A stretch of 64,000 bases of DNA from an uncultured Azospirillum sp. (GTDB taxonomy: Bacteria; Pseudomonadota; Alphaproteobacteria; RF32; CAG-239), in assembly GCA_947301965.1 (NCBI GenBank), contig CAMYUM010000005.1, forward strand, positions 22,128 through 86,127. The letters run 5' to 3'. The position numbers and the translations under genes were made by a program. Below the pieces are notes generated by a model, which was not told the DNA's origin, searched no databases, and was given only the letters and a program-made list of their open reading frames with translations. Each line of letters begins with the position of its first letter. The stretch's first letter is position 1. Shown here in pieces: positions 1-64,000 of this stretch.

Positions 1-292
1 TGCTTACCTTTCCCAACAAACGATTGTCGTTGCCGATGGCAACACCTTGCGGAACAACGCCGCCGATCAATTTTCCTTTTGCGTCCAAAATCAAGCTGTC
101 GGCGGTGATATTGCCGATAAGTCGATTATCAAAGCTTACAACCTTACCATCAGGAATAACTTTGCCGATTAAATCACCGTTAAAGTCAATGGCAGTAATC
201 TCTTGTGCATATCCGTTTGCGGCACACACAAACACCGCTGCAAAAGCAGTCCCAAGAATTTTTATAATTTTGCCATTCAGCTTCAAAATCAA
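1..292 (-). CDS. Exported DGxVxG-repeat protein, partial (N-terminus only)
   Basis: This gene is absent from the ORF track because it starts with TTG and runs off the left edge; 97 codons are visible. The TTG at 292 lies 7 nt after GGAGGA and only 2 nt beyond the stop of the upstream repeat gene, so the two are translationally linked. The protein begins with a signal-peptide-like stretch (KIIKILGTAFAAVFVCAANG, ending near YAQ) and then has segments such as DFNGDLIGKVIPDGKVV, the same motif as in the neighbouring 1569-aa protein. Unlike that protein it is exported by a signal peptide rather than anchored by an N-terminal membrane helix. The missing C-terminus could carry the VirB10/DotG domain that the upstream gene lacks; this is inference. 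I do not know its function. Confidence 0.8.
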   Translation of the reverse strand, partial: MILKLNGKIIKILGTAFAAVFVCAANGYAQEITAIDFNGDLIGKVIPDGKVVSFDNRLIGNITADSLILDAKGKLIGGVVPQGVAIGNDNRLLGKVS

Positions 293-294
293 CT

Positions 295-3200
295 TTAGTT
301 CCTCCGATTTTTAGCAACTTCCTGTAAAGCATATCCGGCTACACGTTTATCCAAATTGATGAACGAACCGTTGCTTTTTAAATAACCGATGATTTTATTG
401 CCGGTATCTATTACATTGCCGTCAGCGGCAAGACGCCCTATATATTTTCCGGTGTTGCCGAGAATTGTGGCTCCTATTTTGTATATACGGCCGAGAATTC
501 CGTCTTCGCTATCTACTGCCAGGTCGGTTGAAAGAGTGCGGCCGATGATTGATCCGCTTCGGTCAATAATTGAACCATCAGAATTAATATAACCGGCAAT
601 CTTGTCTTCACTATTAATTACCAAATCACCATCTACTATTTCGCCGATAAGTTTGCCCGAATTATTAAGGACATTTCCGTCAGACAACGCACGGCCGATT
701 TTGATGTTAAGAGTGTCAATAACCGAACCGTCCGGCATTACAGAACCTATTACTTTGCCCGCGAAGTCAATAACCGTACCGCGTTTCAACAAACTTAAGT
801 TTTTATCGGTGGAGCCGCCGGGCAAAATAGCCGTAATGTTGTTGCCGTTCAAATCAATAACATCACCAAGTGAATCGGTGTGACCTTTATATGTACCCCA
901 GACATCGGTAACAATGCCTTCAGAAATAATTTCACCGACAATTACCGATTTTTGATTCATAACTTTGCCGTCAGGAGTGCTTTGTCCTGAAACTTTGCCT
1001 TCCAAATCAATGATACGACCGTCAGATAAACCATAGCCGATGAAAGAGCCGTCATAGCCGATAGCGGTGCCGCGGCGAATTAATCCGCCTTTCAAGGACC
1101 CTTTGTCGTCAAAGTAGAACCCTTTGGCATCAAGTTTTCCGAGCCGTTCTCCGAAACGGTTGACCACTTCACTGTTGTAACCTGCTGAACCAACGATTTT
1201 ACCGCTGAAATCCGCAACCTGTCCGACAGGAATGGAATAACCGTTTACCTGACCGTAAAAACCTACACCATCGCCATAAATTTTGCCTAAGGATACCCCT
1301 TTGCCGTTATAAACATTGCCATCAGGGAATAAGCGTCCCAAGATATTGCCTTTGGCATCTATAATTGCCGATTTTGCAGGTAAAGCAACACCGATGATTT
1401 TGCTGTTTTCATCAATAATTACATTGTTCGGCAGCAAACGCCCCGAAGGTTGTCCTCGCATCGGAACCCGGGCATTGGCATTAACCATGCCGATAAAGTT
1501 GCCCTCCAAATCATAAGCATAAGTGTTTTGAAGAACTTTGCCGATATACGCACCTTTTTTATCAAAAATGTCTCCATAGGTGCCTACACAGCCGACCGCT
1601 TGTCCCTGAGGTGAGAAAACAAGACCGTTTTCAACAATTTTACCTAAAAGATTGCCGTCGTACGAAACAGCTATGCCGGAGCGGGCAACTCCGCCTATAA
1701 TATCACCCTTTTCATTCAAAACCGTGCCATCAGGATTTACACACCCTACATAGTTGCCGTTTTGACGAACAATTCCGTCGGTTTCGACATCACCGATTTT
1801 GGTACATGTATCGTCAAAAACCGGTCCGGGAGCAACAACTTCTCCGATATAATTACCGCTGTCATCTATAACGACACCGTCAGAATTAACTTTATATCCG
1901 GTTTCTTGGTTGGATTTGCGAACAAGCCCGTCTTTTTCCAGATAACCAATATTTTTGCACCCCTGTCCGACCACAAGACCACCGCGAACTAGACGAGCAA
2001 TTATTTTTGAACCGCTGGGGCTTTTTACCAATCCGTTAGACTGTATTCTTCCTACAATTTGCTTATCTTCGTTTTCAATCGTACCGTTGTTATTGACCGT
2101 ACCTAAAACTTCGCCTTGCGGAGTAACCGGAATCATATGTTCTTGGATAAGACGTCCCAAGACTGTCTGAGTATTGCTTACAATATTGCCGTTTTCATCC
2201 GTATAGCCAGTAACATTGCCTTCAACATCAAAGACCTCACCGTCTTTTCCGATATAACCGGTTATCTTGTTATTATTATCCAACAACAATTTAGCAAAAC
2301 CGCCAACCGTGCCGATTTCATTGCCTTTGCCGTCAACAAGTTTTCCCGACGGAATCATTTTGCCGATGGCGTCACCATTAAAGTTAATAACATTGCCGTT
2401 TTCATCAACATAGCCTATCACTTTGCCATCTTTGTCATACGCCAGTTGACGCGGGGTTAAGCCGGCATGTCCAATAACATTGCCATTGGCATCTACAATA
2501 GAGCCGTCAGGAAGCATTTTACCGATAATGTTACCGTTAAAGTCTCTGACTGTACCGTCATCATCAACGTAGCCCATAACTCTGCCCTGAGCATCATATG
2601 CAAGACGATATCCGTTTTCTTTTTCCGGACCGGCTTTACCAATTATTTTGCTGTTCGGATCAATTACCGTACCATCAGAAAGAACTTGACCGATTTTATT
2701 GCCGGCAAAGTCATAAACATTACCATCTTCACCGACATAACCAATAACATTGCCGTCTTTGTCATATACTAACTCTGTAGGCAATGCTCCCCGACCGATT
2801 ACATTGCCGTTTTCATCAACAATGGTGCCGTCCTCAAGCATTTTGCCGATTTTATTGCCATTGAAGTCATAAACGTCACCATTCTCATCAACATAGCCTA
2901 TCAGGTCGCCATCTTTGTCATAAGCAAGACGCTCCGGAGCATGACCGATTACGTCGCCGTTTTCATCAACAACAGTACCATCTTCAAGCATTTTGCCGAT
3001 TTTGTTACCATTGAAGTCATAAACGTCACCGTTCTCATCAACATAACCTATCAGCTTGCCGTCTTTATCATAAGCCAATTTGTTGGCCTGAACCGCACGA
3101 CCGATAACGTTGCCGTCATTGTCAACGATGGTGCCGTCATCAAGCATTTTACCGATTTTATTGCCGGCAAAATCATAAACATTGCCATCATCATCAACAT

Positions 3201-5004
3201 AACCTATGAGTTTACCGTCCTTATCGTAGGCTAATTTTTTGCCGTTTAAGGCTTTGCCCACAATTGTTCCGTCTCCGCTGACTATTGTGCCGTCGGGCAT
3301 AACCTTGCCAATAATATTGCCGTTAAAATCACGGACAATACCATCTTCATCAATATATCCGATAACATTGCCGTCTTTGTCGTAGGCAAACGCCTTAACC
3401 CGAGAATCTTTATCACCTTCAGAAGCGGCGCGACCGATTATGTTCCCCTCGCCGTCAACAATCATTCCGTTGGAGGATACGGTACCCAAAGATTTACCGT
3501 TTTCACCGATTGCGTTGCCGTCTTTATCAATGTAGCCGATTACTTTTCCGTCATCATTATATGCTAATAAAGACCCCGATGTGGTAAGCTCGTTACCGTT
3601 GTTGTCAACGATAGTTCCGTCAGGACGAGTTCTACCAATAGCGTTGCCGTTGAAATCTCTGACGGTGCCGTTTTCGTCGACATACCCGACGACCTGACCG
3701 TCATTATTGCGAACAAGACGGCGGTTAGCGCTGCGTGAAGGAGCATTTTTGCTTGCGACAACATTACCGTCTTTATCAACATTGCCGACAACATCACCAT
3801 TAGCATCAACTACCGAACCGTCAGGCATTACAACACCTATAATATTACCATCTTCATCGACGGCAACACGTCCGGTTTTGGTAACATGACCAATTACATT
3901 GCCGTTTTCGTCAACAACCTCACCTTTTTCATTAAGGCGACCGATTACATTGCCGTTCATGTCAACAACCGTACCGTCCGGCATTACCCGTCCGATAATA
4001 TTGCCATTGTCGTCATACACATATCCCATATCTACAGCATGACCGATTACGTTGCCATCATTATCAACAACCGTGCCGTCCGGCAGCATACGACCGATTA
4101 CGTTGCCATTTAAATCAACAACCGAACCGTCGGGGTTTACATAACCGATAACATTTCCATTTTGGTCAAATACCAACTTACGATTATTAGCAACACCAAT
4201 GATGTTGCCGTCACCATCTACGGCCAAGCCGTTTTCATTAATGCGGCCGATTACGTTGCCTTTAGAATCGTAGACATAACCTTCATCGTCAGCATACCCT
4301 ATTACCGAACCATCAGGACCGACTATTGTTCTTGATAGGGTTTCTCCTTTTTTGTTGGTTGCTTTAGAGCCTGAACCAGAACCTCCGCCAACCACATTCG
4401 TATCGCAGAAATTGCAATCTTCTTTGGTAACAGCATTCCCGAAAACCGGTACTTTTTCCGATTTGGCATTACTTTTAGCAAAATTGCTTTCATGCCAGGC
4501 AATGATGAAATTGTTTTGTACATTTCCGGTGGCAACCGGGGTCCATTCCATGGTAATATCGCAAGTTTCGGAACCGCGTAAAAGTCTGCCGGTACAATAA
4601 TCTTTAAAACTAAAGCCGTCAAAAGGAGCTTCCGCCAATTGTACGGATATAATATTGACAGAGGCTTTTCCGTTTGTGCCGATAGTTAAGACATTTTTGG
4701 CATCAGAACCGATAACAACCTGACCGAGAGCGACCGGGTTGGGTGTCGACGTAATCGGCGGTACTCCGTCATCAACTACCGTAAATTCTATACCGGTATC
4801 TTCAGAGGTTGAAGTTTCAACCTGAAGGGGATCGTCATTATCGGTAAAAACAGGGTCTGTATATTCGCTAGTTTTTTCTCCGCTTGAAAAAAGAAGGTAT
4901 AAACCAAGGAGAAAAATAACAAAAGAAGTTATACCAACCGCAAGAATTATGCGGTTGGTTTTTCTGATATAACTTTCCGAATGTGTTAATACTTCTTTAC
5001 TCAT
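295..5004 (-). CDS. Giant repeat protein in the DotG/IcmE position of the secretion locus
   Basis: A 1569-aa protein directly after the DotH-like gene, overlapping it by ATGA. It has a cytoplasmic N-terminus, one membrane helix (about residues 19-39), and a periplasmic domain at about 80-180 with an ASH/Ig-like look (PNPVALGQVVIG, later CTGRLLRGSETCDI). A Gly/Ser linker follows, then about 1300 residues of 16-17-aa repeats of the form DGTVVDNDGNVIG. The membrane helix, repeat region and gene order match DotG/IcmE, which spans the periplasm in IVB systems. However, DotG normally ends in a VirB10-like domain and none is visible here; repeats run almost to the last residues (ending AKNRRN). It could be a DotG whose C-terminal domain is encoded separately, or a different stalk or surface protein that took this position. 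Assignment by position is moderate; the architecture is certain. Confidence 0.75.
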   Translation of the reverse strand: MSKEVLTHSESYIRKTNRIILAVGITSFVIFLLGLYLLFSSGEKTSEYTDPVFTDNDDPLQVETSTSEDTGIEFTVVDDGVPPITSTPNPVALGQVVIGSDAKNVLTIGTNGKASVNIISVQLAEAPFDGFSFKDYCTGRLLRGSETCDITMEWTPVATGNVQNNFIIAWHESNFAKSNAKSEKVPVFGNAVTKEDCNFCDTNVVGGGSGSGSKATNKKGETLSRTIVGPDGSVIGYADDEGYVYDSKGNVIGRINENGLAVDGDGNIIGVANNRKLVFDQNGNVIGYVNPDGSVVDLNGNVIGRMLPDGTVVDNDGNVIGHAVDMGYVYDDNGNIIGRVMPDGTVVDMNGNVIGRLNEKGEVVDENGNVIGHVTKTGRVAVDEDGNIIGVVMPDGSVVDANGDVVGNVDKDGNVVASKNAPSRSANRRLVRNNDGQVVGYVDENGTVRDFNGNAIGRTRPDGTIVDNNGNELTTSGSLLAYNDDGKVIGYIDKDGNAIGENGKSLGTVSSNGMIVDGEGNIIGRAASEGDKDSRVKAFAYDKDGNVIGYIDEDGIVRDFNGNIIGKVMPDGTIVSGDGTIVGKALNGKKLAYDKDGKLIGYVDDDGNVYDFAGNKIGKMLDDGTIVDNDGNVIGRAVQANKLAYDKDGKLIGYVDENGDVYDFNGNKIGKMLEDGTVVDENGDVIGHAPERLAYDKDGDLIGYVDENGDVYDFNGNKIGKMLEDGTIVDENGNVIGRGALPTELVYDKDGNVIGYVGEDGNVYDFAGNKIGQVLSDGTVIDPNSKIIGKAGPEKENGYRLAYDAQGRVMGYVDDDGTVRDFNGNIIGKMLPDGSIVDANGNVIGHAGLTPRQLAYDKDGKVIGYVDENGNVINFNGDAIGKMIPSGKLVDGKGNEIGTVGGFAKLLLDNNNKITGYIGKDGEVFDVEGNVTGYTDENGNIVSNTQTVLGRLIQEHMIPVTPQGEVLGTVNNNGTIENEDKQIVGRIQSNGLVKSPSGSKIIARLVRGGLVVGQGCKNIGYLEKDGLVRKSNQETGYKVNSDGVVIDDSGNYIGEVVAPGPVFDDTCTKIGDVETDGIVRQNGNYVGCVNPDGTVLNEKGDIIGGVARSGIAVSYDGNLLGKIVENGLVFSPQGQAVGCVGTYGDIFDKKGAYIGKVLQNTYAYDLEGNFIGMVNANARVPMRGQPSGRLLPNNVIIDENSKIIGVALPAKSAIIDAKGNILGRLFPDGNVYNGKGVSLGKIYGDGVGFYGQVNGYSIPVGQVADFSGKIVGSAGYNSEVVNRFGERLGKLDAKGFYFDDKGSLKGGLIRRGTAIGYDGSFIGYGLSDGRIIDLEGKVSGQSTPDGKVMNQKSVIVGEIISEGIVTDVWGTYKGHTDSLGDVIDLNGNNITAILPGGSTDKNLSLLKRGTVIDFAGKVIGSVMPDGSVIDTLNIKIGRALSDGNVLNNSGKLIGEIVDGDLVINSEDKIAGYINSDGSIIDRSGSIIGRTLSTDLAVDSEDGILGRIYKIGATILGNTGKYIGRLAADGNVIDTGNKIIGYLKSNGSFINLDKRVAGYALQEVAKNRRN
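2280..3400 (-). repeat. Tandem 52-residue (about 156-bp) super-repeats inside the giant repeat gene
   Basis: Within the repeat protein the units are grouped in threes into about 52-residue super-repeats, beginning LAYDKDGKLIGYVDENG and continuing DVYDFNGNKIGKMLEDG. At least six consecutive copies are recognisable, and two or three near 2820-3130 are almost identical at the DNA level. This indicates recent duplication or homogenisation, and a place where copy number may vary and short-read assembly may collapse. Confidence 0.8.
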
Positions 5005-6656
5005 TGGGTTCTGACTACACTACAAAATACACCACTTCGACCAAGTCTGCTGCAAACGCCGTCACCTTCTTCAAGTGATTTAACCGGTCCGACACGCAGG
5101 TGGAATAACTCTTTGCCCTGTCCATCTGCCGGAGCATCAACAGAGAAGAACGGATCATACTTTTTAAGCAATTTACCGTGCTTGTCGGAAAGATTGTCCC
5201 ACAAACTCTCCAGATTTTCGACATTGGCATCAGTACCGAGCTCAATTGAAATATTTGATCCGGAACCATCGCTAAAGCCTGAACCGTAACGATATTGGCT
5301 AGCAAAATTGCTGGCTGCGGGGTCAAATTGTTGAGTATTTTGAATCCGATGCATTTTTGAATAATCAAAATCTGTTCCGCCCGCACCGGCTCCGTATAAG
5401 CCTCCTTGTGCACCACCGCCGGCTCCGTTACCATATTGCGGAGCAATAATTGAGCTTCCGTCAACATTAATATTAACTTCACCATACGGTATATTGGCAG
5501 CACCATCAATCGGACCTGAACTGAAATCAGGGTACGAAGCACCACCGGCTTTTGATTGGGCTCCGGTCGGAATTTTGGCTCCGCGATCCCATTCTTTGTC
5601 GGTGACATCTTTAGCATAACTTACATCCTCAAGACCGGTATCATCAGAACGACGCATCTTCAGGCAGACAATCCTTTTGCCGTTACGCAAAACCATATCA
5701 CCGATTGCTTCAACAATAATTAAACGGTTGTTCGGACCTTTGGTACGAAAACCTACGGGAACCTCCATTCTTTCAACAATCAAAGTAACAATAGGACGTT
5801 GGGTCATGTTCAGAGATTTGCTGCCTAAATCAATATATGTAAATATGTCGTCACGCCAAACTCTTTCCGGTGCAATTACAACGTCATCAGGGTTCGGAAC
5901 GTAAACTTCGATATCAAAACGAAATTTGGTCGGATCAAGAGGAATACTCTCTATCCAATTGTTTTTTTGATTGCGTTTAGTAAACGTGGAATCAACAGAT
6001 TTTCCGCCCCCGCCATAATAAGAGGTTGCATTAACGTGTCCTCCCGCGGAAGCGGCGTTCCCGTTTCCCATTGCGCCGGCTCCACCATGACCGTTGTTAC
6101 CGCCGACAACTTCAATATCAACGATTGCATTGGTCAATCTTTCGGTATTTACACCCTCACTACGGACATAAAAGACATAACGATTGCCTGAACGTCCAAA
6201 AACGATAACGTTGGTGTCAACTCCGACGTTGGCTCCAGAGCGAGGATACAGCAACAAGGTACTGGGACCGGAAATTTGCCCGTCAAATGTAGAATTGTCA
6301 CCGATGTAGATATCTTCAATCATTTCCCACTCGGGGAAGTTGATCATGGTAATCATGCCTTCACGCAGGCGTAAGGGCAAAACCAAATCCGGCGACCAAT
6401 AATATTTTGAATACGCAGGCTTGCTTTGGCCTTCTCCGAGATTTTGCAAAGGATCAAGCCATGCGCTTTGCATCATTCCCAAAGAACTGAAGCCGGCATA
6501 GCTCATATCCATCGGCTGATATTGTCCGTTGGCCTGCGCCGCGCCCTGATCCATGCTGTTAACCGTTGCCTGGGCAAAAGAATCCTCGGCAAAGAAAACG
6601 CCGAATAAGGCTATAAAACCGATTTTAACATATTTTGACAGCATAATTTTATCCAT
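5001..6656 (-). CDS. DotH/IcmK-like outer-membrane core protein with SPOR-like C-terminus
   Basis: A 551-aa exported protein: signal peptide of about 28 residues ending DSFAQA, then a beta-rich region with PLRLREGMITMINFPEWE and later RPIVTLIVERMEVPVG, compatible with the DotH/TraN (VirB9-like) family that forms the outer-membrane core of IVB secretion systems. A Gly-rich insert (GGAGAMGNGNAASAGG) lies near residue 190. The last 45 residues (FHLRVGPVKSLEEGDGVCSR onward) resemble a SPOR peptidoglycan-binding domain, which is not part of Legionella DotH as I know it. It sits between the DotI-like gene and the repeat protein, the order of dotI-dotH-dotG. The ATG at 6656 follows AAGG at a 9-nt spacing. 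Family call by sequence character and synteny. Confidence 0.75.
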   Translation of the reverse strand: MDKIMLSKYVKIGFIALFGVFFAEDSFAQATVNSMDQGAAQANGQYQPMDMSYAGFSSLGMMQSAWLDPLQNLGEGQSKPAYSKYYWSPDLVLPLRLREGMITMINFPEWEMIEDIYIGDNSTFDGQISGPSTLLLYPRSGANVGVDTNVIVFGRSGNRYVFYVRSEGVNTERLTNAIVDIEVVGGNNGHGGAGAMGNGNAASAGGHVNATSYYGGGGKSVDSTFTKRNQKNNWIESIPLDPTKFRFDIEVYVPNPDDVVIAPERVWRDDIFTYIDLGSKSLNMTQRPIVTLIVERMEVPVGFRTKGPNNRLIIVEAIGDMVLRNGKRIVCLKMRRSDDTGLEDVSYAKDVTDKEWDRGAKIPTGAQSKAGGASYPDFSSGPIDGAANIPYGEVNINVDGSSIIAPQYGNGAGGGAQGGLYGAGAGGTDFDYSKMHRIQNTQQFDPAASNFASQYRYGSGFSDGSGSNISIELGTDANVENLESLWDNLSDKHGKLLKKYDPFFSVDAPADGQGKELFHLRVGPVKSLEEGDGVCSRLGRSGVFCSVVRTQ

Positions 6657-6657
6657 C

Positions 6658-7389
6658 TTATTGTACCTTATTAAAACTCAAAGAATAATTTGTAACCGTG
6701 AAGCCAATCGGATTTTTAAGACGCTCTTTGTGTTTTACGACTTTATGTCTGTACGTAACTCGCAAAGATGCTGTCCAATAATTGACTTCGGGGGTTTTGG
6801 AATCCGGAAACATATCTCTGGTCTCATATTCGACCTGCCAAATTCCCTGGCTAAGCTCGTTGACGGTCATAATGCGCACATCACGAATCATTCTGCGGGT
6901 GCGGATTAAATCAAGAGCACGATTGGCCGTATTTTTCAAAAAGTCATCATATACCGTTTGCGCCGACATTTCCTGAATCGCGCCGCCCGGCATCCACCTG
7001 GCCTCAACCTCTTTAATGTCACGATTGAAAGAACTGCGCATTAAAACATATTGGCGAACAAATACTTCCGTAATGTTTTTTGCCGCAGTCATGTTTCTGT
7101 TGAGCGGAACCAGGTTATAGACCTGTTCTTCTTTGTTTTGAAAAGTAAGCAGGAACGGTTCAACACGGTAGAGCGGAATAACCTGAGCAACCGCCAAAAG
7201 AAGGATTATGTTACAGCAAAAGCTTATTGCCGTAATTATGGCAAAGGCGCGAGCTGTCCACAAATATCTTTTTTCTGCCACGTTGGCAACAAATACATCT
7301 CCGGATGAAGATGGTTTGCTCTTGGCGGCAGGCGTGTTGCCGGGCAGAAGACGTTGATTATTGGGGGTATTTCCGATTGGTGTGGCCAT
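6658..7389 (-). CDS. IcmL/DotI-like inner-membrane protein (copy 2)
   Basis: A 243-aa protein of the IcmL/DotI/TraM family, an inner-membrane component of IVB secretion complexes. It has a Pro/Ser-rich cytoplasmic N-terminus, one membrane helix (AIITAISFCCNIILLLAVAQ) at about residue 50, and a VirB8-like periplasmic domain with FVRQYVLMRSSFNRD and VNYWTASLRVTYRHK. The track starts at TTG 7398, but ATG 7389 has the better spacing from GGAGAG. It ends two bases before the DotH-like gene. A second full-length relative lies at 7692-8447; the shared FVRQYV and SYWTAS/NYWTAS motifs show paralogy. In Legionella the second family member, DotJ, is much shorter. Confidence 0.85.
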   Translation of the reverse strand: MATPIGNTPNNQRLLPGNTPAAKSKPSSSGDVFVANVAEKRYLWTARAFAIITAISFCCNIILLLAVAQVIPLYRVEPFLLTFQNKEEQVYNLVPLNRNMTAAKNITEVFVRQYVLMRSSFNRDIKEVEARWMPGGAIQEMSAQTVYDDFLKNTANRALDLIRTRRMIRDVRIMTVNELSQGIWQVEYETRDMFPDSKTPEVNYWTASLRVTYRHKVVKHKERLKNPIGFTVTNYSLSFNKVQ

Positions 7390-7412
7390 ACTTTTCAAAC
7401 TCTCCGAATAAG

Positions 7413-7601
7413 TTAAATAGTCTCAACAAACCAATCCGGCAAAGTGTGCGGGAGCTCAACCTGCAAGCAAGCACAAGGCGAAAGTTTGAGCTCGTCAGTT
7501 GCCTTACCGACTTCAACCGGTTCCGGCTCATAATAAGAACCGAAAAGGCCACAACCGGCCAATAATACGACAAATAAAAGAAGTATTATTTTTTTCATCA
7601 T
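7413..7601 (-). CDS. Small lipoprotein of the secretion locus
   Basis: A 62-aa protein with a lysine-rich start, a hydrophobic stretch (IILLLFVVLLAGC) and a clear lipobox (LAGC, lipidated Cys near residue 17), leaving a mature peptide of about 46 residues containing CACLQVELPHTLPDW. It lies between the two IcmL-like genes in the same direction, so it is probably co-transcribed. Small lipoproteins (DotD, DotC, VirB7) stabilise the outer-membrane core of type IV secretion systems, and this could play a VirB7-like role, but there is no recognisable family match. The ORF at 7358-7573 on the same strand overlaps it in another frame and lacks such features. Confidence 0.75.
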   Translation of the reverse strand: MMKKIILLLFVVLLAGCGLFGSYYEPEPVEVGKATDELKLSPCACLQVELPHTLPDWFVETI

Positions 7602-7691
7602 AAGAATATTCCTCTGTTAACTATAGTTAGTTTGACTTTAGACTCTTTTTTTGTAAAAGTCTAAATATAACCAACTTATTAACAGGCAATA

Positions 7692-8447
7692 TTAAAATTG
7701 AACTTTTGCTTGATCGTATTTAACAACCGTAAAACCGAGGGGATTGAGCAAACGACGCCCCATAAATATACGTTCAGGAATAAAATATGCCGTAACCGAA
7801 GCAGTCCAATAACTTGTATTCAGGACCAAGTAGCCGCTTTTGTCGCTACGGTCTTTATTCGCAATTTCAAATGTCTTAAAATTCACTTTCCAAACCGCAC
7901 TACGTTTGCCACCGACACGTTGCGCAGATATAATTTCCACCTCTTGAGAAACTTCTTTTTTTTGATTAGACCTTTCAACAGCTTCAAGATTTTTGTTAAA
8001 CTCCTTGTATACGCTTGCACTGGATAAGAAGTTGACTATTCCGCCGGGATGCCAACGAGACATCATTTCAAGTTTATCATTAAGAATTGTATTGCGATAT
8101 ATGACATATTGACGAACAAAAGTTTCCATAAATTGTTCGCGCGATGCCATATTGTAGGCAATCGGCTCATAGCGGGCAATGTCTTCGGAACTGTTTTGAT
8201 TGATAATTAAAAACGGTTCAACCGTAACCATCGGAGCAAGCTTAAATAAAGCCAGTGATGCGGCGACAAAAACAATCAACGATATGGCTGCAGTAAAAAT
8301 AAACATACGCGACAGCCACAGGTAATAATACATTTTAACGCTGCGTTTTTCTTTTTCGGCCTGACCGAGAAAGTGGTATATTCTACCACTTTTGTCGGTC
8401 AAAGCCATTATTTTAGTGTTCTCAAGTATATTACCTAATTTACTCAT
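7692..8447 (-). CDS. IcmL/DotI-like inner-membrane protein (copy 1)
   Basis: A 251-aa IcmL/DotI family member. The cytoplasmic N-terminus of about 45 residues is followed by a membrane helix (MFIFTAAISLIVFVAASLAL) and a periplasmic domain containing MVTVEPFLIINQNSSEDIAR, FVRQYVIYRNTILND, the WHPGGIV motif and SYWTASVTAYF. The same landmarks occur in the same order in the protein at 6658-7389, so these are full-length paralogues. In IVB systems DotI and DotJ form a heteromeric inner-membrane complex; two long paralogues could form an equivalent hetero-oligomer (inference). The gene starts 13 nt after the stop of the 1286-aa exported protein. A weak inverted repeat (TTTAGACT / AGTCTAAA, 7637-7665) lies in the 90-bp gap downstream. 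Confidence 0.85.
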   Translation of the reverse strand: MSKLGNILENTKIMALTDKSGRIYHFLGQAEKEKRSVKMYYYLWLSRMFIFTAAISLIVFVAASLALFKLAPMVTVEPFLIINQNSSEDIARYEPIAYNMASREQFMETFVRQYVIYRNTILNDKLEMMSRWHPGGIVNFLSSASVYKEFNKNLEAVERSNQKKEVSQEVEIISAQRVGGKRSAVWKVNFKTFEIANKDRSDKSGYLVLNTSYWTASVTAYFIPERIFMGRRLLNPLGFTVVKYDQAKVQF

Positions 8448-8460
8448 TTACTGGCGTTCT

Positions 8461-11400
8461 CTAATACGGCATACATACCGGGCGTTCATAATTATCAATC
8501 TGTTCTTGGATAGAATCATAGCCTTCCTTACGAGATTTTTCAATTACTTTTTCGTTTGTTACCGCAGTCTTCATACTTTCCGTCAGAGAAGCTCCGGATT
8601 GAGTATTTGTCGTCAAACTGACTTTATACTTGCTGTCCTGCATCAGAGCTTTATATGTATTGTTCAATCTTTGATAACGCTCGTTAACCGTCTCGTTACC
8701 ATGATTGATTGAGCTCATAGAGCTTGAAATTCTGCCCATAAGAGTATTCTTTGTTTCCACAAGTTTTTTAGAAACATAATTAAAGTCACTTTCTGATGCA
8801 AAATTAATATCCTCTTTCAGCTTAAAGCCTATTTTATCAAACAATTCAACAATACTTGTTTTGAGGTTAGCCATATTGGCTTCCATTTCCTCAAGGTTCT
8901 TCTTGATGTCAAGCTCTTTGTCTACAAAGTGCAGGAAGTCACCGATTTGGTTGTTGGTAAACATCGCGCGCTGATAAATGTTGTCATCAGCATTAAGTTT
9001 ATATTTCCCGTTTTTCTCGGCTTCTTTCTCCTTTTTAATCAAGGTTGTAAAGCCATAATAAGGAAGTTTATTCATAGACAAGACGCCATCGTTATACCTT
9101 AAGAACATACCAAGCTCACTGTTGTTGGTATCGCTGATACCTCCGGCAGCATTACCAAGTGTTCTGCGATCTTTCTTCTTTTCAATATCAGCGTCATATA
9201 TGATATAGGTGTTAAGTGTATTTCCTATACCGATAGTTTGACCGTCTACGCGCAAATCCTTACATTCATAAAGTTTCTTATACCTTTGCATATTTGACGG
9301 TGACGAATTTTTCTGAATATCGACAACTGAATATTTACCGTTATCAGAAATGTCAATTATATAGTGACCTGAACGGCAAGGAAGTTGTGAGCCTCTGGCA
9401 AAGGCTTTACCTTCGCCGCCTTTTTCAAGAACAACATTAAGGTCGACACCTCTTTCGATAAACGCTTTATCAGAGAGGAGTAATTGCCAAATATACGGTT
9501 GTTCAAGTCCATATTCAAGAAAAGCATTACGATTGAGGCGACCGTCATCACTTACATCAAGACGTTTGTAGTCTGTCGTATCCAAGTGGATCATGTCACG
9601 AACCGGAGGATAGTGGGCGACGAGCGGAGCTTTGGGCGCCGTAAAGTCGCGTGCTTTGGCCGGTAATCCGACAAAATATTGCTCATCCCCGGCATCACAG
9701 CTGTACTGTGCACAAATCTCACTTAAAGAAGGTTTGAACAAATTCTGCAAGAGAGGAATTATGCTTTCCGGACTTACACTCAATGATCCGATGGCGGAAG
9801 CGACACTCTTTTCAAAGCAATTGCGGGGCAAGCTTTGCAGCGTGGTAATCAAGTTGGAGTGCTTTTGAACAACTCCGGAGTGATTACTATTTAGATACAA
9901 AACGTCATTGGCTTTCATTGCTGACAAATCTTCTTCGTGATTTTCAATAAACTTGATTGCACAAGTGCGTGCCGTACCGATTAAGCCGTCAGCTTTACTG
10001 ATAAACCCAAGAGCGTCGCCGTCAGATATGCCGACACTTTGTGCGATTGTTGATAGAAGCGGGGCAATCTCAGGATTGTTTTGCAGTGCAATCATTTGGG
10101 CATCATAGTCGCTTTCGATTGAAATTATCTCATGTTGATATCTGTCCTTAATTTCTTTAATTTGGGCATTCAACCTATCAATAGCGGCTTCTACTTTATC
10201 GCGCTCAAGTTCGTATTTTTTAAGGGTAATACGTTTTTCGCCGAGTTCTTCTACGTTTTCAGCATATGATTCAGTCGCATTTGCAAATGTATCTTTTGCT
10301 TCTTTGTACAAAGAGGAATCAGACGGCGTGCCGCGATTGTTCATAGATTCAATTTGTCTGTTAGCGCTTTCGGCACGAGATTTATTATACGACGATTGCT
10401 GATTTAAGCCGTTAATTTCTTCCGTAATTTCAACGATAGATTCAGTCCATGCGTCAAGTTTTTCATCCAAACTGTCTTTTTGATTGTAGTACGGAGCAAG
10501 CTCGTTGGCTTCTGCCTGTCTGATTTGACTCAGCTTTTGAGTTTTTTCGGCCAAAAGTTTGCTGGATGCTTTTAGCGGAGGTTCCATATTTTCCATCGCG
10601 CTTGCCAACTGTCCCAAAGCGGTAGCTGTAGCATCTTTGTCTTCGCCTTCTTCCTGTCCGCTATTAAACATTTGAGCGATAGATAATGCAACTTTGGTAA
10701 AATCAAGCTCTCGCAAATATGCTTTCATATCTCCATATTTGCCGCTGATATATTGATCATAATAGCTGCGTTGGTCGTTCCAAATCGGGAACGGGTTCGC
10801 GGCTTTGCCATAAGCGGGTTGGTCTTTATACTGGTCTGCAACTAATTCCATAGCCGCTTTTCTACCGATTATCCAATTCAGCAGTTCAACTTCGCGAACA
10901 GAATCCGAATACTCCTGATCATGGCTGGGTTTGTTATATGATTCTTCTACCCGTTTATCCTCGTTTTCTTTTGCGAGTTGGTCAGGGTCAACATCTACTA
11001 AAGTTTCACTATCTTCTTCTGTGTTTATGTCATAGTTAGAAAATGAGTTTACGTCAATTGCAGTACCGGCATCATTATTCGCTGATTGATAGGCGGTAAT
11101 AGCCCATTGAGACATACCTTTACGAGAGTTGTAATCACAGGCGTTTTGGGGGGCTTTTGCCTGTCCGAACCACACGTTGTTAGGCTCGGAATAATGGCGT
11201 CCGAGATATCTGATTACGCAGACATCGGCTTCTCTTACAGCCTCGACCGATCTTTCGTGAAGTTTTTTGTAAAGGCTATACTGCTTATACATTGCTCTAT
11301 ATTCGGGCATACGCTGCAACATGTTGTGAACATCAAGTGCAGAGTTAACAATTTCTTGTGTATTTGCAATTTGTTTTAGGGCTTCAAGTTCGGCTTCGCT

Positions 11401-12321
11401 GCCTTCAAGTTGAGCAGAAGTGGCTGGAACTGGCGCTTCAACAAAGCGGTCGGCTGATTTGCCTTTGTCCGCAGTTTCTTTTTGAGTGTTTTCGGCACTG
11501 GCTTCTTCCTCGTTACTTGACGGGGCGGCGGCTTCCTTTGACATATATTGAGCAAACATCAACTCAATGCTTCCGCTTAATTCAGAAGTTTTTATTGATG
11601 ATGTGTCTTTGTTTTCTTTCTTCATTTCTGCCGGCAATACCTGTCTCCCGCCATGCATCATGCTCGCAGCATAATATTGGTTGCGCATGGCCACGAGTTC
11701 CTCTGTAATTTTTAAGATATCATTCATCTTGCGGGCTGCCATATAAGTGTTATAGTCAACACCGTTTTCTTCTTCCGAGTTGGCGGTTGAACCTTCTCCG
11801 TCTGAAGTCATTGCTTCTTCGGTAAAGGCTTCTACCTCTTTACGATATCTTCCTAAATCAGTTTCCAGCCTATCAAGCGCAGTTCTCACTTCAACTAGTG
11901 TATCATAGTAAAATTGCTCGGCTTTTTGCTCATATGCTTTCTTTATGCGGGGATCATCTGACGGATATTGTAAAAACAACTCATGAAATGCGGTTTTAAC
12001 AGCATCATAGTCGTACACATCAACCGAACCTCCCATGTCAAAATCTTTGGTTCCCGGGATTTTGCTGACAAGCTTGGTAATCGTTCCTCTCAACTTGTCT
12101 GTTGTTGATTTTACGGCTGTTAACGCCTTTTTGACGTTGGCAACGACTTCTTCTTGTATTGTGGCCAAATATTGTTCAACTTGCTGAATAGTCGATTGGA
12201 CATCGCCCGGAGCATCAAAAGATATACCGAACAAAAGTTGCGCATCCGCCGGTTTGGACATTAAGAGCCCGCCGGTCACGACACAAACAGCTAGAAAAAT
12301 ACGGCTAAAAATTTTTTTCAT
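8461..12321 (-). CDS. Large exported coiled-coil protein of the secretion locus
   Basis: A 1286-aa protein with a signal peptide (MKKIFSRIFLAVCVVTGG, cleavage near PADAQ) and long helical, charged regions. These include an N-terminal segment (VQSTIQQVEQYLATIQEEVV), a central coiled coil around residues 590-740 (ERDKVEAAIDRLNAQIKEIK), a Cys-containing middle (CAQYSCDAGDEQYF) and a C-terminal helical part ending with RPVCMPY. It starts 7 nt after AAAGGAG. It follows three smaller exported helix-rich genes and precedes the IcmL-like gene. I do not recognise a family. The N-terminal layout recalls VirB5/TrbJ-type periplasmic or pilus-tip proteins, but it is far larger; it could equally be a surface-exposed or secreted component. 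Confidence 0.8.
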   Translation of the reverse strand: MKKIFSRIFLAVCVVTGGLLMSKPADAQLLFGISFDAPGDVQSTIQQVEQYLATIQEEVVANVKKALTAVKSTTDKLRGTITKLVSKIPGTKDFDMGGSVDVYDYDAVKTAFHELFLQYPSDDPRIKKAYEQKAEQFYYDTLVEVRTALDRLETDLGRYRKEVEAFTEEAMTSDGEGSTANSEEENGVDYNTYMAARKMNDILKITEELVAMRNQYYAASMMHGGRQVLPAEMKKENKDTSSIKTSELSGSIELMFAQYMSKEAAAPSSNEEEASAENTQKETADKGKSADRFVEAPVPATSAQLEGSEAELEALKQIANTQEIVNSALDVHNMLQRMPEYRAMYKQYSLYKKLHERSVEAVREADVCVIRYLGRHYSEPNNVWFGQAKAPQNACDYNSRKGMSQWAITAYQSANNDAGTAIDVNSFSNYDINTEEDSETLVDVDPDQLAKENEDKRVEESYNKPSHDQEYSDSVREVELLNWIIGRKAAMELVADQYKDQPAYGKAANPFPIWNDQRSYYDQYISGKYGDMKAYLRELDFTKVALSIAQMFNSGQEEGEDKDATATALGQLASAMENMEPPLKASSKLLAEKTQKLSQIRQAEANELAPYYNQKDSLDEKLDAWTESIVEITEEINGLNQQSSYNKSRAESANRQIESMNNRGTPSDSSLYKEAKDTFANATESYAENVEELGEKRITLKKYELERDKVEAAIDRLNAQIKEIKDRYQHEIISIESDYDAQMIALQNNPEIAPLLSTIAQSVGISDGDALGFISKADGLIGTARTCAIKFIENHEEDLSAMKANDVLYLNSNHSGVVQKHSNLITTLQSLPRNCFEKSVASAIGSLSVSPESIIPLLQNLFKPSLSEICAQYSCDAGDEQYFVGLPAKARDFTAPKAPLVAHYPPVRDMIHLDTTDYKRLDVSDDGRLNRNAFLEYGLEQPYIWQLLLSDKAFIERGVDLNVVLEKGGEGKAFARGSQLPCRSGHYIIDISDNGKYSVVDIQKNSSPSNMQRYKKLYECKDLRVDGQTIGIGNTLNTYIIYDADIEKKKDRRTLGNAAGGISDTNNSELGMFLRYNDGVLSMNKLPYYGFTTLIKKEKEAEKNGKYKLNADDNIYQRAMFTNNQIGDFLHFVDKELDIKKNLEEMEANMANLKTSIVELFDKIGFKLKEDINFASESDFNYVSKKLVETKNTLMGRISSSMSSINHGNETVNERYQRLNNTYKALMQDSKYKVSLTTNTQSGASLTESMKTAVTNEKVIEKSRKEGYDSIQEQIDNYERPVCMPY

Positions 12322-12356
12322 TTGTTTTCTCCTTTACTACTGTCAATGTCGACGCA

Positions 12357-13577
12357 TTACTCTTTTGTTGCGGATGCCGAAATATCGGCAAGTCCGGCCG
12401 CAACTGCCGGTTCTGATGCGGCAGTAATAGAACTGTCTAACGGGGTTCCCTGTGTTGCCGGAGATAATGTTACGTCGTCAACATCATACTCAGGATCTTC
12501 GGGATTAAACTTATAATTATCAAAGTTAAAGTTATCTACTGCCGTAGTGGCATTGATTTTTTGGAAACCGCTGTTTGACAAATCATAACTTATATCCAAT
12601 TTGAGTCTTTGTAACACCAGTTCTGCATAGTCTAGTAACGCTAACATGTTAGCCTTTTTCAACTCAAGCGATGCTGCGGCATTGGCAGATGTAGAACCCT
12701 CAAGGGTGCTACTGGCGGCTTGATTGACGGTTTGAGCGTTTTCATTATTGGCAACCAACTGAGCACGAATAGCCGTGGCTCGTTGCATAGCTGTATTAAG
12801 ATCTTGCCAATGCATAGAATCATATCTTTCTTTGTAGGCATAAACAATGTTGCTCGTAACTCTGGTATCTTGAGCCGGAGATAACATTTTTACAGTATCT
12901 TTCAGATCCTCAACTGAATTATAGTTTTTGGGTAACGGATTAAAATCTGAAAGTATTGCTTTCAGTTCGGCACGGGCAGCATCTTTCATATCATTAAACC
13001 CTTGCAATGCCTTGTTCAGTGCATCGTTTATGCCTGTGGTTTCGTTTTGGGCATTGGCGATTATTTCGTCTTTTTTGGCAATCAGCTCACTTATTTTTGC
13101 AGTGTTGGCCACAGCATGATCGGGATTAAGCAGACTGTCCTGTGACAGTTTATTAATGTTGTCATTAATGCTTTTTTCCTTTTCAGCCGCTTCTTTTGCA
13201 ATGGCTCCTGCCTCTTGAGCGGCTTTATCTTTGGCTTCGGTCTTCTGAATGTCTATTTTCTTGATTTTTGATGACAAAACCGAAATTTGCCGATAATCGG
13301 CACCTAAAATATTTTGAATGGAGTCAAAGTTTACGCTTTTTACAAAATCATAAGCCTCACGAGCTCCCTCGCCGATTTGGATAATGGTTTGCATGATATT
13401 ACTTTCCATAACCATTTTATAAGCTTTATCAACTTTAGTCTTGATGGTTGTATAGCCCTTTTGCAAACTGTTGACGAGGTCCACTTTGAAAGGCGGCAAC
13501 AAAAAAGCTTCAGCTTTCAGCGGAAAAAGCGAAAACAGAATGGAAGCCGCAATTATGATTGACTTTATTTTTTTCAT
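12357..13577 (-). CDS. Exported helical protein (VirB5/TrbJ-like layout)
   Basis: A 406-aa protein with a signal peptide (IKSIIIAASILFSLFPLKAEA) followed by long alpha-helical stretches: YTTIKTKVDKAYKMVMESN, then a Lys/Ala/Glu-rich coiled coil (DKAAQEAGAIAKEAAEKEKS) and a C-terminal helical segment with AASLELKKANMLALLDYAEL. VirB5/TrbJ proteins, minor pilus components in type IV systems, share this plan of signal peptide plus helical bundle. I see no diagnostic motif, so the link is weak. The stop of the upstream gene overlaps its ATG by 4 nt and AGGAGG precedes it, indicating tight co-translation with the 220-aa and 481-aa neighbours. Confidence 0.75.
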   Translation of the reverse strand: MKKIKSIIIAASILFSLFPLKAEAFLLPPFKVDLVNSLQKGYTTIKTKVDKAYKMVMESNIMQTIIQIGEGAREAYDFVKSVNFDSIQNILGADYRQISVLSSKIKKIDIQKTEAKDKAAQEAGAIAKEAAEKEKSINDNINKLSQDSLLNPDHAVANTAKISELIAKKDEIIANAQNETTGINDALNKALQGFNDMKDAARAELKAILSDFNPLPKNYNSVEDLKDTVKMLSPAQDTRVTSNIVYAYKERYDSMHWQDLNTAMQRATAIRAQLVANNENAQTVNQAASSTLEGSTSANAAASLELKKANMLALLDYAELVLQRLKLDISYDLSNSGFQKINATTAVDNFNFDNYKFNPEDPEYDVDDVTLSPATQGTPLDSSITAASEPAVAAGLADISASATKE

Positions 13578-14236
13578 TGATTGCCTCCTTCTTTTTCATC
13601 TTCTTCATCCGCTTCAGGAACTCTCAAATTGGCGGCGATAAGACGACGCTGAAACTCGTTAAGCGAACTTTGCATATCTAAAATTCGTGTAAAGCGACGA
13701 GCAGTTTCCATGGTTTCTTTCTTCAGCATTTGCTTGGTAGCACGGTTGTTTTCAAGCAACGACGGTTGGTCGTCTCCACTTTCTCTGTCTTTGGCCATTC
13801 CGGTACGAAGAGTAAATGCGTAGGCATACAATCGACTCAAATCTTCACGCATAATGTCCGCATTGTTATTTTCGTTGGCAACAGAAACTACTATTTGATC
13901 CTTTTTACCAATATTGGCCATGGTGCCTTTTTGGATAGCTTTTTCCAAATTGCGAAGGTTTCCAAGATTTTCTGACACAATCGGAAGCGTGCGAACAGGG
14001 ATGTTTTTGAAATTGAGTTTGCTTGATACTTCAAACAATTTGCCTAAAGGTCCTTGGCGCAACGCATTCAATTGACTTTCAATTTTCTGATATTTTTCCT
14101 GAATGACCTGAGCTTTCTTTTGAATGTTTTCAATAACACTCAAAACCGTTTCAACTAGCTCAAAGTCAGCCCTGGCATCGGGAATGACCGACATCCAAAA
14201 GCATAAAGCCAACAATGTCAGCAGTATTTTTTTCAT
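13574..14236 (-). CDS. Exported helical protein (VirB5/TrbJ-like layout), small
   Basis: A 220-aa protein with a signal peptide (ILLTLLALCFWMSVIPDARA), then a mostly helical mature part (ENIQKKAQVIQEKYQKIESQ; NNRATKQMLKKETMETARRF) and an acidic tail (EADEEDEKEGGNQ). It fits the size and helical character of VirB5/TrbJ-type exported proteins, but no residue-level signature supports a firm assignment. GGAGGTCAATAATG at its start overlaps the stop of the upstream gene (TAATG), and its own stop overlaps the next start, so it is the middle member of a translationally coupled set of exported proteins. Confidence 0.75.
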   Translation of the reverse strand: MKKILLTLLALCFWMSVIPDARADFELVETVLSVIENIQKKAQVIQEKYQKIESQLNALRQGPLGKLFEVSSKLNFKNIPVRTLPIVSENLGNLRNLEKAIQKGTMANIGKKDQIVVSVANENNNADIMREDLSRLYAYAFTLRTGMAKDRESGDDQPSLLENNRATKQMLKKETMETARRFTRILDMQSSLNEFQRRLIAANLRVPEADEEDEKEGGNQ

Positions 14237-15681
14237 TATTGACCTCCATTTGAGCTTTCAGATTTTTCGCTATCTACCAATATATTTTTTGAAGTCGCAC
14301 AGATTTGCTGTACTCCCTGAAGAAGGATGGCTGCTGACTCTAACATATTCATCTGATTTAATAATTTTTGAGTTTCTTCTCCGTTCATTCCAATTACGCC
14401 GGTATCGTCACGAATTGTGCTGCTTTCGGCACCGAGTTTGTCTTGTTTGTCAAGAGTGTCGGTATAATTAGATGCCTCATATTTAGCTTTTGTTGATTCA
14501 GAAAGCAGGGCAACCACGGCTTCATAAACCATGGTTTCACAGTCCTTACGACTGTTAATAGCATCTTCTTGGTCTTTGGCGTTGTTTTCTGCAACAATTT
14601 TGGTTGCACAGGACTTCATACCATCGTAACTGACTAAATCTTTAACGCTCAAATCGCATCTTTTGGCAAACGGAGTTATAAAAGTTCCTTTTGAGTCATA
14701 ATTAACGCCTTTTTCGTTACTGATTTCAGCAGCAAATACCTGACGGCTGGTAAAACTGAGTTCACTGCTTGAAATCTTGTCAAGTTGTATCGGTTCACGC
14801 AATTTTGACGGAGATATTCTGAATTTTGGACTGGGTTCTTTTGTGGCAGAATCAGGAGAAATAGATTCAGTGGCAGCATCTGAAGAAATTGTATCAACAG
14901 CAGCTTTTGTTGCTGCGCCTGCCGGGGTTGAGGGAGTTCCCAAATCGATTTCCGTCGAAATATCGTCCGAAGAAGCGAAAGGCTGACGACCGGTTGATGG
15001 GTTTGCACTATTGGTGGTGTTGCCCGGTTTGGCATCAAATATGCCAGGGAGATCAGAACTGTTTGTTCCGTTAGTCGTATTACCGCTTGACGGTCCGGCA
15101 TCGACTACATTGCTGCCGGAGGTTGTATTACCGCTTGACGGTCCGGCATCGACTACGCTGTTGCCGGCAGTGGTGTCATTTTTTGATGTTTCCGTAGTAG
15201 AAGTTGTATCGGGATCATAATCAGCGTCGTTTTCTGCGCTATAGTCTTCAGAATATCCGCCGTTTTCCGTTTCTGAACTATCATTATAGTTTTCTTTTTT
15301 AGGATTCAGCTGATCAAGGAGAGCCTGGTATTTGGCTTTGCGGGCTTCAATTTCATTTTTATATTTATTGTAAGCCGCCTTGCCCTCTTGAATTCGAGCT
15401 TGAGCTTCTTGAGCTAATTGTAAGGCTTTTTGAATGTTCTCACCAAACAAATCTTTGAATTTGCTTAATGTTCCGGCAGCGTCACCTATTGTTGAAAGTA
15501 GCGAACTGCCGTTGGTAATGATTTCAACAGCTTGCATAACACCGGTTGCGCCATTAATAACAATACCGATTGTACCTGCAATGTTACCGGGGTCTAATGT
15601 GACCAACGCTTTTGCCGGTGATGACGTCATAATAATCGCCGCGCATGCCGAAACCATAGTAATAGACTTAATTTTTATCAT
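14236..15681 (-). CDS. Exported helical protein with low-complexity Ser/Thr/Asn region
   Basis: The track start at 15726 is too early: GGGAGGATGGTATG places the start at ATG 15681, giving 481 aa with a signal peptide (TMVSACAAIIMTSSPAKA). The mature N-terminus LVTLDPGNIAGTIGIVINGA and the coiled coil ALQLAQEAQARIQEGKAAYN look like VirB5/TrbJ proteins, which often begin with a DPxN motif. A disordered middle holds near-identical repeats (VVDAGPSSGNTT, twice, plus variants). The C-terminal part has several Cys (CDLSVKDL, CATKIVAEN, CETMVYEAV) and helices. It is the first of the four exported helical genes after the VirB4-like ATPase. Probably a periplasmic or pilus-associated component; exact role unknown. 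Confidence 0.75.
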   Translation of the reverse strand: MIKIKSITMVSACAAIIMTSSPAKALVTLDPGNIAGTIGIVINGATGVMQAVEIITNGSSLLSTIGDAAGTLSKFKDLFGENIQKALQLAQEAQARIQEGKAAYNKYKNEIEARKAKYQALLDQLNPKKENYNDSSETENGGYSEDYSAENDADYDPDTTSTTETSKNDTTAGNSVVDAGPSSGNTTSGSNVVDAGPSSGNTTNGTNSSDLPGIFDAKPGNTTNSANPSTGRQPFASSDDISTEIDLGTPSTPAGAATKAAVDTISSDAATESISPDSATKEPSPKFRISPSKLREPIQLDKISSSELSFTSRQVFAAEISNEKGVNYDSKGTFITPFAKRCDLSVKDLVSYDGMKSCATKIVAENNAKDQEDAINSRKDCETMVYEAVVALLSESTKAKYEASNYTDTLDKQDKLGAESSTIRDDTGVIGMNGEETQKLLNQMNMLESAAILLQGVQQICATSKNILVDSEKSESSNGGQ

Positions 15682-15760
15682 ACCATCCTCCCTTATGAGA
15701 TTCTCCCTCATAATACATGATAGCATAAAAAAAACTGTTTATAAACTTATTTTGATATAA

Positions 15761-18193
15761 TCAGGCTAAATTTAAATATTTTGTAACAAAGTTTTCTTCG
15801 CCATACTGTCTTATGAGGTCTTCAACCAGCAAAACATTCTTGCGGCTGGAGTTATAAAGCTTAAGATACGGACCGAGTCCGCTTAAATTGACATCCAAAA
15901 TAACCGACTCTCCCGTCGCCGGACGTGAAAGCAAAATTGCATACGGAAATTCACGATATGATTTACCGAAAACAAAATCTATTTCTCGTTGGTTGAGATT
16001 CCAGTTTTCATAGTCCTCAGGACGAGCTTGCGGGTTACGGAAGAAAATTACGGTCTGGCATTGACCGCGAATAACCTCGCCAACCCCTAAAGAGTCAATA
16101 ATATTCGGTTGTTGGAAAGCGCAAAGGTAAGCTTGGCGTTTTTTACGTCCTTCTTGCAGACCTATAATAAAGTAGTCGCGGAACATCGGGTGCTTTAACA
16201 TAGGTGCGGTTTCATCAATCATAATCAGTGAAGGAACACCTGTTTCACCGGTTTCGGACTGAATACGGTGCATGATATAACTGATGACCGCAGGAGCCAA
16301 TGTGTCATCTTCAAAAATGTGAGTAAAGTCAAATGCCATAAAGCGTTTGCTGTGCAAATCAAGGCTATCGGTAGTGGCATTAAAAATTTTGCCGTATTGG
16401 TCCGGATTGACCCAACGATAAAGCTCTCGGCGCATGTTCCCGGTCGGCGAAAAACAGCTTTTATATAAATTGCTCATAACACGTTCTTCAGGACGAAGAT
16501 AATCAAATGCCGTAGTTACGGCACGAGCAATTTCTCGCTCAGAAAGAGCATCATCAACCATGGTAATCGACTTCATCCAACGACGCAAAAATGCACGGTT
16601 ATTAGGTGTTGGAGAGGCATCAAACGGGTTAAGCGACACATTTTTCTCATCCCCGTCAAAACCAATATATGCTCCGCCAACCGCACGAGTGAAAATTTCC
16701 GCACCCAAGTGACGGTCGAAGAAAAATACTTTAAGGTCTTTGTGGCGCATGGCCTGTCCGGCCAAAAACGTCAGCAAAGTCGTTTTACCTTGACCGGTAG
16801 GTCCGATAATACAACAGTGAGCAACCGCCGCTTCTTCAGAAGATACGTGGAACTGAAAACGATAGCCGGATCCGGTGGTGGTGCGGAATGTCGTAATCGC
16901 TCCGGGACCCCAGTCACTCTTATTGAAGCCTTCGGCCGGCTTGTCAAAAGAAATTGCCGCCGTAACCACGCGTGATAAATATAAGTATGCCCGAGGATAA
17001 ATTTCGTATGTCGGAAATTGGTTAAAGAATGTTGCTTGGGCAACCCAGCCCTCACGAACCGGGGTAACACCAAACAAACGACAAATTCTTTGGACTTCGC
17101 TTTCCGCAAAGTCTATCTCTTCTTTGCTGTCACCGCGCAAAACTATGGCCATTGCATATTGTGTCAAAGCCTGGAAGTTGGCATCACTATCCTCAATCGA
17201 ACTCATGGCATAGCTGTATTGATCAATAACGTCTTGAGAAAAACTGGTCATGCGCGCCATGTTGCGCTGTTGTATCAACAAACCTCTGGCCGCGGGACGA
17301 TAAATCGGCTTTATGTTATGCAAAAGGGTTAATTCGCTATCTATTGCCAACAATGAAACAATCATTGACTCGTCCATGTAGTCGCTCGATGCGCGAATCC
17401 CCATGGTGATGGCTAATTTTTCCTTATCCCCGGAAAAGAAACGTATAAGACCGTTTTCACCGGTAAAATGAATATGGTCGGAAGTCAGCAATTCATTAAG
17501 TTGTGCGCCCTCCGCGTTACCGACTTTGGGGTCAGGCTTGGATATCGGACTGCATAAACGACTGAAAACATGAAACGGACTGTCCAAGGCGGAGCTGTCT
17601 TCGCTTTCAAACATGGCACGGACACCATATTCACTAAGGGTTGCCAGTAAAGATTGCGAAGCATAATTCAGGTCTTTGAGCGCATCAGGACGATCCGGAA
17701 CCGACACTATTATGTAGTGTGAGTTGGTATAAACTCGATTTAATGTTGATTGCCAAGTGTAGGCGACTTTTTCGAGAATTTGATTGTCAAAGGTATTTTC
17801 TATGACATCGGCAGGAATACGTTCGCGCAGTGTAAGCACGCGTGCGGTAATTTGCAAATCCGACATGCTGTCAATCCACGCTTTGCGCGCTTCGGCCATG
17901 GAAATAATTTTTTCTTCGGTGGCAAAGGCCAAGTCCATCCCTTCAACCTGGAATACACGGCAAAATGAGCCGTTATAGCAACGAATGGTCATGCCGTCGG
18001 ACATCAGCTTATTAAAAGGCAAAAAGTCGGAAACACGCGACTCATTCGGTTGGGGTAAAACAGCGCGTCCGATTTTGGTAATCCATAAACCGGCAAAGGC
18101 AGCGGCTGAAATAAAGCCTAGTATTGTTACAAAAACCTCTTTGTTGCTTAACCCCTGCACAAAGATGCTGAAAAAATCAAAATCAGGGTGCAA
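15761..18193 (-). CDS. VirB4/DotO (IcmB/TraU) family ATPase
   Basis: An 810-aa secretion ATPase. Walker A GPTGQGKTTLL is at about residue 464 and a Walker B with LIMIDETAPML at about 656; downstream QEGRKKRQAYLCAFQQPNII and GQCQTVIFFRNPQA match the motifs after Walker B in VirB4-type NTPases. An N-terminal hydrophobic segment (VTILGFISAAAFAGLWITK) may contact the membrane. VirB4-class ATPases sit under the inner-membrane complex and power pilus or substrate assembly. The start is a TTG at 18193, 7 nt after AAAGGGG, overlapping the VirB3-like gene by 11 nt. That close VirB3-VirB4 pairing is typical of IVA systems, whereas the downstream DotI/DotH genes are of IVB type. Confidence 0.9.
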   Translation of the reverse strand: MHPDFDFFSIFVQGLSNKEVFVTILGFISAAAFAGLWITKIGRAVLPQPNESRVSDFLPFNKLMSDGMTIRCYNGSFCRVFQVEGMDLAFATEEKIISMAEARKAWIDSMSDLQITARVLTLRERIPADVIENTFDNQILEKVAYTWQSTLNRVYTNSHYIIVSVPDRPDALKDLNYASQSLLATLSEYGVRAMFESEDSSALDSPFHVFSRLCSPISKPDPKVGNAEGAQLNELLTSDHIHFTGENGLIRFFSGDKEKLAITMGIRASSDYMDESMIVSLLAIDSELTLLHNIKPIYRPAARGLLIQQRNMARMTSFSQDVIDQYSYAMSSIEDSDANFQALTQYAMAIVLRGDSKEEIDFAESEVQRICRLFGVTPVREGWVAQATFFNQFPTYEIYPRAYLYLSRVVTAAISFDKPAEGFNKSDWGPGAITTFRTTTGSGYRFQFHVSSEEAAVAHCCIIGPTGQGKTTLLTFLAGQAMRHKDLKVFFFDRHLGAEIFTRAVGGAYIGFDGDEKNVSLNPFDASPTPNNRAFLRRWMKSITMVDDALSEREIARAVTTAFDYLRPEERVMSNLYKSCFSPTGNMRRELYRWVNPDQYGKIFNATTDSLDLHSKRFMAFDFTHIFEDDTLAPAVISYIMHRIQSETGETGVPSLIMIDETAPMLKHPMFRDYFIIGLQEGRKKRQAYLCAFQQPNIIDSLGVGEVIRGQCQTVIFFRNPQARPEDYENWNLNQREIDFVFGKSYREFPYAILLSRPATGESVILDVNLSGLGPYLKLYNSSRKNVLLVEDLIRQYGEENFVTKYLNLA

Positions 18194-18473
18194 ATTTGTT
18201 CCCCTTTTCTTTATACAAATTATTGGTTGAGCGATATGTCGTTCCGAAAGCCTGAATCATGTTGGAAATATGTGGTTCCTTAGCCCCCCATAAAATTATT
18301 GCACTGTGGCAGGATATGATAGTTGCCACAAAAACCAGCGGATTAATTTCAAACATTGCAAGCGCGCCAAACATCATGGGAAACTGCAGTCCGAGGTTAA
18401 GTAACACCGGAAGATATGGTCCCCACAAAATCTTCGGAGGATTGGCAACAGCTTTCAATATAGGCTCTCTCAT
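18183..18473 (-). CDS. VirB3-like inner-membrane protein
   Basis: A 96-aa protein with an N-terminal REPILKAVANPPKILWGPYL, two hydrophobic segments (VLLNLGLQFPMMFGALAMFE and PLVFVATIISCHSAIILWG) and KEPHISNMIQAFG near the end. This matches the VirB3/TrbD plan: a short N-terminus with a basic or Pro motif, a membrane hairpin, then a conserved acidic-Pro-histidine region. VirB3 acts with VirB4 at the inner membrane, and here the two genes overlap by 11 nt. IcmT is the short protein proposed for this role in Dot/Icm systems and is the alternative name. RBS AAGGAG is well placed. Confidence 0.7.
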   Translation of the reverse strand: MREPILKAVANPPKILWGPYLPVLLNLGLQFPMMFGALAMFEINPLVFVATIISCHSAIILWGAKEPHISNMIQAFGTTYRSTNNLYKEKGNKFAP

Positions 18474-18555
18474 CGAATCTCCTTCGTAATCATATCGAAG
18501 ATTCTATTCAAAAATTTTGAGCTTTGCAACAAAAAACTGGTAATATCAGCACAAA

Positions 18556-18583
18556 AAATATGCCGCTTGAATGCGGCATATTT
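18556..18583 (-). terminator. Intrinsic terminator between VirB2-like triplet and virB3-virB4
   Basis: A perfect 11-bp stem AAATATGCCGC / GCGGCATATTT with a 6-nt loop, followed on the minus strand by a T-rich tract. It lies just downstream of the last VirB2-like gene. It would end most transcripts of the three small pilin-like genes and let a fraction read into virB3-virB4, giving excess pilin subunit relative to machinery (inference). Confidence 0.7.
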
Positions 18584-18608
18584 ATTTAATTAACAAGATT
18601 TTTAGTCT

Positions 18609-19022
18609 TTAGGGGTCAGATTTTGGACATTCTCCACCGCCACATTTTCCGCCACCCGGACTGTCGTTAGGAACTGTACTGTTGTGAGTGGGGGTGTTAT
18701 CTTTATATTCAAGCTCACCCTGCGCAGTATCATCACCGGTAAAATGACTGATAAACAGCCCCATCGCTGCAACCAAGAACAAACTGAAACTAATAGTTGC
18801 CAAGTGCTTAAAACTTATACGTCCAAATATTGCAGCAAAAGTAAAGCAACCAAGGCCCAGGCCTCCGATAACATAAACAATGCCGCGTACATCTTTCAAT
18901 GTTTCATAAACTTTATCTTTTACTGTTTCAAAAATATTGGCCGCTGCGGCATCAGAAACCAGCGCCACGCATAAAATAAGCGAAAGTGTCGTTATAATTC
19001 CGAGATTATATAGTTTTTTCAT
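18609..19022 (-). CDS. VirB2/TrbC-like pilin subunit 3
   Basis: A 137-aa protein with a signal peptide (LGIITTLSLILCVALVSDAAA), a short amphipathic region (IFETVKDKVYETLKDVRG) and two membrane helices (IVYVIGGLGLGCFTFAAIFG; LATISFSLFLVAAMGLFIS) joined by a short basic loop, as in the VirB2/TrbC pilin family. It has a longer tail than its two neighbours, rich in Gly and Cys (GGGKCGGGECPKSDP). The track starts at 19037, but GAGGGAGGGTGCG puts the start at ATG 19022. Third of three tandem paralogues and followed by a terminator. It could be an integral-membrane IcmC/IcmD-type component rather than an extruded pilin. Confidence 0.75.
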   Translation of the reverse strand: MKKLYNLGIITTLSLILCVALVSDAAAANIFETVKDKVYETLKDVRGIVYVIGGLGLGCFTFAAIFGRISFKHLATISFSLFLVAAMGLFISHFTGDDTAQGELEYKDNTPTHNSTVPNDSPGGGKCGGGECPKSDP

Positions 19023-19033
19023 CGCACCCTCCC

Positions 19034-19369
19034 TCATTTTAGTGTATCGGTAATGTTGACTATTTCTTCACCAACCATATATTCAATAATGCCGGAAGTA
19101 AGAGCAATAACCATCAATCCGATAATAATCGCACCAAGCCACTTCCAGTTAAAATTACCAAAAAAACCACCGACAGCAATAGCGATAATACCAAAACCTG
19201 CAACGGCAAAGATTATATCGCGCATACCTTCAAAAATTTCGCCACCTTTTGCGGTTAAGTCCGCAAACAAACCGCCGTCAGCAAACGAGTTGGTTGCAAA
19301 TAAAATTGAAGAAAACGCAAACACCATCAGCGTTAACAAAACAATTTTCTTTAATTTTATGTACAACAT
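19034..19369 (-). CDS. VirB2/TrbC-like pilin subunit 2
   Basis: A 111-aa protein with a signal sequence (IVLLTLMVFAFSSILFATNS, cleavage near SFA), an amphipathic segment (LTAKGGEIFEGMRDIIFAV) and the VirB2/TrbC hallmark pair of helices separated by a small polar turn: GIIAIAVGGFFGNFNWKWLG then AIIIGLMVIALTSGIIEYM. The FGxxNWKW turn is shared with the first paralogue. RBS CGGAGAG precedes ATG 19369. VirB2-type subunits form the conjugative or secretion pilus. A strong GC hairpin (19400-19414) separates it from the first paralogue. Confidence 0.8.
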   Translation of the reverse strand: MLYIKLKKIVLLTLMVFAFSSILFATNSFADGGLFADLTAKGGEIFEGMRDIIFAVAGFGIIAIAVGGFFGNFNWKWLGAIIIGLMVIALTSGIIEYMVGEEIVNITDTLK

Positions 19370-19399
19370 TCTACTCTCCGTATTAAAATTGTGGTAAGA

Positions 19400-19414
19400 G
19401 GGGGCAGAGCCCCC
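19400..19414 (-). other. GC-rich hairpin between the first two VirB2-like genes
   Basis: GGGGGC-AGA-GCCCCC forms a short, very stable stem in the 53-bp gap. No T-run follows on the minus strand, so it is more likely an mRNA-stabilising or processing hairpin than a terminator. It could raise the level of the first pilin-like message (inference). Confidence 0.5.
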
Positions 19415-19422
19415 CCTGTTTA

Positions 19423-19782
19423 CTACATTCCGCCTGCGGCGCCTTCAAATGTGTCGCTAACACCACTGTTAGTAAGACCATCACCCATTTGACTACCGGC
19501 AGAGTATTGAACAACCGCATTAGCTGCAGCCAATACAGCCAAGCCTACAGCCAATCCGGCAAACCATTTCCAGTTTACTTTACCGAAGATAGCGGCAAAA
19601 GCGACGGCAACCAAACCAAAACCACCAAGAATAAACACGATGGTTCTGACGTTTGTGAACAATGTTACCATTTTTTGAGATGCAACATCCATTACTGTTG
19701 CGCAAGCATCGCCAGTCATAGCAATGAAGGCCACCATAGCAAAGGTAACTAAAGCCCACATATTCTTACTAATAAATCGCAT
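19423..19782 (-). CDS. VirB2/TrbC-like pilin subunit 1
   Basis: A 119-aa protein, first gene of the minus-strand secretion locus. Signal peptide MWALVTFAMVAFIAMTGDACA, then VMDVASQKMVTLFTNVRT, then two helices IVFILGGFGLVAVAFAAIFG and FAGLAVGLAVLAAANAVVQY joined by KVNWKW. This is the VirB2/TrbC architecture. A strong RBS (AAGGAG) is present. Being first in the operon, next to the divergent promoter region and followed by a stable hairpin, it is the best candidate for the abundant subunit. Confidence 0.8.
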   Translation of the reverse strand: MRFISKNMWALVTFAMVAFIAMTGDACATVMDVASQKMVTLFTNVRTIVFILGGFGLVAVAFAAIFGKVNWKWFAGLAVGLAVLAAANAVVQYSAGSQMGDGLTNSGVSDTFEGAAGGM

Positions 19783-20074
19783 AGTTTTTCTCCTTAAATT
19801 AATTTAAAGTGCTTCTTATACACTTTCAGAATACTAAATTTTTGCCAAAAATTCCAGTATTATTGCTCCCTCAAAAACAGGGGCTAATATTTTGTTTTAT
19901 CGATATTTTTTAAGTCTGTAACAAAAAATTCATAGTCATATCAAAGCAAATTTGGGCGTTTGAGGCGGGTTTTAAAGAGATTAAAAAGAAAAAAATCGAT
20001 TTTATTAACAGCCTCAAATAAGACCTTGCCAAGAGTCACGCTTTATTTTACTTTAGTTTTCGGATGGGTTAACA
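19783..20074. promoter_or_regulatory. Divergent regulatory region between the secretion and pilus operons
   Basis: 292 bp without a convincing gene, lying between the start of the minus-strand secretion operon and the plus-strand OmpA-like/pilus operon. It must carry promoters for both directions. It is AT-rich with several A/T runs (for example TTTTATCGATATTTTTTAAG). I could not identify hexamers with proper spacing and see no clear operator. The ORF listed at 19960-20181 overlaps the real downstream start in another frame and is not supported. Confidence 0.55.
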
Positions 20075-21640
20075 ATGAAGAAAACACTCAAGGGATTTTG
20101 CATAAGTTTTACGCTGTCTTCGTTTGCAATTTGGGTTGCAAACGAGGTGTTTTCGTCTGTTGTACCGGCTCCGCAAAATGATATAGAAATTCCGCAAAAA
20201 AGCATTGCGCTGTTTTTTCAAAAAAATGATTTTGCACCTCAACCGTTAAAAACCGGAAGAGTTGCCGTTACCCGTCTGTCAACACTGTCAACTCCGAAGG
20301 AAGAAGAAGGTCTGAGCGACAAGGAAATTGCCGAACTTACTTCCGATGTTTTATATCCCATCCAAATTGCATCGGTAGAAGATGTTGCCGACATACCTCT
20401 TGAACATATATCGACTTCAACCGACGACGAGGTTGCGTATAGTGATGACACAAAAAATCTTCAGCCTCAAAAAATAGCAAGCAAATCGTATATGCCGCCG
20501 ATTTCGGATATAAAACCAAAGGCAAAACCGCCGGTTGCGGAAGAGCCGATTATTAAGGTCGCTGATGCAACGGAGGCAATTAAGGCTCCAGCCCCTATTG
20601 TGACTAAAGATGATAAAGATACCGATATTATTCCGATAGAAAACAGCCGTTCAGAAATTACCCGCGACAAGGTAGAAGTTGTCGATAGCGCTCCGGAAAG
20701 TCAAATAGCCGCGGCAAGCAAACAGATTTCGGTTGACACCATGTCTATTGAAGTCAACGACGCGGTTGAAGAGCCGAAGCAGCGCGAGTGGCAAGAAATG
20801 AGCGAAACGGATGAAAATCCGTGGGTGGTTGCCAAGTCGAACAGTTTTGCCAAAAACAGCAAGGCTGCGGAAGATTATTCCGATGTCGGAAAGGAGCAAG
20901 AAGTGGAAAAACTGCTTTCTCCGTCAAAAATGGAAGAAGAAGGAAAAGAAGTTCAGACCGCTGAAAAGATGGTAAAAAATATTCTTATTCCTATTCCCGA
21001 AGATATTTTGAATGACGAGAATCTTACTCCGCAACTGGTTTCTCCCAAAAAAACACCGGTTGAACGCGTCGGATACAAAAGAGATACTGAGGATGAAGAG
21101 GCTGAAACCGATGAAGAACTATCGGGAGCCGGAAAGAAAAAAGGATTTTTCAAGAAATTGTCTTCACTATTCGGAGGAGGCGATGATGAAGACGAAACTG
21201 ACGAAGAAGACGAAGAAACGACATCTTCAAAAAAGAAAAAATCCAATAAAAAACTAATCGGAAGTTTGAGAGGAGAAAAGGGCGGCACAAAGATTTTGCC
21301 GGCAGAAATGCGACTTTCTTTTCAACCCGGTCGTGCGGAAATTTCCGGACAGACGTTGCGCTGGGTGCAGGCTTTTGCCAATAAAGCGGCTGAAGATCCG
21401 AACATAATTTTGGAAATAAGAATTGATAAAAACAGTTCTTATGCTTTGCAACAACGAAGATTAGATCTTTTGCATAAAGTACTTGATCGTCACGGTGTCG
21501 ATGACGAGAAAATTAACACCGTATTTACGTCAAGAGAGCCTAATTCCTTTATTATAAGGACATTGAGGATTAATGACAGTGAAAGGAGCAAGATGATAAA
21601 AAATAATCCGCAACCAAAAACAAATTATCAGACATGGTGA
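20075..21640 (+). CDS. Membrane-anchored protein with OmpA-like C-terminal domain
   Basis: A 521-aa protein. The N-terminus has one hydrophobic segment (GFCISFTLSSFAIWVANEVF) that could be an uncleaved anchor or signal peptide. Residues 60-390 are low-complexity, acidic and Pro/Lys-rich, ending in a strongly charged stretch (DDEDETDEEDEETTSSKKKK). The last 100 residues (MRLSFQPGRAEISGQTLRWV, LEIRIDKNSSYALQQRRLDL, LHKVLDRHGVDDEKI) have the OmpA/MotB peptidoglycan-binding pattern. In Legionella the Dot/Icm lipoprotein DotK (IcmN) also carries an OmpA domain. Here it heads the plus-strand pilus cluster, back to back with the secretion operon, so it could anchor either machine to the cell wall. 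GGATGG lies upstream of ATG 20075. Confidence 0.7.
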   Translation: MKKTLKGFCISFTLSSFAIWVANEVFSSVVPAPQNDIEIPQKSIALFFQKNDFAPQPLKTGRVAVTRLSTLSTPKEEEGLSDKEIAELTSDVLYPIQIASVEDVADIPLEHISTSTDDEVAYSDDTKNLQPQKIASKSYMPPISDIKPKAKPPVAEEPIIKVADATEAIKAPAPIVTKDDKDTDIIPIENSRSEITRDKVEVVDSAPESQIAAASKQISVDTMSIEVNDAVEEPKQREWQEMSETDENPWVVAKSNSFAKNSKAAEDYSDVGKEQEVEKLLSPSKMEEEGKEVQTAEKMVKNILIPIPEDILNDENLTPQLVSPKKTPVERVGYKRDTEDEEAETDEELSGAGKKKGFFKKLSSLFGGGDDEDETDEEDEETTSSKKKKSNKKLIGSLRGEKGGTKILPAEMRLSFQPGRAEISGQTLRWVQAFANKAAEDPNIILEIRIDKNSSYALQQRRLDLLHKVLDRHGVDDEKINTVFTSREPNSFIIRTLRINDSERSKMIKNNPQPKTNYQTW

Positions 21641-21720
21641 TAACATTTTGAGCGCGCTTGATTATTTTTTTTCAGCTTGTATGATGGTATAAAATTATGA
21701 TTAAAAACAACTTGGAAAGC

Positions 21721-22425
21721 ATGGAAAAAATGAGCTATAAAATTCTTTTATCAGCAGGTTTCTTGGGGGTTCTACTGGTGTCGGGATGCGCAAGTTTTGA
21801 CAGACGTCAAGGACAAGAAGAATACGCTGCGCTTCATGGGCAACAACCTACTGTTGAAAACAGACAAACCTGCCCCGCTGCACAATATCCGGGTGAATAC
21901 GACGCAAAATGCGCCGCAGAAGATGAATTTGTTAATTACACCAAGGTAGCCGCAGATTATCGAGAATTCGGAGAGCGCTCTCCTCGTGATTATATGGTGG
22001 TAGACGGTGGCGCCGGCAGCAATATGTCAGCTACAATTCCTCCCATGCTGGAAGGCGAAGTTGTTGACTATGAAAACGCCGTTGCCGCAAACTCCGGTGA
22101 TATTATGGAAACTTACGATGATGGAACCTCCGGCGGTGAATATGCTGCTGATGACCCCGTTCAAGATTGGTTGGCTGAGGAAGGAAAAAGCCTGAAAGTA
22201 ATTTTGACCGATTGGAGTGAGCGTTCCGGCTGGAGATTGGTATGGAATACCAACAGAAATTACACATTGACCGCCGGCGCAATGTTCCGCGGACGGTTTG
22301 CCGATGTTAGTTCGGCTTTAGTCAGAGCCTTTGCAAGGGCTCGCCCGGCACCGATTGCCACTTTTTACAAAGGAAACCGAGTCTTAGTGGTTGAGACTAT
22401 GGAGGATGAAAATGCTTATGAATAA
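21721..22425 (+). CDS. PilL/TcpQ-like pilus lipoprotein
   Basis: A lipoprotein with a hydrophobic signal and lipobox (LLVSGCASF). The C-terminal 85 residues (DWLAEEGKSLKVILTDWSER, SGWRLVWNTNRNYTLTAGAM, FYKGNRVLVVE) match the TcpQ C-terminal domain, which is also found in PilL of IncI plasmids and is related to DotD/TraH. These proteins help the secretin reach and stabilise in the outer membrane. The stop overlaps the pilN start by 14 nt, supporting a secretin-partner role. The track starts at ATG 21697, but that would add an unusually acidic N-terminal extension before the signal peptide; ATG 21721 (GGAAAGC upstream) or 21730 is more plausible. The start is not settled. Confidence 0.75.
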   Translation: MEKMSYKILLSAGFLGVLLVSGCASFDRRQGQEEYAALHGQQPTVENRQTCPAAQYPGEYDAKCAAEDEFVNYTKVAADYREFGERSPRDYMVVDGGAGSNMSATIPPMLEGEVVDYENAVAANSGDIMETYDDGTSGGEYAADDPVQDWLAEEGKSLKVILTDWSERSGWRLVWNTNRNYTLTAGAMFRGRFADVSSALVRAFARARPAPIATFYKGNRVLVVETMEDENAYE

Positions 22426-24016
22426 ATGGATAAAATATGGTTTGGGTTGCGGCATAGTCGCTTTGATTGGCGCATGCTCCATATCTACAGACTTGGATGC
22501 TACATTAGAAAGAGAAATTGAAGCAACAACCGAACTGAAAGAACGCGCAAAAGTTCCGACAGAAATGGTCTCTAATGATGTGGTTCATGTAAAAGATGAA
22601 ATTTGGCTCGGCGACAAAAGTGAAATTGAATATGAAGGTTCTCCAGTTCCGAGTTATTTGGAAACAAAGGACGGTATAACTTTGATTAGCAATCGCCCGA
22701 TTACTCTTTATGAAATCGGCGATATGATTACAAAAATCACCTCAATCCGTGTAAGATATGCTTCAAACCTTGAAAACGAGGTAAAAAGCGATGCCGCAGG
22801 CAACGAGCCGACACCGGATAAAATCAACGCTCACTGGGCAGCTCCGGGAAAAATGCTCGTTTCATACCGCGGCCCTTTGAGTGGCTTGCTTGATGAAGTC
22901 GCTGCTCGTTTCGGTTTATGGTGGAAGTATGATAAAAACGAGGTACACTTTTATAAATTCATAAGCAAGACTTTTGTCATTTACAGCCTGCCGACCACAC
23001 AAAGCTTGTCTAACAACATCGGTGGTTCTTCGACGGATTCCGGAAGCGGCGGTACTTCAGCTTTGACATTGTCATCATCTGCTCAATTACAACTTTGGAG
23101 CAATATTGAGGCGACAATCAGATCAATGATAAGCGATGATGCCAAAATGTCCGTTGATCAATCAAACGGTACCATTTCTTTGACCGCAACACCGACAGAT
23201 ATTAAGAAGGTGTCAAAATATGTTAATGAACAAAATATTCGTTTGTCACGACAAGTTGCAATCAGCGTAAAAGTATTGCAGGTAAATTTGAGCGATTCAG
23301 ACACTTTCGGTCTTGATTTTGCGGCAACATATACGGGATCTAACGATTTGAGAAGCATACAAATTCTTAGCCCGAATACAGGTATAAGTGAAGATGTTGC
23401 TAAAAACCTGACCATGCAGATTATGCCTGGGGATTGGAATATCAATGCAAGCATTCAAGCGTTATCTAAAAAGAATACGGCGAATATTGTAACCAGTGGC
23501 ACGGTTACAACTATGAATAATAAGCCGGCTCCGATCCAGGTAGTTAAGAAACAAAACTACATTTCCGAAATTACCAAGACTAACAGCGGCGGCGAGGGAG
23601 ATAACTATGATATCTCTACCGAAACCGAAGAAATCGAAACCGGTTTTACGATGAGTGTTTTGCCGAGAATTTTGGAACACGGACGCTTGATGCTCATGTT
23701 TAACCTGACATTGTCAGACTTGCTTGAACTGCAAAAAGTTGACTTATCAGATAATGGCGGTGAATACATTCAAAACCCGATTATCGAATCACGCGGATTT
23801 TCACAAGAAGTTGCTCTTAAATCAGGTGAATCTCTGGTTTTGACCGGCTACGAAAGAGTTGAAAATTCTGCAGAAAAAACTGGATTGGGTTCCGCAGAGA
23901 ACTCTTTACTCGGCGGTGCAGCGGTTGCCTCAAAAGCAAGAAGCGTTTTGGTAATCATTTTAACGCCGGTGGTTTTGGAATCTCCGCTTAATCCGGAAAC
24001 AAGAGTACACGAATAA
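22412..24016 (+). CDS. pilN: PilN-type type IVb pilus secretin
   Basis: A 534-aa lipoprotein secretin. The start was moved from the track's TTG to ATG 22412, 6 nt after GGAGG; this gives a lipoprotein signal ending ALIGACSIS. The N-terminal half carries periplasmic domains (LISNRPITLYEIGDMI; AARFGLWWKYDKNEVHFYKF), then a Ser/Gly-rich linker. The C-terminal half is the secretin: VAISVKVLQVNLSDSDTFGL, NTANIVTSGTVTTMNNKPAP, SVLPRILEHGRLMLMFNLTL, and GFSQEVALKSGESLVLTGYE. It corresponds to PilN of R64 and TcpC/BfpB, the outer-membrane channel for the type IVb pilus. It sits between its lipoprotein partner and pilO. Confidence 0.9.
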   Translation: MLMNKWIKYGLGCGIVALIGACSISTDLDATLEREIEATTELKERAKVPTEMVSNDVVHVKDEIWLGDKSEIEYEGSPVPSYLETKDGITLISNRPITLYEIGDMITKITSIRVRYASNLENEVKSDAAGNEPTPDKINAHWAAPGKMLVSYRGPLSGLLDEVAARFGLWWKYDKNEVHFYKFISKTFVIYSLPTTQSLSNNIGGSSTDSGSGGTSALTLSSSAQLQLWSNIEATIRSMISDDAKMSVDQSNGTISLTATPTDIKKVSKYVNEQNIRLSRQVAISVKVLQVNLSDSDTFGLDFAATYTGSNDLRSIQILSPNTGISEDVAKNLTMQIMPGDWNINASIQALSKKNTANIVTSGTVTTMNNKPAPIQVVKKQNYISEITKTNSGGEGDNYDISTETEEIETGFTMSVLPRILEHGRLMLMFNLTLSDLLELQKVDLSDNGGEYIQNPIIESRGFSQEVALKSGESLVLTGYERVENSAEKTGLGSAENSLLGGAAVASKARSVLVIILTPVVLESPLNPETRVHE

Positions 24017-24034
24017 CCATAAGGAAAAACCGTA

Positions 24035-25291
24035 GTGGCAGATAATGCAGACATAAATGAGGCTAACGGCAACAGAACGTGGGATACCGACATTGTTGTT
24101 GACGGTGTTGAGTATGCTACCAGTCTGTTTTGGCAGTCGTTGCAGAATCAGGATAATCCGCAGCCTGAAGTTATAGAATCTTCACAGGGCGTGTTGGAAG
24201 GTGCCGATTTATATTGTATTAAAAAGGGTAAAACACCGCAATTCGGTATCTGTGTATCTGCAGACGGCTACAAACAGGGTGAATATGTTGCGGCGCCAAC
24301 TGTCGCTACAGCCCTTGCAGACCAACCCTCTTTTGTAGCTGTATTTAAGGTTGATAACGGTTGGTGGTATATCTGCGTTCGTGATGATGTTATTTTAGCA
24401 AACGGCGACATGCTTTATAAAAACGAAGAAGATGCTAAAAAGCAATTTATGAGCATGTTGATGGTGCCGGATTGGCGTTTAAAAATCGCTCCTCCGGAAT
24501 GGGGTATTGAAGAAACACTATATCCTGACCTTGCCGACCTTATGCAACGCGGCAGCCGCGTGAGACTGCAAAAAATCGATACTAAAGGTAAAACGTTTTA
24601 TATCGTAGCCGCCGTTATAGCTTTTGTCGTTTTATATTTGGTTTACAAGCTGTTTATGATGTTGTTCTCAGCTCCACCGAAACCGGTTGTGGTTCCGATA
24701 CAGCCTAAAGTAGTTGCCCAGCCTGAAGTTCCACCGGAGCCAAAGCCGTGGGAGAATCTGCCGCAACAGGATGTTTATATGCAGCGTTGTTATGCAAATG
24801 TGCTTAGTTTGGTCAAGATTTTGCCTCCGGGGTGGAATATCGGTATGGTTAACTGCTCTTTGAGCGCAACCAGCACTTCCTGGAATAGGGAGTTTGGTCG
24901 GATTTCAACGATTGATAAAGCATTATCCGAATCCGGCGTTAACCTGTCGGGCAGATCGATTTCGCCGGATGGAAATATGGCGATGGCAGCAGTTTCGATG
25001 GGCGAAATTAAGACAGAAAATTCTGAACCGACGAAAAATATGGTTGATTTGAAAAACATTTTGAATAACTTTTTCCAGTCTATCGGACAAACGGTTGAAT
25101 TGTCTGACTATACTTACACTTCGCCGCAACAAAATGTTTATTTTTCCGTAAAATTTAAGTTCATGTCGAACTATAATCCGAGAATTTGGAGCAATTTGTT
25201 AACTAAATTTTCAGGACTTGAGATGAATACAATACAATATAACCCTGCAAATGGTGTTTGGAGTTATGAAGGAGCTATCTATGCGTTATAG
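24035..25291 (+). CDS. pilO: PilO-type pilin accessory protein
   Basis: A 418-aa protein of the R64 PilO family. The start is a GTG at 24035 with AAGGA upstream. The cytoplasmic N-terminal part (residues 1-185) includes FGICVSADGYKQGEY and WWYICVRDDVILANGDMLY; a membrane helix (FYIVAAVIAFVVLYLVYKLF) is at about 190-210; a Pro-rich linker precedes a periplasmic domain with VYMQRCYANVLSLVKILPPG. PilO proteins belong to the inner-membrane assembly platform of IncI-type thin pili. Its end overlaps the pilP start by 11 nt. Confidence 0.85.
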   Translation: MADNADINEANGNRTWDTDIVVDGVEYATSLFWQSLQNQDNPQPEVIESSQGVLEGADLYCIKKGKTPQFGICVSADGYKQGEYVAAPTVATALADQPSFVAVFKVDNGWWYICVRDDVILANGDMLYKNEEDAKKQFMSMLMVPDWRLKIAPPEWGIEETLYPDLADLMQRGSRVRLQKIDTKGKTFYIVAAVIAFVVLYLVYKLFMMLFSAPPKPVVVPIQPKVVAQPEVPPEPKPWENLPQQDVYMQRCYANVLSLVKILPPGWNIGMVNCSLSATSTSWNREFGRISTIDKALSESGVNLSGRSISPDGNMAMAAVSMGEIKTENSEPTKNMVDLKNILNNFFQSIGQTVELSDYTYTSPQQNVYFSVKFKFMSNYNPRIWSNLLTKFSGLEMNTIQYNPANGVWSYEGAIYAL

Positions 25292-26705
25292 TTTTAGAAA
25301 TACATTATGTGGTTTGGCTGTTTTGGCTGCGGCAGGATTGCTGGCTGATTTGGCTAATGCGCAAGGAACCGTTTCATTGCTTGATGACAGCGGAGCAAAA
25401 GTTGATTTATCGTCCAACAACGATGACCTCTCGTTGAATGTTGATGTTTCGTTACCGAGCAGCGGTTTGATTTCGCCCTCATCTCCGGAAAAGAACGCTA
25501 CTCCGAGTACTCCGTCAGACGTTATTCCGATGGATGTTGATAATCACGATGTCAATCGCGTTTCTATGAGTTTCGATGATGGTGATGACAACGGTGATGA
25601 CATTGATATGCAAATTGACGCTGACCCACGTCCGGTAGCCCAGAATGCTCAGGTTGCAAACGATGTTCGGCAGCCGGACACAAGCATAGCTGCTGTATTG
25701 AACGATAATATCAATAATGAATTGTTTATGAGAATGTCTGATTTGGAAAAGCAAACAACATTATTGAATTTGGAATTAAAAAAGGAAAAAATCGCTAACG
25801 AAATTGCGGCAGTTAAGGCTCAACGCCTAAAAGCTCAACAAGAAGAAGAAGCTCGCAAGGCTGAAGAAGAACGCAAGCGTATTGAATGGGAAAATGAGCA
25901 AGAGCGCTTGATGGTAGAAGAACAGCGCAAGCTGAAAGAAGTTGAGATGGCTCTTGAAAAACTGCGTCAGGAAAAGATTATTAAGGCCTATAAAGAGACA
26001 ATGTTGGCCTCAACTCAAAAATGGATAAAGAAAAACGCAGAAATTTATGCCGAGATTGCCAAACGCGATGAACAGATTAAAGAAATGCTGAAAGATTACA
26101 AAGAAAAATTCGGCATTGTTGCTCAAAAAGCCGAAGATGTTCGCGGCAAAGCAGAAGTTGCAAAAGTCAATCACGATAAAAAAGTGGCTAACCTCGAAAA
26201 TCAAATTTCAATCTTGAAGACAAGATTGGAAGCCGAGATGGAAAAAGCAAGACAAGCTGTTATATCTGGAAAAGCTAAGAAGAATCCGTTTGCAGACGGA
26301 ACATCTGAGGCCGTTGCTCCGGAAAAAGTAAAATTGAGCAGAGAATATGCAATTATGGAAATTCTCGGTTCGGGTGATGATTTAGCCGCTCGATTGATTA
26401 ATGAAGACGGCGATGTATTTATGGTTAAGGTCGGCACAACCTTGCGTAATGGATATACTGTTGATGAAATTACCAAAACTTTCTTAAGTGCAGTAAAAGA
26501 AAACGATAAAGACTACCTCTACTTTGCTGCAGGCGGTATTTTGGATCGTGAGCCGGTGAAACCAGCCGTAAACATTAAGGAACCGACAAGTTCGTCATCT
26601 TCGGTAGGTGCCGATGGTGCAGACGGCGGTGCGTCTGCTACACGACGCAGATTTAATGTAACAAAGGGAATTCCCAGCCTTGGTAAAGGAATGATTGTTA
26701 AATAA
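25281..26705 (+). CDS. pilP: PilP-type pilus protein with long coiled coil
   Basis: A 474-aa protein; ATG 25281 follows AAGGAG, whereas the track start at 25251 lies inside pilO. Signal peptide NTLCGLAVLAAAGLLADLANA; an acidic disordered region (DDGDDNGDDIDMQID); a long coiled coil at about residues 155-335 (EEEARKAEEERKRIEWENEQ); and a C-terminal domain (EYAIMEILGSGDDLAARLIN, VKVGTTLRNGYTVDEI) that resembles the small PilP protein of R64 thin pili. R64 PilP is only about 150 aa, so this homologue carries a large coiled-coil insertion. Likely periplasmic, linking the inner-membrane platform to the PilN secretin. Confidence 0.75.
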   Translation: MRYSFRNTLCGLAVLAAAGLLADLANAQGTVSLLDDSGAKVDLSSNNDDLSLNVDVSLPSSGLISPSSPEKNATPSTPSDVIPMDVDNHDVNRVSMSFDDGDDNGDDIDMQIDADPRPVAQNAQVANDVRQPDTSIAAVLNDNINNELFMRMSDLEKQTTLLNLELKKEKIANEIAAVKAQRLKAQQEEEARKAEEERKRIEWENEQERLMVEEQRKLKEVEMALEKLRQEKIIKAYKETMLASTQKWIKKNAEIYAEIAKRDEQIKEMLKDYKEKFGIVAQKAEDVRGKAEVAKVNHDKKVANLENQISILKTRLEAEMEKARQAVISGKAKKNPFADGTSEAVAPEKVKLSREYAIMEILGSGDDLAARLINEDGDVFMVKVGTTLRNGYTVDEITKTFLSAVKENDKDYLYFAAGGILDREPVKPAVNIKEPTSSSSSVGADGADGGASATRRRFNVTKGIPSLGKGMIVK

Positions 26706-26718
26706 CCATTGAGAAAAA

Positions 26719-28389
26719 ATGGCTGAAGAAGAAGAAAAAAAAGAAGAGGAATCTCAAGAGGAAGGAGCGGCAGAAAAAGCCGCTCCTAAAAAACCTTTTG
26801 ACGCAAAGGCTTTTATTGAAGGATTGTTTGCCAACGGCAACTATCTTTGTACTCTTCCCGGCGCAAAACTTCCGGACGGAACAACTTTAAACATCAACGA
26901 CGAAACCAGACGTCGTTTGGCTTTGTTTTCGGATGGACAGTTTTTGGTTTCTGTTGAGCATAAGTTTGACGGTCCGGTATTAAACTTCCAGACCATTGCG
27001 GCTAAAAAAGGTTTGGTTATGCAGCAGCCGCAATATATTTCACAAAACGAACTTAATACCATTTATGCCATGGCTGAGCGTAACAAGACGATTTCGGGTG
27101 ATGACGTCGACTTGGAACGCCTGCAAATGCAACAAGACTTTGTGAACATTGTTAAACGTGCTTCATCAATGAAAGTGTCGGATGTGCATATCGTGGTTTC
27201 CGACAACTATTCAGAGGTTATTTTCCGTACCAACGGTATTATGGTAAAGGAGATGGAGTACAGCAAAGAATGGGGCGATTTGTTTGTACGTGCGGCTTTT
27301 GCATCGTCAGATATTTCGGACTCCAACTATGCTCAAAACGAGTTCCAAGGTGCACAAAAACTAGGTTCTACTCCATTGCGCGGATCAAAAGGTAAATTGA
27401 TGTTGCCGCATAATGTGTTGGCTATTCGTTTACAATTTAACCCGATTGCTTTCGGTTCTCAATATTTGGTTATGCGTATTTTGTACGCCGATGATAACCC
27501 CGACGGCAGTGATGACTTGTCGGCATTGGGTTGCGGAGATTATGAGCAGGATTTGTTCTTCCGTCTGCGTTCGGCTCCGGTCGGACTGAATGTGGTTGCC
27601 GGACCTACCGGTTCGGGAAAATCGACGTTGTTGCAACGCAACATGATTAAGTTGATTAAAGAAAAAAATAATGAAGTTAATTTGCTGACCGTGGAAGACC
27701 CTCCGGAATATCCGATCCCGGGAGCAAGACAAATGCCGGTTACCAACGCTAATACCGAAGAAGAAAAAGCTGAACAATTCGGTTTGGCACTAAACGCCGC
27801 GTTGCGTTCTGACCCTGACGTTTTGATGGTTGGGGAAACACGTTCTCTATCAGCAGCAAATTTGGTGTTTAAGGGAGCATTGTCGGGACACTTGGTATGG
27901 ACAACTTTACACGCTAACTCAGCGCCTGCGATTGTTACGCGTTTGCGCGATATGGGTGTACAATCATATATGCTGGGCGATCCTGAGTTGTTGAAAGGTT
28001 TGGTATCACAACGTTTGTTCCGTAAACTTTGTCCTTATTGTCGCATGCCGGCAAGAGAACACCTTGATAATCCGGCAGTGCAAAGACTGAGAACAGCTTT
28101 GGGTGATTTTGGTATTGAAAATACTTATTTGAAAGGACCAGGCTGCAAATTCTGTGGAGGACGCGGTATTAAAGGACGTTTAGGTGTTCAGGAGATGATT
28201 TTGCCCGATGCTACATTTTTGGAACTGATGATTGCCGGTGAAACTCGTAAGGCAATTGATTATTGGACCAGTGACCTCAATGGTCGTCCGTTGAAAGATG
28301 CGGCATTGGAAAGAATGTTGAAAGGTTTGATTGACCTTGATGAAGTTGAGCGTTGGTGTGGTTTGTTAGATCAACGCCCGGTATATTAA
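26719..28389 (+). CDS. pilQ: PilQ-type pilus assembly ATPase (GspE/PilB family)
   Basis: A 556-aa secretion ATPase with an acidic/basic low-complexity N-terminus (EEEEKKEEESQEEGA). The core has Walker A GPTGSGKSTLL (about residue 294), an Asp box VNLLTVEDPPEYPI, Walker B ALRSDPDVLMVGETR, and a His box HLVWTTLHANSAPA. Four cysteines in CPYC and CKFC (about residues 435-478) form the zinc-binding C-domain of extension ATPases. It corresponds to R64 PilQ and BfpD. It is the only GspE/VirB11-class ATPase in the window; no separate DotB-type ATPase for the secretion system is visible. Confidence 0.93.
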   Translation: MAEEEEKKEEESQEEGAAEKAAPKKPFDAKAFIEGLFANGNYLCTLPGAKLPDGTTLNINDETRRRLALFSDGQFLVSVEHKFDGPVLNFQTIAAKKGLVMQQPQYISQNELNTIYAMAERNKTISGDDVDLERLQMQQDFVNIVKRASSMKVSDVHIVVSDNYSEVIFRTNGIMVKEMEYSKEWGDLFVRAAFASSDISDSNYAQNEFQGAQKLGSTPLRGSKGKLMLPHNVLAIRLQFNPIAFGSQYLVMRILYADDNPDGSDDLSALGCGDYEQDLFFRLRSAPVGLNVVAGPTGSGKSTLLQRNMIKLIKEKNNEVNLLTVEDPPEYPIPGARQMPVTNANTEEEKAEQFGLALNAALRSDPDVLMVGETRSLSAANLVFKGALSGHLVWTTLHANSAPAIVTRLRDMGVQSYMLGDPELLKGLVSQRLFRKLCPYCRMPAREHLDNPAVQRLRTALGDFGIENTYLKGPGCKFCGGRGIKGRLGVQEMILPDATFLELMIAGETRKAIDYWTSDLNGRPLKDAALERMLKGLIDLDEVERWCGLLDQRPVY

Positions 28390-28404
28390 TAATGGAGAAA
28401 ATTT

Positions 28405-29532
28405 ATGGCTAGTAATGACAGACCAACGACCTCCAACTTAGCAAAAGCAATGCGAAAGCTAAACTCGATTGAGGTTTATTATGCCAAAATAATTTGCAAT
28501 ATGTCGGGCGAAACACGATTGAAAATGTATCGCAAAATTGCATCATTAATGTCAAACCGATTTTCGTTGATGAATGCATTGGATATGTTACACGCCACAG
28601 TTACCAATGACGGGAAAAACCCCAGTGAACCGATGGCGATTGCAATTGCCAGTTGGGCAAACGCCCTGCAAAATGGTCAACCATTTTCGGAAGCATTGCG
28701 TGGTTGGGCTCCTGACCGTGAAAGATTGATGTTGTCGGTGGGTGACGTTTCGGACCTGGAAAGCGCTTTGCTTAACTTGATTAAGGTTACGGAAGGCACC
28801 ACCAAAATGATACGACCAATTGTCGGTGCTATCAGTTACCCTGCATTTTTGTTGATGATGGTAACCCTTATTATTTATGGTATCGGTGCTTACATGGTAC
28901 CGCCAATGATTGAAGCTGCCCCGAATGTTCACTGGACGGGTATTGCTAAAAACCTGGCTGATTTGTCTGACTGGATCAGAGTATATTGGCCGATTGCGTT
29001 TTCTATTGTGCCGGTTACCGGTATTATAATTTATGCCACCATCGGTGTCTGGACCGGTACCATCAGAGCTGTTTTTGATAAATTTCCACCTTGGTCTTTG
29101 TATAAAGTATTTGTGGGTATTACATGGCTGTTGGCTATGTCGGCATTAATTAAAGGCGGAACGCCTGTGGCTAATGCCTTGCGAGCTCTGCGTCGTGACT
29201 CGACAAGATATTTGAGAGAAAGAATTGATAAGACCTTAGTGTTTATTAATAACGGTGATAACTTGGGACAAGCTTTGGCTAAAACCGGAATGGATTTTCC
29301 GGATCCGGAAATTATCGGTGACTTAAAGATTTATTCAGAAATGGATAACTTTGAAGAAGCTCTGGATAAGTTGGCTAACGAGTGGTTGGAAAATTCGGCT
29401 TATACCATTGAACAAAAGGCCGGCATTTTGAACATGATAGCCTTACTGTTGGTGTCAGGTGTTATTGCTTGGGCAGTTATGGGTACATTTGTCATGCAAG
29501 ACCAAATTACCAGCGCGATGGGAATTGGTTAA
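28405..29532 (+). CDS. pilR: PilR-type inner-membrane platform protein (GspF family)
   Basis: A 375-aa polytopic protein of the GspF/PilC/PilR family, the membrane platform on which the pilin fibre is assembled. The first cytoplasmic GspF domain includes KMYRKIASLMSNRFSLMNAL and the QNGQPFSEALRGW motif; membrane helices occur around residues 140-170 (PIVGAISYPAFLLMMVTLII), 190-220 and 345-370 (GILNMIALLLVSGVIAWAVM). The second GspF half has LLAMSALIKGGTPVANALRA and GDNLGQALAKTGMDFPDPEI. It follows pilQ by 15 bp with GGAGAA before ATG 28405. Length and topology are normal. Confidence 0.92.
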   Translation: MASNDRPTTSNLAKAMRKLNSIEVYYAKIICNMSGETRLKMYRKIASLMSNRFSLMNALDMLHATVTNDGKNPSEPMAIAIASWANALQNGQPFSEALRGWAPDRERLMLSVGDVSDLESALLNLIKVTEGTTKMIRPIVGAISYPAFLLMMVTLIIYGIGAYMVPPMIEAAPNVHWTGIAKNLADLSDWIRVYWPIAFSIVPVTGIIIYATIGVWTGTIRAVFDKFPPWSLYKVFVGITWLLAMSALIKGGTPVANALRALRRDSTRYLRERIDKTLVFINNGDNLGQALAKTGMDFPDPEIIGDLKIYSEMDNFEEALDKLANEWLENSAYTIEQKAGILNMIALLLVSGVIAWAVMGTFVMQDQITSAMGIG

Positions 29533-29533
29533 C

Positions 29534-30094
29534 ATGGCTAAAAACAAAAAAAATAACAATAAAAAATTATTATTAACTATTGCTATAATCAGTTTGGCAG
29601 TAGTTGTCCTCGTCTTTGCGTTTGTTTATAAAAACAAACAAATAAGCGGAGAAAACGCTGCTATTGATGTTGTAAAAATTGTCGGTGACGTGCATAAAAT
29701 GTATGTAAATAAAGCAAGTTATTGGCAATTGAGTACAAAATCTTTTTTTGGTAACGATATATTAACTAAATATCGTTATAAAGGAAATCAGCTGATTAAT
29801 ACCCTGGGCAAACCTATTCTGATTGGAAGAGGTGAAAGCGGAGACGTGATCATGCCCGGCGAAAAAAGCTTTGACGTTGTTTATACTGATTTGACTGCAG
29901 AAGAATGCGTAAGTGTTGCGGCTTATCGGTTTGAGCAACCGGAAAATTTGGGACTTTTGCAAATCACAATTATGAATGACGAAGAAAGTCAGACATTTGA
30001 GTGGGGCGCTGAGGACCATAGGCTCCCGATAAGTCGGGTCGAAGCAAAAAGTTTTTGCTCGAGCAATGCAAAGGTTGTTTGGACTTTTGAGTAG
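29534..30094 (+). CDS. Pilin-like protein without a classical prepilin leader
   Basis: A 186-aa protein starting at ATG 29534, two bases after the pilR stop TAA; the track start at 29459 lies inside pilR. It has a Lys/Asn-rich N-terminus, one hydrophobic helix (LLLTIAIISLAVVVLVFAFV) and a globular domain with LTAEECVSVAAYRF, which parallels LSKDACVAIASSDW of the PilS pilin, plus a C-terminal SSNAKVVWTFE parallel to NYVTWEYY. It therefore appears to share the type IVb pilin fold, but there is no Gly-[MF]xxxE processing site. It could be an unprocessed pilus assembly factor or a diverged minor pilin. Family link is inferred from these short similarities. Confidence 0.65.
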   Translation: MAKNKKNNNKKLLLTIAIISLAVVVLVFAFVYKNKQISGENAAIDVVKIVGDVHKMYVNKASYWQLSTKSFFGNDILTKYRYKGNQLINTLGKPILIGRGESGDVIMPGEKSFDVVYTDLTAEECVSVAAYRFEQPENLGLLQITIMNDEESQTFEWGAEDHRLPISRVEAKSFCSSNAKVVWTFE

Positions 30095-30126
30095 CGAAAG
30101 CAAAAGGGGTTTCAGATAAAAAACGC

Positions 30127-30155
30127 TTGCTTATGTTGTTAAAATACGATATAAT
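30127..30155 (+). promoter_or_regulatory. Sigma-70 promoter for the major pilin gene
   Basis: TTGCTT and TATAAT are separated by exactly 17 bp, about 37 bp upstream of the pilS start. This is the clearest housekeeping promoter in the pilus region and gives pilS its own transcript in addition to read-through from the operon. Confidence 0.8.
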
Positions 30156-30191
30156 GTAGAGTGGGATGTGATATTTTTTTGAGGAGATCAA

Positions 30192-30752
30192 ATGATGAAA
30201 ATGAGAAGTGAACAAACCGGTCGTTCAATGGTTGAAATGCTTGGTGTGTTAGCCATTATCGGCGTTTTGTCAGTTGGTGGTATCGCCGGTTATTCAAAGG
30301 CTATGGCCAAATATAAATTGACCAAATGTATGGATCAGGTTTCTACCACTGTTACCAATCTTCGTACTTTGTATTCTGGTCAGCCTAACTATTCAGGTTT
30401 AACCACACAGGTTATGATTCAAATGGGTGCAGTCGGTGCTGAAATGTTGAACGGTGTTTCTCCAACTACAGCTACAGCTGCATACAACGCTTTCAACGGT
30501 GCAGTTACAATTGAAGGCACATCTGGTCAAACCTTCAAACTTAAATTTGCAGGTTTGTCTAAAGATGCTTGCGTAGCAATTGCTTCTTCTGACTGGGGAT
30601 CTGGCTCAGGTTCTGGTTTGGTATCAATTCAAGCCGGTAGTGCCACAGCTGGAACAACAGCTGCCGGAACATTACCTTTGAGCTTGGCTACAGCAGCTTC
30701 TGGTTGTAATGCTGTCGGTGACACCAACTATGTTACTTGGGAATACTACTAA
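30192..30752 (+). CDS. pilS: Major type IVb prepilin (PilS-like)
   Basis: A 186-aa prepilin. The leader ends QTGRSMVEMLGVLAIIGVLS: cleavage is expected between Gly and Arg, leaving the conserved Glu near position 5 and the hydrophobic assembly helix. The globular part includes FAGLSKDACVAIASSDWGSG and a C-terminal Cys (AASGCNAVGD), giving a Cys pair suitable for the pilin disulfide loop. The mature N-terminal Arg is unusual; type IVb pilins commonly have Met, Leu or another residue instead of Phe. GAGGAG precedes two adjacent ATGs (30192 and 30195). Flanked by its own promoter and terminator, it is probably the most highly expressed gene of the operon. No prepilin peptidase gene is in the window. 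Confidence 0.92.
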   Translation: MMKMRSEQTGRSMVEMLGVLAIIGVLSVGGIAGYSKAMAKYKLTKCMDQVSTTVTNLRTLYSGQPNYSGLTTQVMIQMGAVGAEMLNGVSPTTATAAYNAFNGAVTIEGTSGQTFKLKFAGLSKDACVAIASSDWGSGSGSGLVSIQAGSATAGTTAAGTLPLSLATAASGCNAVGDTNYVTWEYY

Positions 30753-30780
30753 GAATATTTCCGTAACGGAAAAAGCTTGA

Positions 30781-30810
30781 AGAGGATGGCGAAAGCCATC
30801 CTCTTTTTTT
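30781..30810 (+). terminator. Intrinsic terminator after pilS
   Basis: A perfect 10-bp stem AGAGGATGGC / GCCATCCTCT with a GAAA tetraloop and a following run of Ts. It closes the pilS transcript. Confidence 0.93.
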
Positions 30811-30880
30811 GTGCGGATGAGTAAAGTTTATTTGTTGCAGAGGGCATAAAAAAAATATAGCCTGTTTTTAGGTGAGAAGA

Positions 30881-32635
30881 ATGAAAAAAATATTCAATAC
30901 GATATTAAGTTTGTTGATGTTTATTGCCGGCGGTATTGTTGCAGTATGCGTTTTGACCTTGTTTTTGTGGGGCAGAGTACGAATTGATCACGCCTGGATA
31001 TACGCACTGACATTTGGCGATGTCGGAATGAGCCTAAAATGTGTTTTTGCACTATGGGTTGCTGTTGGGGCAATATTGTTCGCCGTGTTGGGAAAATATT
31101 CTAAAAAAATTGCTTTGGTTATACCGTTGGTTGCAATCGGACTTTTTGCTTATACATTCAAGGTTGTAGAATGTTGGTGGAATGCTGGTGAAGTCTCAAC
31201 TTTGTATGAAAAAGAATATAAAACTTTTTTGTCGATGGAACAAGCTCCCAAGCGCAATTTGGTTGTGTTATTTTTGGAATCAATGGAAAATGAATATCGC
31301 AATTATAATGCTGATGGGGGAAATTTGTTACCGGAATTATCGGAAATTGCCGACAATAACCACTATTTTGATGATTTTTATCAGCTGGAATACAGTAATG
31401 CAACAATTTCGGCACAAGTGGCAGGATTGTGCGGTTTGGTTTATAAGACCGAACTTGAAGAATATAGTTTGTCTGCTCTACTAAATAATACTCTGCCTAA
31501 TGCGGTCTGCATTTCTGATGTGTTGGCAAATGCCGGATATAACTCTTATTTTTTGAAAGGGGCATCACTTGATTTTGCTTTGACCGAAAAATTTATGGCG
31601 CAACATAGTTTTAAAGAGTTGCAGGGCTTGCACGAGTTATCCAACTATAAAAAAGGCAGCGATTGGGGTATAAGAGACAGTGATTTATATACTGTTGCTA
31701 AGCAAAAAATTAAATGGTTGGCAGCGCAGAAAAAACCGTTTTTAGCCGTAGTGACCACTCTTGATATGCTCTATCCGAACGAATATTTAGATGCCCAATG
31801 CCTCAAAAGGTTTGGCGACCGACGTGATATTGTTCAATGTGCCGATTTTATGGCCGGAGAATTTGTGCATTGGTTACAAGAACAGGATTTTTCTGAAAAC
31901 ACCACCATTGTGTTGTTGGGTGATCATATTTTTGTCGGTAAAAATAATATTTATCCCGACAAGAAGGAGCGGCAGATTTTTAATGCAATTATCAATCCGG
32001 TTAAAGATTTGAGTGCTAAAAAACATAAATGGACAACTTTGGATATGGCGCCCACAATTTTGGAAGCTATCGGTATTAAGGCTCCCGAGTTCGGTTTGGG
32101 ACGATCATTATGGCAAAATGAACCGACGCTGTTTGAAAAATATGGCAACAGTTTGGATTTGGAGTTTATGAAAAATTCTGATTTTTATAAAAAGCTGAAC
32201 CAAACGTCGGAAGTAAACAAAAAATATGAACAACTCCCGTTAGGCGTTACACTGAAAGGAAATCAGATTAAACCCTACACTTCATTATTGATTGAAACAA
32301 AAGACAATGCTTTTGATGCTGTGTGGAGTGACGGGCTGAATTTCGCGGTCGGTAATGAGAACGGCTTGTGCCTCAAAGCAAAGTTTTTGCTGATAAAGAA
32401 TCGTTCAGATGAAAAAATCGAAGTGCTGCTCAACAATAAAAAATTTACCGAGTGGACTTTTGTAAAAGAAGAAAACGCCCCGTTTGAGAGAGAATTGTGC
32501 TTGCGCAAAGCAGATATTCCGACAAGCGGAAAAATTGCACTAACGTTTGTCAGAAAAATGGCATCGGCCAACCCGTTTGCTTACGCTCTGGGATGGCAAA
32601 ATATCAGTACAAGAATATGGACAAACAACAAATAA
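30881..32635 (+). CDS. OpgB/MdoB-like phosphoglycerol transferase (alkaline phosphatase superfamily)
   Basis: A 584-aa membrane enzyme. Four N-terminal hydrophobic segments (for example TILSLLMFIAGGIVAVCVLT and KKIALVIPLVAIGLFAYTF) precede a periplasmic catalytic domain with RNLVVLFLESMENEYRNY (metal-binding Glu), ATISAQVAGLCGL around residue 176 (likely catalytic Thr, like the FTIAGMVASQCG site of OpgB), and VVLLGDHIF with Asp-His metal ligands. The family transfers phosphoglycerol from phosphatidylglycerol to periplasmic glucans or teichoic acid. A C-terminal extension of about 130 residues (from about 455) is not part of the core domain. ATG 30881 was chosen over GTG 30872. It lies between pilS and a second pilin-like gene, so pilin or surface modification is possible (inference). 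Confidence 0.8.
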   Translation: MKKIFNTILSLLMFIAGGIVAVCVLTLFLWGRVRIDHAWIYALTFGDVGMSLKCVFALWVAVGAILFAVLGKYSKKIALVIPLVAIGLFAYTFKVVECWWNAGEVSTLYEKEYKTFLSMEQAPKRNLVVLFLESMENEYRNYNADGGNLLPELSEIADNNHYFDDFYQLEYSNATISAQVAGLCGLVYKTELEEYSLSALLNNTLPNAVCISDVLANAGYNSYFLKGASLDFALTEKFMAQHSFKELQGLHELSNYKKGSDWGIRDSDLYTVAKQKIKWLAAQKKPFLAVVTTLDMLYPNEYLDAQCLKRFGDRRDIVQCADFMAGEFVHWLQEQDFSENTTIVLLGDHIFVGKNNIYPDKKERQIFNAIINPVKDLSAKKHKWTTLDMAPTILEAIGIKAPEFGLGRSLWQNEPTLFEKYGNSLDLEFMKNSDFYKKLNQTSEVNKKYEQLPLGVTLKGNQIKPYTSLLIETKDNAFDAVWSDGLNFAVGNENGLCLKAKFLLIKNRSDEKIEVLLNNKKFTEWTFVKEENAPFERELCLRKADIPTSGKIALTFVRKMASANPFAYALGWQNISTRIWTNNK

Positions 32636-32679
32636 TGATCTAGATTGATTGAAGATTTTGATACCTCGGGAGAGCTATA

Positions 32680-33258
32680 ATGAAAAATGTACAGAACAAA
32701 AAATTTACCGTTAGAAACTTGTTGATTGCTTTTGCTTGTGTGTGCATTATCGGAACATCGGGTTTTGTTATCTATACACATCTGCTTGAAAAAGCGAGAA
32801 TAAATAATACGCTGAACCAAATTGCGACCCTGATTAATAACACTTATGCAATCTATAATTGGCGAAAACTATATGACGGATTGGGTAATGTTAGTGCTGT
32901 ACAAATGGGAATTTTGCCTAAAGATATGATTGTATCACCTTTGGTTTTGCACAATCCGTTTAAGGGCGATGTTCATTTAGGTTCGGTCAGTGGCGGTGAA
33001 GGATTTGCTATTTTGTATGGCGGGTTGCCTCCGAAGGCTTGCAACGCTATCGCTTCTACCGATTGGGGACACGCACATTCCTCAGGTTTGAAGTATTTAA
33101 TGATCAGTCCGAGCGGCTATTTAATGCCGAAATTCTTCCCCGAAAGACTGAGCGACGGCGAATACGATTCATCAAATTTGCCGCTAAAATATGATGAAAC
33201 ATCAAAGCACTGCATTTGTAACGGATCAAAATGTGCAGTGCTGTTCTTCTTCCAATAA
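32680..33258 (+). CDS. Pilin-like membrane-anchored protein
   Basis: A 192-aa protein with a basic N-terminus, one hydrophobic helix (NLLIAFACVCIIGTSGFVIY) and a globular domain holding LPPKACNAIASTDWGHAHSS, clearly related to LSKDACVAIASSDWGSGSGS of PilS, plus a C-terminal Cys cluster (CICNGSKC). No Gly-x4-Glu prepilin processing site is present before the helix. It resembles the 186-aa pilin-like protein upstream in this respect. It may be a minor pilin-fold component that stays in the membrane, or a diverged duplicate of pilS. It is the last plus-strand gene before a convergent junction. Confidence 0.65.
   Translation: MKNVQNKKFTVRNLLIAFACVCIIGTSGFVIYTHLLEKARINNTLNQIATLINNTYAIYNWRKLYDGLGNVSAVQMGILPKDMIVSPLVLHNPFKGDVHLGSVSGGEGFAILYGGLPPKACNAIASTDWGHAHSSGLKYLMISPSGYLMPKFFPERLSDGEYDSSNLPLKYDETSKHCICNGSKCAVLFFFQ
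33206..33242. other. Inverted repeat at the convergent junction
   Basis: AGCACTGCA and TGCAGTGCT form a perfect 9-bp stem with a 19-nt loop, overlapping the last codons of the pilin-like gene, 20 bp from the stop of the opposing DUF1349 gene. It may act as a bidirectional end signal but has no good T-run. Confidence 0.35.
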
Positions 33259-33261
33259 AAA

Positions 33262-33825
33262 TCAGTGGTTGACTTCGAGTAATAAGGCGGAAAATTTTTC
33301 TTCAGACGGATTACAGATATATGCGCCGGCTTTTATTTCGGCGTAGGGTGTCGGTATTTGGAAAAGGCGAATCCTGATAAAATCTTTGCCGTTGAGTGAG
33401 TATGAAAGGCAAAAACTGCCCTGATACGACTCAAGCCGATAAGACATTTGATCGGAAATGACGGCTAACGGCACTAAAGACAGGTCAGAGATACCATTGC
33501 AACAAACCGTTGCGGCAACAGACCAACTTTGGTCAGAATTGCGAACCAGCGAAATTTTGCACCAATTATGTTCGTCAAAGCGCCCCATAAGCCCGCATTG
33601 CGCTCCACAGGGTTGTTCGGAGTTTACCTGCCATTTGGCGGTAAGTATAAAATCACGCAAATAACGAACAAAGAAAAAATGCCCGTTGTCACGAGAAACA
33701 TTATGACGAACGTCCTGCCAAAAATCGGTTTTGGGGGCAGATGTTATTTCAAAAGCATCGTTTACCAGATGAAAATCAGGCTCGTTAAACCACTCAAAGT
33801 CTCGTATAGCCTCTATCAGCATCAA
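33262..33825 (-). CDS. DUF1349-family protein
   Basis: A 187-aa cytosolic protein matching the DUF1349 / concanavalin-A-like fold: FEWFNEPDFHLVNDAFEITS, TDFWQD near residue 35, AQCGLMGRFDEHNWCKISLV and a C-terminal YAEIKAGAYICNPSEEKFSA. Members are small beta-sandwich proteins linked to sugar binding or of unknown enzymatic function (the yeast member is called Ree1, regulation of enolase). Its ATG overlaps the stop of the upstream DnaJ-like gene (ATGA), so the two are translationally coupled. Function is unknown. Confidence 0.8.
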   Translation of the reverse strand: MMLIEAIRDFEWFNEPDFHLVNDAFEITSAPKTDFWQDVRHNVSRDNGHFFFVRYLRDFILTAKWQVNSEQPCGAQCGLMGRFDEHNWCKISLVRNSDQSWSVAATVCCNGISDLSLVPLAVISDQMSYRLESYQGSFCLSYSLNGKDFIRIRLFQIPTPYAEIKAGAYICNPSEEKFSALLLEVNH

Positions 33826-34730
33826 AAACTCCTGACATTTTCATCGGGGAGCTTGGAAACAACTTTATCAAGTTCGGCACTTTTTTGTGACGGAGAAATT
33901 ATTTTTAAGGTCATAATTTGGTCTCCGGTACCTTTAAAGTTTTTCAACCCCTTGCCTTTAAGACGTAATTTTTCGCCGCTGCGAGCGTATGGCGGGATTT
34001 TGACAGCGACGCTGCCATCAATGGTCGGAACCACGATTTTGGCTCCCAAAATTGCTTCTTTGAGACTAATCGGCAAATCCATAATTACATTTTGACCGTC
34101 AAGGTTGAAATAGGGGTGCTTGGCAACGCTCAATGTTATCAGCACATCGCCGTTTTCTCCGCCCATGTGACCGGGATTGCCCAGGCCTTTAAGGCGCAAA
34201 GTCTGCCCGTCAACCGTGCCGGCAGGAATTTTGACGTTGATATTGCGACCGCCGATTTTGACTTGTTTTTCAGAACCTTTAACCGCCGATAGAAAATCAA
34301 CTTTCATGGTATAGGCAATATCTTCGCCTTTACGGGCGCGCGTCTGTCTCCGTCCGGCTCCGGTAAAAGCTGAAAAAATATCGTCTCCGAAAATTGATGA
34401 AAAATCAAAATTGGCACCCTGCCCGCCCGATGAAGAATAGTAAAAACCATTATCACCGCCGAAAGGATTGCCGTTTTGACCGAATCCGGCGCCAAAACCC
34501 GTCGGTTTGCCATCCGAATCGATTTCATTATTGTCATATTTGGCGCGTTTGGCTTCATCACCCAAAATATCGTAAGCGGCAGAAACTTCTTTGAATTTTT
34601 CTGCCGCCGAGGGATTGTCTTTGTTGACATCGGGGTGATATTTGCGCGCAAGTTTATGGTAGGCAGACTTAATATCCGTCTTGCTTGCGTTTTTACTAAC
34701 ACCTAATATTGCATATAAATCTTTGCCCAT
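33822..34730 (-). CDS. CbpA-like J-domain protein (class II DnaJ)
   Basis: A 302-aa Hsp40. The J domain (residues 4-68) has the HPD motif in ARKYHPDVNKDN; a Gly/Phe-rich region follows (GFGAGFGQNGNPFGGDNGFY); the two C-terminal beta-domains include GSEKQVKIGGRNINVKIPAG and LRLKGLGNPGHMGGENGDVL. The four CxxCxGxG zinc motifs of DnaJ are missing, so this is CbpA/DjlA-class rather than DnaJ itself. It would stimulate a DnaK (dnaK is at 60109 here). It is transcribed with the DUF1349 gene. Confidence 0.88.
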   Translation of the reverse strand: MGKDLYAILGVSKNASKTDIKSAYHKLARKYHPDVNKDNPSAAEKFKEVSAAYDILGDEAKRAKYDNNEIDSDGKPTGFGAGFGQNGNPFGGDNGFYYSSSGGQGANFDFSSIFGDDIFSAFTGAGRRQTRARKGEDIAYTMKVDFLSAVKGSEKQVKIGGRNINVKIPAGTVDGQTLRLKGLGNPGHMGGENGDVLITLSVAKHPYFNLDGQNVIMDLPISLKEAILGAKIVVPTIDGSVAVKIPPYARSGEKLRLKGKGLKNFKGTGDQIMTLKIISPSQKSAELDKVVSKLPDENVRSF

Positions 34731-34780
34731 TTGATACTTTTACGACCTTTCAGTATCTATATAGGGTTTATTTTTGACGA

Positions 34781-35278
34781 TTACAAGTTTACGCAATCAA
34801 AGGTAACGCGACGATAATAACCATGGTAAAGGTTGATTTTGCGCATAATAGCCGTGCCGTTGCCATGTTCGCGGCAATAGTGAGCGGCCAACGGCATCAG
34901 TTCATCAACCTGAATATCGCGGTATTCGTAGGTAACAGCATTGCTGTTTTCTTCTTTAACCGAAACACGTTTGGAAAATGTTTTATATTCATTTTCATCA
35001 ACTTTAACATCTTTGCTGACGGTCGGAGCTTTGATTACGGCGCTCTCACTGACACAGCTGGTGTCTTGTTCAACAACATAATAGCTGATTTTGTCTTGAA
35101 CTACCGGTGCCGGAACAACAATTTTTTGCGGTTGAACCATGGTTATTGCCGGTTGACGACGAGGCTGATTGCAGAACAAAGCAAAATAGTTTTCGCACCC
35201 GCCGGTAGTGCAATTTACGCAATGGCAGGCTCCCAAAACAAAACATAGTCCGAGTGTGATTAAGTTAATTTTTTTCAT
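34781..35278 (-). CDS. Putative lipoprotein, unknown function
   Basis: A 165-aa protein with a short signal and lipobox (LGLCFVLGAC, Cys about residue 18), then a Cys-rich start (CHCVNCTTGGCENYFALFC), a Pro/Val-rich linker and a C-terminal domain (VDELMPLAAHYCREHGNGTA followed by RVTFDC). The Cys-rich segment right after the lipobox is unusual and might be disulfide-bonded. I do not recognise a family. It is a single gene between the dnaJ-like gene and another small exported protein on the same strand. Confidence 0.7.
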   Translation of the reverse strand: MKKINLITLGLCFVLGACHCVNCTTGGCENYFALFCNQPRRQPAITMVQPQKIVVPAPVVQDKISYYVVEQDTSCVSESAVIKAPTVSKDVKVDENEYKTFSKRVSVKEENSNAVTYEYRDIQVDELMPLAAHYCREHGNGTAIMRKINLYHGYYRRVTFDCVNL

Positions 35279-35348
35279 AGTTTATGCCCTCTCGTAAAAA
35301 TTATGTGACGGAAATCTAGCACTTTTTGACAAAAATGGCAACTTGTTT

Positions 35349-35651
35349 TTAATCAAGCAAATCATAAATCTCTTTGCCGGAACGTTCCAAAATTTGCAAA
35401 ACCCTGCGGTTAGTAGTATCTTTGGTGCGGGCATTGCTGAGTTTGTCGAGCATTTTTTGAAGTTTGTTATTAAATTTTTCGTTGGAACGAAGCTCTTCCA
35501 TCTGACGCAAAGTTTCTTCATCGTCAATTTTGTAGTTGGCAACGGCCTTCATAACCGCAAGATATTGGGCATCTTTACTCGCCGCAAACTGGGCGTTTAC
35601 ATCACCGGTAGCCAAAAGGGTTGCAAGCATCACAATCGGCAATATTTTCAT
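35349..35651 (-). CDS. Small exported protein, unknown function
   Basis: A 100-aa protein with a signal peptide (MKILPIVMLATLLATGDVNA) and a charged helical mature part (DDEETLRQMEELRSNEKFNN; RVLQILERSGKEIYDLLD). AGAGGGAAAAAT lies upstream of the ATG. No domain recognised. Divergent from the ELM1-family gene with a 93-bp shared upstream region. The overlapping ORF at 35282-35542 is a shadow frame. Confidence 0.7.
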   Translation of the reverse strand: MKILPIVMLATLLATGDVNAQFAASKDAQYLAVMKAVANYKIDDEETLRQMEELRSNEKFNNKLQKMLDKLSNARTKDTTNRRVLQILERSGKEIYDLLD

Positions 35652-35744
35652 ATTTTTCCCTCTTTATAAATTAATGATTGAGTTTGTCTTCGGTAATAAT
35701 ATAATACAAACAAATATATTCGCAATTGTATAGTGAGGGTTGTA

Positions 35745-36728
35745 ATGAAGAAAACGATTTGGGTGCTGCTTGACAACCGTATGGGCAGTGTCGGTCAGGC
35801 CAAAGGGGTTTTGCAGGAACTGCAAGATGACTTTGAAATTGTTGAGAAAAAGATTGTATATACAAAATTTGCCGCTTTGCCCAACCAAATCAGAGGGTGT
35901 CATTTTTTAATCGGCGTTAATACTAAAGAATCGGATTGTCTGAAAACAACGGAATATCCCGATGCCGTCTTATCAATCAGCCGCAGAACCGCTCCCATTG
36001 CTCTATGGATTAAGCGAAAATCAAAAGGAAAAACCAAAATAATTCAACTTATGCTGCCGGGAAAATACGGTTTGAATGATATGGACTTGGTAATTGTTTC
36101 AAAGCATGACCAGGGCAAGGTCTTCGGCAAAAATCTGTTTTATATTACCGGCTGTCCGCACCGTATAAACGACAAAACTTTGGCAGAAGCAAAAGAAAAA
36201 TGGAGCGGTGAATTTGCCAAATTGCCCAAGCCGTTAACGGCGGTTTTGGTCGGAGGCTCAATTAAAGGCAAACCTTTTACCGATGAAAATGCCGCAAGAT
36301 TGGCCGATACCATCGCTATGGTGCAAAATCAGGTGAGCGGATCAATATTAATTACATCTTCGCGCCGAACCGGTAAAAGCGCCGAAAACATTATAATGAA
36401 TAAAATTAGCGGGATTCCTACATATACATATTTGTGGGGAGAAGACAAAGAAAACCCAATTATGGGATTTTATGCCTGCGCAGACCGCTTTGTTACAACC
36501 GGAGACTCGGTTTCGATGACTTGTGAAGCCTGCGGAACAGGAAAACCGGTGATAGTGTTTACCGGCAAAAAATGGCTGACACGTAAACATTTGCGCTTTG
36601 TTCAATCGCTGATTGACGGCGGTTATGCGATTGGCGCCGAAACCAAAAATATCGTCGATTTTGCACCGGAAAAAACTTTGCGGCCGGCAATTGAGGCAGC
36701 TGAAAAAATAAAACAGTTATTCGATTAG
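35745..36728 (+). CDS. ELM1-family protein (mitochondrial fission ELM1-like)
   Basis: A 327-aa protein of the ELM1 family (PF06258-type), widespread in Alphaproteobacteria and carried into plant mitochondria. Landmarks: WVLLDNRMGSVGQAKGVLQE at the N-terminus, LPGKYGLNDMDLVIVSKHDQ, TAVLVGGSIKGKPFTDENA, ILITSSRRTGKSAENI and FVTTGDSVSMTCEACGTGKP. The fold is glycosyltransferase-like; bacterial function is unsettled, possibly sugar transfer to the envelope. The GTG at 35733 in the track is replaced by ATG 35745, with GAGGG 5 nt upstream. It ends overlapping the stop of the convergent methyltransferase gene. Confidence 0.85.
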   Translation: MKKTIWVLLDNRMGSVGQAKGVLQELQDDFEIVEKKIVYTKFAALPNQIRGCHFLIGVNTKESDCLKTTEYPDAVLSISRRTAPIALWIKRKSKGKTKIIQLMLPGKYGLNDMDLVIVSKHDQGKVFGKNLFYITGCPHRINDKTLAEAKEKWSGEFAKLPKPLTAVLVGGSIKGKPFTDENAARLADTIAMVQNQVSGSILITSSRRTGKSAENIIMNKISGIPTYTYLWGEDKENPIMGFYACADRFVTTGDSVSMTCEACGTGKPVIVFTGKKWLTRKHLRFVQSLIDGGYAIGAETKNIVDFAPEKTLRPAIEAAEKIKQLFD

Positions 36729-37426
36729 TACAAATTGCCTTTGCGGGTTATGACTACTTTTTGGTACATTTTGCCGAAATAAGTGGTTTTGTGCCATTCA
36801 TATGAGCGGCGATTGGAAACATAGTCTTTAATTTCGGTCTGCCACATTCTTTCAGCAAAAGGCTGGTAAAGCCGGTTGAACATTTTGACCAACCATTTTA
36901 ATGGGTGCCACCAGACGGCGTTATTATAATCTATAAACACGGCTTTGCCCTCGGGAGCAAGGTTTGAAAGAATTTGGTTGATTACCTTGCTTTTGGACGG
37001 AAGAGGAAGTTCGTGGAGCAGCATATAGCAAATAATTACATCATATTTTCCGCTGAACGGTACGGTTGCATCGCGATTGATAAAGTTCATAAACGGGTAA
37101 GCAAAACGATGTTTGTTGCGAATGTAGCGCAGTTGAGTAAGGCTGACATCAACTACATCAAGACGACCGTAAACTCCGATTTTGGAAGCAAGCCGCCCGA
37201 GTTGATCGCCAAAAGTTGCTCCCAACTGCAAAACCTGTTGGCGGGATTTTACTTCGGCGGCGCAAGCATCGGCAAGTTTTTTGCTGTAACCAAAGGTTAA
37301 TATGTTTAACAACCATTGATGATCAAACAGCTTGGTCAGGCGGCGGCTTTCATACAGACCGCTGTAAAACTCCTGCTGATAAGGCGGAATCATTGCCGGA
37401 TTTTCAACTATTTTTTGTTTTGCCAT
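36725..37426 (-). CDS. rquA: RquA-like rhodoquinone biosynthesis protein (methyltransferase fold)
   Basis: A 233-aa class-I methyltransferase-fold protein. The SAM region VLQLGATFGDQLGRLASKIG lacks the classical acidic GxGxG motif, as in RquA, and later motifs fit that family: YDVIICYMLLHELPLPSKSK, AVFIDYNNAVWWHPLKWLVK, PFAERMWQTEI and HKTTYFGKMYQKVVITRKG. RquA converts ubiquinone to rhodoquinone, which allows fumarate reduction under anoxia. I rely on remembered family motifs, so a generic UbiE/COQ5-like methyltransferase is the alternative. It starts directly after rsmE (whose GGAGTAA stop region provides its RBS), so they form an operon. Confidence 0.65.
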   Translation of the reverse strand: MAKQKIVENPAMIPPYQQEFYSGLYESRRLTKLFDHQWLLNILTFGYSKKLADACAAEVKSRQQVLQLGATFGDQLGRLASKIGVYGRLDVVDVSLTQLRYIRNKHRFAYPFMNFINRDATVPFSGKYDVIICYMLLHELPLPSKSKVINQILSNLAPEGKAVFIDYNNAVWWHPLKWLVKMFNRLYQPFAERMWQTEIKDYVSNRRSYEWHKTTYFGKMYQKVVITRKGNLY

Positions 37427-37429
37427 GAT

Positions 37430-38167
37430 TTACTCCTTTTTCCAATCACCACAAATTGCTTGCCAGCATGATAATGATGCCATCGCCGCAGTTTCAGCAC
37501 GCAAAATGCGTTTGCCTAAACTAACGGCGCAGGCATATGGCTTTGAGTGTAATAAATTAAGTTCTTGCGCACTAAAACCACCCTCGGGTCCGATTAACAA
37601 AGCCAACGGAGGTTTTGCCGACGAAAAGACGGTTGCAACGTCTGTTCCGGAGCCGGTTTCATCCATAAAATAAAGTCGGCGACGCGAATCCCAATTTTCT
37701 AAAAGTTTGGAAAGCGCAATCGGCTCATCAATTTGCGGAAGATCAACGCGGCGTGATTGTTCGGCGGCTTCAATTGTTTGAGCTTGCCAACGCTCAATTT
37801 TTATCTTGTCCGAAATGGTATATTCGGTAATAACCGGAACAATTTTAGAAGCACCGAGTTCGGTTGCTTTTTCAACCACAAAATCGGTGCGGTCTTTTTT
37901 CAACGGAGCAAACATCAACCATATGTCGGGACAACTTTCGTATTTTTTGGTTTGGAAATTGACTTTTAACTGTGCCTGCTTTTTGCTTTGGGGCAAAAGC
38001 GTACACTCAAATTCTCCGTCGCGGTTGTTGAAGACCAAAATTTTTTCGTCAGCCGTTAAACGCATGACCATAAGCAAATAATGACTCTGTTCGGGAGTTA
38101 GGTTGACAAGCGAATCGACGCTTAAGTCAACATCTGCGTAAATACGTATTTTTGAAGTCTTCGGCAC
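37430..38167 (-). CDS. rsmE: 16S rRNA (uracil1498-N3)-methyltransferase RsmE
   Basis: A 245-aa SPOUT-class methyltransferase that modifies U1498 of 16S rRNA. The N-terminal PUA-like domain (LTPEQSHYLLMVMRLTADEK, VFNNRDGEFECTLL) is followed by the knotted catalytic domain with FVVEKATELGASKIVPVITE, EQSRRVDLPQI, LLIGPEGGFSAQELNLL and VSLGKRILRAETAAMASL. The track start at 38206 adds 13 residues; GTG 38167 lies 6 nt after AGGGAG and gives the usual family length. Confidence 0.93.
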   Translation of the reverse strand: MPKTSKIRIYADVDLSVDSLVNLTPEQSHYLLMVMRLTADEKILVFNNRDGEFECTLLPQSKKQAQLKVNFQTKKYESCPDIWLMFAPLKKDRTDFVVEKATELGASKIVPVITEYTISDKIKIERWQAQTIEAAEQSRRVDLPQIDEPIALSKLLENWDSRRRLYFMDETGSGTDVATVFSSAKPPLALLIGPEGGFSAQELNLLHSKPYACAVSLGKRILRAETAAMASLSCWQAICGDWKKE

Positions 38168-38274
38168 AGCGTTCTCCCTGAACAAAATTCTGCATAAATG
38201 ACTCAATCAACTTGAGTTTCAACGCAAATTATTATAACTGATGGTTAGTTAAGTTTTCGTTACAGGCAAAAAAT

Positions 38275-38940
38275 ATGATTATCACTATCGACGGACCTGC
38301 GGCAGCAGGAAAAGGGACTCTGGCAGCCAGTCTGGCAAAAGAGTTTAATTTGGCGTATTTTGATACCGGTATGGTATATAGAGCCGTGGGTTTGGAAATG
38401 TTGCTCAACGGATATGAGCTGACCGACAACGAAAAAGCCGAAAAATTTGCCGAACAACTAACTTTTCCCCGAATGATGGAACTGTCAAAAAATCCGGAAT
38501 TTCGCTCTTTGAACGGAAGCCGCGCGGCTTCGGCAGTAGCGGCAATGCCCAAAGTGAGACAAGCTTTGTTGGAAATGCAACAAAATTTTTCGCATAATCC
38601 GGTATTTGCTGACGGAAGCAAGGCAGACGGCGCAATTTATGACGGGAGAGATACCGGAACCGTAATTTGTCCGCATGCCGATATAAAATTTTTTATTACC
38701 GCATCGCCGGAAGTCAGGGCAATGCGCCGTTTTAAAGAATATCAGGAAAAAGGGCAAGATGTAGATTATAAAGAAGTTTTGGAACAGACCATCGCTCGGG
38801 ATAAAAACGACTTTGCCCGCGCCGGAAGTCAACCGGCGGCAGACGCCATACATTTTGACACCTCAGACCTTTCCATCAGTGAGGTTTTTGAGCAGGTTTG
38901 CAAAATTATCGTTGAAAAACAAAAAACACTTGAAAAATAA
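38275..38940 (+). CDS. cmk: Cytidylate kinase
   Basis: A 221-aa (d)CMP kinase, providing CDP/dCDP for nucleotide synthesis. P-loop IDGPAAAGKGTLAAS at the N-terminus; FDTGMVYRAVGLEML and IYDGRDTGTVICPHADIKFF (the normally GRDIGT motif reads GRDTGT); LID-like region RRFKEYQEKGQDVDY and later FDTSDLSISEV. The start ATG 38275 gives the family's normal beginning. The cmk-rpsA order is widely conserved in Proteobacteria. Confidence 0.95.
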   Translation: MIITIDGPAAAGKGTLAASLAKEFNLAYFDTGMVYRAVGLEMLLNGYELTDNEKAEKFAEQLTFPRMMELSKNPEFRSLNGSRAASAVAAMPKVRQALLEMQQNFSHNPVFADGSKADGAIYDGRDTGTVICPHADIKFFITASPEVRAMRRFKEYQEKGQDVDYKEVLEQTIARDKNDFARAGSQPAADAIHFDTSDLSISEVFEQVCKIIVEKQKTLEK

Positions 38941-38967
38941 ATATTTGTGTGTATAAAAGACCTGACT

Positions 38968-39025
38968 CTGAAAATACGGTGCGTTGTTTTCAGGGTGATG
39001 TAACACGCACAAGTCCACCCTTTTT
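38968..39025 (+). promoter_or_regulatory. Structured leader of rpsA (candidate regulatory RNA)
   Basis: Between cmk and rpsA two hairpins can form: CTGAAAA/TTTTCAG (38968-38993) and GGGTG/CACCC (38993-39020), the second followed by TTTTT. Their loops hold complementary 6-mers, GTGCGT (38979-38984) and ACGCAC (39005-39010), allowing a kissing interaction or an alternative stem. The arrangement suggests an S1-responsive leader or an attenuator. The rpsA start has no obvious Shine-Dalgarno sequence, as in E. coli where S1 autoregulates. Confidence 0.45.
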
Positions 39026-39062
39026 AGTTCTTGGGTTGGCATGTTTTGAATTGATTTTTTAT

Positions 39063-40739
39063 ATGAATACAGAATTTCAAGTTCCAGAAACAAAAGAAGT
39101 ATTTGCCGACTTGCTCAAAGAGCAAATGGGCGACCAACATTTTGCCGGTTCAGTAGTTAAAGGCACTATTGTCAGAATTACCCCCGACTTCGTTATGGTT
39201 GACGTAGGTCTTAAATCCGAAGGTCGTATTCCGCTTCGTGAATTCGGTCAAAACCCGGAATTGAACGTCGGCGACGTTATCGAAGTTTATGTTGATCGCT
39301 ATGAAGACAGAGACGGAAACGTTGTATTGTCTCGTGAAAAAGCTCGCCGCGAAGAAGCTTGGCAGGATTTGGAAAAGGCTATGAATGCCGGCGAACGTAT
39401 CAACGGTGTTATTTTTGGTCGTGTTAAAGGCGGCTTTACCGTTGACTTGAACGGCGCTATCGCTTTCTTGCCGGGATCACAAATCGATATCCGCCCGATC
39501 CGCGATATTTCTCCGTTGATGGGAATTTCTCAGCCGTTCCAAATTTTGAAAATGGACAAGGTCAGAGGCAATATCGTTGTTTCTCGCCGTGTCGTTTTGG
39601 AAGAAACCCGCGCAGAATCTCGCGCCGAACTCATTGATGCCATCAAAGAAGGTTCTATTCTTGAAGGTGTTGTTAAAAATGTTACCGATTACGGTGCATT
39701 CATTGATTTGGGCGGTGTTGACGGCTTGTTGCACGTTACCGATATTTCGTGGAAACGTATTAATCATCCGGCAGAAGTTTTGTCGGTTGGTCAGACAGTT
39801 AAAGTTCAGGTTATTAAATTCAACGAAGACAACCAACGCATCAGCTTGGGTATGAAACAGTTGGAAAATGACCCGTGGCAAAACGTTGAAGAAAGATTCC
39901 ATGTCGGCGACGTATGCAAAGGTAAGGTTACAAATATTACCGATTATGGTGCATTTGTTGAATTGGAAGATGGAATTGAAGGTTTGGTTCACGTTTCAGA
40001 AATGAGCTGGACACGCAAAAACGTTCATCCGGGCAAAATCGTTTCTACTTCTCAAGAAGTTGAAGTTAAGGTTTTGGAAGTTGATGCCGAAAAGAGAAGA
40101 ATCAGCCTCGGTATCAAACAATGCACTCCTAACCCATGGGCTGCTTATGTTGAAGAGCATCCTGTCGGATCAGTTATTGAAGGCAAAATTAAAAATATTA
40201 CCGAATTTGGTTTGTTCATCGGTTTGAACGACGAAATCGACGGTATGATTCATTTGTCTGATATTTCTTGGGACAAAGCCGGTGAAGAAGCTGTTAAAGA
40301 CTACACCAAAGGCCAGGAAATTCAGGCTAAAATCATTGATGTTGATGTCGAAAAAGAACGTATCAGCCTCGGTATTAAGCAGTTGACCGAAAACGCAAAT
40401 GCTACCGCTTTGGACAACTTCAAGAAAGGTGACAATGTTAAAGCCACCGTTGTTGATGCTGCCGACGATGTATTGAACGTTGAGGTTGACGGCGTTGCCG
40501 CTACAATCAAAAAAGCCGATTTGGCAAAAGACAAAGCCGGTCAGGATTTGAGCAAATTCAAAGCCGGTGATGTTGTTGAAGCTAAAGTCAGCACCGTTGA
40601 CAAGAAAAAAGGTAAACTGACTTTGTCAATCAAAGCATTGGAAATCGAAGAAGAGAAGAAGGCTTTGGAAGAATATTCCAACACAACTTCAGGCTCTACC
40701 CTCGGTGATGCTTTGGGCGAAGCTTTGAAAAAGAAATAA
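39063..40739 (+). CDS. rpsA: 30S ribosomal protein S1
   Basis: A 558-aa protein with six S1 RNA-binding domains. Domain 1 begins GTIVRITPDFVMVDVGLKSE; domain 3 EGVVKNVTDYGAFIDLGGVD; domain 4 GKVTNITDYGAFVELEDGIE; domain 5 GKIKNITEFGLFIGLNDEID; the sixth is less conserved (VKATVVDAADDVLNVEVDGV). S1 brings mRNA to the 30S subunit. The track begins at 38949, but MNTEFQVPETKEVF at ATG 39063 is the natural start and leaves room for the leader. Length is typical. A terminator follows at 40764. Confidence 0.96.
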   Translation: MNTEFQVPETKEVFADLLKEQMGDQHFAGSVVKGTIVRITPDFVMVDVGLKSEGRIPLREFGQNPELNVGDVIEVYVDRYEDRDGNVVLSREKARREEAWQDLEKAMNAGERINGVIFGRVKGGFTVDLNGAIAFLPGSQIDIRPIRDISPLMGISQPFQILKMDKVRGNIVVSRRVVLEETRAESRAELIDAIKEGSILEGVVKNVTDYGAFIDLGGVDGLLHVTDISWKRINHPAEVLSVGQTVKVQVIKFNEDNQRISLGMKQLENDPWQNVEERFHVGDVCKGKVTNITDYGAFVELEDGIEGLVHVSEMSWTRKNVHPGKIVSTSQEVEVKVLEVDAEKRRISLGIKQCTPNPWAAYVEEHPVGSVIEGKIKNITEFGLFIGLNDEIDGMIHLSDISWDKAGEEAVKDYTKGQEIQAKIIDVDVEKERISLGIKQLTENANATALDNFKKGDNVKATVVDAADDVLNVEVDGVAATIKKADLAKDKAGQDLSKFKAGDVVEAKVSTVDKKKGKLTLSIKALEIEEEKKALEEYSNTTSGSTLGDALGEALKKK

Positions 40740-40763
40740 TCGAATCTGATGGTTTGGTTTTGA

Positions 40764-40789
40764 CAAAGCCGTCCGCAAGGGCGGCTTTG
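40764..40789 (+). terminator. Intrinsic terminator after rpsA
   Basis: CAAAGCCGTCC / GGGCGGCTTTG forms an 11-bp stem with one G-T wobble and a GCAA tetraloop, followed by TTGATTTT, 24 bp after the rpsA stop. Confidence 0.85.
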
Positions 40790-40847
40790 TTGATTTTAAA
40801 ATAACTCTTGCCAAGTAAAATAAAAAAAGCTAAACAATAAGCACTTC

Positions 40848-40938
40848 GGATAGATGGCCGAGTGGTCGAAGGCGCACGATTGGAAATCGTGTGTACGTCT
40901 AAAGCGTACCGAGGGTTCGAATCCCTCTCTATCCGCCA
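40848..40938 (+). tRNA. tRNA-Ser (anticodon GGA)
   Basis: A 91-nt class II tRNA: acceptor GGATAGA pairs with TCTATCC, discriminator G and encoded CCA; anticodon stem CACGA/TCGTG with loop TTGGAAA (anticodon GGA); a long variable arm (GTACGTCTAAAGCGTAC); T arm GAGGGTTCGAATCCCTC. All arms pair well, so it should be functional. It reads UCC and UCU serine codons. Confidence 0.96.
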
Positions 40939-40946
40939 TTTACATA

Positions 40947-40971
40947 AAAACCCTCCCTCGCGGAGGGTTTT
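40947..40971. terminator. Bidirectional terminator between tRNA-Ser and the MFS gene
   Basis: AAAACCCTCC / GGAGGGTTTT, a perfect 10-bp stem with a CTCGC loop; A and T flanks make it work on both strands, ending the tRNA transcript and the convergent MFS transcript. Confidence 0.85.
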
Positions 40972-40993
40972 GATGTAAATAGCGAATGAAAAA

Positions 40994-42166
40994 CTATGAA
41001 TTTAACTGTTTCATAAGTAACCAATAGTAAATGCTTACGGCAATTTTATAACATAATAATGCAGATAAAGCCGCATATATAGAATACATATCTGCAATAA
41101 GACCAAAAACATAAAACGATACCGTGGTTAACAATCCACCAAATATGGCAACAATAGAGCGCATGGTTGCACGTTGTGTATCTGAAAATTCTTTTTGCAA
41201 TAGTGCTGATTCCGCAGAATGTTCTCCGCCTGTTGCCAAAGATGAAACAGACATAATAAACGGCGATAAAACATTATTAATTAATAATCCCAAAAATATG
41301 GTTATGCATTTAAATGTGCTTGAAACAAAAGCCATTTTAAATAGACCGATTTTGCGCATAAATATTGCAAAATAAAATCCTATTGAACCACAAATTCTAT
41401 AAATAAATACCACAATATCTACAGCCCATAAAGGGATAAACGAGTTATAATATATGCTATTAAGTCTATATTGAGTTTCTCCCCAGCTATAATTCATAAT
41501 TTGAGCTACGGTTATTTTTTGCAATTTTTTATTTTCTTTGAATTGTTTTAGAGCTTCTATAAAATGTTTTAGTGTATTAGCGGATGAAGGCGTGTAATTT
41601 GAAGGTTCTACAAACAAGAAACATATGGATAATTGGCAAATGGCAGGAAGTATAGATACCCATGCTAAAATATTCAGATTAAGAAAATATATGACAGGAA
41701 CAGCAATTACTGTCGATATTGCTGCACCTAACCATCTGTATATCTTTGTTGCAGAAAATATGATGTCATATTTCTCTGTTTTGCGTAAATCTTTCATAGT
41801 TTCAAATATGAGGGCTTCATCTGTACCCGAGTTAAACGCATCACCTATCCCCCAAAAGACGGCTCCCAGAAATAATAAAAATATGCTATGCATGTTCCCC
41901 GCTAAAGCAAAACAAAATCCTGATAGAATTAAAAATATTCCCGACATAATTAATGTTTTTTTTCGAGACCATTTATCAGATATCAAACTTGTCGGCAGTT
42001 CTGCCAAAGATTGTGTCAGAATATAAGCAGAGAACACTAAAGCTGCAGACGCATAACTGCCTGTTATTTGGTCAAAATAAATGATTGCTACCGCTGACAA
42101 CGGCCACATGTATATAAAAAAATTATTTAGTTTGAATAACCTGATGTTTCTACGGATTTTTAACAT
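40994..42166 (-). CDS. MFS transporter, AT-rich
   Basis: A 390-aa major facilitator with about 12 hydrophobic segments (FIYMWPLSAVAIIYFDQITG; ALVFSAYILTQSLAELPTSL; KTLIMSGIFLILSGFCFALA). The loop after helix 2 reads SLISDKWSRKKTLIMSG, matching the MFS motif (GxxxDRxGRR type). It resembles the small YfkF/multidrug-like MFS class, but no substrate can be read from sequence. DNA composition is visibly more AT-rich than its neighbours (about 28% G+C in a sampled 60-bp line versus about 42% nearby), and it lies just beyond a tRNA-Ser gene, so it may have been acquired horizontally. Confidence 0.85.
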   Translation of the reverse strand: MLKIRRNIRLFKLNNFFIYMWPLSAVAIIYFDQITGSYASAALVFSAYILTQSLAELPTSLISDKWSRKKTLIMSGIFLILSGFCFALAGNMHSIFLLFLGAVFWGIGDAFNSGTDEALIFETMKDLRKTEKYDIIFSATKIYRWLGAAISTVIAVPVIYFLNLNILAWVSILPAICQLSICFLFVEPSNYTPSSANTLKHFIEALKQFKENKKLQKITVAQIMNYSWGETQYRLNSIYYNSFIPLWAVDIVVFIYRICGSIGFYFAIFMRKIGLFKMAFVSSTFKCITIFLGLLINNVLSPFIMSVSSLATGGEHSAESALLQKEFSDTQRATMRSIVAIFGGLLTTVSFYVFGLIADMYSIYAALSALLCYKIAVSIYYWLLMKQLNS

Positions 42167-42334
42167 TTAATTTTTGTTTTGATTTGAATTTATGATTGGT
42201 TTATAGCTTATTACAACTGCTTAAACTAGTCAAGGATCAAGCCGGGGTTTTGATGTTTTGAATATTCTTTATAATAATCTTAACTTTTGCCGTTCTATAA
42301 TGTTTGGCACAGTAAAGAAATAAGGACATTAAAA

Positions 42335-44245
42335 ATGCATTCAATCAATTCGCTCATTTTGGATTTGACCTTAATTACCATTTATGCCGGTATTACGACT
42401 TTGATTTTCAAAAAACTAAAGCAACCGACGGTTTTGGGATATGTATTGGCAGGTATTTTCGCCGGTCCTTATTTTGGTCTGGTGCCGACGGTTACCGATA
42501 GAGCCAACCTTGAAGTATGGGCAGATATCGGCGTGATTTTCCTGCTTTTCGGTTTGGGATTGGAATTCAGTTTCAAAAAAATGATGAATGTAGGTAAATC
42601 GGCGTTGATTACCGCAAATACCAATATTTTGTTTATGCTGTTTTTGGGCTACAATACCGGCTTGTTGCTCGGGTGGTCGATAATGGACAGTTTCTTTTTG
42701 GGAAGTATGATTTCCATGTCGTCGACAACCATTATTATCAAGGCTTTTGAAGATTTAAATATCCGCAAACAAAAGTTTACGGATTTGGTCTTCGGGGTTT
42801 TGGTGGTTGAAGATATTATGGGGATTTTGATGTTGGTGTTGTTGCCGACAATTGCTTTGAGCAGCACCATAAACGGCAAGGAATTGGCGCAAAGTATTGC
42901 CAAATTGGCATTTTTCTTGGTGCTGTGTTTTGTTATCGGAATATATTTGGTACCGAGTTTTTTGAAAAAAATTGCCTCATTTTTGAACGATGAAATGCTG
43001 CTGTTGATTTCTATCTGTCTTTGTTTCGGTATGGTCTTGATGGCCACGGCATCAGGTTTTTCATCAGCGTTGGGGGCATTTTTGATGGGGTCAATTTTGG
43101 CTGAAACCCCGATTATTGAGAGAATCGAAAAAAACATAAAGCCGCTGAAAGACTTTTTCGGAATGGTGTTTTTTGTATCTGTCGGCATGATGGTTGATCC
43201 GGCAATGTTTATAAAGTATGCCGAGCCGATTTTGGTGATTACCTTAATTGTTATTGTCGGAATGGTCTTCTTTTCGTGCATGGGATTTTTATTTTCGGGC
43301 GAAACCTTAAAAACTGCAATGCACGGTGGTTTTTCATTGGCACAGGTCGGTGAGTTCGCATTTATTATCGCCAGTCTCGGCATGAGTATTAAGGTGCTGA
43401 GCCCGCAAGTATATCCGATTATTGTGGCGGTATCGGTAATTACGACTTTTTTAACTCCGGTAATGATTAAGGCCGCCGATCCGGCTTATAAATATGTGCA
43501 GAAGATGTTGCCGGAAGCGGTTTTAAAACGGATTGAAAATACGGCAATTGCACAAGAAACAAAAATTGAAGAACAGCGTTGGAAGTTGTTATTTAAGAAT
43601 TATTTTATCCGCTTGGTTTTGCTGACTATGATTTCGCTGACGATTTTCGGTTTGTCAAACTATTTTATAAAACCGTTTGTTCATAAAGTATTGCCTAATT
43701 TGGCGGCCAGAATCATTGTAACCGGAATAACTTTGTTGCTGATGTCGCCGTTTTTAAAGGCGTTAATCGGGTGGAGAACCATTGTTCCGCCGGTGGTCAA
43801 AGACAAGATTGTTGAAGTTATGGAGCGTAAAAAGAAAAATAAAGATAATGCCGAAAATAAGAAAAGTCTGGCCAAAAAACTCGTCAGCAACACCATAAAA
43901 GTCAGCAATCTTTATCTTCAGGCGTTGTCCGATAAAAGTTTCTTTATTTCAAACCATAAAGCCTCCGCGGTATATTATAAATTATGGAACGCGAAAAGAA
44001 TTAACCGATTGCCGTTAATGTTGATGACAAGTTTCAGGCTGCTAGTGGTGCTGTTTATTATCTCAACCGTAGTACACCAGTTTTTGACCGAGAACACAAA
44101 GGTTACATGGGCTTTGGTGGTTATATCGATTTTGTTGCTGACCCAATCAAGCTGGTTGTTTAAGCAATATCTTAAAATTGAACATCAGTTTCTTGATAAC
44201 CTTAACGGACAAAAAGCCAGCGAAAATCCCGAACAGGGAGAATAG
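42335..44245 (+). CDS. CPA2-family cation:proton antiporter (KefB/YbaL-like)
   Basis: A 636-aa membrane protein. The first 400 residues form the CPA2 exchanger: TVLGYVLAGIFAGPYFGLVP, IGVIFLLFGLGLEFSFKKMM, DLVFGVLVVEDIMGILMLVL, SALGAFLMGSILAETPIIER and GGFSLAQVGEFAFIIASLGM. After this come a cytoplasmic helix-rich part and extra membrane segments near 450-510 and 590-620. No RCK/TrkA NAD-binding motif (GxGxxG) is visible, unlike KefB/KefC. ATG 42335, preceded by AAGGA, is preferred over the track start 42287. Its stop abuts the stop of the convergent gene with no gap. Confidence 0.85.
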   Translation: MHSINSLILDLTLITIYAGITTLIFKKLKQPTVLGYVLAGIFAGPYFGLVPTVTDRANLEVWADIGVIFLLFGLGLEFSFKKMMNVGKSALITANTNILFMLFLGYNTGLLLGWSIMDSFFLGSMISMSSTTIIIKAFEDLNIRKQKFTDLVFGVLVVEDIMGILMLVLLPTIALSSTINGKELAQSIAKLAFFLVLCFVIGIYLVPSFLKKIASFLNDEMLLLISICLCFGMVLMATASGFSSALGAFLMGSILAETPIIERIEKNIKPLKDFFGMVFFVSVGMMVDPAMFIKYAEPILVITLIVIVGMVFFSCMGFLFSGETLKTAMHGGFSLAQVGEFAFIIASLGMSIKVLSPQVYPIIVAVSVITTFLTPVMIKAADPAYKYVQKMLPEAVLKRIENTAIAQETKIEEQRWKLLFKNYFIRLVLLTMISLTIFGLSNYFIKPFVHKVLPNLAARIIVTGITLLLMSPFLKALIGWRTIVPPVVKDKIVEVMERKKKNKDNAENKKSLAKKLVSNTIKVSNLYLQALSDKSFFISNHKASAVYYKLWNAKRINRLPLMLMTSFRLLVVLFIISTVVHQFLTENTKVTWALVVISILLLTQSSWLFKQYLKIEHQFLDNLNGQKASENPEQGE

Positions 44246-47200
44246 TCAGTTTTTAAGCAGTTCTGCCGCCGAAATATAATCAAATTTGCCGCTACCGAGA
44301 ACCGGAGGCTTTTTGACATAGATTATCTTTTTGGGCATCCACAACTCACTTAATCCCTCTTTTTTGAAATGTTCTCTGACGGTAGCAATGTCGGCATCTT
44401 CACAATCGGTTATCAAGACCAACTGTTCGCCTTTTTTTTCATCATCAACGGCCAAAATGCCTTGAACAGCTTGGGGGTACAGACGGTCCATAACTTCTTC
44501 AACCGCGGTTAGAGAAACCATTTCTCCGCCAATCTTGGCAAAGCGTTTAGCTCGACCTTGGATAAAAATATAACCGTCATCATCTATGTTGACAATGTCT
44601 CCCGTGTCGTACCATCCGTCATCAAGCGGCTGCAAAACTTCAGGACAATCGGCTTTCATATAACCCTGCATTATGTTGTCGCCCTTAACCAACAGCTCTC
44701 CGCCGTTGTCAACTCCGCGTACGGGTTTAAGTTTGTATTCTATACCGGGAATAAAACGCCCTACGCTCCCCTCGCGGAAATGCATCGGAGTATTGAGGCT
44801 CAATACCGGAGAGGTTTCGGTTGCACCATAGCCTTCCAATATACGTACTCCGAATTTTTTCATCCATAAATCGGCTGTTGTCGGCTTGAGCTTCTCACCG
44901 CCGATTACGGCATATTTTAGTGAGAAAAAGTCGTACGGATTGGCCATTTTTCCATACCCGGCAAAAAAGGTATCGGTACCGAAAATTACTGTTGAAACGG
45001 TATCATAACACAATTCGGGAACTATGCGGTAATGAAGAGGTGATGGGTAGAAAAAGGTTTTTAATCCGAAAAGTAAGGGCAAAAGAGCTCCGACGCTCAA
45101 GCCAAAAGAGTGAAACATCGGCAACGCATTAAAGACCGCATCGCCGGAATTAAACGGGATTATGCTTGAAATTTGGTAACGATTTGCCTGCAAGTTGCGG
45201 TGAGATAAAAATACGGCTTTAGGCAATCCTTCAGAACCCGAAGTAAACAAAATTACCGCTGTCTTATCCGGCGTTTTTTCAGGGCGACGATGTCGTAAAT
45301 ATTCTACGCAACCGCGTAATTTGGTTAATAATGAGATTTGATGTGCAAAATCTTCCAAATAAACAATTTTAACACCGGCTTCCTGCATTATCTGTTCCAA
45401 ACGACCGAGATTAGCCTGTTCAATAAAGGCGTGAGATGTAATAACCGTTTTTAAATTAACGGCTTTCAAAGATGCCAAAAACGGTTTGCTTCCGAGAGTA
45501 AAGTTGAGCATGGCCGGAGTTTTATCAGCGTATTGCAAAGCAAAAAAGCTGATTATATTGGCTAAAACGTTGGGCAGCATAATTCCGATTTTGTCTTGCC
45601 GCGCAAAACTTTGGCGATACGCCGTACCTAAAATATAACTTTTGAAAATAAACGATTTGCAACTTTGCGGTTTGCGATTGATGTCTTCGGCAAGAATATG
45701 TTTTTTGCCGTAAATGTGGCGCACATCAAGAAGCGAATCGAAAATATTCTGGTTTATTTTTGAGGTGTGGTAAATCATTGCGGACATAATATCGTACAGT
45801 TTTTGAGACACCAAACGACGATATTGACGACGGGGAACGGTGGTGTCGATTTCAAATTTCTGCGGTTGCAAAATCTCTAAATTGATTTGGGGAAACCAAC
45901 GAGTGCGGATTTTGTTTTTGAGATATGAAAACTTGGAATACTGTGCGCCATTGATGCGTACAGGAAGAATTTTTGCTCCGGCTTTTTGCGCGATTACCCC
46001 GGCTCCTTCATAAACTTTCATCATAGAACCGGTAACGGTTATGCGCCCTTCGGGAAAAATCATAATTTTTTTGTTTTTCTTGAGTTCGTCTATCAAATTG
46101 CGCAGAGACATGGGGTTGCGAGGATCTATGGCGTAAAAATCAACCAACAATCGAGCTACGGGCATAAACCATTTTTTGGCCCAGGCAGTGTTGATGGCAA
46201 AAGTTATGCGTTCAGGCATAAAAGCCGCCATTAAAACACCATCAAGTAATGATACGTGGTTGGCAACAATCAGAACTCTTTTGCCGGCTTTGCGAAAGTT
46301 ACTCAATCCATGAACTTTGCTGTGAAACAAAAAACCCAAAAGACTCTGCACCAGCGAGCGAGGCAGGGCTTCGGGCAAAAGTTTGCAGATATAAAACGAA
46401 ACTATCGCGCTGATAATTGCCATGCATAAAAAAAGGTTGGGCAAACCTAGACCTAGCCCTAAAAAGACGGCAGCAAATACGGCAACTAGCGCCATGCCGA
46501 GTGCATTCAAAATGTTATTGCCGGCAATAACCGTGGCAACGTGAGATTTTGGAGCGCGGGATTGCATCATGGCGTTGAGCGGAATAATATAAAGCCCCCC
46601 AAAAAACGCCAGCATAAACAACGACATGCTCAAGCCTAAAGCGTGCGGTTGTGAAAAGAATTTTATAAAAGATATTTGAGCGGAGGGGGTCGGGTAGTCG
46701 TCTGTAAAGACATAAATTAAATAGAGGCAAATTGCCATGCCGATGGCGCCCAAGGGTACATAGGTGGTATGAATAAAACCTTTGAGCAGTTTATTGCAGG
46801 CATATGAGCCAACGGCAACGCCAAGCGAAAAAAGTACCAAAAAGAAAGTTATAACACCTTCCGAAGTATTGAGGATTTGTCCGCAAATCGGATAAACCTG
46901 AACCGCAACCAGTGCGCCGATAATCCAAAACCAAGTAGCCCCAAGAATACTCTGAAAAACGGTTTTGTTTTTGCGTAAGAAAGAAAAATTTGAAATTGTT
47001 GCCGCAAAGATGTTGCGCCTAACCTTCAAATCAGGACGGGGAGCCGGAGCATCAGGTATATACCATGAAGAGCAAAGACCAAAAACGGCAAGAGTAATCA
47101 GCACTATTATCGTGACGTCTGTGGGGAGTAAGGTTCCTAAAATCAAACCGAGCAAAATGGCTAAATAGGTTGTACTTTCAACATAGGCATTGCCGGTTAT

Positions 47201-47602
47201 CAGTTCCTCGGTCTTGAGGTGCTGAGGAAGAAGCGAATATTTGACCGGACCGAAAAATGCCGATTGAGACCCCATTAACGCCAAAATAACAATCAGAAAC
47301 GGCAAACTGCGTGTATACCAGGCAATGGCAACACCGGTCATTAAAATGACTTCGGTGATTTTTAAAATCCGCGCGATAATATTGCGATGATATTTGTCGG
47401 CAAGCTCTCCCGCAGTTGCCGAAAACAAGAAAAACGGCAAAATAAAAAGACCGGCAATCACATTTGACAAGACATCGGATTGGGCGGTCATTTTGAGAGT
47501 AACCATGGTCAGAAGAGCATTTTTGAACAAGTTGTCATTAAGCGCTCCCAAAAATTGAGTGATTAACAATGGCAGGAAACGGCGGGTTTTAAGTAGTGAC
47601 AT
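44246..47602 (-). CDS. MFS / acyltransferase / acyl-ACP synthetase fusion (Aas-LplT-like)
   Basis: A 1118-aa three-part protein for lysophospholipid recycling. Residues 1-410: LplT-type MFS flippase (LLITQFLGALNDNLFKNALL; ATAGELADKYHRNIIARILK). Residues 430-620: PlsC acyltransferase with VANHVSLLDGVLMA (NHxSxxD) and IMIFPEGRITVTGSM. Residues 640-1118: AMP-binding acyl-ACP synthetase with AVILFTSGSEGLPKAVFLSH, LEGYGATETSPVLSLNTP and DDGWYDTGDIVNIDDDGY. E. coli splits this into LplT and Aas; the three-domain fusion is known in other Proteobacteria. It would import lysophospholipids and re-acylate them. RBS AAGGA at a 10-nt spacing before ATG 47602. Confidence 0.92.
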   Translation of the reverse strand: MSLLKTRRFLPLLITQFLGALNDNLFKNALLTMVTLKMTAQSDVLSNVIAGLFILPFFLFSATAGELADKYHRNIIARILKITEVILMTGVAIAWYTRSLPFLIVILALMGSQSAFFGPVKYSLLPQHLKTEELITGNAYVESTTYLAILLGLILGTLLPTDVTIIVLITLAVFGLCSSWYIPDAPAPRPDLKVRRNIFAATISNFSFLRKNKTVFQSILGATWFWIIGALVAVQVYPICGQILNTSEGVITFFLVLFSLGVAVGSYACNKLLKGFIHTTYVPLGAIGMAICLYLIYVFTDDYPTPSAQISFIKFFSQPHALGLSMSLFMLAFFGGLYIIPLNAMMQSRAPKSHVATVIAGNNILNALGMALVAVFAAVFLGLGLGLPNLFLCMAIISAIVSFYICKLLPEALPRSLVQSLLGFLFHSKVHGLSNFRKAGKRVLIVANHVSLLDGVLMAAFMPERITFAINTAWAKKWFMPVARLLVDFYAIDPRNPMSLRNLIDELKKNKKIMIFPEGRITVTGSMMKVYEGAGVIAQKAGAKILPVRINGAQYSKFSYLKNKIRTRWFPQINLEILQPQKFEIDTTVPRRQYRRLVSQKLYDIMSAMIYHTSKINQNIFDSLLDVRHIYGKKHILAEDINRKPQSCKSFIFKSYILGTAYRQSFARQDKIGIMLPNVLANIISFFALQYADKTPAMLNFTLGSKPFLASLKAVNLKTVITSHAFIEQANLGRLEQIMQEAGVKIVYLEDFAHQISLLTKLRGCVEYLRHRRPEKTPDKTAVILFTSGSEGLPKAVFLSHRNLQANRYQISSIIPFNSGDAVFNALPMFHSFGLSVGALLPLLFGLKTFFYPSPLHYRIVPELCYDTVSTVIFGTDTFFAGYGKMANPYDFFSLKYAVIGGEKLKPTTADLWMKKFGVRILEGYGATETSPVLSLNTPMHFREGSVGRFIPGIEYKLKPVRGVDNGGELLVKGDNIMQGYMKADCPEVLQPLDDGWYDTGDIVNIDDDGYIFIQGRAKRFAKIGGEMVSLTAVEEVMDRLYPQAVQGILAVDDEKKGEQLVLITDCEDADIATVREHFKKEGLSELWMPKKIIYVKKPPVLGSGKFDYISAAELLKN

Positions 47603-47673
47603 TGGTGGAAATCCTTGTTGTTTTTTTATAAAAATAAACTTTGGATTGATGATGTGTCAAGAGTTATAAACAA

Positions 47674-47712
47674 AAAACAAGAGCAGACTTTTGATAAGTC
47701 TGCTCTTGTTTT
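47674..47712 (-). terminator. Long palindromic terminator
   Basis: AAAACAAGAGCAGACTT and its exact complement AAGTCTGCTCTTGTTTT, 17 bp each with a TTGAT loop, lie just after the stop of the duplicated membrane-protein gene. A/T flanks make it active on either strand; on the minus strand it separates that gene from the acyltransferase fusion. Confidence 0.9.
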
Positions 47713-47727
47713 TGATGAGAGTGTCCG

Positions 47728-48351
47728 TTAGTCGTCGCCTTCTGAAGTCTCTTCTTTGGATTCTTCTTTGGGTTCTTCCTGGGGATCTGCGGCAGCACCA
47801 TCTTCGTCGGGAATGTTTTCCGAAGTCTTTTGGTGCTCGCACTTCGGGGTCTGAATGGAAATTTTTCCGCCCAAAAGTTTGACACCGCTGAGGGAAATAT
47901 CACGTCCGCCCGAAATAGACAGCAATGTCAGCAATGCAATTGCCAGGTTGTCCCACTCGACGACGGTGATCGACGGTATCAGCGGCCACATAACACAGTT
48001 CATGAAATAACCTCCAGCCAGCGCCCAGCCAACGACCGGTATCCAGTAGCGTTTTACGGCTTTGCGGAAAGGTTGGCATTCGGGATCTTCACATTCGGTT
48101 ATGTTTTTGATGGAAACACGGCCTCCGATGAGTTTGATGCCTTCGAGGGTAATGTCGCGCGTTCCGCTGATGGCCAGCAAAATCAGCAAAGACTGGTTGA
48201 GATCTTTCCAGTCTATCAAGCGTACGGCCCCTTCGCATGACGGCTGAACGATGCAGTTCATTATGTAGCCGAGGGCTATCATAAATCCGACTGCGGAAAT
48301 CCATAACCTCTTGGTCAAGAATTTCTCTACTTGTTGTTCTTGCTTTTTCAT
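47728..48351 (-). CDS. Internally duplicated small membrane protein (holin-like)
   Basis: A 207-aa protein made of two copies of one ~75-residue unit. Copy 1: LWISAVGFMIALGYIMNCIV, then LLILLAISGTRDITLEGIKL and IGGRVSIKN. Copy 2: YWIPVVGWALAGGYFMNCVM, then ALLTLLSISGGRDISLSGVK and LLGGKISIQ. Each copy has two helices and the sequence SGxRDIxLxGxKLxGGxxSI. A disordered acidic tail follows (EEPKEESKEETSEGDD). Single units of this kind look like 3TM/phage-type holins, but no phage genes are nearby, so a housekeeping membrane role is equally possible. It stands alone with its own terminator. Confidence 0.75.
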   Translation of the reverse strand: MKKQEQQVEKFLTKRLWISAVGFMIALGYIMNCIVQPSCEGAVRLIDWKDLNQSLLILLAISGTRDITLEGIKLIGGRVSIKNITECEDPECQPFRKAVKRYWIPVVGWALAGGYFMNCVMWPLIPSITVVEWDNLAIALLTLLSISGGRDISLSGVKLLGGKISIQTPKCEHQKTSENIPDEDGAAADPQEEPKEESKEETSEGDD

Positions 48352-48483
48352 ATTCTTAAAATTAATAATTCTTTTAGTAACTGAATGATGACTCTTTTAG
48401 ACTTTTTTGTCAAGTTTTTTGTTTATAAGAACGTCGGTCTTATAAATCCAATAAATTATTGTTGGGAACGAAAACCGGAAGTT

Positions 48484-49230
48484 TTAATAAAAGATTTCTT
48501 TCAGATAAAGTCCGTGAGCAGGAGCGGTGGGACCGGCAGCAGCACGGTCTTTGGCTTCAATGATAGACTTTATTTCTTCAGGCTTAAGATGTCCATCGCC
48601 GACCATTTTAAGGGTTCCGACCATATTGCGTACCTGGTGGTGCAAAAATGATTTGGCCTTGACATAGCAGGTTATCTCTTCACCGTTTTGGCTAATTTCA
48701 AAGACATCAAGCGTCTTGAGCGGAGATTTTGCCTGGCATTTGGCGGCACGAAAAGAGCTGAAGTCATGATGACCGAGCAGATATTCTGCGCCTTGGCGCA
48801 TTTTTTCAACATCAAGCGGAACATATACCCACCAGCTGCGATATTTATCAATTATCAAAGGAGCGCGGCGGTTAGTAATGCGATAAATATAGCTGCGACC
48901 TTTTGCCGAAAATCGGGCGTTAAAATCGGGAGATGCTTCTTCTACCATTAAAACCGATACCGGAGCATCAAGCTCACGCAAGTGGGCGTTTACCGCCTCA
49001 CGAATACGAAATGTATCTATCGGAGAATCAAGATCAAAATGAGCAACCTGAGCCAAAGCGTGAACGCCGGCATCTGTGCGACCGGCACCATAGACTTCAA
49101 CCTTCTGTCCGCAAAAATCAAGTATAGCCTTTTCAAGAAACTCTTGCGCACTCGGTCCATCAAGCTGTTTTTGCCAACCTAACAGCGTGGTTCCATCGTA
49201 CTCTACAACAGTTTTGTACCTTTGTGTCAT
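48484..49230 (-). CDS. truA: tRNA pseudouridine synthase A
   Basis: A 248-aa enzyme that makes pseudouridine at positions 38-40 of tRNAs. VVEYDGTTLLGWQKQLDGPS at the N-terminus; catalytic Asp in VYGAGRTDAGVHALAQVAHF (about residue 57); FNARFSAKGRSYIYRITN; KSFLHHQVRNMVGTLKMVGD. Typical length. The start overlaps the stop of the oxidoreductase gene by 1 nt (TAATG), so the two are co-translated. Confidence 0.96.
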   Translation of the reverse strand: MTQRYKTVVEYDGTTLLGWQKQLDGPSAQEFLEKAILDFCGQKVEVYGAGRTDAGVHALAQVAHFDLDSPIDTFRIREAVNAHLRELDAPVSVLMVEEASPDFNARFSAKGRSYIYRITNRRAPLIIDKYRSWWVYVPLDVEKMRQGAEYLLGHHDFSSFRAAKCQAKSPLKTLDVFEISQNGEEITCYVKAKSFLHHQVRNMVGTLKMVGDGHLKPEEIKSIIEAKDRAAAGPTAPAHGLYLKEIFY

Positions 49231-50249
49231 TATGCGGCTTTTAGAGATTTTTCTGCAGGGACATCTATTGACGAAAGCCCAAGTTTGCGTTCAACTTCCC
49301 AAATAACCTTAAGAGCTTCAAAAGCATTTTCACCACTAATGCGAGGAGTTTCAATGCCGTTAACACATTTTACAAAGTGTGTTAACTCGGCTTGTAACGG
49401 TTGATTGGTCGGAATAAACAGCTGTTCAACACTACCTTTTAAGCCATAGTTCATCCATTCGGGGATTTCTTCCTGATTTACATAAGGCATACGGCCTTGG
49501 GAGTGAACGTTAATGCTTTGGTTGATAAAGTCCATATCAATGTAGTTGGTATCGGTTGTAACCGTCAAAGTACGTACACGAGCCTGGGTAATACGGCTGG
49601 CGGTAATGTTGGCGGTAACTCCGTTTTCAAATTGTAACAACGCGGTGATATAGTCTTTGCCTTCCGGGTGGTCAGGGGTTTTGACCGCGGCGGCCTGAAC
49701 ATCAACAACCGGAGATTTAACCAAAGATTGAATAACTTCAACATCGTGAATCATCAAGTCCATAGCAACAGAAACGTCAGTGATACGACCGGAAGCGGCG
49801 GACATTCTTTGTGCCGTCAATGAACGGATTTTTGATGTATCGGAAAGAATTTTTGACATTTGCTCAACTGCCGGATTGAAACGTTCAATATGGCCGACGC
49901 ACAGAACAACTTTGTTCTTGGCGGCAGCATTAATCAAACGACGACACCCTTCAGGAGAAGTCGCCAAAGGTTTTTCCATCATGCAGTGAATGCCGTGGTT
50001 CAAGAAAAACTCACCGACATCGGCATGGGTAACAGAGGTGGTAACGACACTGACCGCGTCAACTTTTTTAGCAACTTCTTCCATAGAAGTGAAGGCTTTG
50101 ATGCCAAAAGTTTCTGCAGCTGCTTTTGCGGCTTCGGGGAAAATATCATAAACGCCGACCAATTCGACATCTTGCATATTTTTGTAGGTCTTAATGTGGT
50201 TTTTGCCCATCATACCGGCGCCAATAACCGCAACTTTAAGTTTTCCCAT
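49230..50249 (-). CDS. Gfo/Idh/MocA-family NAD(P)-dependent oxidoreductase
   Basis: A 339-aa dehydrogenase. The Rossmann motif VAVIGAGMMGKNHIKTYKNM is at the N-terminus; MEKPLATSPEGC carries the family's EKP catalytic Lys, and AMDLMIHDVEVIQSLVKSPV contains the conserved DxxxHD-like segment. The C-terminal half is the beta-sheet domain (NGVTANITASRITQARVRTL). Family members oxidise or reduce sugars and cyclitols, often UDP-sugars for cell-surface glycans; the substrate here cannot be told. ATG 50249, with AAGGA 9-10 nt upstream, is preferred to the track's TTG. Coupled to truA downstream. Confidence 0.9.
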   Translation of the reverse strand: MGKLKVAVIGAGMMGKNHIKTYKNMQDVELVGVYDIFPEAAKAAAETFGIKAFTSMEEVAKKVDAVSVVTTSVTHADVGEFFLNHGIHCMMEKPLATSPEGCRRLINAAAKNKVVLCVGHIERFNPAVEQMSKILSDTSKIRSLTAQRMSAASGRITDVSVAMDLMIHDVEVIQSLVKSPVVDVQAAAVKTPDHPEGKDYITALLQFENGVTANITASRITQARVRTLTVTTDTNYIDMDFINQSINVHSQGRMPYVNQEEIPEWMNYGLKGSVEQLFIPTNQPLQAELTHFVKCVNGIETPRISGENAFEALKVIWEVERKLGLSSIDVPAEKSLKAA

Positions 50250-50385
50250 ATTATTCAATCCTTAAAATGTTGATATTAAATCTGGGCGTAATATAGCAGA
50301 AACAGAGCAAAAAATCTGCTAACATCTTGTTACAGATTGTTACAGATATTTTATCTGTATTTTCAAAGCGTTATATGGCTTATAT

Positions 50386-51456
50386 TTACTCAATTTTACT
50401 GAAATTAATACGCGGATCTACCAGTGAATAAGTTATATCGCTAATCAGTTTCAAGACCAACCCCAGCAGGGCAAAAATATACAATGTTCCGAAAATGACC
50501 GGATAATCGCGGGTGGTAATAGCCTCATATCCAAGTAATCCCAGTCCGTTGAGCGAAAATATTACTTCAATCAGCAATGAGCCCGTAAACAGCATTTTGA
50601 TTAAAAGCGCCGGAAAACCAGCGATTACAATCAGCATTGCGTTGCGAAAAACGTGCCCGTACAGGACTTTGCGTTCGCTTAATCCTTTGGCGCGGGCGGT
50701 CAAAACGTATGGCTTGTTGAGTTCGTCTAAGAAAGAGTTTTTGGTCAGCATGGTCAAGCTGGCAAAACCGCCTATAACCATTGCTGTAACCGGAAGAGTG
50801 ATATGCCACAAATAATCCAATATCTTATAAAACCAGTTCAGGTTTTCCCAGTTGTCGGAAGTAAGTCCTCGCAGCGGAAAAATGTGAAAATAGGTGCCTC
50901 CGGCTAAAAAAACAATCAAAAACACAGCAAACAGAAATACCGGTATGGCCGAACCGATTACCACCGCAACCGACGTCCATACATCAAATTTGGAGCCGTC
51001 TTTTACCGCTTTTTTCACCCCGAGAGGAATTGCAATAAGATAAATAATCAGCGTTGACCACAAGCCCAAAGATATTGAAACCGGCATGCGTTCAACAATT
51101 AATTGCCAAACCGTCTTGTCCTGATAGTAACTGCTGCCAAAGTTAAAAGTCGCGTAGTCTTTTATCATTTTCCAAAAACGCACGTGAACCGGCTTGTCAA
51201 ATCCGAATTGTTTTTCCAACTCTGCCACCAAATCTTCGGGAACGCCCTGCGCTCCTTGATAACGGCTTGAGTTAGAGTTCATTTGTACCGATGAAGTCAG
51301 TTGCGACTTGGCATCGGTGTTCATTCCTCGGTATTGGGCTAAAACGTGTTCAACAGGTCCGCCGGGTGCCATTTGAATAATGGCAAAATTGATGAGCAAA
51401 ATACCAAACAGAGTAACCGGAATTAAAAGCAAGCGTTTAATGATATAACTGCGCAT
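50386..51456 (-). CDS. yejB: ABC transporter permease, YejB-like
   Basis: A 356-aa inner-membrane permease of the DppB/OppB class: [55 protein letters not shown], the EAA-type loop [20 protein letters not shown], and the end [14 protein letters not shown]. The long loop between the first two helices ([20 protein letters not shown]) is typical of YejB, part of a peptide/microcin C-type importer. It follows the yejA-like gene without a gap. The expected partners YejE and YejF are not in the window; after yejB there is a 136-bp gap and an unrelated gene. Confidence 0.9.
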
Positions 51457-53247
51457 TTATTTGTCCTCTTTTATCCACCATGTGTCCGGCTGAAATCCGA
51501 CTTTAAGGTCTGTTTTTTTATGTTCAAAACGATTGCGGTAGGCAATGCGTTCGTACGGAGAATACCATTGCATTACCATGTAATGTCCGTTTAACAAAAC
51601 TCGGTCAAGAGCTTTGATGTGAGCAATATAGTCTTCTTTGTTTTGGGCCGTGACCAGACCGTCAACTATCTTGTCAACCACCGGATTTTTAATGCCGAGC
51701 AGATTATAGCTGCCTTTTATGTCCGCAGATAAACTTCCCCAAAACTCTTTTTGCTCGTTACCGGGTAACTGGCTAATCGGAAAAGTCAAAATGGCCATAT
51801 CAAAATCAAAATTATCCAAGCGATTTTTAAAAACGTTGACTTCAACATTGCGAAATTCCGCCTTAATGCCGATTTTGGCAAGATTACTGACAAACGGCAA
51901 CATTACACGAGTAAACGAGCTGCCGTTGGCAGAGTTGCTCAAAACCTCAATTTCAAGCGGTTCATCGGTTTTGAGGTTGGTCATTTTGCCGTCAACAAAA
52001 TCATAGCCGGCTTCGTTTAACAATTTTACCGCATGGCGAAGATTGGAGCGGGAAGACTCTACATCGGCATAGACAGGGTTGGACGGGGCTTTTGTGAAAA
52101 CGGTTTCGGGAAGCTCGTCTTTGTATTTGTTGAGTATTTTTAATTCACTACCTTGCGGAAGGTCTGTCGCCTCCATCCCGCTGTTGGTAAAATAGCTGAA
52201 CAAACGAGAATATTGATTATAAAACAAATTTTCACCCGCCCACTCGTAATTAAATGCCCAATCTATTGCCTCGCGAACTCGGGGGTCGGCAAATTTTTCC
52301 CGGCGAAGATTAAAGCCGAAATTTTGTAAACGAGCCGTATTATTGTGAGAAATATTCTCTTTTATGATTTGTCCGCTCTTTACCAACTCATTATTATAAC
52401 CTGTAACCCAAATTTTGGCTATATACTCCTCGCGCATATCAATATTGCCGGCAAAAAGAGCTTGAAGAGTTACGGTCGTATCTTGATAATAATCATAGCG
52501 AATTTCATCAAAATTATAAAAACCGCGGCGAGAAGGAATATCTTTGCCCCAATAATCAGGATTGCGCCTGAATATCAGATATTTGTTGGGAGAAAAACCA
52601 TCCAGCACATAAGGGCCGCTACCTAACGGCGCCCTTAGTTCAGGTTTGGCAAAATCTCGTCCCTGCCAGTCGTGAGCCGAAAAAATCTTAATCTGTGAAA
52701 TTATAAGCGGAAGTTCTTTGTTGTTACTATCGGGTTTGAACCAAAAACGAATATGTCGATCGTTAATTTTTTCTACTTTTTCAACATCGGAATAGTATAC
52801 TTTGTAAAAAGGAGAACCTTTTTCTATCAGGCTGTTAAAGCTGAAAATAACATCATCAGCCAAAACCGGCGTTCCGTCGCTGAACTTGGCTCGTTCATCC
52901 AAAAAAAATCCGACATATTCTTTGGTTAATTCAAACGATTTGGCCAAAAGCGGATAAGCCACGGTAACATCATCGGCCGGAACAAAAGCTAACGAATCGA
53001 GCGTTAAGTCAGCCACCTGCGAGGCGGCTATCCCTTTGAAAATAAACGGATTAAAGTTATCAAAAGTACCATATGCCGGCAGAACTACGCGTCCGCCTTT
53101 AGGAGCATCGGGGCGAACATATTCAAAAGATTGCCAATTGCCGTTATATTTGGCATCACCGTAAAGGGCTATACAATCAAGTTGGCGGGCAAATACCGTG
53201 ACCGGCAAAAACAACAGCGCAAAAAACAGGTAAATACTTTTATTCAT
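51457..53247 (-). CDS. yejA: Extracellular solute-binding protein, YejA-like
   Basis: A 596-aa periplasmic binding protein (SBP family 5) with a signal peptide (YLFFALLFLPVTVFA). Landmarks: IALYGDAKYNGNWQSFEYVR, PKGGRVVLPAYGTFDNFNPF, KFSDGTPVLADDVIFSFNSL, LGSGPYVLDGFSPNKYLIFR and REAIDWAFNYEWAGENLFYN. YejA-type proteins bind oligopeptides and deliver them to YejBEF. Its start overlaps the upstream gene by 8 nt, and it abuts yejB. Confidence 0.92.
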   Translation of the reverse strand: MNKSIYLFFALLFLPVTVFARQLDCIALYGDAKYNGNWQSFEYVRPDAPKGGRVVLPAYGTFDNFNPFIFKGIAASQVADLTLDSLAFVPADDVTVAYPLLAKSFELTKEYVGFFLDERAKFSDGTPVLADDVIFSFNSLIEKGSPFYKVYYSDVEKVEKINDRHIRFWFKPDSNNKELPLIISQIKIFSAHDWQGRDFAKPELRAPLGSGPYVLDGFSPNKYLIFRRNPDYWGKDIPSRRGFYNFDEIRYDYYQDTTVTLQALFAGNIDMREEYIAKIWVTGYNNELVKSGQIIKENISHNNTARLQNFGFNLRREKFADPRVREAIDWAFNYEWAGENLFYNQYSRLFSYFTNSGMEATDLPQGSELKILNKYKDELPETVFTKAPSNPVYADVESSRSNLRHAVKLLNEAGYDFVDGKMTNLKTDEPLEIEVLSNSANGSSFTRVMLPFVSNLAKIGIKAEFRNVEVNVFKNRLDNFDFDMAILTFPISQLPGNEQKEFWGSLSADIKGSYNLLGIKNPVVDKIVDGLVTAQNKEDYIAHIKALDRVLLNGHYMVMQWYSPYERIAYRNRFEHKKTDLKVGFQPDTWWIKEDK

Positions 53248-54430
53248 CCGCGGCTTTATCCTGAGAAGCGGGGGTGAAATCGTTTTTCTTCATGTCTTCC
53301 CATTCTTTCTGCAGATTTTTTATGGTTCTGTTGGTACCGTCAAAAGAAAAACGCTGATTTGTTTCGTCTTCCGCATTTTCCTCAGGCGCAGGATTGTTTG
53401 CAGCGGATTCAGAAACATTTTCGTTTCGCGAACTTGATAAAAACGACGGAGCTCGGTCTAACATCTGCTCGTCACCGAAACTGCGTTCCAAAGCTATGCT
53501 GAACGGGTCAAAACGCTCTTTTTCTTCTTCCGGCTCTTCTGTTGTCGGCATAAAACGAGCAACAATCCTTTTCAGCAGGTTCGGGCGCTTTTGGTTGTCT
53601 GACGGCACGTCCGGCGATAATGAAGTGTTGTTATCTGACGCTTCATCTTTGAAAAACCTTTCTTCTTCACTTAATTCCGGACCTTCGTCGCGGTACGCCT
53701 GGGTGCCCACGACTTCTTCTTCGATTTCCGGCTCATGAAGATTGCGCACTACCGACGCAAAAACCGCAAACACTTTACCTAAAGCTCCGGTTTCAATAAT
53801 ATCTTGCAAAATATTGTCTTCGTCGTGATCTTTCAAAAGACGCAAAAGTCTGGTATAATTGGCACAAAACTCCGTAATACTGCCGGCAAGCAGAGGGTGC
53901 GAGCGGGCCGATTTGGTAAGTTTTTTCTCAAAATCGGCATCTTTGTTGTAAAGGTCAACCACCGCTTTGGCAAAACCCCAGCGGTTACCTTGGGCTACCG
54001 TTCTGATAACCGTGCTGTAATAGGTTTTATCTAAAAATTCGTACCTCTGTAGCACGTCAGATAAAATTTCATTCATTTCGCTGATATATAAATCAACCTT
54101 GCTTAAGGCAAAAGAATGAACCTGTTGCTGGCAATTTTTGAGCAGAATTCGAGCCATAACGTCTGAATATTCACGATTTTGATTTAGTTGTGCAGAAATT
54201 GCATCAAGCTGTTTTTGCAATTTTTTCTCGTGACTGAGGTTATAAAAACGTCCCCATATCGACCACAAAATTGCCAGCGGCAGAAAAATGATTGCCGTGT
54301 AAAGAGCCGTATCCACAAGCCCGAGAGATGTTAAATCAATTCCGGCAAGACGAATGCTGAGATAAATGCTGACATATATCAGCCACATAATACTGATAAA
54401 CACGGTTGCAAAAAAGCTGAAGGTAAGCAC
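53240..54430 (-). CDS. Membrane-anchored coiled-coil protein, unknown function
   Basis: A 396-aa protein with two N-terminal membrane helices (FFATVFISIMWLIYVSIYLS; TALYTAIIFLPLAILWSIWG), a coiled coil (LSHEKKLQKQLDAISAQLNQ), a helical domain (VARILLKNCQQQVHSFAL-type region to about residue 235) and a long acidic, disordered C-terminus (EELSEEERFFKDEASDNNTS). I recognise no family. It overlaps the yejA-like gene and is its first operon partner, which might only reflect transcription. Divergent from accA across a 183-bp region. Confidence 0.75.
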   Translation of the reverse strand: MLTFSFFATVFISIMWLIYVSIYLSIRLAGIDLTSLGLVDTALYTAIIFLPLAILWSIWGRFYNLSHEKKLQKQLDAISAQLNQNREYSDVMARILLKNCQQQVHSFALSKVDLYISEMNEILSDVLQRYEFLDKTYYSTVIRTVAQGNRWGFAKAVVDLYNKDADFEKKLTKSARSHPLLAGSITEFCANYTRLLRLLKDHDEDNILQDIIETGALGKVFAVFASVVRNLHEPEIEEEVVGTQAYRDEGPELSEEERFFKDEASDNNTSLSPDVPSDNQKRPNLLKRIVARFMPTTEEPEEEKERFDPFSIALERSFGDEQMLDRAPSFLSSSRNENVSESAANNPAPEENAEDETNQRFSFDGTNRTIKNLQKEWEDMKKNDFTPASQDKAADE

Positions 54431-54613
54431 GTTTAATCTCCGTAAAAAAACATTTTTGTATAATGCTAGTAATTTTTGGAACAGATTTCAACCAAATATT
54501 TAAGGTTATCACCCTGAAAACAAAGGCTATTCACATATAACAAAAATAATTGTCGAAATTTGAAAGATTTTGTGCTATTGCATACAGAAGCGACAATAAA
54601 AAAGAGTTGTAAA

Positions 54614-55597
54614 ATGAGTGATGAAACAAATGTAGTTTTGGATTTTGAAAGAAAAATCGTTGAGATTGAAGACAGAATCAAAACCGTAACTGCTTTAGCC
54701 AAGGACAGCGACGTTAATATAGATAAGGAACTTAATCGTCTGCAACTTAAGCTCGAAAGACAGATTAAGCTTTCGTACGCGAATTTGACACCGTGGCAGA
54801 GAGTGCAGATTGCTCGCCACCCCAAACGTCCGCAATGTCTTGATTATGTAAAGGCTTTAATTGACGACTTTGTACCGTTGTGCGGTGACCGTATGTTTGC
54901 CGATGACCCGACGATGATTGGCGGAATCGGTCGTTATCACGGGATTTCGGTTGTGGTAATCGGACAGGAAAAAGGCGTCGATTTGGAAACGCGCGTAAAA
55001 TATAATTTCGGTATGGCCAAGCCCGAAGGATATCGGAAAGCACAAAGACTTATGGATTTGGCTGAAAAATTTAATATGCCGGTAATTTGTTTTGTGGATA
55101 CGGACGGCGCTTATCCGGGAATTGAATCCGAAGCTCGCGGACAGGCCGAAGCTATTGCCGCATCAATTCAAAAATGTTTGCAACTGCATGTGCCGATTGT
55201 TTCGGTCATTATCGGCATGGGAGGCTCTGGAGGCGCAATTGCCATTGCAACCGCCAATCGAATTTTGATGATGGAAAACTCCATTTATTCGGTTATTTCT
55301 CCCGAAGGGTGTGCCTCTATTTTGTGGAGATCCGCCGAAAAAGCCAAAGAAGCTGCCGAAGCTTTACGGCTGACCGCTTTTGATTTGAAACGTTTCGGAG
55401 TAATTGATGAAATCATTAACGAACCCGTGGGCGGAGCACATCGCGATACGGTCGCTGCTATAGAAAAAGTTGATGAAACCATTTACCGACATTTGCAAGA
55501 GCTTATGACGCTGAGCCGCGACGAATTGAAAAAACAACGTAACGATAAAATTCTGGAAATGGGACACCACATTGAGGTTGAAAACACCAAGGGATAG
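54614..55597 (+). CDS. accA: Acetyl-CoA carboxylase carboxyltransferase subunit alpha
   Basis: A 327-aa subunit that, with AccD, transfers the carboxyl group from carboxybiotin to acetyl-CoA, the first committed step of fatty acid synthesis. VVLDFERKIVEIEDRIKTVT at the N-terminus; ALIDDFVPLCGDRMFADDPT; KPEGYRKAQRLMDLAEKFN; VIIGMGGSGGAIAIATANRI and YSVISPEGCASILWR. The track start at 54560 is replaced by ATG 54614 (MSDETNV), which fits AccA length. accD lies 2 kb downstream in the same direction, separated by rmuC, ihfB and lapA. Confidence 0.95.
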   Translation: MSDETNVVLDFERKIVEIEDRIKTVTALAKDSDVNIDKELNRLQLKLERQIKLSYANLTPWQRVQIARHPKRPQCLDYVKALIDDFVPLCGDRMFADDPTMIGGIGRYHGISVVVIGQEKGVDLETRVKYNFGMAKPEGYRKAQRLMDLAEKFNMPVICFVDTDGAYPGIESEARGQAEAIAASIQKCLQLHVPIVSVIIGMGGSGGAIAIATANRILMMENSIYSVISPEGCASILWRSAEKAKEAAEALRLTAFDLKRFGVIDEIINEPVGGAHRDTVAAIEKVDETIYRHLQELMTLSRDELKKQRNDKILEMGHHIEVENTKG

Positions 55598-55599
55598 TT

Positions 55600-56718
55600 A
55601 TGGAAATATCATTATCTAACGAATTTTTATTGATGATTTCCGTAGCAACAATTGTGATTGCGGTTGTTGTAGTGGTGGTAACATTGCTCAAAAAAGGCTC
55701 AATTTTCAGCGCTATGGAAAAGCATCAGTCGGAACTGATCGGTCGCTTGGCGCAGATGTCGCAATATGCCTCGCTGGAGCAGAATAAAATATCGCAAGCA
55801 ATTGCCGAACAAAAACTTTCTTTGTTGAACATGATTGATGAGCGGCTGTTTCAGGTAACACAAAATGTCGGAAGCGGATTGCAACAGTCGGCTTCAAAGA
55901 CCAACGAAACACTTGCAAATTTGCGCGAACGCCTGGCAGCAATAGATGCCGCACAACAAAAAATTACATCTCTTTCCGAGCAGGTAGTGTCTTTGCAAGA
56001 GGTCTTGTCAAACAAACAAGCGCGAGGCGCTTTCGGAGAAATTCAGTTACATGATTTGATTGTATCGGTGTTGCCTTCGTCGGTATATGCTTTTCAATGT
56101 GTCTTATCTAACCAAAAACGTGCAGATTGCGTAATCAAACTGCCCAATCCTCCGGGAACAATCGTTATTGATTCAAAATTTCCGCTCGAAAGCTACCAAG
56201 CACTAAGGAAAGCCTCATCCGAACAAGAAAAAAACGAAGCCGAGAAATTTTTTAAGGCCTCGGTATTAAAACACATAAAAGACATTGCGGAAAAGTATAT
56301 TATTCCCGGAGAAACCGCCGAATCAGCATTAATGTTTATTCCGGCAGAAAGTGTTTATGCCGAACTGTATTCAAATTTTGAAGATGTGGTTCGAGAATCT
56401 TATAAATCAAAAGTTTGGATTGTTTCGCCAACGACCATGATGGCGTTGCTTAATACGGTGCGAGCAGTGCTGAAAGACGCAACAATGCAACAACAGGCCT
56501 GTATTATCCAAAAGGAAGTGGGGCTGTTGGCTGATGATGTTACCAGATTGAGCGAGAGGGTTGATAATTTATCGCGACATTTTGAACAGTCGGTAAGAGA
56601 TATTGATGAAATAAAAATTTCGGCGGGAAAAATTGTTAACAGAGCAGAAAGAATAGGCGTTGTCGAGCCGGAACCCGTTCCTTTTCCGACGTTGCCTAAG
56701 CAACAGGAGGCTGTATAA
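55600..56718 (+). CDS. rmuC: DNA recombination protein RmuC
   Basis: A 372-aa protein of the RmuC family, which restrains inverted-repeat rearrangements and has a predicted nuclease-like core. N-terminal membrane helix (LLMISVATIVIAVVVVVVTL), coiled coil (NLRERLAAIDAAQQKITSLS), then the core: KQARGAFGEIQLHDLIVSVL, VIDSKFPLESYQALRKASS, IPGETAESALMFIPAESVYA and KVWIVSPTTMMALLNTVRAV. It starts 2 nt after the accA stop. Confidence 0.93.
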   Translation: MEISLSNEFLLMISVATIVIAVVVVVVTLLKKGSIFSAMEKHQSELIGRLAQMSQYASLEQNKISQAIAEQKLSLLNMIDERLFQVTQNVGSGLQQSASKTNETLANLRERLAAIDAAQQKITSLSEQVVSLQEVLSNKQARGAFGEIQLHDLIVSVLPSSVYAFQCVLSNQKRADCVIKLPNPPGTIVIDSKFPLESYQALRKASSEQEKNEAEKFFKASVLKHIKDIAEKYIIPGETAESALMFIPAESVYAELYSNFEDVVRESYKSKVWIVSPTTMMALLNTVRAVLKDATMQQQACIIQKEVGLLADDVTRLSERVDNLSRHFEQSVRDIDEIKISAGKIVNRAERIGVVEPEPVPFPTLPKQQEAV

Positions 56719-56818
56719 TTTTGGATTTTTTGAATACGGCTATTGATTTATTTGATAAAAACCGCTAACTTACGATTAAAACAAATTCAACAACTTAATT
56801 AAGAAAAGGACAAAAGAA

Positions 56819-57097
56819 GTGACTAAATCCGAATTGATTGAAAAGATTGCTGCTAAAAACCCTAATTTAACAGTAAAAGACATTGAAAAAATCGTGTCTG
56901 TCATTTTGGACAGCGTGATTAGGTCAATGGCTAAAGGCGAAAGAGTTGAGTTCAGAGGTTTCGGCGCTTTTTCCGTACACTCCCGCGGTGAACGCATCGC
57001 CAAAAATCCCCGTACCGGTGAAAAGCTCAAAGTCGAAGCACGCAACATTCCTCACTTTAAAGCAGGAAAACACTTGTACGATATGCTTAACAAGTAA
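56819..57097 (+). CDS. ihfB: Integration host factor subunit beta
   Basis: A 92-aa HU/IHF-family DNA-bending protein: TKSELIEKIAAKNPNLTVKD, RVEFRGFGAFSVHSRGERIA, with the intercalating proline in KNPRTGEKLKVEARNIPHF. The start is a GTG at 56819, with AAAAGGA 8 nt upstream. IHF shapes promoters and recombination sites. As in many Alphaproteobacteria it is followed by lapA, although here rpsA is about 17 kb away rather than directly upstream. Confidence 0.93.
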   Translation: MTKSELIEKIAAKNPNLTVKDIEKIVSVILDSVIRSMAKGERVEFRGFGAFSVHSRGERIAKNPRTGEKLKVEARNIPHFKAGKHLYDMLNK

Positions 57098-57117
57098 TTT
57101 TTGAAAGGTAAAACGCC

Positions 57118-57552
57118 ATGAGTTTCTTAAGATTTATAATCGGATTGGTTTTAGTGGTTGCCGTTGCGGTATTGGCGGTAATGAACAGCGATATGGTTGT
57201 AATAAACTTGTGGCCGTTTTACATCGATATCAAAGCAAAGATGAGTATTGTCATAATTGTTTTGGTATTGGTCGGATATATTGTCGGCAAGTTTGACACA
57301 TGGGCGGCCTACTCTCCCCTGCGTTCGGCCTTGCGCGCACAGAAACGACAAAACAAAAAATTAAATGTAGAAAAACAAAAATTGGTTGAAAAAGTCGAGG
57401 GCTTGAACGAAAACATAGAAAGCCTGAAACATTCGGAGCCGACCGCCGCTTCCGAACCGGCAATCGGCAAAGGTGCCAAAATTAAGCAAAAATTGTCATC
57501 GCTGTTTAAGTTTAAGAAAAAAACAAAGCAAGAAGAGTTTTGGTGTTTGTAA
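57118..57552 (+). CDS. lapA: LapA-family (DUF1049) membrane protein
   Basis: A 144-aa protein with two N-terminal helices (FLRFIIGLVLVVAVAVLAVM; AKMSIVIIVLVLVGYIVGKF) around the conserved NSDMVVINLWPF segment, then a coiled-coil cytoplasmic tail (QKLVEKVEGLNENIESLKHS). LapA (YciS) works with LapB in controlling lipopolysaccharide synthesis through LpxC turnover in enterobacteria. No lapB is in the window. It starts 20 nt after ihfB. Confidence 0.88.
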   Translation: MSFLRFIIGLVLVVAVAVLAVMNSDMVVINLWPFYIDIKAKMSIVIIVLVLVGYIVGKFDTWAAYSPLRSALRAQKRQNKKLNVEKQKLVEKVEGLNENIESLKHSEPTAASEPAIGKGAKIKQKLSSLFKFKKKTKQEEFWCL

Positions 57553-57571
57553 TTATCAAAAAGGATAAGTA

Positions 57572-58465
57572 ATGAACTGGCTTTCTGATTTTGTTCGACC
57601 GAAAATCAAAAAAAACGCTCAGAAAGAGATTGCCGACGATTTGTGGCTTAAATGCCCGAATTGCGGCAAATTGCTTTTTACAAAAGAGCTGAAAAAAACA
57701 TGGTATGTTTGTCCGGAGTGCGATTATCACTTGCGGCTGTATTTGGACAAACGGCTGAAAATGCTGTTTGACAACGGATTATATGCGGAAGTTGCGCTCA
57801 AACAAACCCCCGAAGATCCGCTAAAATTTAAAGACAGCAAAAAATATACCGAAAGATTACGTTCATACCGCAAAGCAACCGGTCGTGATGATGCAATTGT
57901 TGTGGCAAAGGGCAACATCGGCGGAGTAAAATGCGTGATGGCCGTATTGAACTTTGCTTTTATGGGCGGTTCCATGGGAATGGCGGTCGGTGAAGGGATT
58001 GTCAGGGCGGCTGAAATTGCCATAAAAAACAAAATTCCGTTGATTACGGTTGCCAGTTCGGGCGGAGCGCGCATGCAAGAGGGGATTTTGTCCTTGATGC
58101 AAATGGCAAGAACGGTATCGGCGGTCAATAGCGTAAAAGAAAGCGGCTTACCTTTTATTTCGATTTTGGCTGATCCGACCACAGGCGGTGTTTCTGCTTC
58201 TTTTGCAATGCTGGGCGATATTCATATTGCCGAAAAAGGTTGCTTAATCGGTTTTGCGGGACCGCGTGTTATTGAGCAGACAATTCGTGAAAAACTCCCT
58301 GACGGTTTCCAGAAGGCAGAATATTTGCGGCAACACGGGATGGTTGATATTGTAGTTCATCGTTCCGAAATGAAAAATACTTTGGCAACAATATTGCGGG
58401 TTTTGACCAATAAAGGACCGGCACCCGTTGAGCCAAAAGGCGAAAAAAATAAAAAATCGGCATAG
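57572..58465 (+). CDS. accD: Acetyl-CoA carboxylase carboxyltransferase subunit beta
   Basis: A 297-aa partner of AccA. N-terminal zinc ribbon with CPNCGKLLF and CPECDYH; carboxyltransferase core with NFAFMGGSMGMAVGEGIVRA, PLITVASSGGARMQEGILSL, LADPTTGGVSASFAMLGDIH and GFAGPRVIEQTIREKLPDGF. Normal length. It follows lapA by 19 bp. In many Alphaproteobacteria accD is next to folC or trp genes; here its neighbours are lapA and a nucleoside phosphorylase. Confidence 0.96.
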   Translation: MNWLSDFVRPKIKKNAQKEIADDLWLKCPNCGKLLFTKELKKTWYVCPECDYHLRLYLDKRLKMLFDNGLYAEVALKQTPEDPLKFKDSKKYTERLRSYRKATGRDDAIVVAKGNIGGVKCVMAVLNFAFMGGSMGMAVGEGIVRAAEIAIKNKIPLITVASSGGARMQEGILSLMQMARTVSAVNSVKESGLPFISILADPTTGGVSASFAMLGDIHIAEKGCLIGFAGPRVIEQTIREKLPDGFQKAEYLRQHGMVDIVVHRSEMKNTLATILRVLTNKGPAPVEPKGEKNKKSA

Positions 58466-58515
58466 TGGGAAAGCCTTAACTATGTCGATAAAGACTGATA
58501 AAAATGGAGAAGGCT

Positions 58516-59997
58516 ATGCTTGTACTAAAACATATTCCGGTTCGTTCGTTTAACGAAAATATTGCGTATATCAATAAAGATTGTACGATTTATAAGGTTG
58601 ATAACATAAAATCTCTGACCAGAATTGAAATCCACGGCGGAACCAAGCCGGTTTTTGCGTTTTTGCAAATCGTTGATAACAAGCTGGTACGTCCCGACGA
58701 ATTGGGATTAAATACCGAAGCTTTTGTGCAAACCGGGTTGCCCGAAGGGTCAAAAATCACCCTCACCTTAACCCCTCCCGCACCATCGCTAAATGCCGTA
58801 AAACGCAAAATTGACGGAAATGTGTTGAGCGCAAAAGATTATGCCGCAATCGTGAACGATATTTCCGAATATCGCTATTCCAACATGGATATAGCTTCAT
58901 TTTTGGTTGCGATGAACTCTTTTATTACGCCTAATGAAATCTTGGATTTGACCGAAGCTTTGCGCGGCGACAAAAGCATTGATTGGGGGGCAGAAGAAAT
59001 TGTTGCTGATTATCAGTGTATGGACGACATTCCCGGCAACAAAGTTGATTTGATTATTACGGCAATCGTTGCCGCCTATGGTTTACCAATGCCTAAAATC
59101 ATATCTTCGTCATCGCTCTCCGGAAGCGGAGTTCTTGACACAATGAAAACTTTGGCCAATGTCAGCATTGATACACGCAGTCTGAAAAAACAGGTTTTGG
59201 AACGCCGCGGAGCCATTGTAGATGCCGACAAAATTGAGATTTGCGAAGCAGACAGAATAATTTCGCGCGTTGAACAACAAAACGGTCTGTCAACTTTAGA
59301 AAGAAGCGTATCTTCCCTGCTGGCAAATAAAATGGCGGCGGGCATTACCCATTTGCTGATTGATATTCCGGTCGGTCCGCGGACAAGAGTTAAGAACTCT
59401 GCAGACGCTATGCATTTGCGCAAAATTATTGAATATGTAAGCGATATGTTAGGGTTGAATGTTGATGTCACCATAACTGACGGCAGTGAACCGATCGGAG
59501 CCGGTGTCGGTGCCGCGCTTGAGGCAAGAGATGTTGTAAAAGTGCTCAAAAACAAAGAAGATGCTCCTGATGATTTGCGTGAAAAAGCTTTGTTTATGGC
59601 CGGCAGAATTTTGGAATTTGATCCCAAACTGCGTGGCGGACAGGGATATTTGGTTGCTAAAGAACTGCTAAAAAGCGGAAAAGCCTTTGATGTGTTTGAG
59701 ATGATTTTGAAAACGCAAGGCAAGACCGAACCTGTACAGCTGGGGCATTTGACCCGTGATGTGGTCGCCGAAAAAGACGGCGTTGTAGCAAGAATTAATA
59801 CCGCTTTTATCAGCAGAGCCGCTATTTTGGCCGGAGCCGGACAATATGCCGGAGCCGGTGTTGATATTTTCCGCAAAAGCGGTGAATCGGTAACCGCCGG
59901 GGATATTTTATATCGTATCTATTCTTGCAATCAAAACGATTTTGCCTTTGTTACTTCAATGATAGAAAACGGCAAAAACGGTTTTGATATTGAATAA
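58516..59997 (+). CDS. Thymidine/AMP phosphorylase family protein (long form)
   Basis: A 493-aa protein of the class with an extra N-terminal domain of about 85 residues, as in archaeal AMP phosphorylase and the bacterial TP-2 group. ATG 58516 has GGAG 6 nt upstream; the track's ATG 58504 has none. Landmarks: DISEYRYSNMDIASFLVAMN, NKMAAGITHLLIDIPVGPRT, VTITDGSEPIGAGVGAALEA and LRGGQGYLVAKELLKSGKAF. The usual phosphate-binding motif (K-x-SSRAITS-x-AGTAD) reads KIISSSSLSGSGVLDTMKTL, so the Arg and Asp context is changed. It may act on a different nucleoside or nucleotide, or be weakly active. The reaction would be phosphorolysis to a base plus ribose phosphate. Confidence 0.82.
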   Translation: MLVLKHIPVRSFNENIAYINKDCTIYKVDNIKSLTRIEIHGGTKPVFAFLQIVDNKLVRPDELGLNTEAFVQTGLPEGSKITLTLTPPAPSLNAVKRKIDGNVLSAKDYAAIVNDISEYRYSNMDIASFLVAMNSFITPNEILDLTEALRGDKSIDWGAEEIVADYQCMDDIPGNKVDLIITAIVAAYGLPMPKIISSSSLSGSGVLDTMKTLANVSIDTRSLKKQVLERRGAIVDADKIEICEADRIISRVEQQNGLSTLERSVSSLLANKMAAGITHLLIDIPVGPRTRVKNSADAMHLRKIIEYVSDMLGLNVDVTITDGSEPIGAGVGAALEARDVVKVLKNKEDAPDDLREKALFMAGRILEFDPKLRGGQGYLVAKELLKSGKAFDVFEMILKTQGKTEPVQLGHLTRDVVAEKDGVVARINTAFISRAAILAGAGQYAGAGVDIFRKSGESVTAGDILYRIYSCNQNDFAFVTSMIENGKNGFDIE

Positions 59998-60023
59998 AAA
60001 TAATTAAATTTGCAAAAAAAATT

Positions 60024-60050
60024 GCCGGTGCACTTGCATCGGCTTTTTTT
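60024..60050 (+). terminator. Terminator before dnaK
   Basis: GCCGGTG / CATCGGC stem (one G-T pair) with loop CACTTG, then TTTTTTT, 27 bp after the phosphorylase stop. Confidence 0.8.
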
Positions 60051-60061
60051 GTTCCCTATAT
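60033..60061 (+). promoter_or_regulatory. Possible heat-shock (sigma-32) promoter of dnaK
   Basis: CTTGCAT and CCCTATAT are 14 bp apart, close to the sigma-32 consensus (CTTGAAA, 11-17 bp, CCCCATNT), about 48 bp before the dnaK start. It overlaps the terminator hairpin above, so it is uncertain. Confidence 0.35.
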
Positions 60062-60108
60062 AAGCAGGTAGAAAAGATTTTAACAGGTTTTAATGAGGGA
60101 AACAAATT

Positions 60109-62025
60109 ATGAGCAATAAAGTTATTGGTATCGATTTGGGTACAACCAACTCCTGCTTTGCCGTTATGGAAGGCAAAGACGCCAAAGTTTTGGAAAACAG
60201 TGAAGGCGCAAGAACAACTCCTTCAATTGTTGCTTTTACCGACAACGAACGTTTGGTCGGAGCGGCAGCAAAACGTCAAGCCGTAACCAACCCCGAAAAC
60301 ACGTTGTTTGCCATTAAGCGCTTGATCGGACGTCGTTTTGATTCGCCCGAAGTTGAAAAAGATAAAAAACTGGTGCCTTTCAAAATTGTTTCCGGTGACA
60401 ACGGTGATGCTTGGGTTGAAGTAAAAGATCAAAAATATGCCCCATCACAGATTTCGGCAATCGTATTGCAAAAAATCAAAGAATATGCCGAGGCTTATTT
60501 GGGCGAGCCGATTGATAAAGCGGTTATTACCGTTCCGGCATATTTTAATGACTCGCAACGTCAGGCTACTAAAGACGCAGGAAAAATTGCCGGCTTAGAT
60601 GTTTTGCGTATTATCAACGAGCCGACAGCCGCGGCCTTGGCTTATGGTCTGGATAAAAACACCAGCGGCACAATTGCAGTTTATGACTTGGGCGGCGGTA
60701 CGTTTGATATTTCTATTTTGGAAATCGGTGACGGTGTGTTTGAAGTTAAGTCCACCAACGGTGATACTTTCCTCGGAGGTGAAGACTTTGACCAACGCAT
60801 TGTTAACTATTTGGCCGAAGAGTTCAAAAAAGAAAGCGGTATTGATTTGAAAAACGACCGTTTGGCTTTGCAACGTTTGAAAGAAGCCGCCGAAAAGGCC
60901 AAAATTGAACTGTCTGCCGCCACACAAACCGATGTTAATTTACCGTTTATTACTGCTGATGCAACCGGTCCTAAACACCTCAATATCAAATTGACCAGAG
61001 CCAAATTGGAAGCTTTGGTTGATGACTTGATTGAGCGTACTGTTGAGCCGTGCAAAAAAGCTTTGGCCGATGCCGGATTGACTGCCGGAGATGTTAAGGA
61101 AGTTATTTTGGTCGGCGGTATGACACGTATGCCAAAAGTACAGGAAAAAGTTAAAGAGATATTCGGCAAAGAACCTCATAAAGGTGTTAACCCTGATGAA
61201 GTTGTTGCCGTCGGTGCAGCTATTCAGGGCGGTGTTTTGATGGGCGATGTCAAAGATGTGTTGTTGCTTGATGTTACTCCGCTTTCTTTGGGTATTGAAA
61301 CATTGGGCGGTGTATTCACTCGTTTGATTGACCGCAACACCACAATTCCGACACGCAAGAGCCAGGTTTTCTCTACTGCGGAAGACGGGCAGACGGCAGT
61401 TACCATCAGAGTGTTCCAGGGCGAACGCGAAATGGCTGCCGACAACAAATTGCTCGGACAGTTTGATTTGGTCGGTATTCCGCCGGCTCCGCGCGGTATG
61501 CCGCAAATTGAAGTTACATTCGATATTGATGCTAACGGTATTGTTAATGTTTCGGCCAAGGATAAGGCCACAAACAAAGAACAAGCTATTCGTATTCAGG
61601 CTAGCGGCGGTTTATCTGATGCCGATATTGAAAAGATGGTAAAAGATGCTGAAGCTAATGCCGAAGCCGATAAGAAAAAGAAAGAAGTTGTTGAGGCTCG
61701 TAACCAGGCCGAAGGTTTGGTTCACGCCACCGAAAAAACTTTGAAAGAAAATGCCGACAAGATTTCTGATGCCGATAAAAAAGCTATTGAAACCGAAATT
61801 AAGGCTCTTAAGACCGCTCTTGAAGCGGACGATGCCGCGGCAATCAAAGAAAAAACCGAGAGTTTAATGCAGGCTTCATTAAAACTGGGTGAGGCTATGT
61901 ATAAACAAGCCGGAGCAAACGCCGGTGCTCAGCAAGGACCGGATATGGGCGCAACCGCAGGAAACAGCGGTGAGCAGCCTAAAGATGACGGTGTTGTTGA
62001 TGCCGATTTTGAAGAAGTAAAATAA
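60109..62025 (+). CDS. dnaK: Molecular chaperone DnaK (Hsp70)
   Basis: A 638-aa Hsp70. ATPase domain: [80 protein letters not shown]; linker [19 protein letters not shown]; substrate-binding domain with [21 protein letters not shown]-terminal tail ending [12 protein letters not shown], the typical EEVK end. GAGGGA precedes ATG 60109. The expected dnaJ does not follow; instead an autotransporter-like gene does. The J-protein at 33822 lacks the zinc domain, so a true DnaJ must be elsewhere. Confidence 0.97.
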
Positions 62026-62042
62026 CTTACTTTCAATGGAAC

Positions 62043-62070
62043 AAAACCGCCCTTCTCGGGCGGTTTTTTT
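62043..62070 (+). terminator. Intrinsic terminator after dnaK
   Basis: AAAACCGCCC / GGGCGGTTTT, a perfect 10-bp stem with a TTCTC loop and seven Ts. The 132-bp gap that follows has two TATAAT-like hexamers (62159 and 62171) upstream of the next gene, without good -35 partners. Confidence 0.93.
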
Positions 62071-62202
62071 ATATCGATTCGCCACCGAAAAGCAACCAAT
62101 CGTCTAACCCTTTAAAAATACGAAAAATTAAACACTTTTTAATTCCTTTAAAATATGGTATAATGTTAGTTATAATGTGAGACCTTTGTAGGGGAGGTTG
62201 CC

Positions 62203-64000
62203 ATGAAAAATTTGTATTTATTATCCGCTTTGCTTGTCGGCACATTTTTAAGCGTTCCTGCTTTTGCCGGAGACTATGAAGTTACTGCTGACCAACTAAA
62301 CGCTGCCACACCTCATTTTACGTGGGAAGAAGTTAATGATATGTCCACGCCCGGAGCGGCTGTTGCCGATGATTGGGACAACACCGGATATGTTAATATC
62401 GTTGATTATGACAACGCTCCCTATTTTCGTACTTTTAATTTTGCTTACAGTGCTCCCGAGGATTATAACCGTATAAGCGGGCGGACATGGTATGACCCGA
62501 TTACCGAAAAGACAACTTTTTATAACGCTATATATAATATTGGCTCCAGCACTTCTTATCCCGATCTTACTGCCGACTTTGTCTATAGCGGTATTCTCAA
62601 TTATAGCAACATTGGCAACATTACCGGCGACTTTGTAGGCTTTAATGACGGATTGGCAACAAATAGTTCAGTGTACGCGGCAATAAGCAACATAGTGTAT
62701 GATGCCGATCAACCTTTTGTTTCTATCGGAGATATAAATGGTAACTTTGTCGGGACTTATGGTATTTACAACTATGTTAATGATTCTCCTCGTCACAATA
62801 GTCAGTTTGCGACCATTGGTGACATCACTTCTCGACTGATTGCGGGAAACATTAAAGGCGAATATGGAGGCTTTCTCCTCAATGAGAATGGTACTGTTGG
62901 CAATATAAATGCTGAAACTGCTATCAACAACGCGGCAAAATTCGGTGGGTATATAGCCAATGTGGGCATAGAAAATTTTTATTATGATGACCAATGGGAA
63001 TACGTTCCGCCGACACCTAAACTTGCTAAAGCAGAGGATGACGGTCGGATAACGGACCCCGAAAAATATTCCGCTACTGTCGGCAATATTTCAGGTAATA
63101 TCATTGGTAACATTGCGATTAATTCTGAAGCTTATGGTGGTGCTATTTATAACGAATACGGGCAAATCGGCGATATCAGTGCGAATTTCTTGGGTAATTA
63201 TGCCAAAGAGTATATACTTGAATCACTTCCTACAATTGATGTTCCTGTTGTTAATGAGGAATTTGTTTCGGACGATACTCAAAGTTACCCGACTCATTCG
63301 GGTGGCGCTATTGCCAACTTCAACGGTAAAATCGGCACCATCAGCGGAGATTTTAAAGACAACTTTGCTGAAGGAGCAATGGCTGTCGGTGGTGCTATTG
63401 CCAATATGATACAATTACGGAGCCGTACTCAACCGGTTATTCAAGAATGGGTAGAGTGGGAAGATACCTTTAACGTCAAAAATATAGTTCGTTTGTATGA
63501 CGTATATGCCGAACGCATGAATATTGAGGGTTCAACCTTTGATAACAACTATGCGCATTCAACCGAAGACAATGCCTACGGCGGGGCTATTTATAATGAC
63601 TTTTATTTTGAAGATGACCGTTCCGTTTATCACGAATATCTCAATGATGAAGAATGGCTTTTGTCAGAAGGTTATGTTTATATGAGCGATGAAGAACTGC
63701 AACAGAAGATTATTAATGTTAAAGCCAATGCTGCTTTGACTTTAACTAACACCAACTTCATCAATAATCATGCTGATTCTGACAGCGGTCGCGCTTTTGG
63801 CGGTGCGATTTATTCTACCGGTGATGTCAATATTATTGCCAAAGACGGTAAAACCTCGCTGTTTAGCGGTAACACCGCTAATGGTGAAAATAACGCTATT
63901 TATATGCAGGCATCGATTCAAAAAACAAATTTATTAGATCTTATTAATGTTGATCCGCTCTTACCCTCCAACTTGAACCTGACAGCTGTTGACAACGGTA
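62203..64000 (+). CDS. Autotransporter-like surface protein, partial (runs off right edge)
   Basis: Open from ATG 62203 (GGGGAGG upstream) to the window end, 599 codons without a stop; it is missing from the ORF track for that reason. Signal peptide MKNLYLLSALLVGTFLSVPA, then a Gly/Asn-rich repeat region: IGNITGDFVG, IGDINGNFVG, VGNISGNIIGNI, IGDISANFLGN, IGTISGDFKDNF, mixed with GGAIYN / GGAIAN / GGAIYS motifs of polymorphic outer-membrane and autotransporter passengers. A beta-helix passenger is likely; the beta-barrel that would confirm a type V secretion protein is beyond the window. Role could be adhesion; this is inference. Confidence 0.75.
   Translation, partial: MKNLYLLSALLVGTFLSVPAFAGDYEVTADQLNAATPHFTWEEVNDMSTPGAAVADDWDNTGYVNIVDYDNAPYFRTFNFAYSAPEDYNRISGRTWYDPITEKTTFYNAIYNIGSSTSYPDLTADFVYSGILNYSNIGNITGDFVGFNDGLATNSSVYAAISNIVYDADQPFVSIGDINGNFVGTYGIYNYVNDSPRHNSQFATIGDITSRLIAGNIKGEYGGFLLNENGTVGNINAETAINNAAKFGGYIANVGIENFYYDDQWEYVPPTPKLAKAEDDGRITDPEKYSATVGNISGNIIGNIAINSEAYGGAIYNEYGQIGDISANFLGNYAKEYILESLPTIDVPVVNEEFVSDDTQSYPTHSGGAIANFNGKIGTISGDFKDNFAEGAMAVGGAIANMIQLRSRTQPVIQEWVEWEDTFNVKNIVRLYDVYAERMNIEGSTFDNNYAHSTEDNAYGGAIYNDFYFEDDRSVYHEYLNDEEWLLSEGYVYMSDEELQQKIINVKANAALTLTNTNFINNHADSDSGRAFGGAIYSTGDVNIIAKDGKTSLFSGNTANGENNAIYMQASIQKTNLLDLINVDPLLPSNLNLTAVDNG

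Follow-up and report, generated by a model that had tools for sequence, protein, structure and literature searches.

The closest described counterpart of the gene analyzed here is RquA of Rhodospirillum rubrum (Rru_A3227, Q2RPC3; NCBIfam NF038261), for which a D118/D143 double mutant made no rhodoquinone (RQ) (PMC9814641). As a genomic marker, rquA is used to infer that an organism makes RQ and respires anaerobically with fumarate; the NCBIfam model that recognizes the proteins described below is named "rhodoquinone biosynthesis methyltransferase."

RquA in gut alphaproteobacterial MAGs is already known. Passages of Stairs 2018 (PMC5953543) on these genomes report it in six human-gut alphaproteobacterial MAGs, treat them as having RQ metabolism, and propose gut relatives of the kind studied here as donors of eukaryotic rquA. 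The "MAG Azo/Aceto" RquA of that study comes from gut Rhodospirillales-like MAGs and probably belongs to the same group as ours; the missing ubiquinone (UQ) pathway or complex II, described below, is not discussed in those passages. Degli Esposti 2016 (PMC4967309) reported [FeFe]-hydrogenase, NuoEF-like proteins, and PFO in such gut MAGs, and we infer that the MAGs of both studies fall in the order analyzed here. A 2026 quinone survey (PMC13386864) gives ubiquinone for 146 of 159 Pseudomonadota orders; its parts that bear on rquA infer RQ in UQ-making lineages and do not take up the case of an rquA unaccompanied by ubiquinone. In the literature that we searched, no report of an RquA decoupled from quinones was found.

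The rquA locus

The window (the whole 64,000-nucleotide stretch of DNA that was analyzed) belongs to a genome of 1.29 Mb in 21 contigs, with a listed completeness of 100% and contamination of 0.1%; its named congeneric neighbors are MAGs from the rumen and gut labeled uncultured Rhodospirillales or Alphaproteobacteria. The features at the window's rquA are as follows.

35733..36728, plus strand: ELM1-family gene (PF06258), converging on rquA
36725..37426, minus strand: RquA-family gene of the orphan subclade (ORF with NCBIfam match; 233 aa, class I SAM-binding fold)
RquA residues 65-74: motif I, VLQLGATFGD
RquA residues D93 and D119: SAM pocket
RquA residues 138-141, 165-167, 189-192, and 221-223: motifs HELP, IDY, PFAE, and YQK
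37430..38206, minus strand: rsmE, 16S rRNA m3U1498 methyltransferase (PF04452, PF20260), upstream of rquA
38275..38940, plus strand: cmk, cytidylate kinase, divergent neighbor of the rquA region

Positions 36725-37426 hold exactly one ORF, on the minus strand, with its ATG at 37426 and its stop codon ending at 36725; read on the plus strand, the interval is broken by stops. An earlier reading of this interval, made from the letters of the DNA (here, the sequence-only reading), had quoted the motifs HPLKWLVK, PFAERMW, FGKMYQKVV, and VLQLGATFGD, and all four are present in the 233-aa minus-strand translation. It had named the gene rquA rather than a UbiE/COQ5 methyltransferase gene, and this assignment was borne out. 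NF038261 matched the ORF end to end with 206.8 bits (E = 3.4e-61), above the curated equivalog cutoff of 175 bits, versus 18.9 bits with the UbiE model (cutoff, 378). Pfam returned generic methyltransferase domains only, with Ubie_methyltran at 16.2 against a cutoff of 20.1. UbiE/COQ5 shares superfamily and SAM-binding fold with the window protein, but a UbiE/COQ5 identity is ruled out by these scores and by a motif I with neither an acidic residue nor GxGxG. The window protein has the disrupted, RquA-type motif I, in which Gln stands in place of Asp/Glu, and two SAM-contact aspartates.

An AlphaFold model of the protein (mean pLDDT, 76) has the class I SAM-binding fold. R. rubrum RquA is a class I methyltransferase of the same fold, likewise with Gln at the acidic position of a non-canonical motif I, and both proteins have an aspartate at each of the two SAM-contact positions as well as the HELP, DY, PF, and YQK positions. 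In the model, D93 closes strand 2 and D119 follows strand 3, with a spacing of 26 versus 25 in R. rubrum; judged by this position and spacing, they would be the equivalents of R. rubrum D118 and D143. The window protein is 26 to 36% identical to most of the UQ-linked RquAs from other alphaproteobacteria (23% to one outlier). Foldseek searches with the model returned general class I methyltransferases only, PDB sequence matches were weak, and no solved structure of a close relative was found. A search for RquA on plasmids found none.

Three bases separate rsmE from rquA in the window, and the two genes are probably co-transcribed. On the other side, the stop codons of rquA and the convergent ELM1-family gene share 4 bases; the overlap of this PF06258 gene with the rquA stop is kept in several genera. 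The context rpsA-cmk/rsmE-(response regulator-Hpt)-rquA is conserved across the order, and in congeneric rumen and gut MAGs the orthologues are 67 to 93% identical and in conserved order. Elsewhere in the window (29459-33258, plus strand), a sulfatase-family gene lies amid three type IV pilin-like proteins (Bundlin/PilS matches).

RquA was found in 141 of the 153 genomes of the order (E ≤ 0.001), one with only 26 bits, which leaves about 140 that are real; 102 of the 153 have an RquA over the curated cutoff. The gene is present in all 17 genera of the order, with reading frames intact throughout. Pairwise dN/dS within the order was 0.02 to 0.09 for rquA, 0.14 to 0.17 for rsmE, and 0.06 for cmk; these ratios are approximate, many synonymous sites being near saturation, but the constraint is clear. 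This purifying selection shows that the rquA of the window is functional.

Quinone and respiratory genes

The sequence-only reading went on to propose that the organism makes RQ and respires with fumarate in an anoxic niche. The gene inventory of the order was built by targeted searches of MAGs rather than by full annotation; for the UbiA, SDH, complex I, and cytochrome bd families, the controls were positive in 10 to 14 of 14 known genomes. The UbiA family includes UbiA, MenA, MqnP, and CtaB, and a profile search found no prenyltransferase of this family in the window's genome. Across the order, 13 of 153 genomes had UbiA-family matches. For the seven of these that were tested, the best match was decaprenyl-phosphate phosphoribosyltransferase, some falling below its cutoff; five of the seven gave 33 to 48 bits with the UbiA equivalog, whose cutoff is 275, and the remaining six matches resemble the tested seven by eye. 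As quinone prenyltransferases these matches were rejected, since they look decaprenyl-phosphate phosphoribosyltransferase-like.

The C-terminal domain of SdhA/FrdA (Succ_DH_flav_C, PF02910) was found in 0 of 153 genomes of the order, and PF00890 matched only stubs of 32 to 38 residues in the window's genome. The 49-kDa subunit of complex I (PF00346) matched in one genome of 153, G152, the sole member of the order's other family (f2; the window's family is f1), and cytochrome bd had no match over the cutoff among the order genomes. A joined query of Escherichia coli UbiA, UbiE, UbiG, UbiV, SdhA, SdhB, NuoB, Ndh, and PyrD, with RpmA as the control, returned the control and weak generic matches only in nine f1 genomes, including that of the window; G152 gave a 31-bit NuoB-like match and weak Ndh- and PyrD-like matches. 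A second joined query (CyoB, GlpD, RsxD, HybB, DsbB, FixC, and RpmA plus a response regulator and an Hpt-like protein) found no CyoB, GlpD, HybB, DsbB, or FixC in the order genomes searched.

The second query did find RnfD in the window's genome and many relatives; G001, G005, G103, and G143, from other genera of the order among those tested, had no RnfD match. The window's genome holds a complete rnf operon (apbE, rseC-like, rnfBCDGEA; L125 4210-10585). Its NQR-like operon is Rnf and not the quinone-reducing NQR, as RnfC scored 521.5 versus 246 bits and RnfD 365 versus 207 bits.

The absences of UbiA-family, SDH, complex I, and cytochrome bd proteins recur across 109 high-quality genomes. Neither a substrate supply for RQ synthesis nor a user of RQ was found in the window's genome and family. 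The proposed RQ production is not supported: the UbiA/E/G/V precursor pathway was not found in the window's genome. Fumarate respiration fared no better, as a fumarate-reductase-type SDH turned up neither in the window's genome nor in any of the order's 153; complex I and the oxidases tested were not found in the window's genome either.

A sample of 289 genomes from across the class contained 21 with RquA, of which 17 lie outside the window's order. All nine holders checked outside the order whose RquA falls in the UQ-linked clade (see below) have ubiquinone genes, unlike the window's genome, in which the ubiquinone pathway, complex II, and complex I were not found. With the first joined query, UbiA/E/G and SdhA/B were detected in G195, G204, G299, G346, G354, and G245, and UbiA, UbiG, UbiV, and NuoB in G369, G257, and G201, where SdhA was not found. 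RQ may serve an acceptor other than fumarate in these last three. Two holders lay outside the joined-query set: G154 (81% complete), with an RquA in the UQ-linked clade and no convincing UbiA-family protein, and G267, with an RquA below the cutoff and UbiA-family proteins present. In families f23 and f74, the first joined query found no UbiA, UbiE, or SdhA, and a UbiG-like match in one f74 genome was weak at 28 bits. With the UbiA profile, f23 had no match, and f74 had phosphoribosyltransferase-like proteins only. Complex I-like nuo operons occur with RquA and without a quinone-type UbiA prenyltransferase at L160 7899-16356 (G340) and L128 4931-11560 (G152).

Orphan and ubiquinone-linked RquAs

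The window's protein lies in a separate group of RquAs, the checked genomes of which have no ubiquinone genes; we call these orphan RquAs. In an unrooted tree, f1, f2, f23, and f74 fall together on one side of a branch with support of 99/98, and the 35 f1 sequences form a clade (100/98). When UbiE/UbiG sequences were used as the outgroup, the UQ-linked RquAs formed a clade (99/94) and the orphan lineages lay outside it, partly as successive branches. The window RquA thus groups apart from the clade formed by RquAs of hosts that make ubiquinone, which is a clue to function and not to family membership. Long outgroup branches make the root unsure, and with it any choice of the ancestral state.

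The two groups also differ in motif I. Gly69 is present in 45 of 45 orphans and in 0 of 12 UQ-linked RquAs, a difference for which a Fisher value is no proper probability, the sequences being related. It replaces the Ala, Thr, or Ser of the UQ-linked proteins, and Tyr72 is mostly replaced by Phe. Gln67 is found in 12 of 12 UQ-linked sequences and 43 of 45 orphans. All 45 orphans have Asp93, and position 119 is Asp in 35 and Asn in 10. Asp93, Asp119, His138-Glu139-x-Pro141, Asp166-Tyr167, Pro189-Phe190, and Gln222 are largely common to both groups.

We consider it probable that the window encodes a functional RquA-family member of a deep orphan subgroup, with RquA-like SAM chemistry, that neither acts on ubiquinone made by the cell nor feeds a fumarate reductase. 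Its hosts are quinone-less and apparently fermentative gut alphaproteobacteria. RquA-type chemistry is most likely retained because the RquA-type SAM pocket is kept. The reaction would use SAM, perhaps with the help of a metal, to transfer an amino group to a quinone-like ring. The substrate would be a small molecule of another kind or else a quinone acquired from the surroundings, and by this reading substrate or role would have changed in the orphan proteins. More tentatively, an order of quinone-less gut bacteria may have kept, or never given up, a SAM-dependent amino-transfer enzyme for a non-ubiquinone substrate, and RQ synthesis may have evolved from or into it; we see this as a serious possibility without favoring it.

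Several observations count against this reading. According to passages of Stairs 2018 (PMC5953543), the RquAs of gut MAGs, probably from the window's order, have a weak affinity with those of anaerobic protists, e.g., Blastocystis. The pocket residues conserved with UQ-linked RquAs would equally fit an unchanged UQ-to-RQ activity on scavenged ubiquinone, and the complex I-like operons kept in f74 and G152 (f2) without a quinone prenyltransferase or quinone synthesis hint at imported or unknown quinones in these relatives. Both of the latter points are consistent with the main rival explanation, salvage, in which ubiquinone from diet, host, or other microbes would be converted by RquA to RQ for a quinone-dependent step unrecognized here. 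We judge salvage unlikely, though it keeps a sizable share of the remaining probability. In the main family, f1, however, complex I, SdhA/FrdA, cytochrome bd, CyoB, GlpD, FixC, HybB, DsbB, and PyrD2 were not found, and the sole NQR-like operon in the window's genome is Rnf. Nothing direct on the scavenging of quinones, or on rquA in the absence of ubiquinone, was found in the literature searched.

Less likely again, the protein would be a SAM-dependent methyltransferase of the ordinary kind, caught by the RquA model through common ancestry. The modeled class I methyltransferase fold would suit such an enzyme, as would the first Gly of motif I, retained by the orphans and lost in UQ-linked RquAs, and the branching of some orphan lineages below the UQ-linked clade in the UbiE/UbiG-outgroup tree. 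Against this stand the 102 genomes of the order that pass the curated RquA cutoff, the Gln that replaces the acidic residue together with the other RquA-conserved positions, and the far lower scores of UbiE and other methyltransferase models. A genuine RQ-making fumarate respirer whose pathway genes were missed by assembly or searches is very improbable: the RquA over the equivalog cutoff speaks for it, but the genome is listed as complete, the same absences recur in the high-quality genomes, and the controls were positive. Least credible is a relic gene on its way to loss after respiration was given up, which would agree with the quinone and respiratory genes not found and the regulators missing in the window's genus but is already contradicted by the dN/dS values and the frames intact order-wide.

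Returning to the orphan RquA reading, the rquA marker probably over-predicts because a conserved, order-wide RquA group occurs in genomes with no detected ubiquinone pathway or quinone-using enzyme, and rquA alone should not be taken as proof of RQ respiration. With their common pocket and clean Gly69 difference, orphan and UQ-linked RquAs make a natural comparison set for substrate choice and for the origin of SAM-amination chemistry.

Regulatory genes beside rquA

Between rsmE and rquA, most genera of the order carry a NarL-type response regulator, often followed by a short Hpt-like protein; the window's genus lacks these regulators at the locus, and its rsmE directly adjoins rquA. In f1 and f2, the name Hpt-like reflects position and size only, as Pfam gave these proteins no match. 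A response regulator, a small protein, and then rquA are found in G152, a response regulator stands immediately before rquA in f74, and a hybrid histidine kinase and Hpt precede it in two f23 genomes. G201 retains ubiquinone genes, and its rquA is preceded by a response regulator and a PAS-kinase-receiver-Hpt protein. Regulators thus accompany rquA in genomes both with and without ubiquinone genes, but they are dispensable for the retention of rquA, as the window's genus is without them. The genomic-context section of Stairs 2018 (PMC5953543) does not mention a phosphorelay-rquA link. Directly upstream of rquA at L096, L097, L098, L095, L099, L102, and L105, in several alphaproteobacterial families, are genes of two-component phosphorelays: a NarL-type response regulator, a hybrid kinase, or an Hpt or Hpt-like protein.
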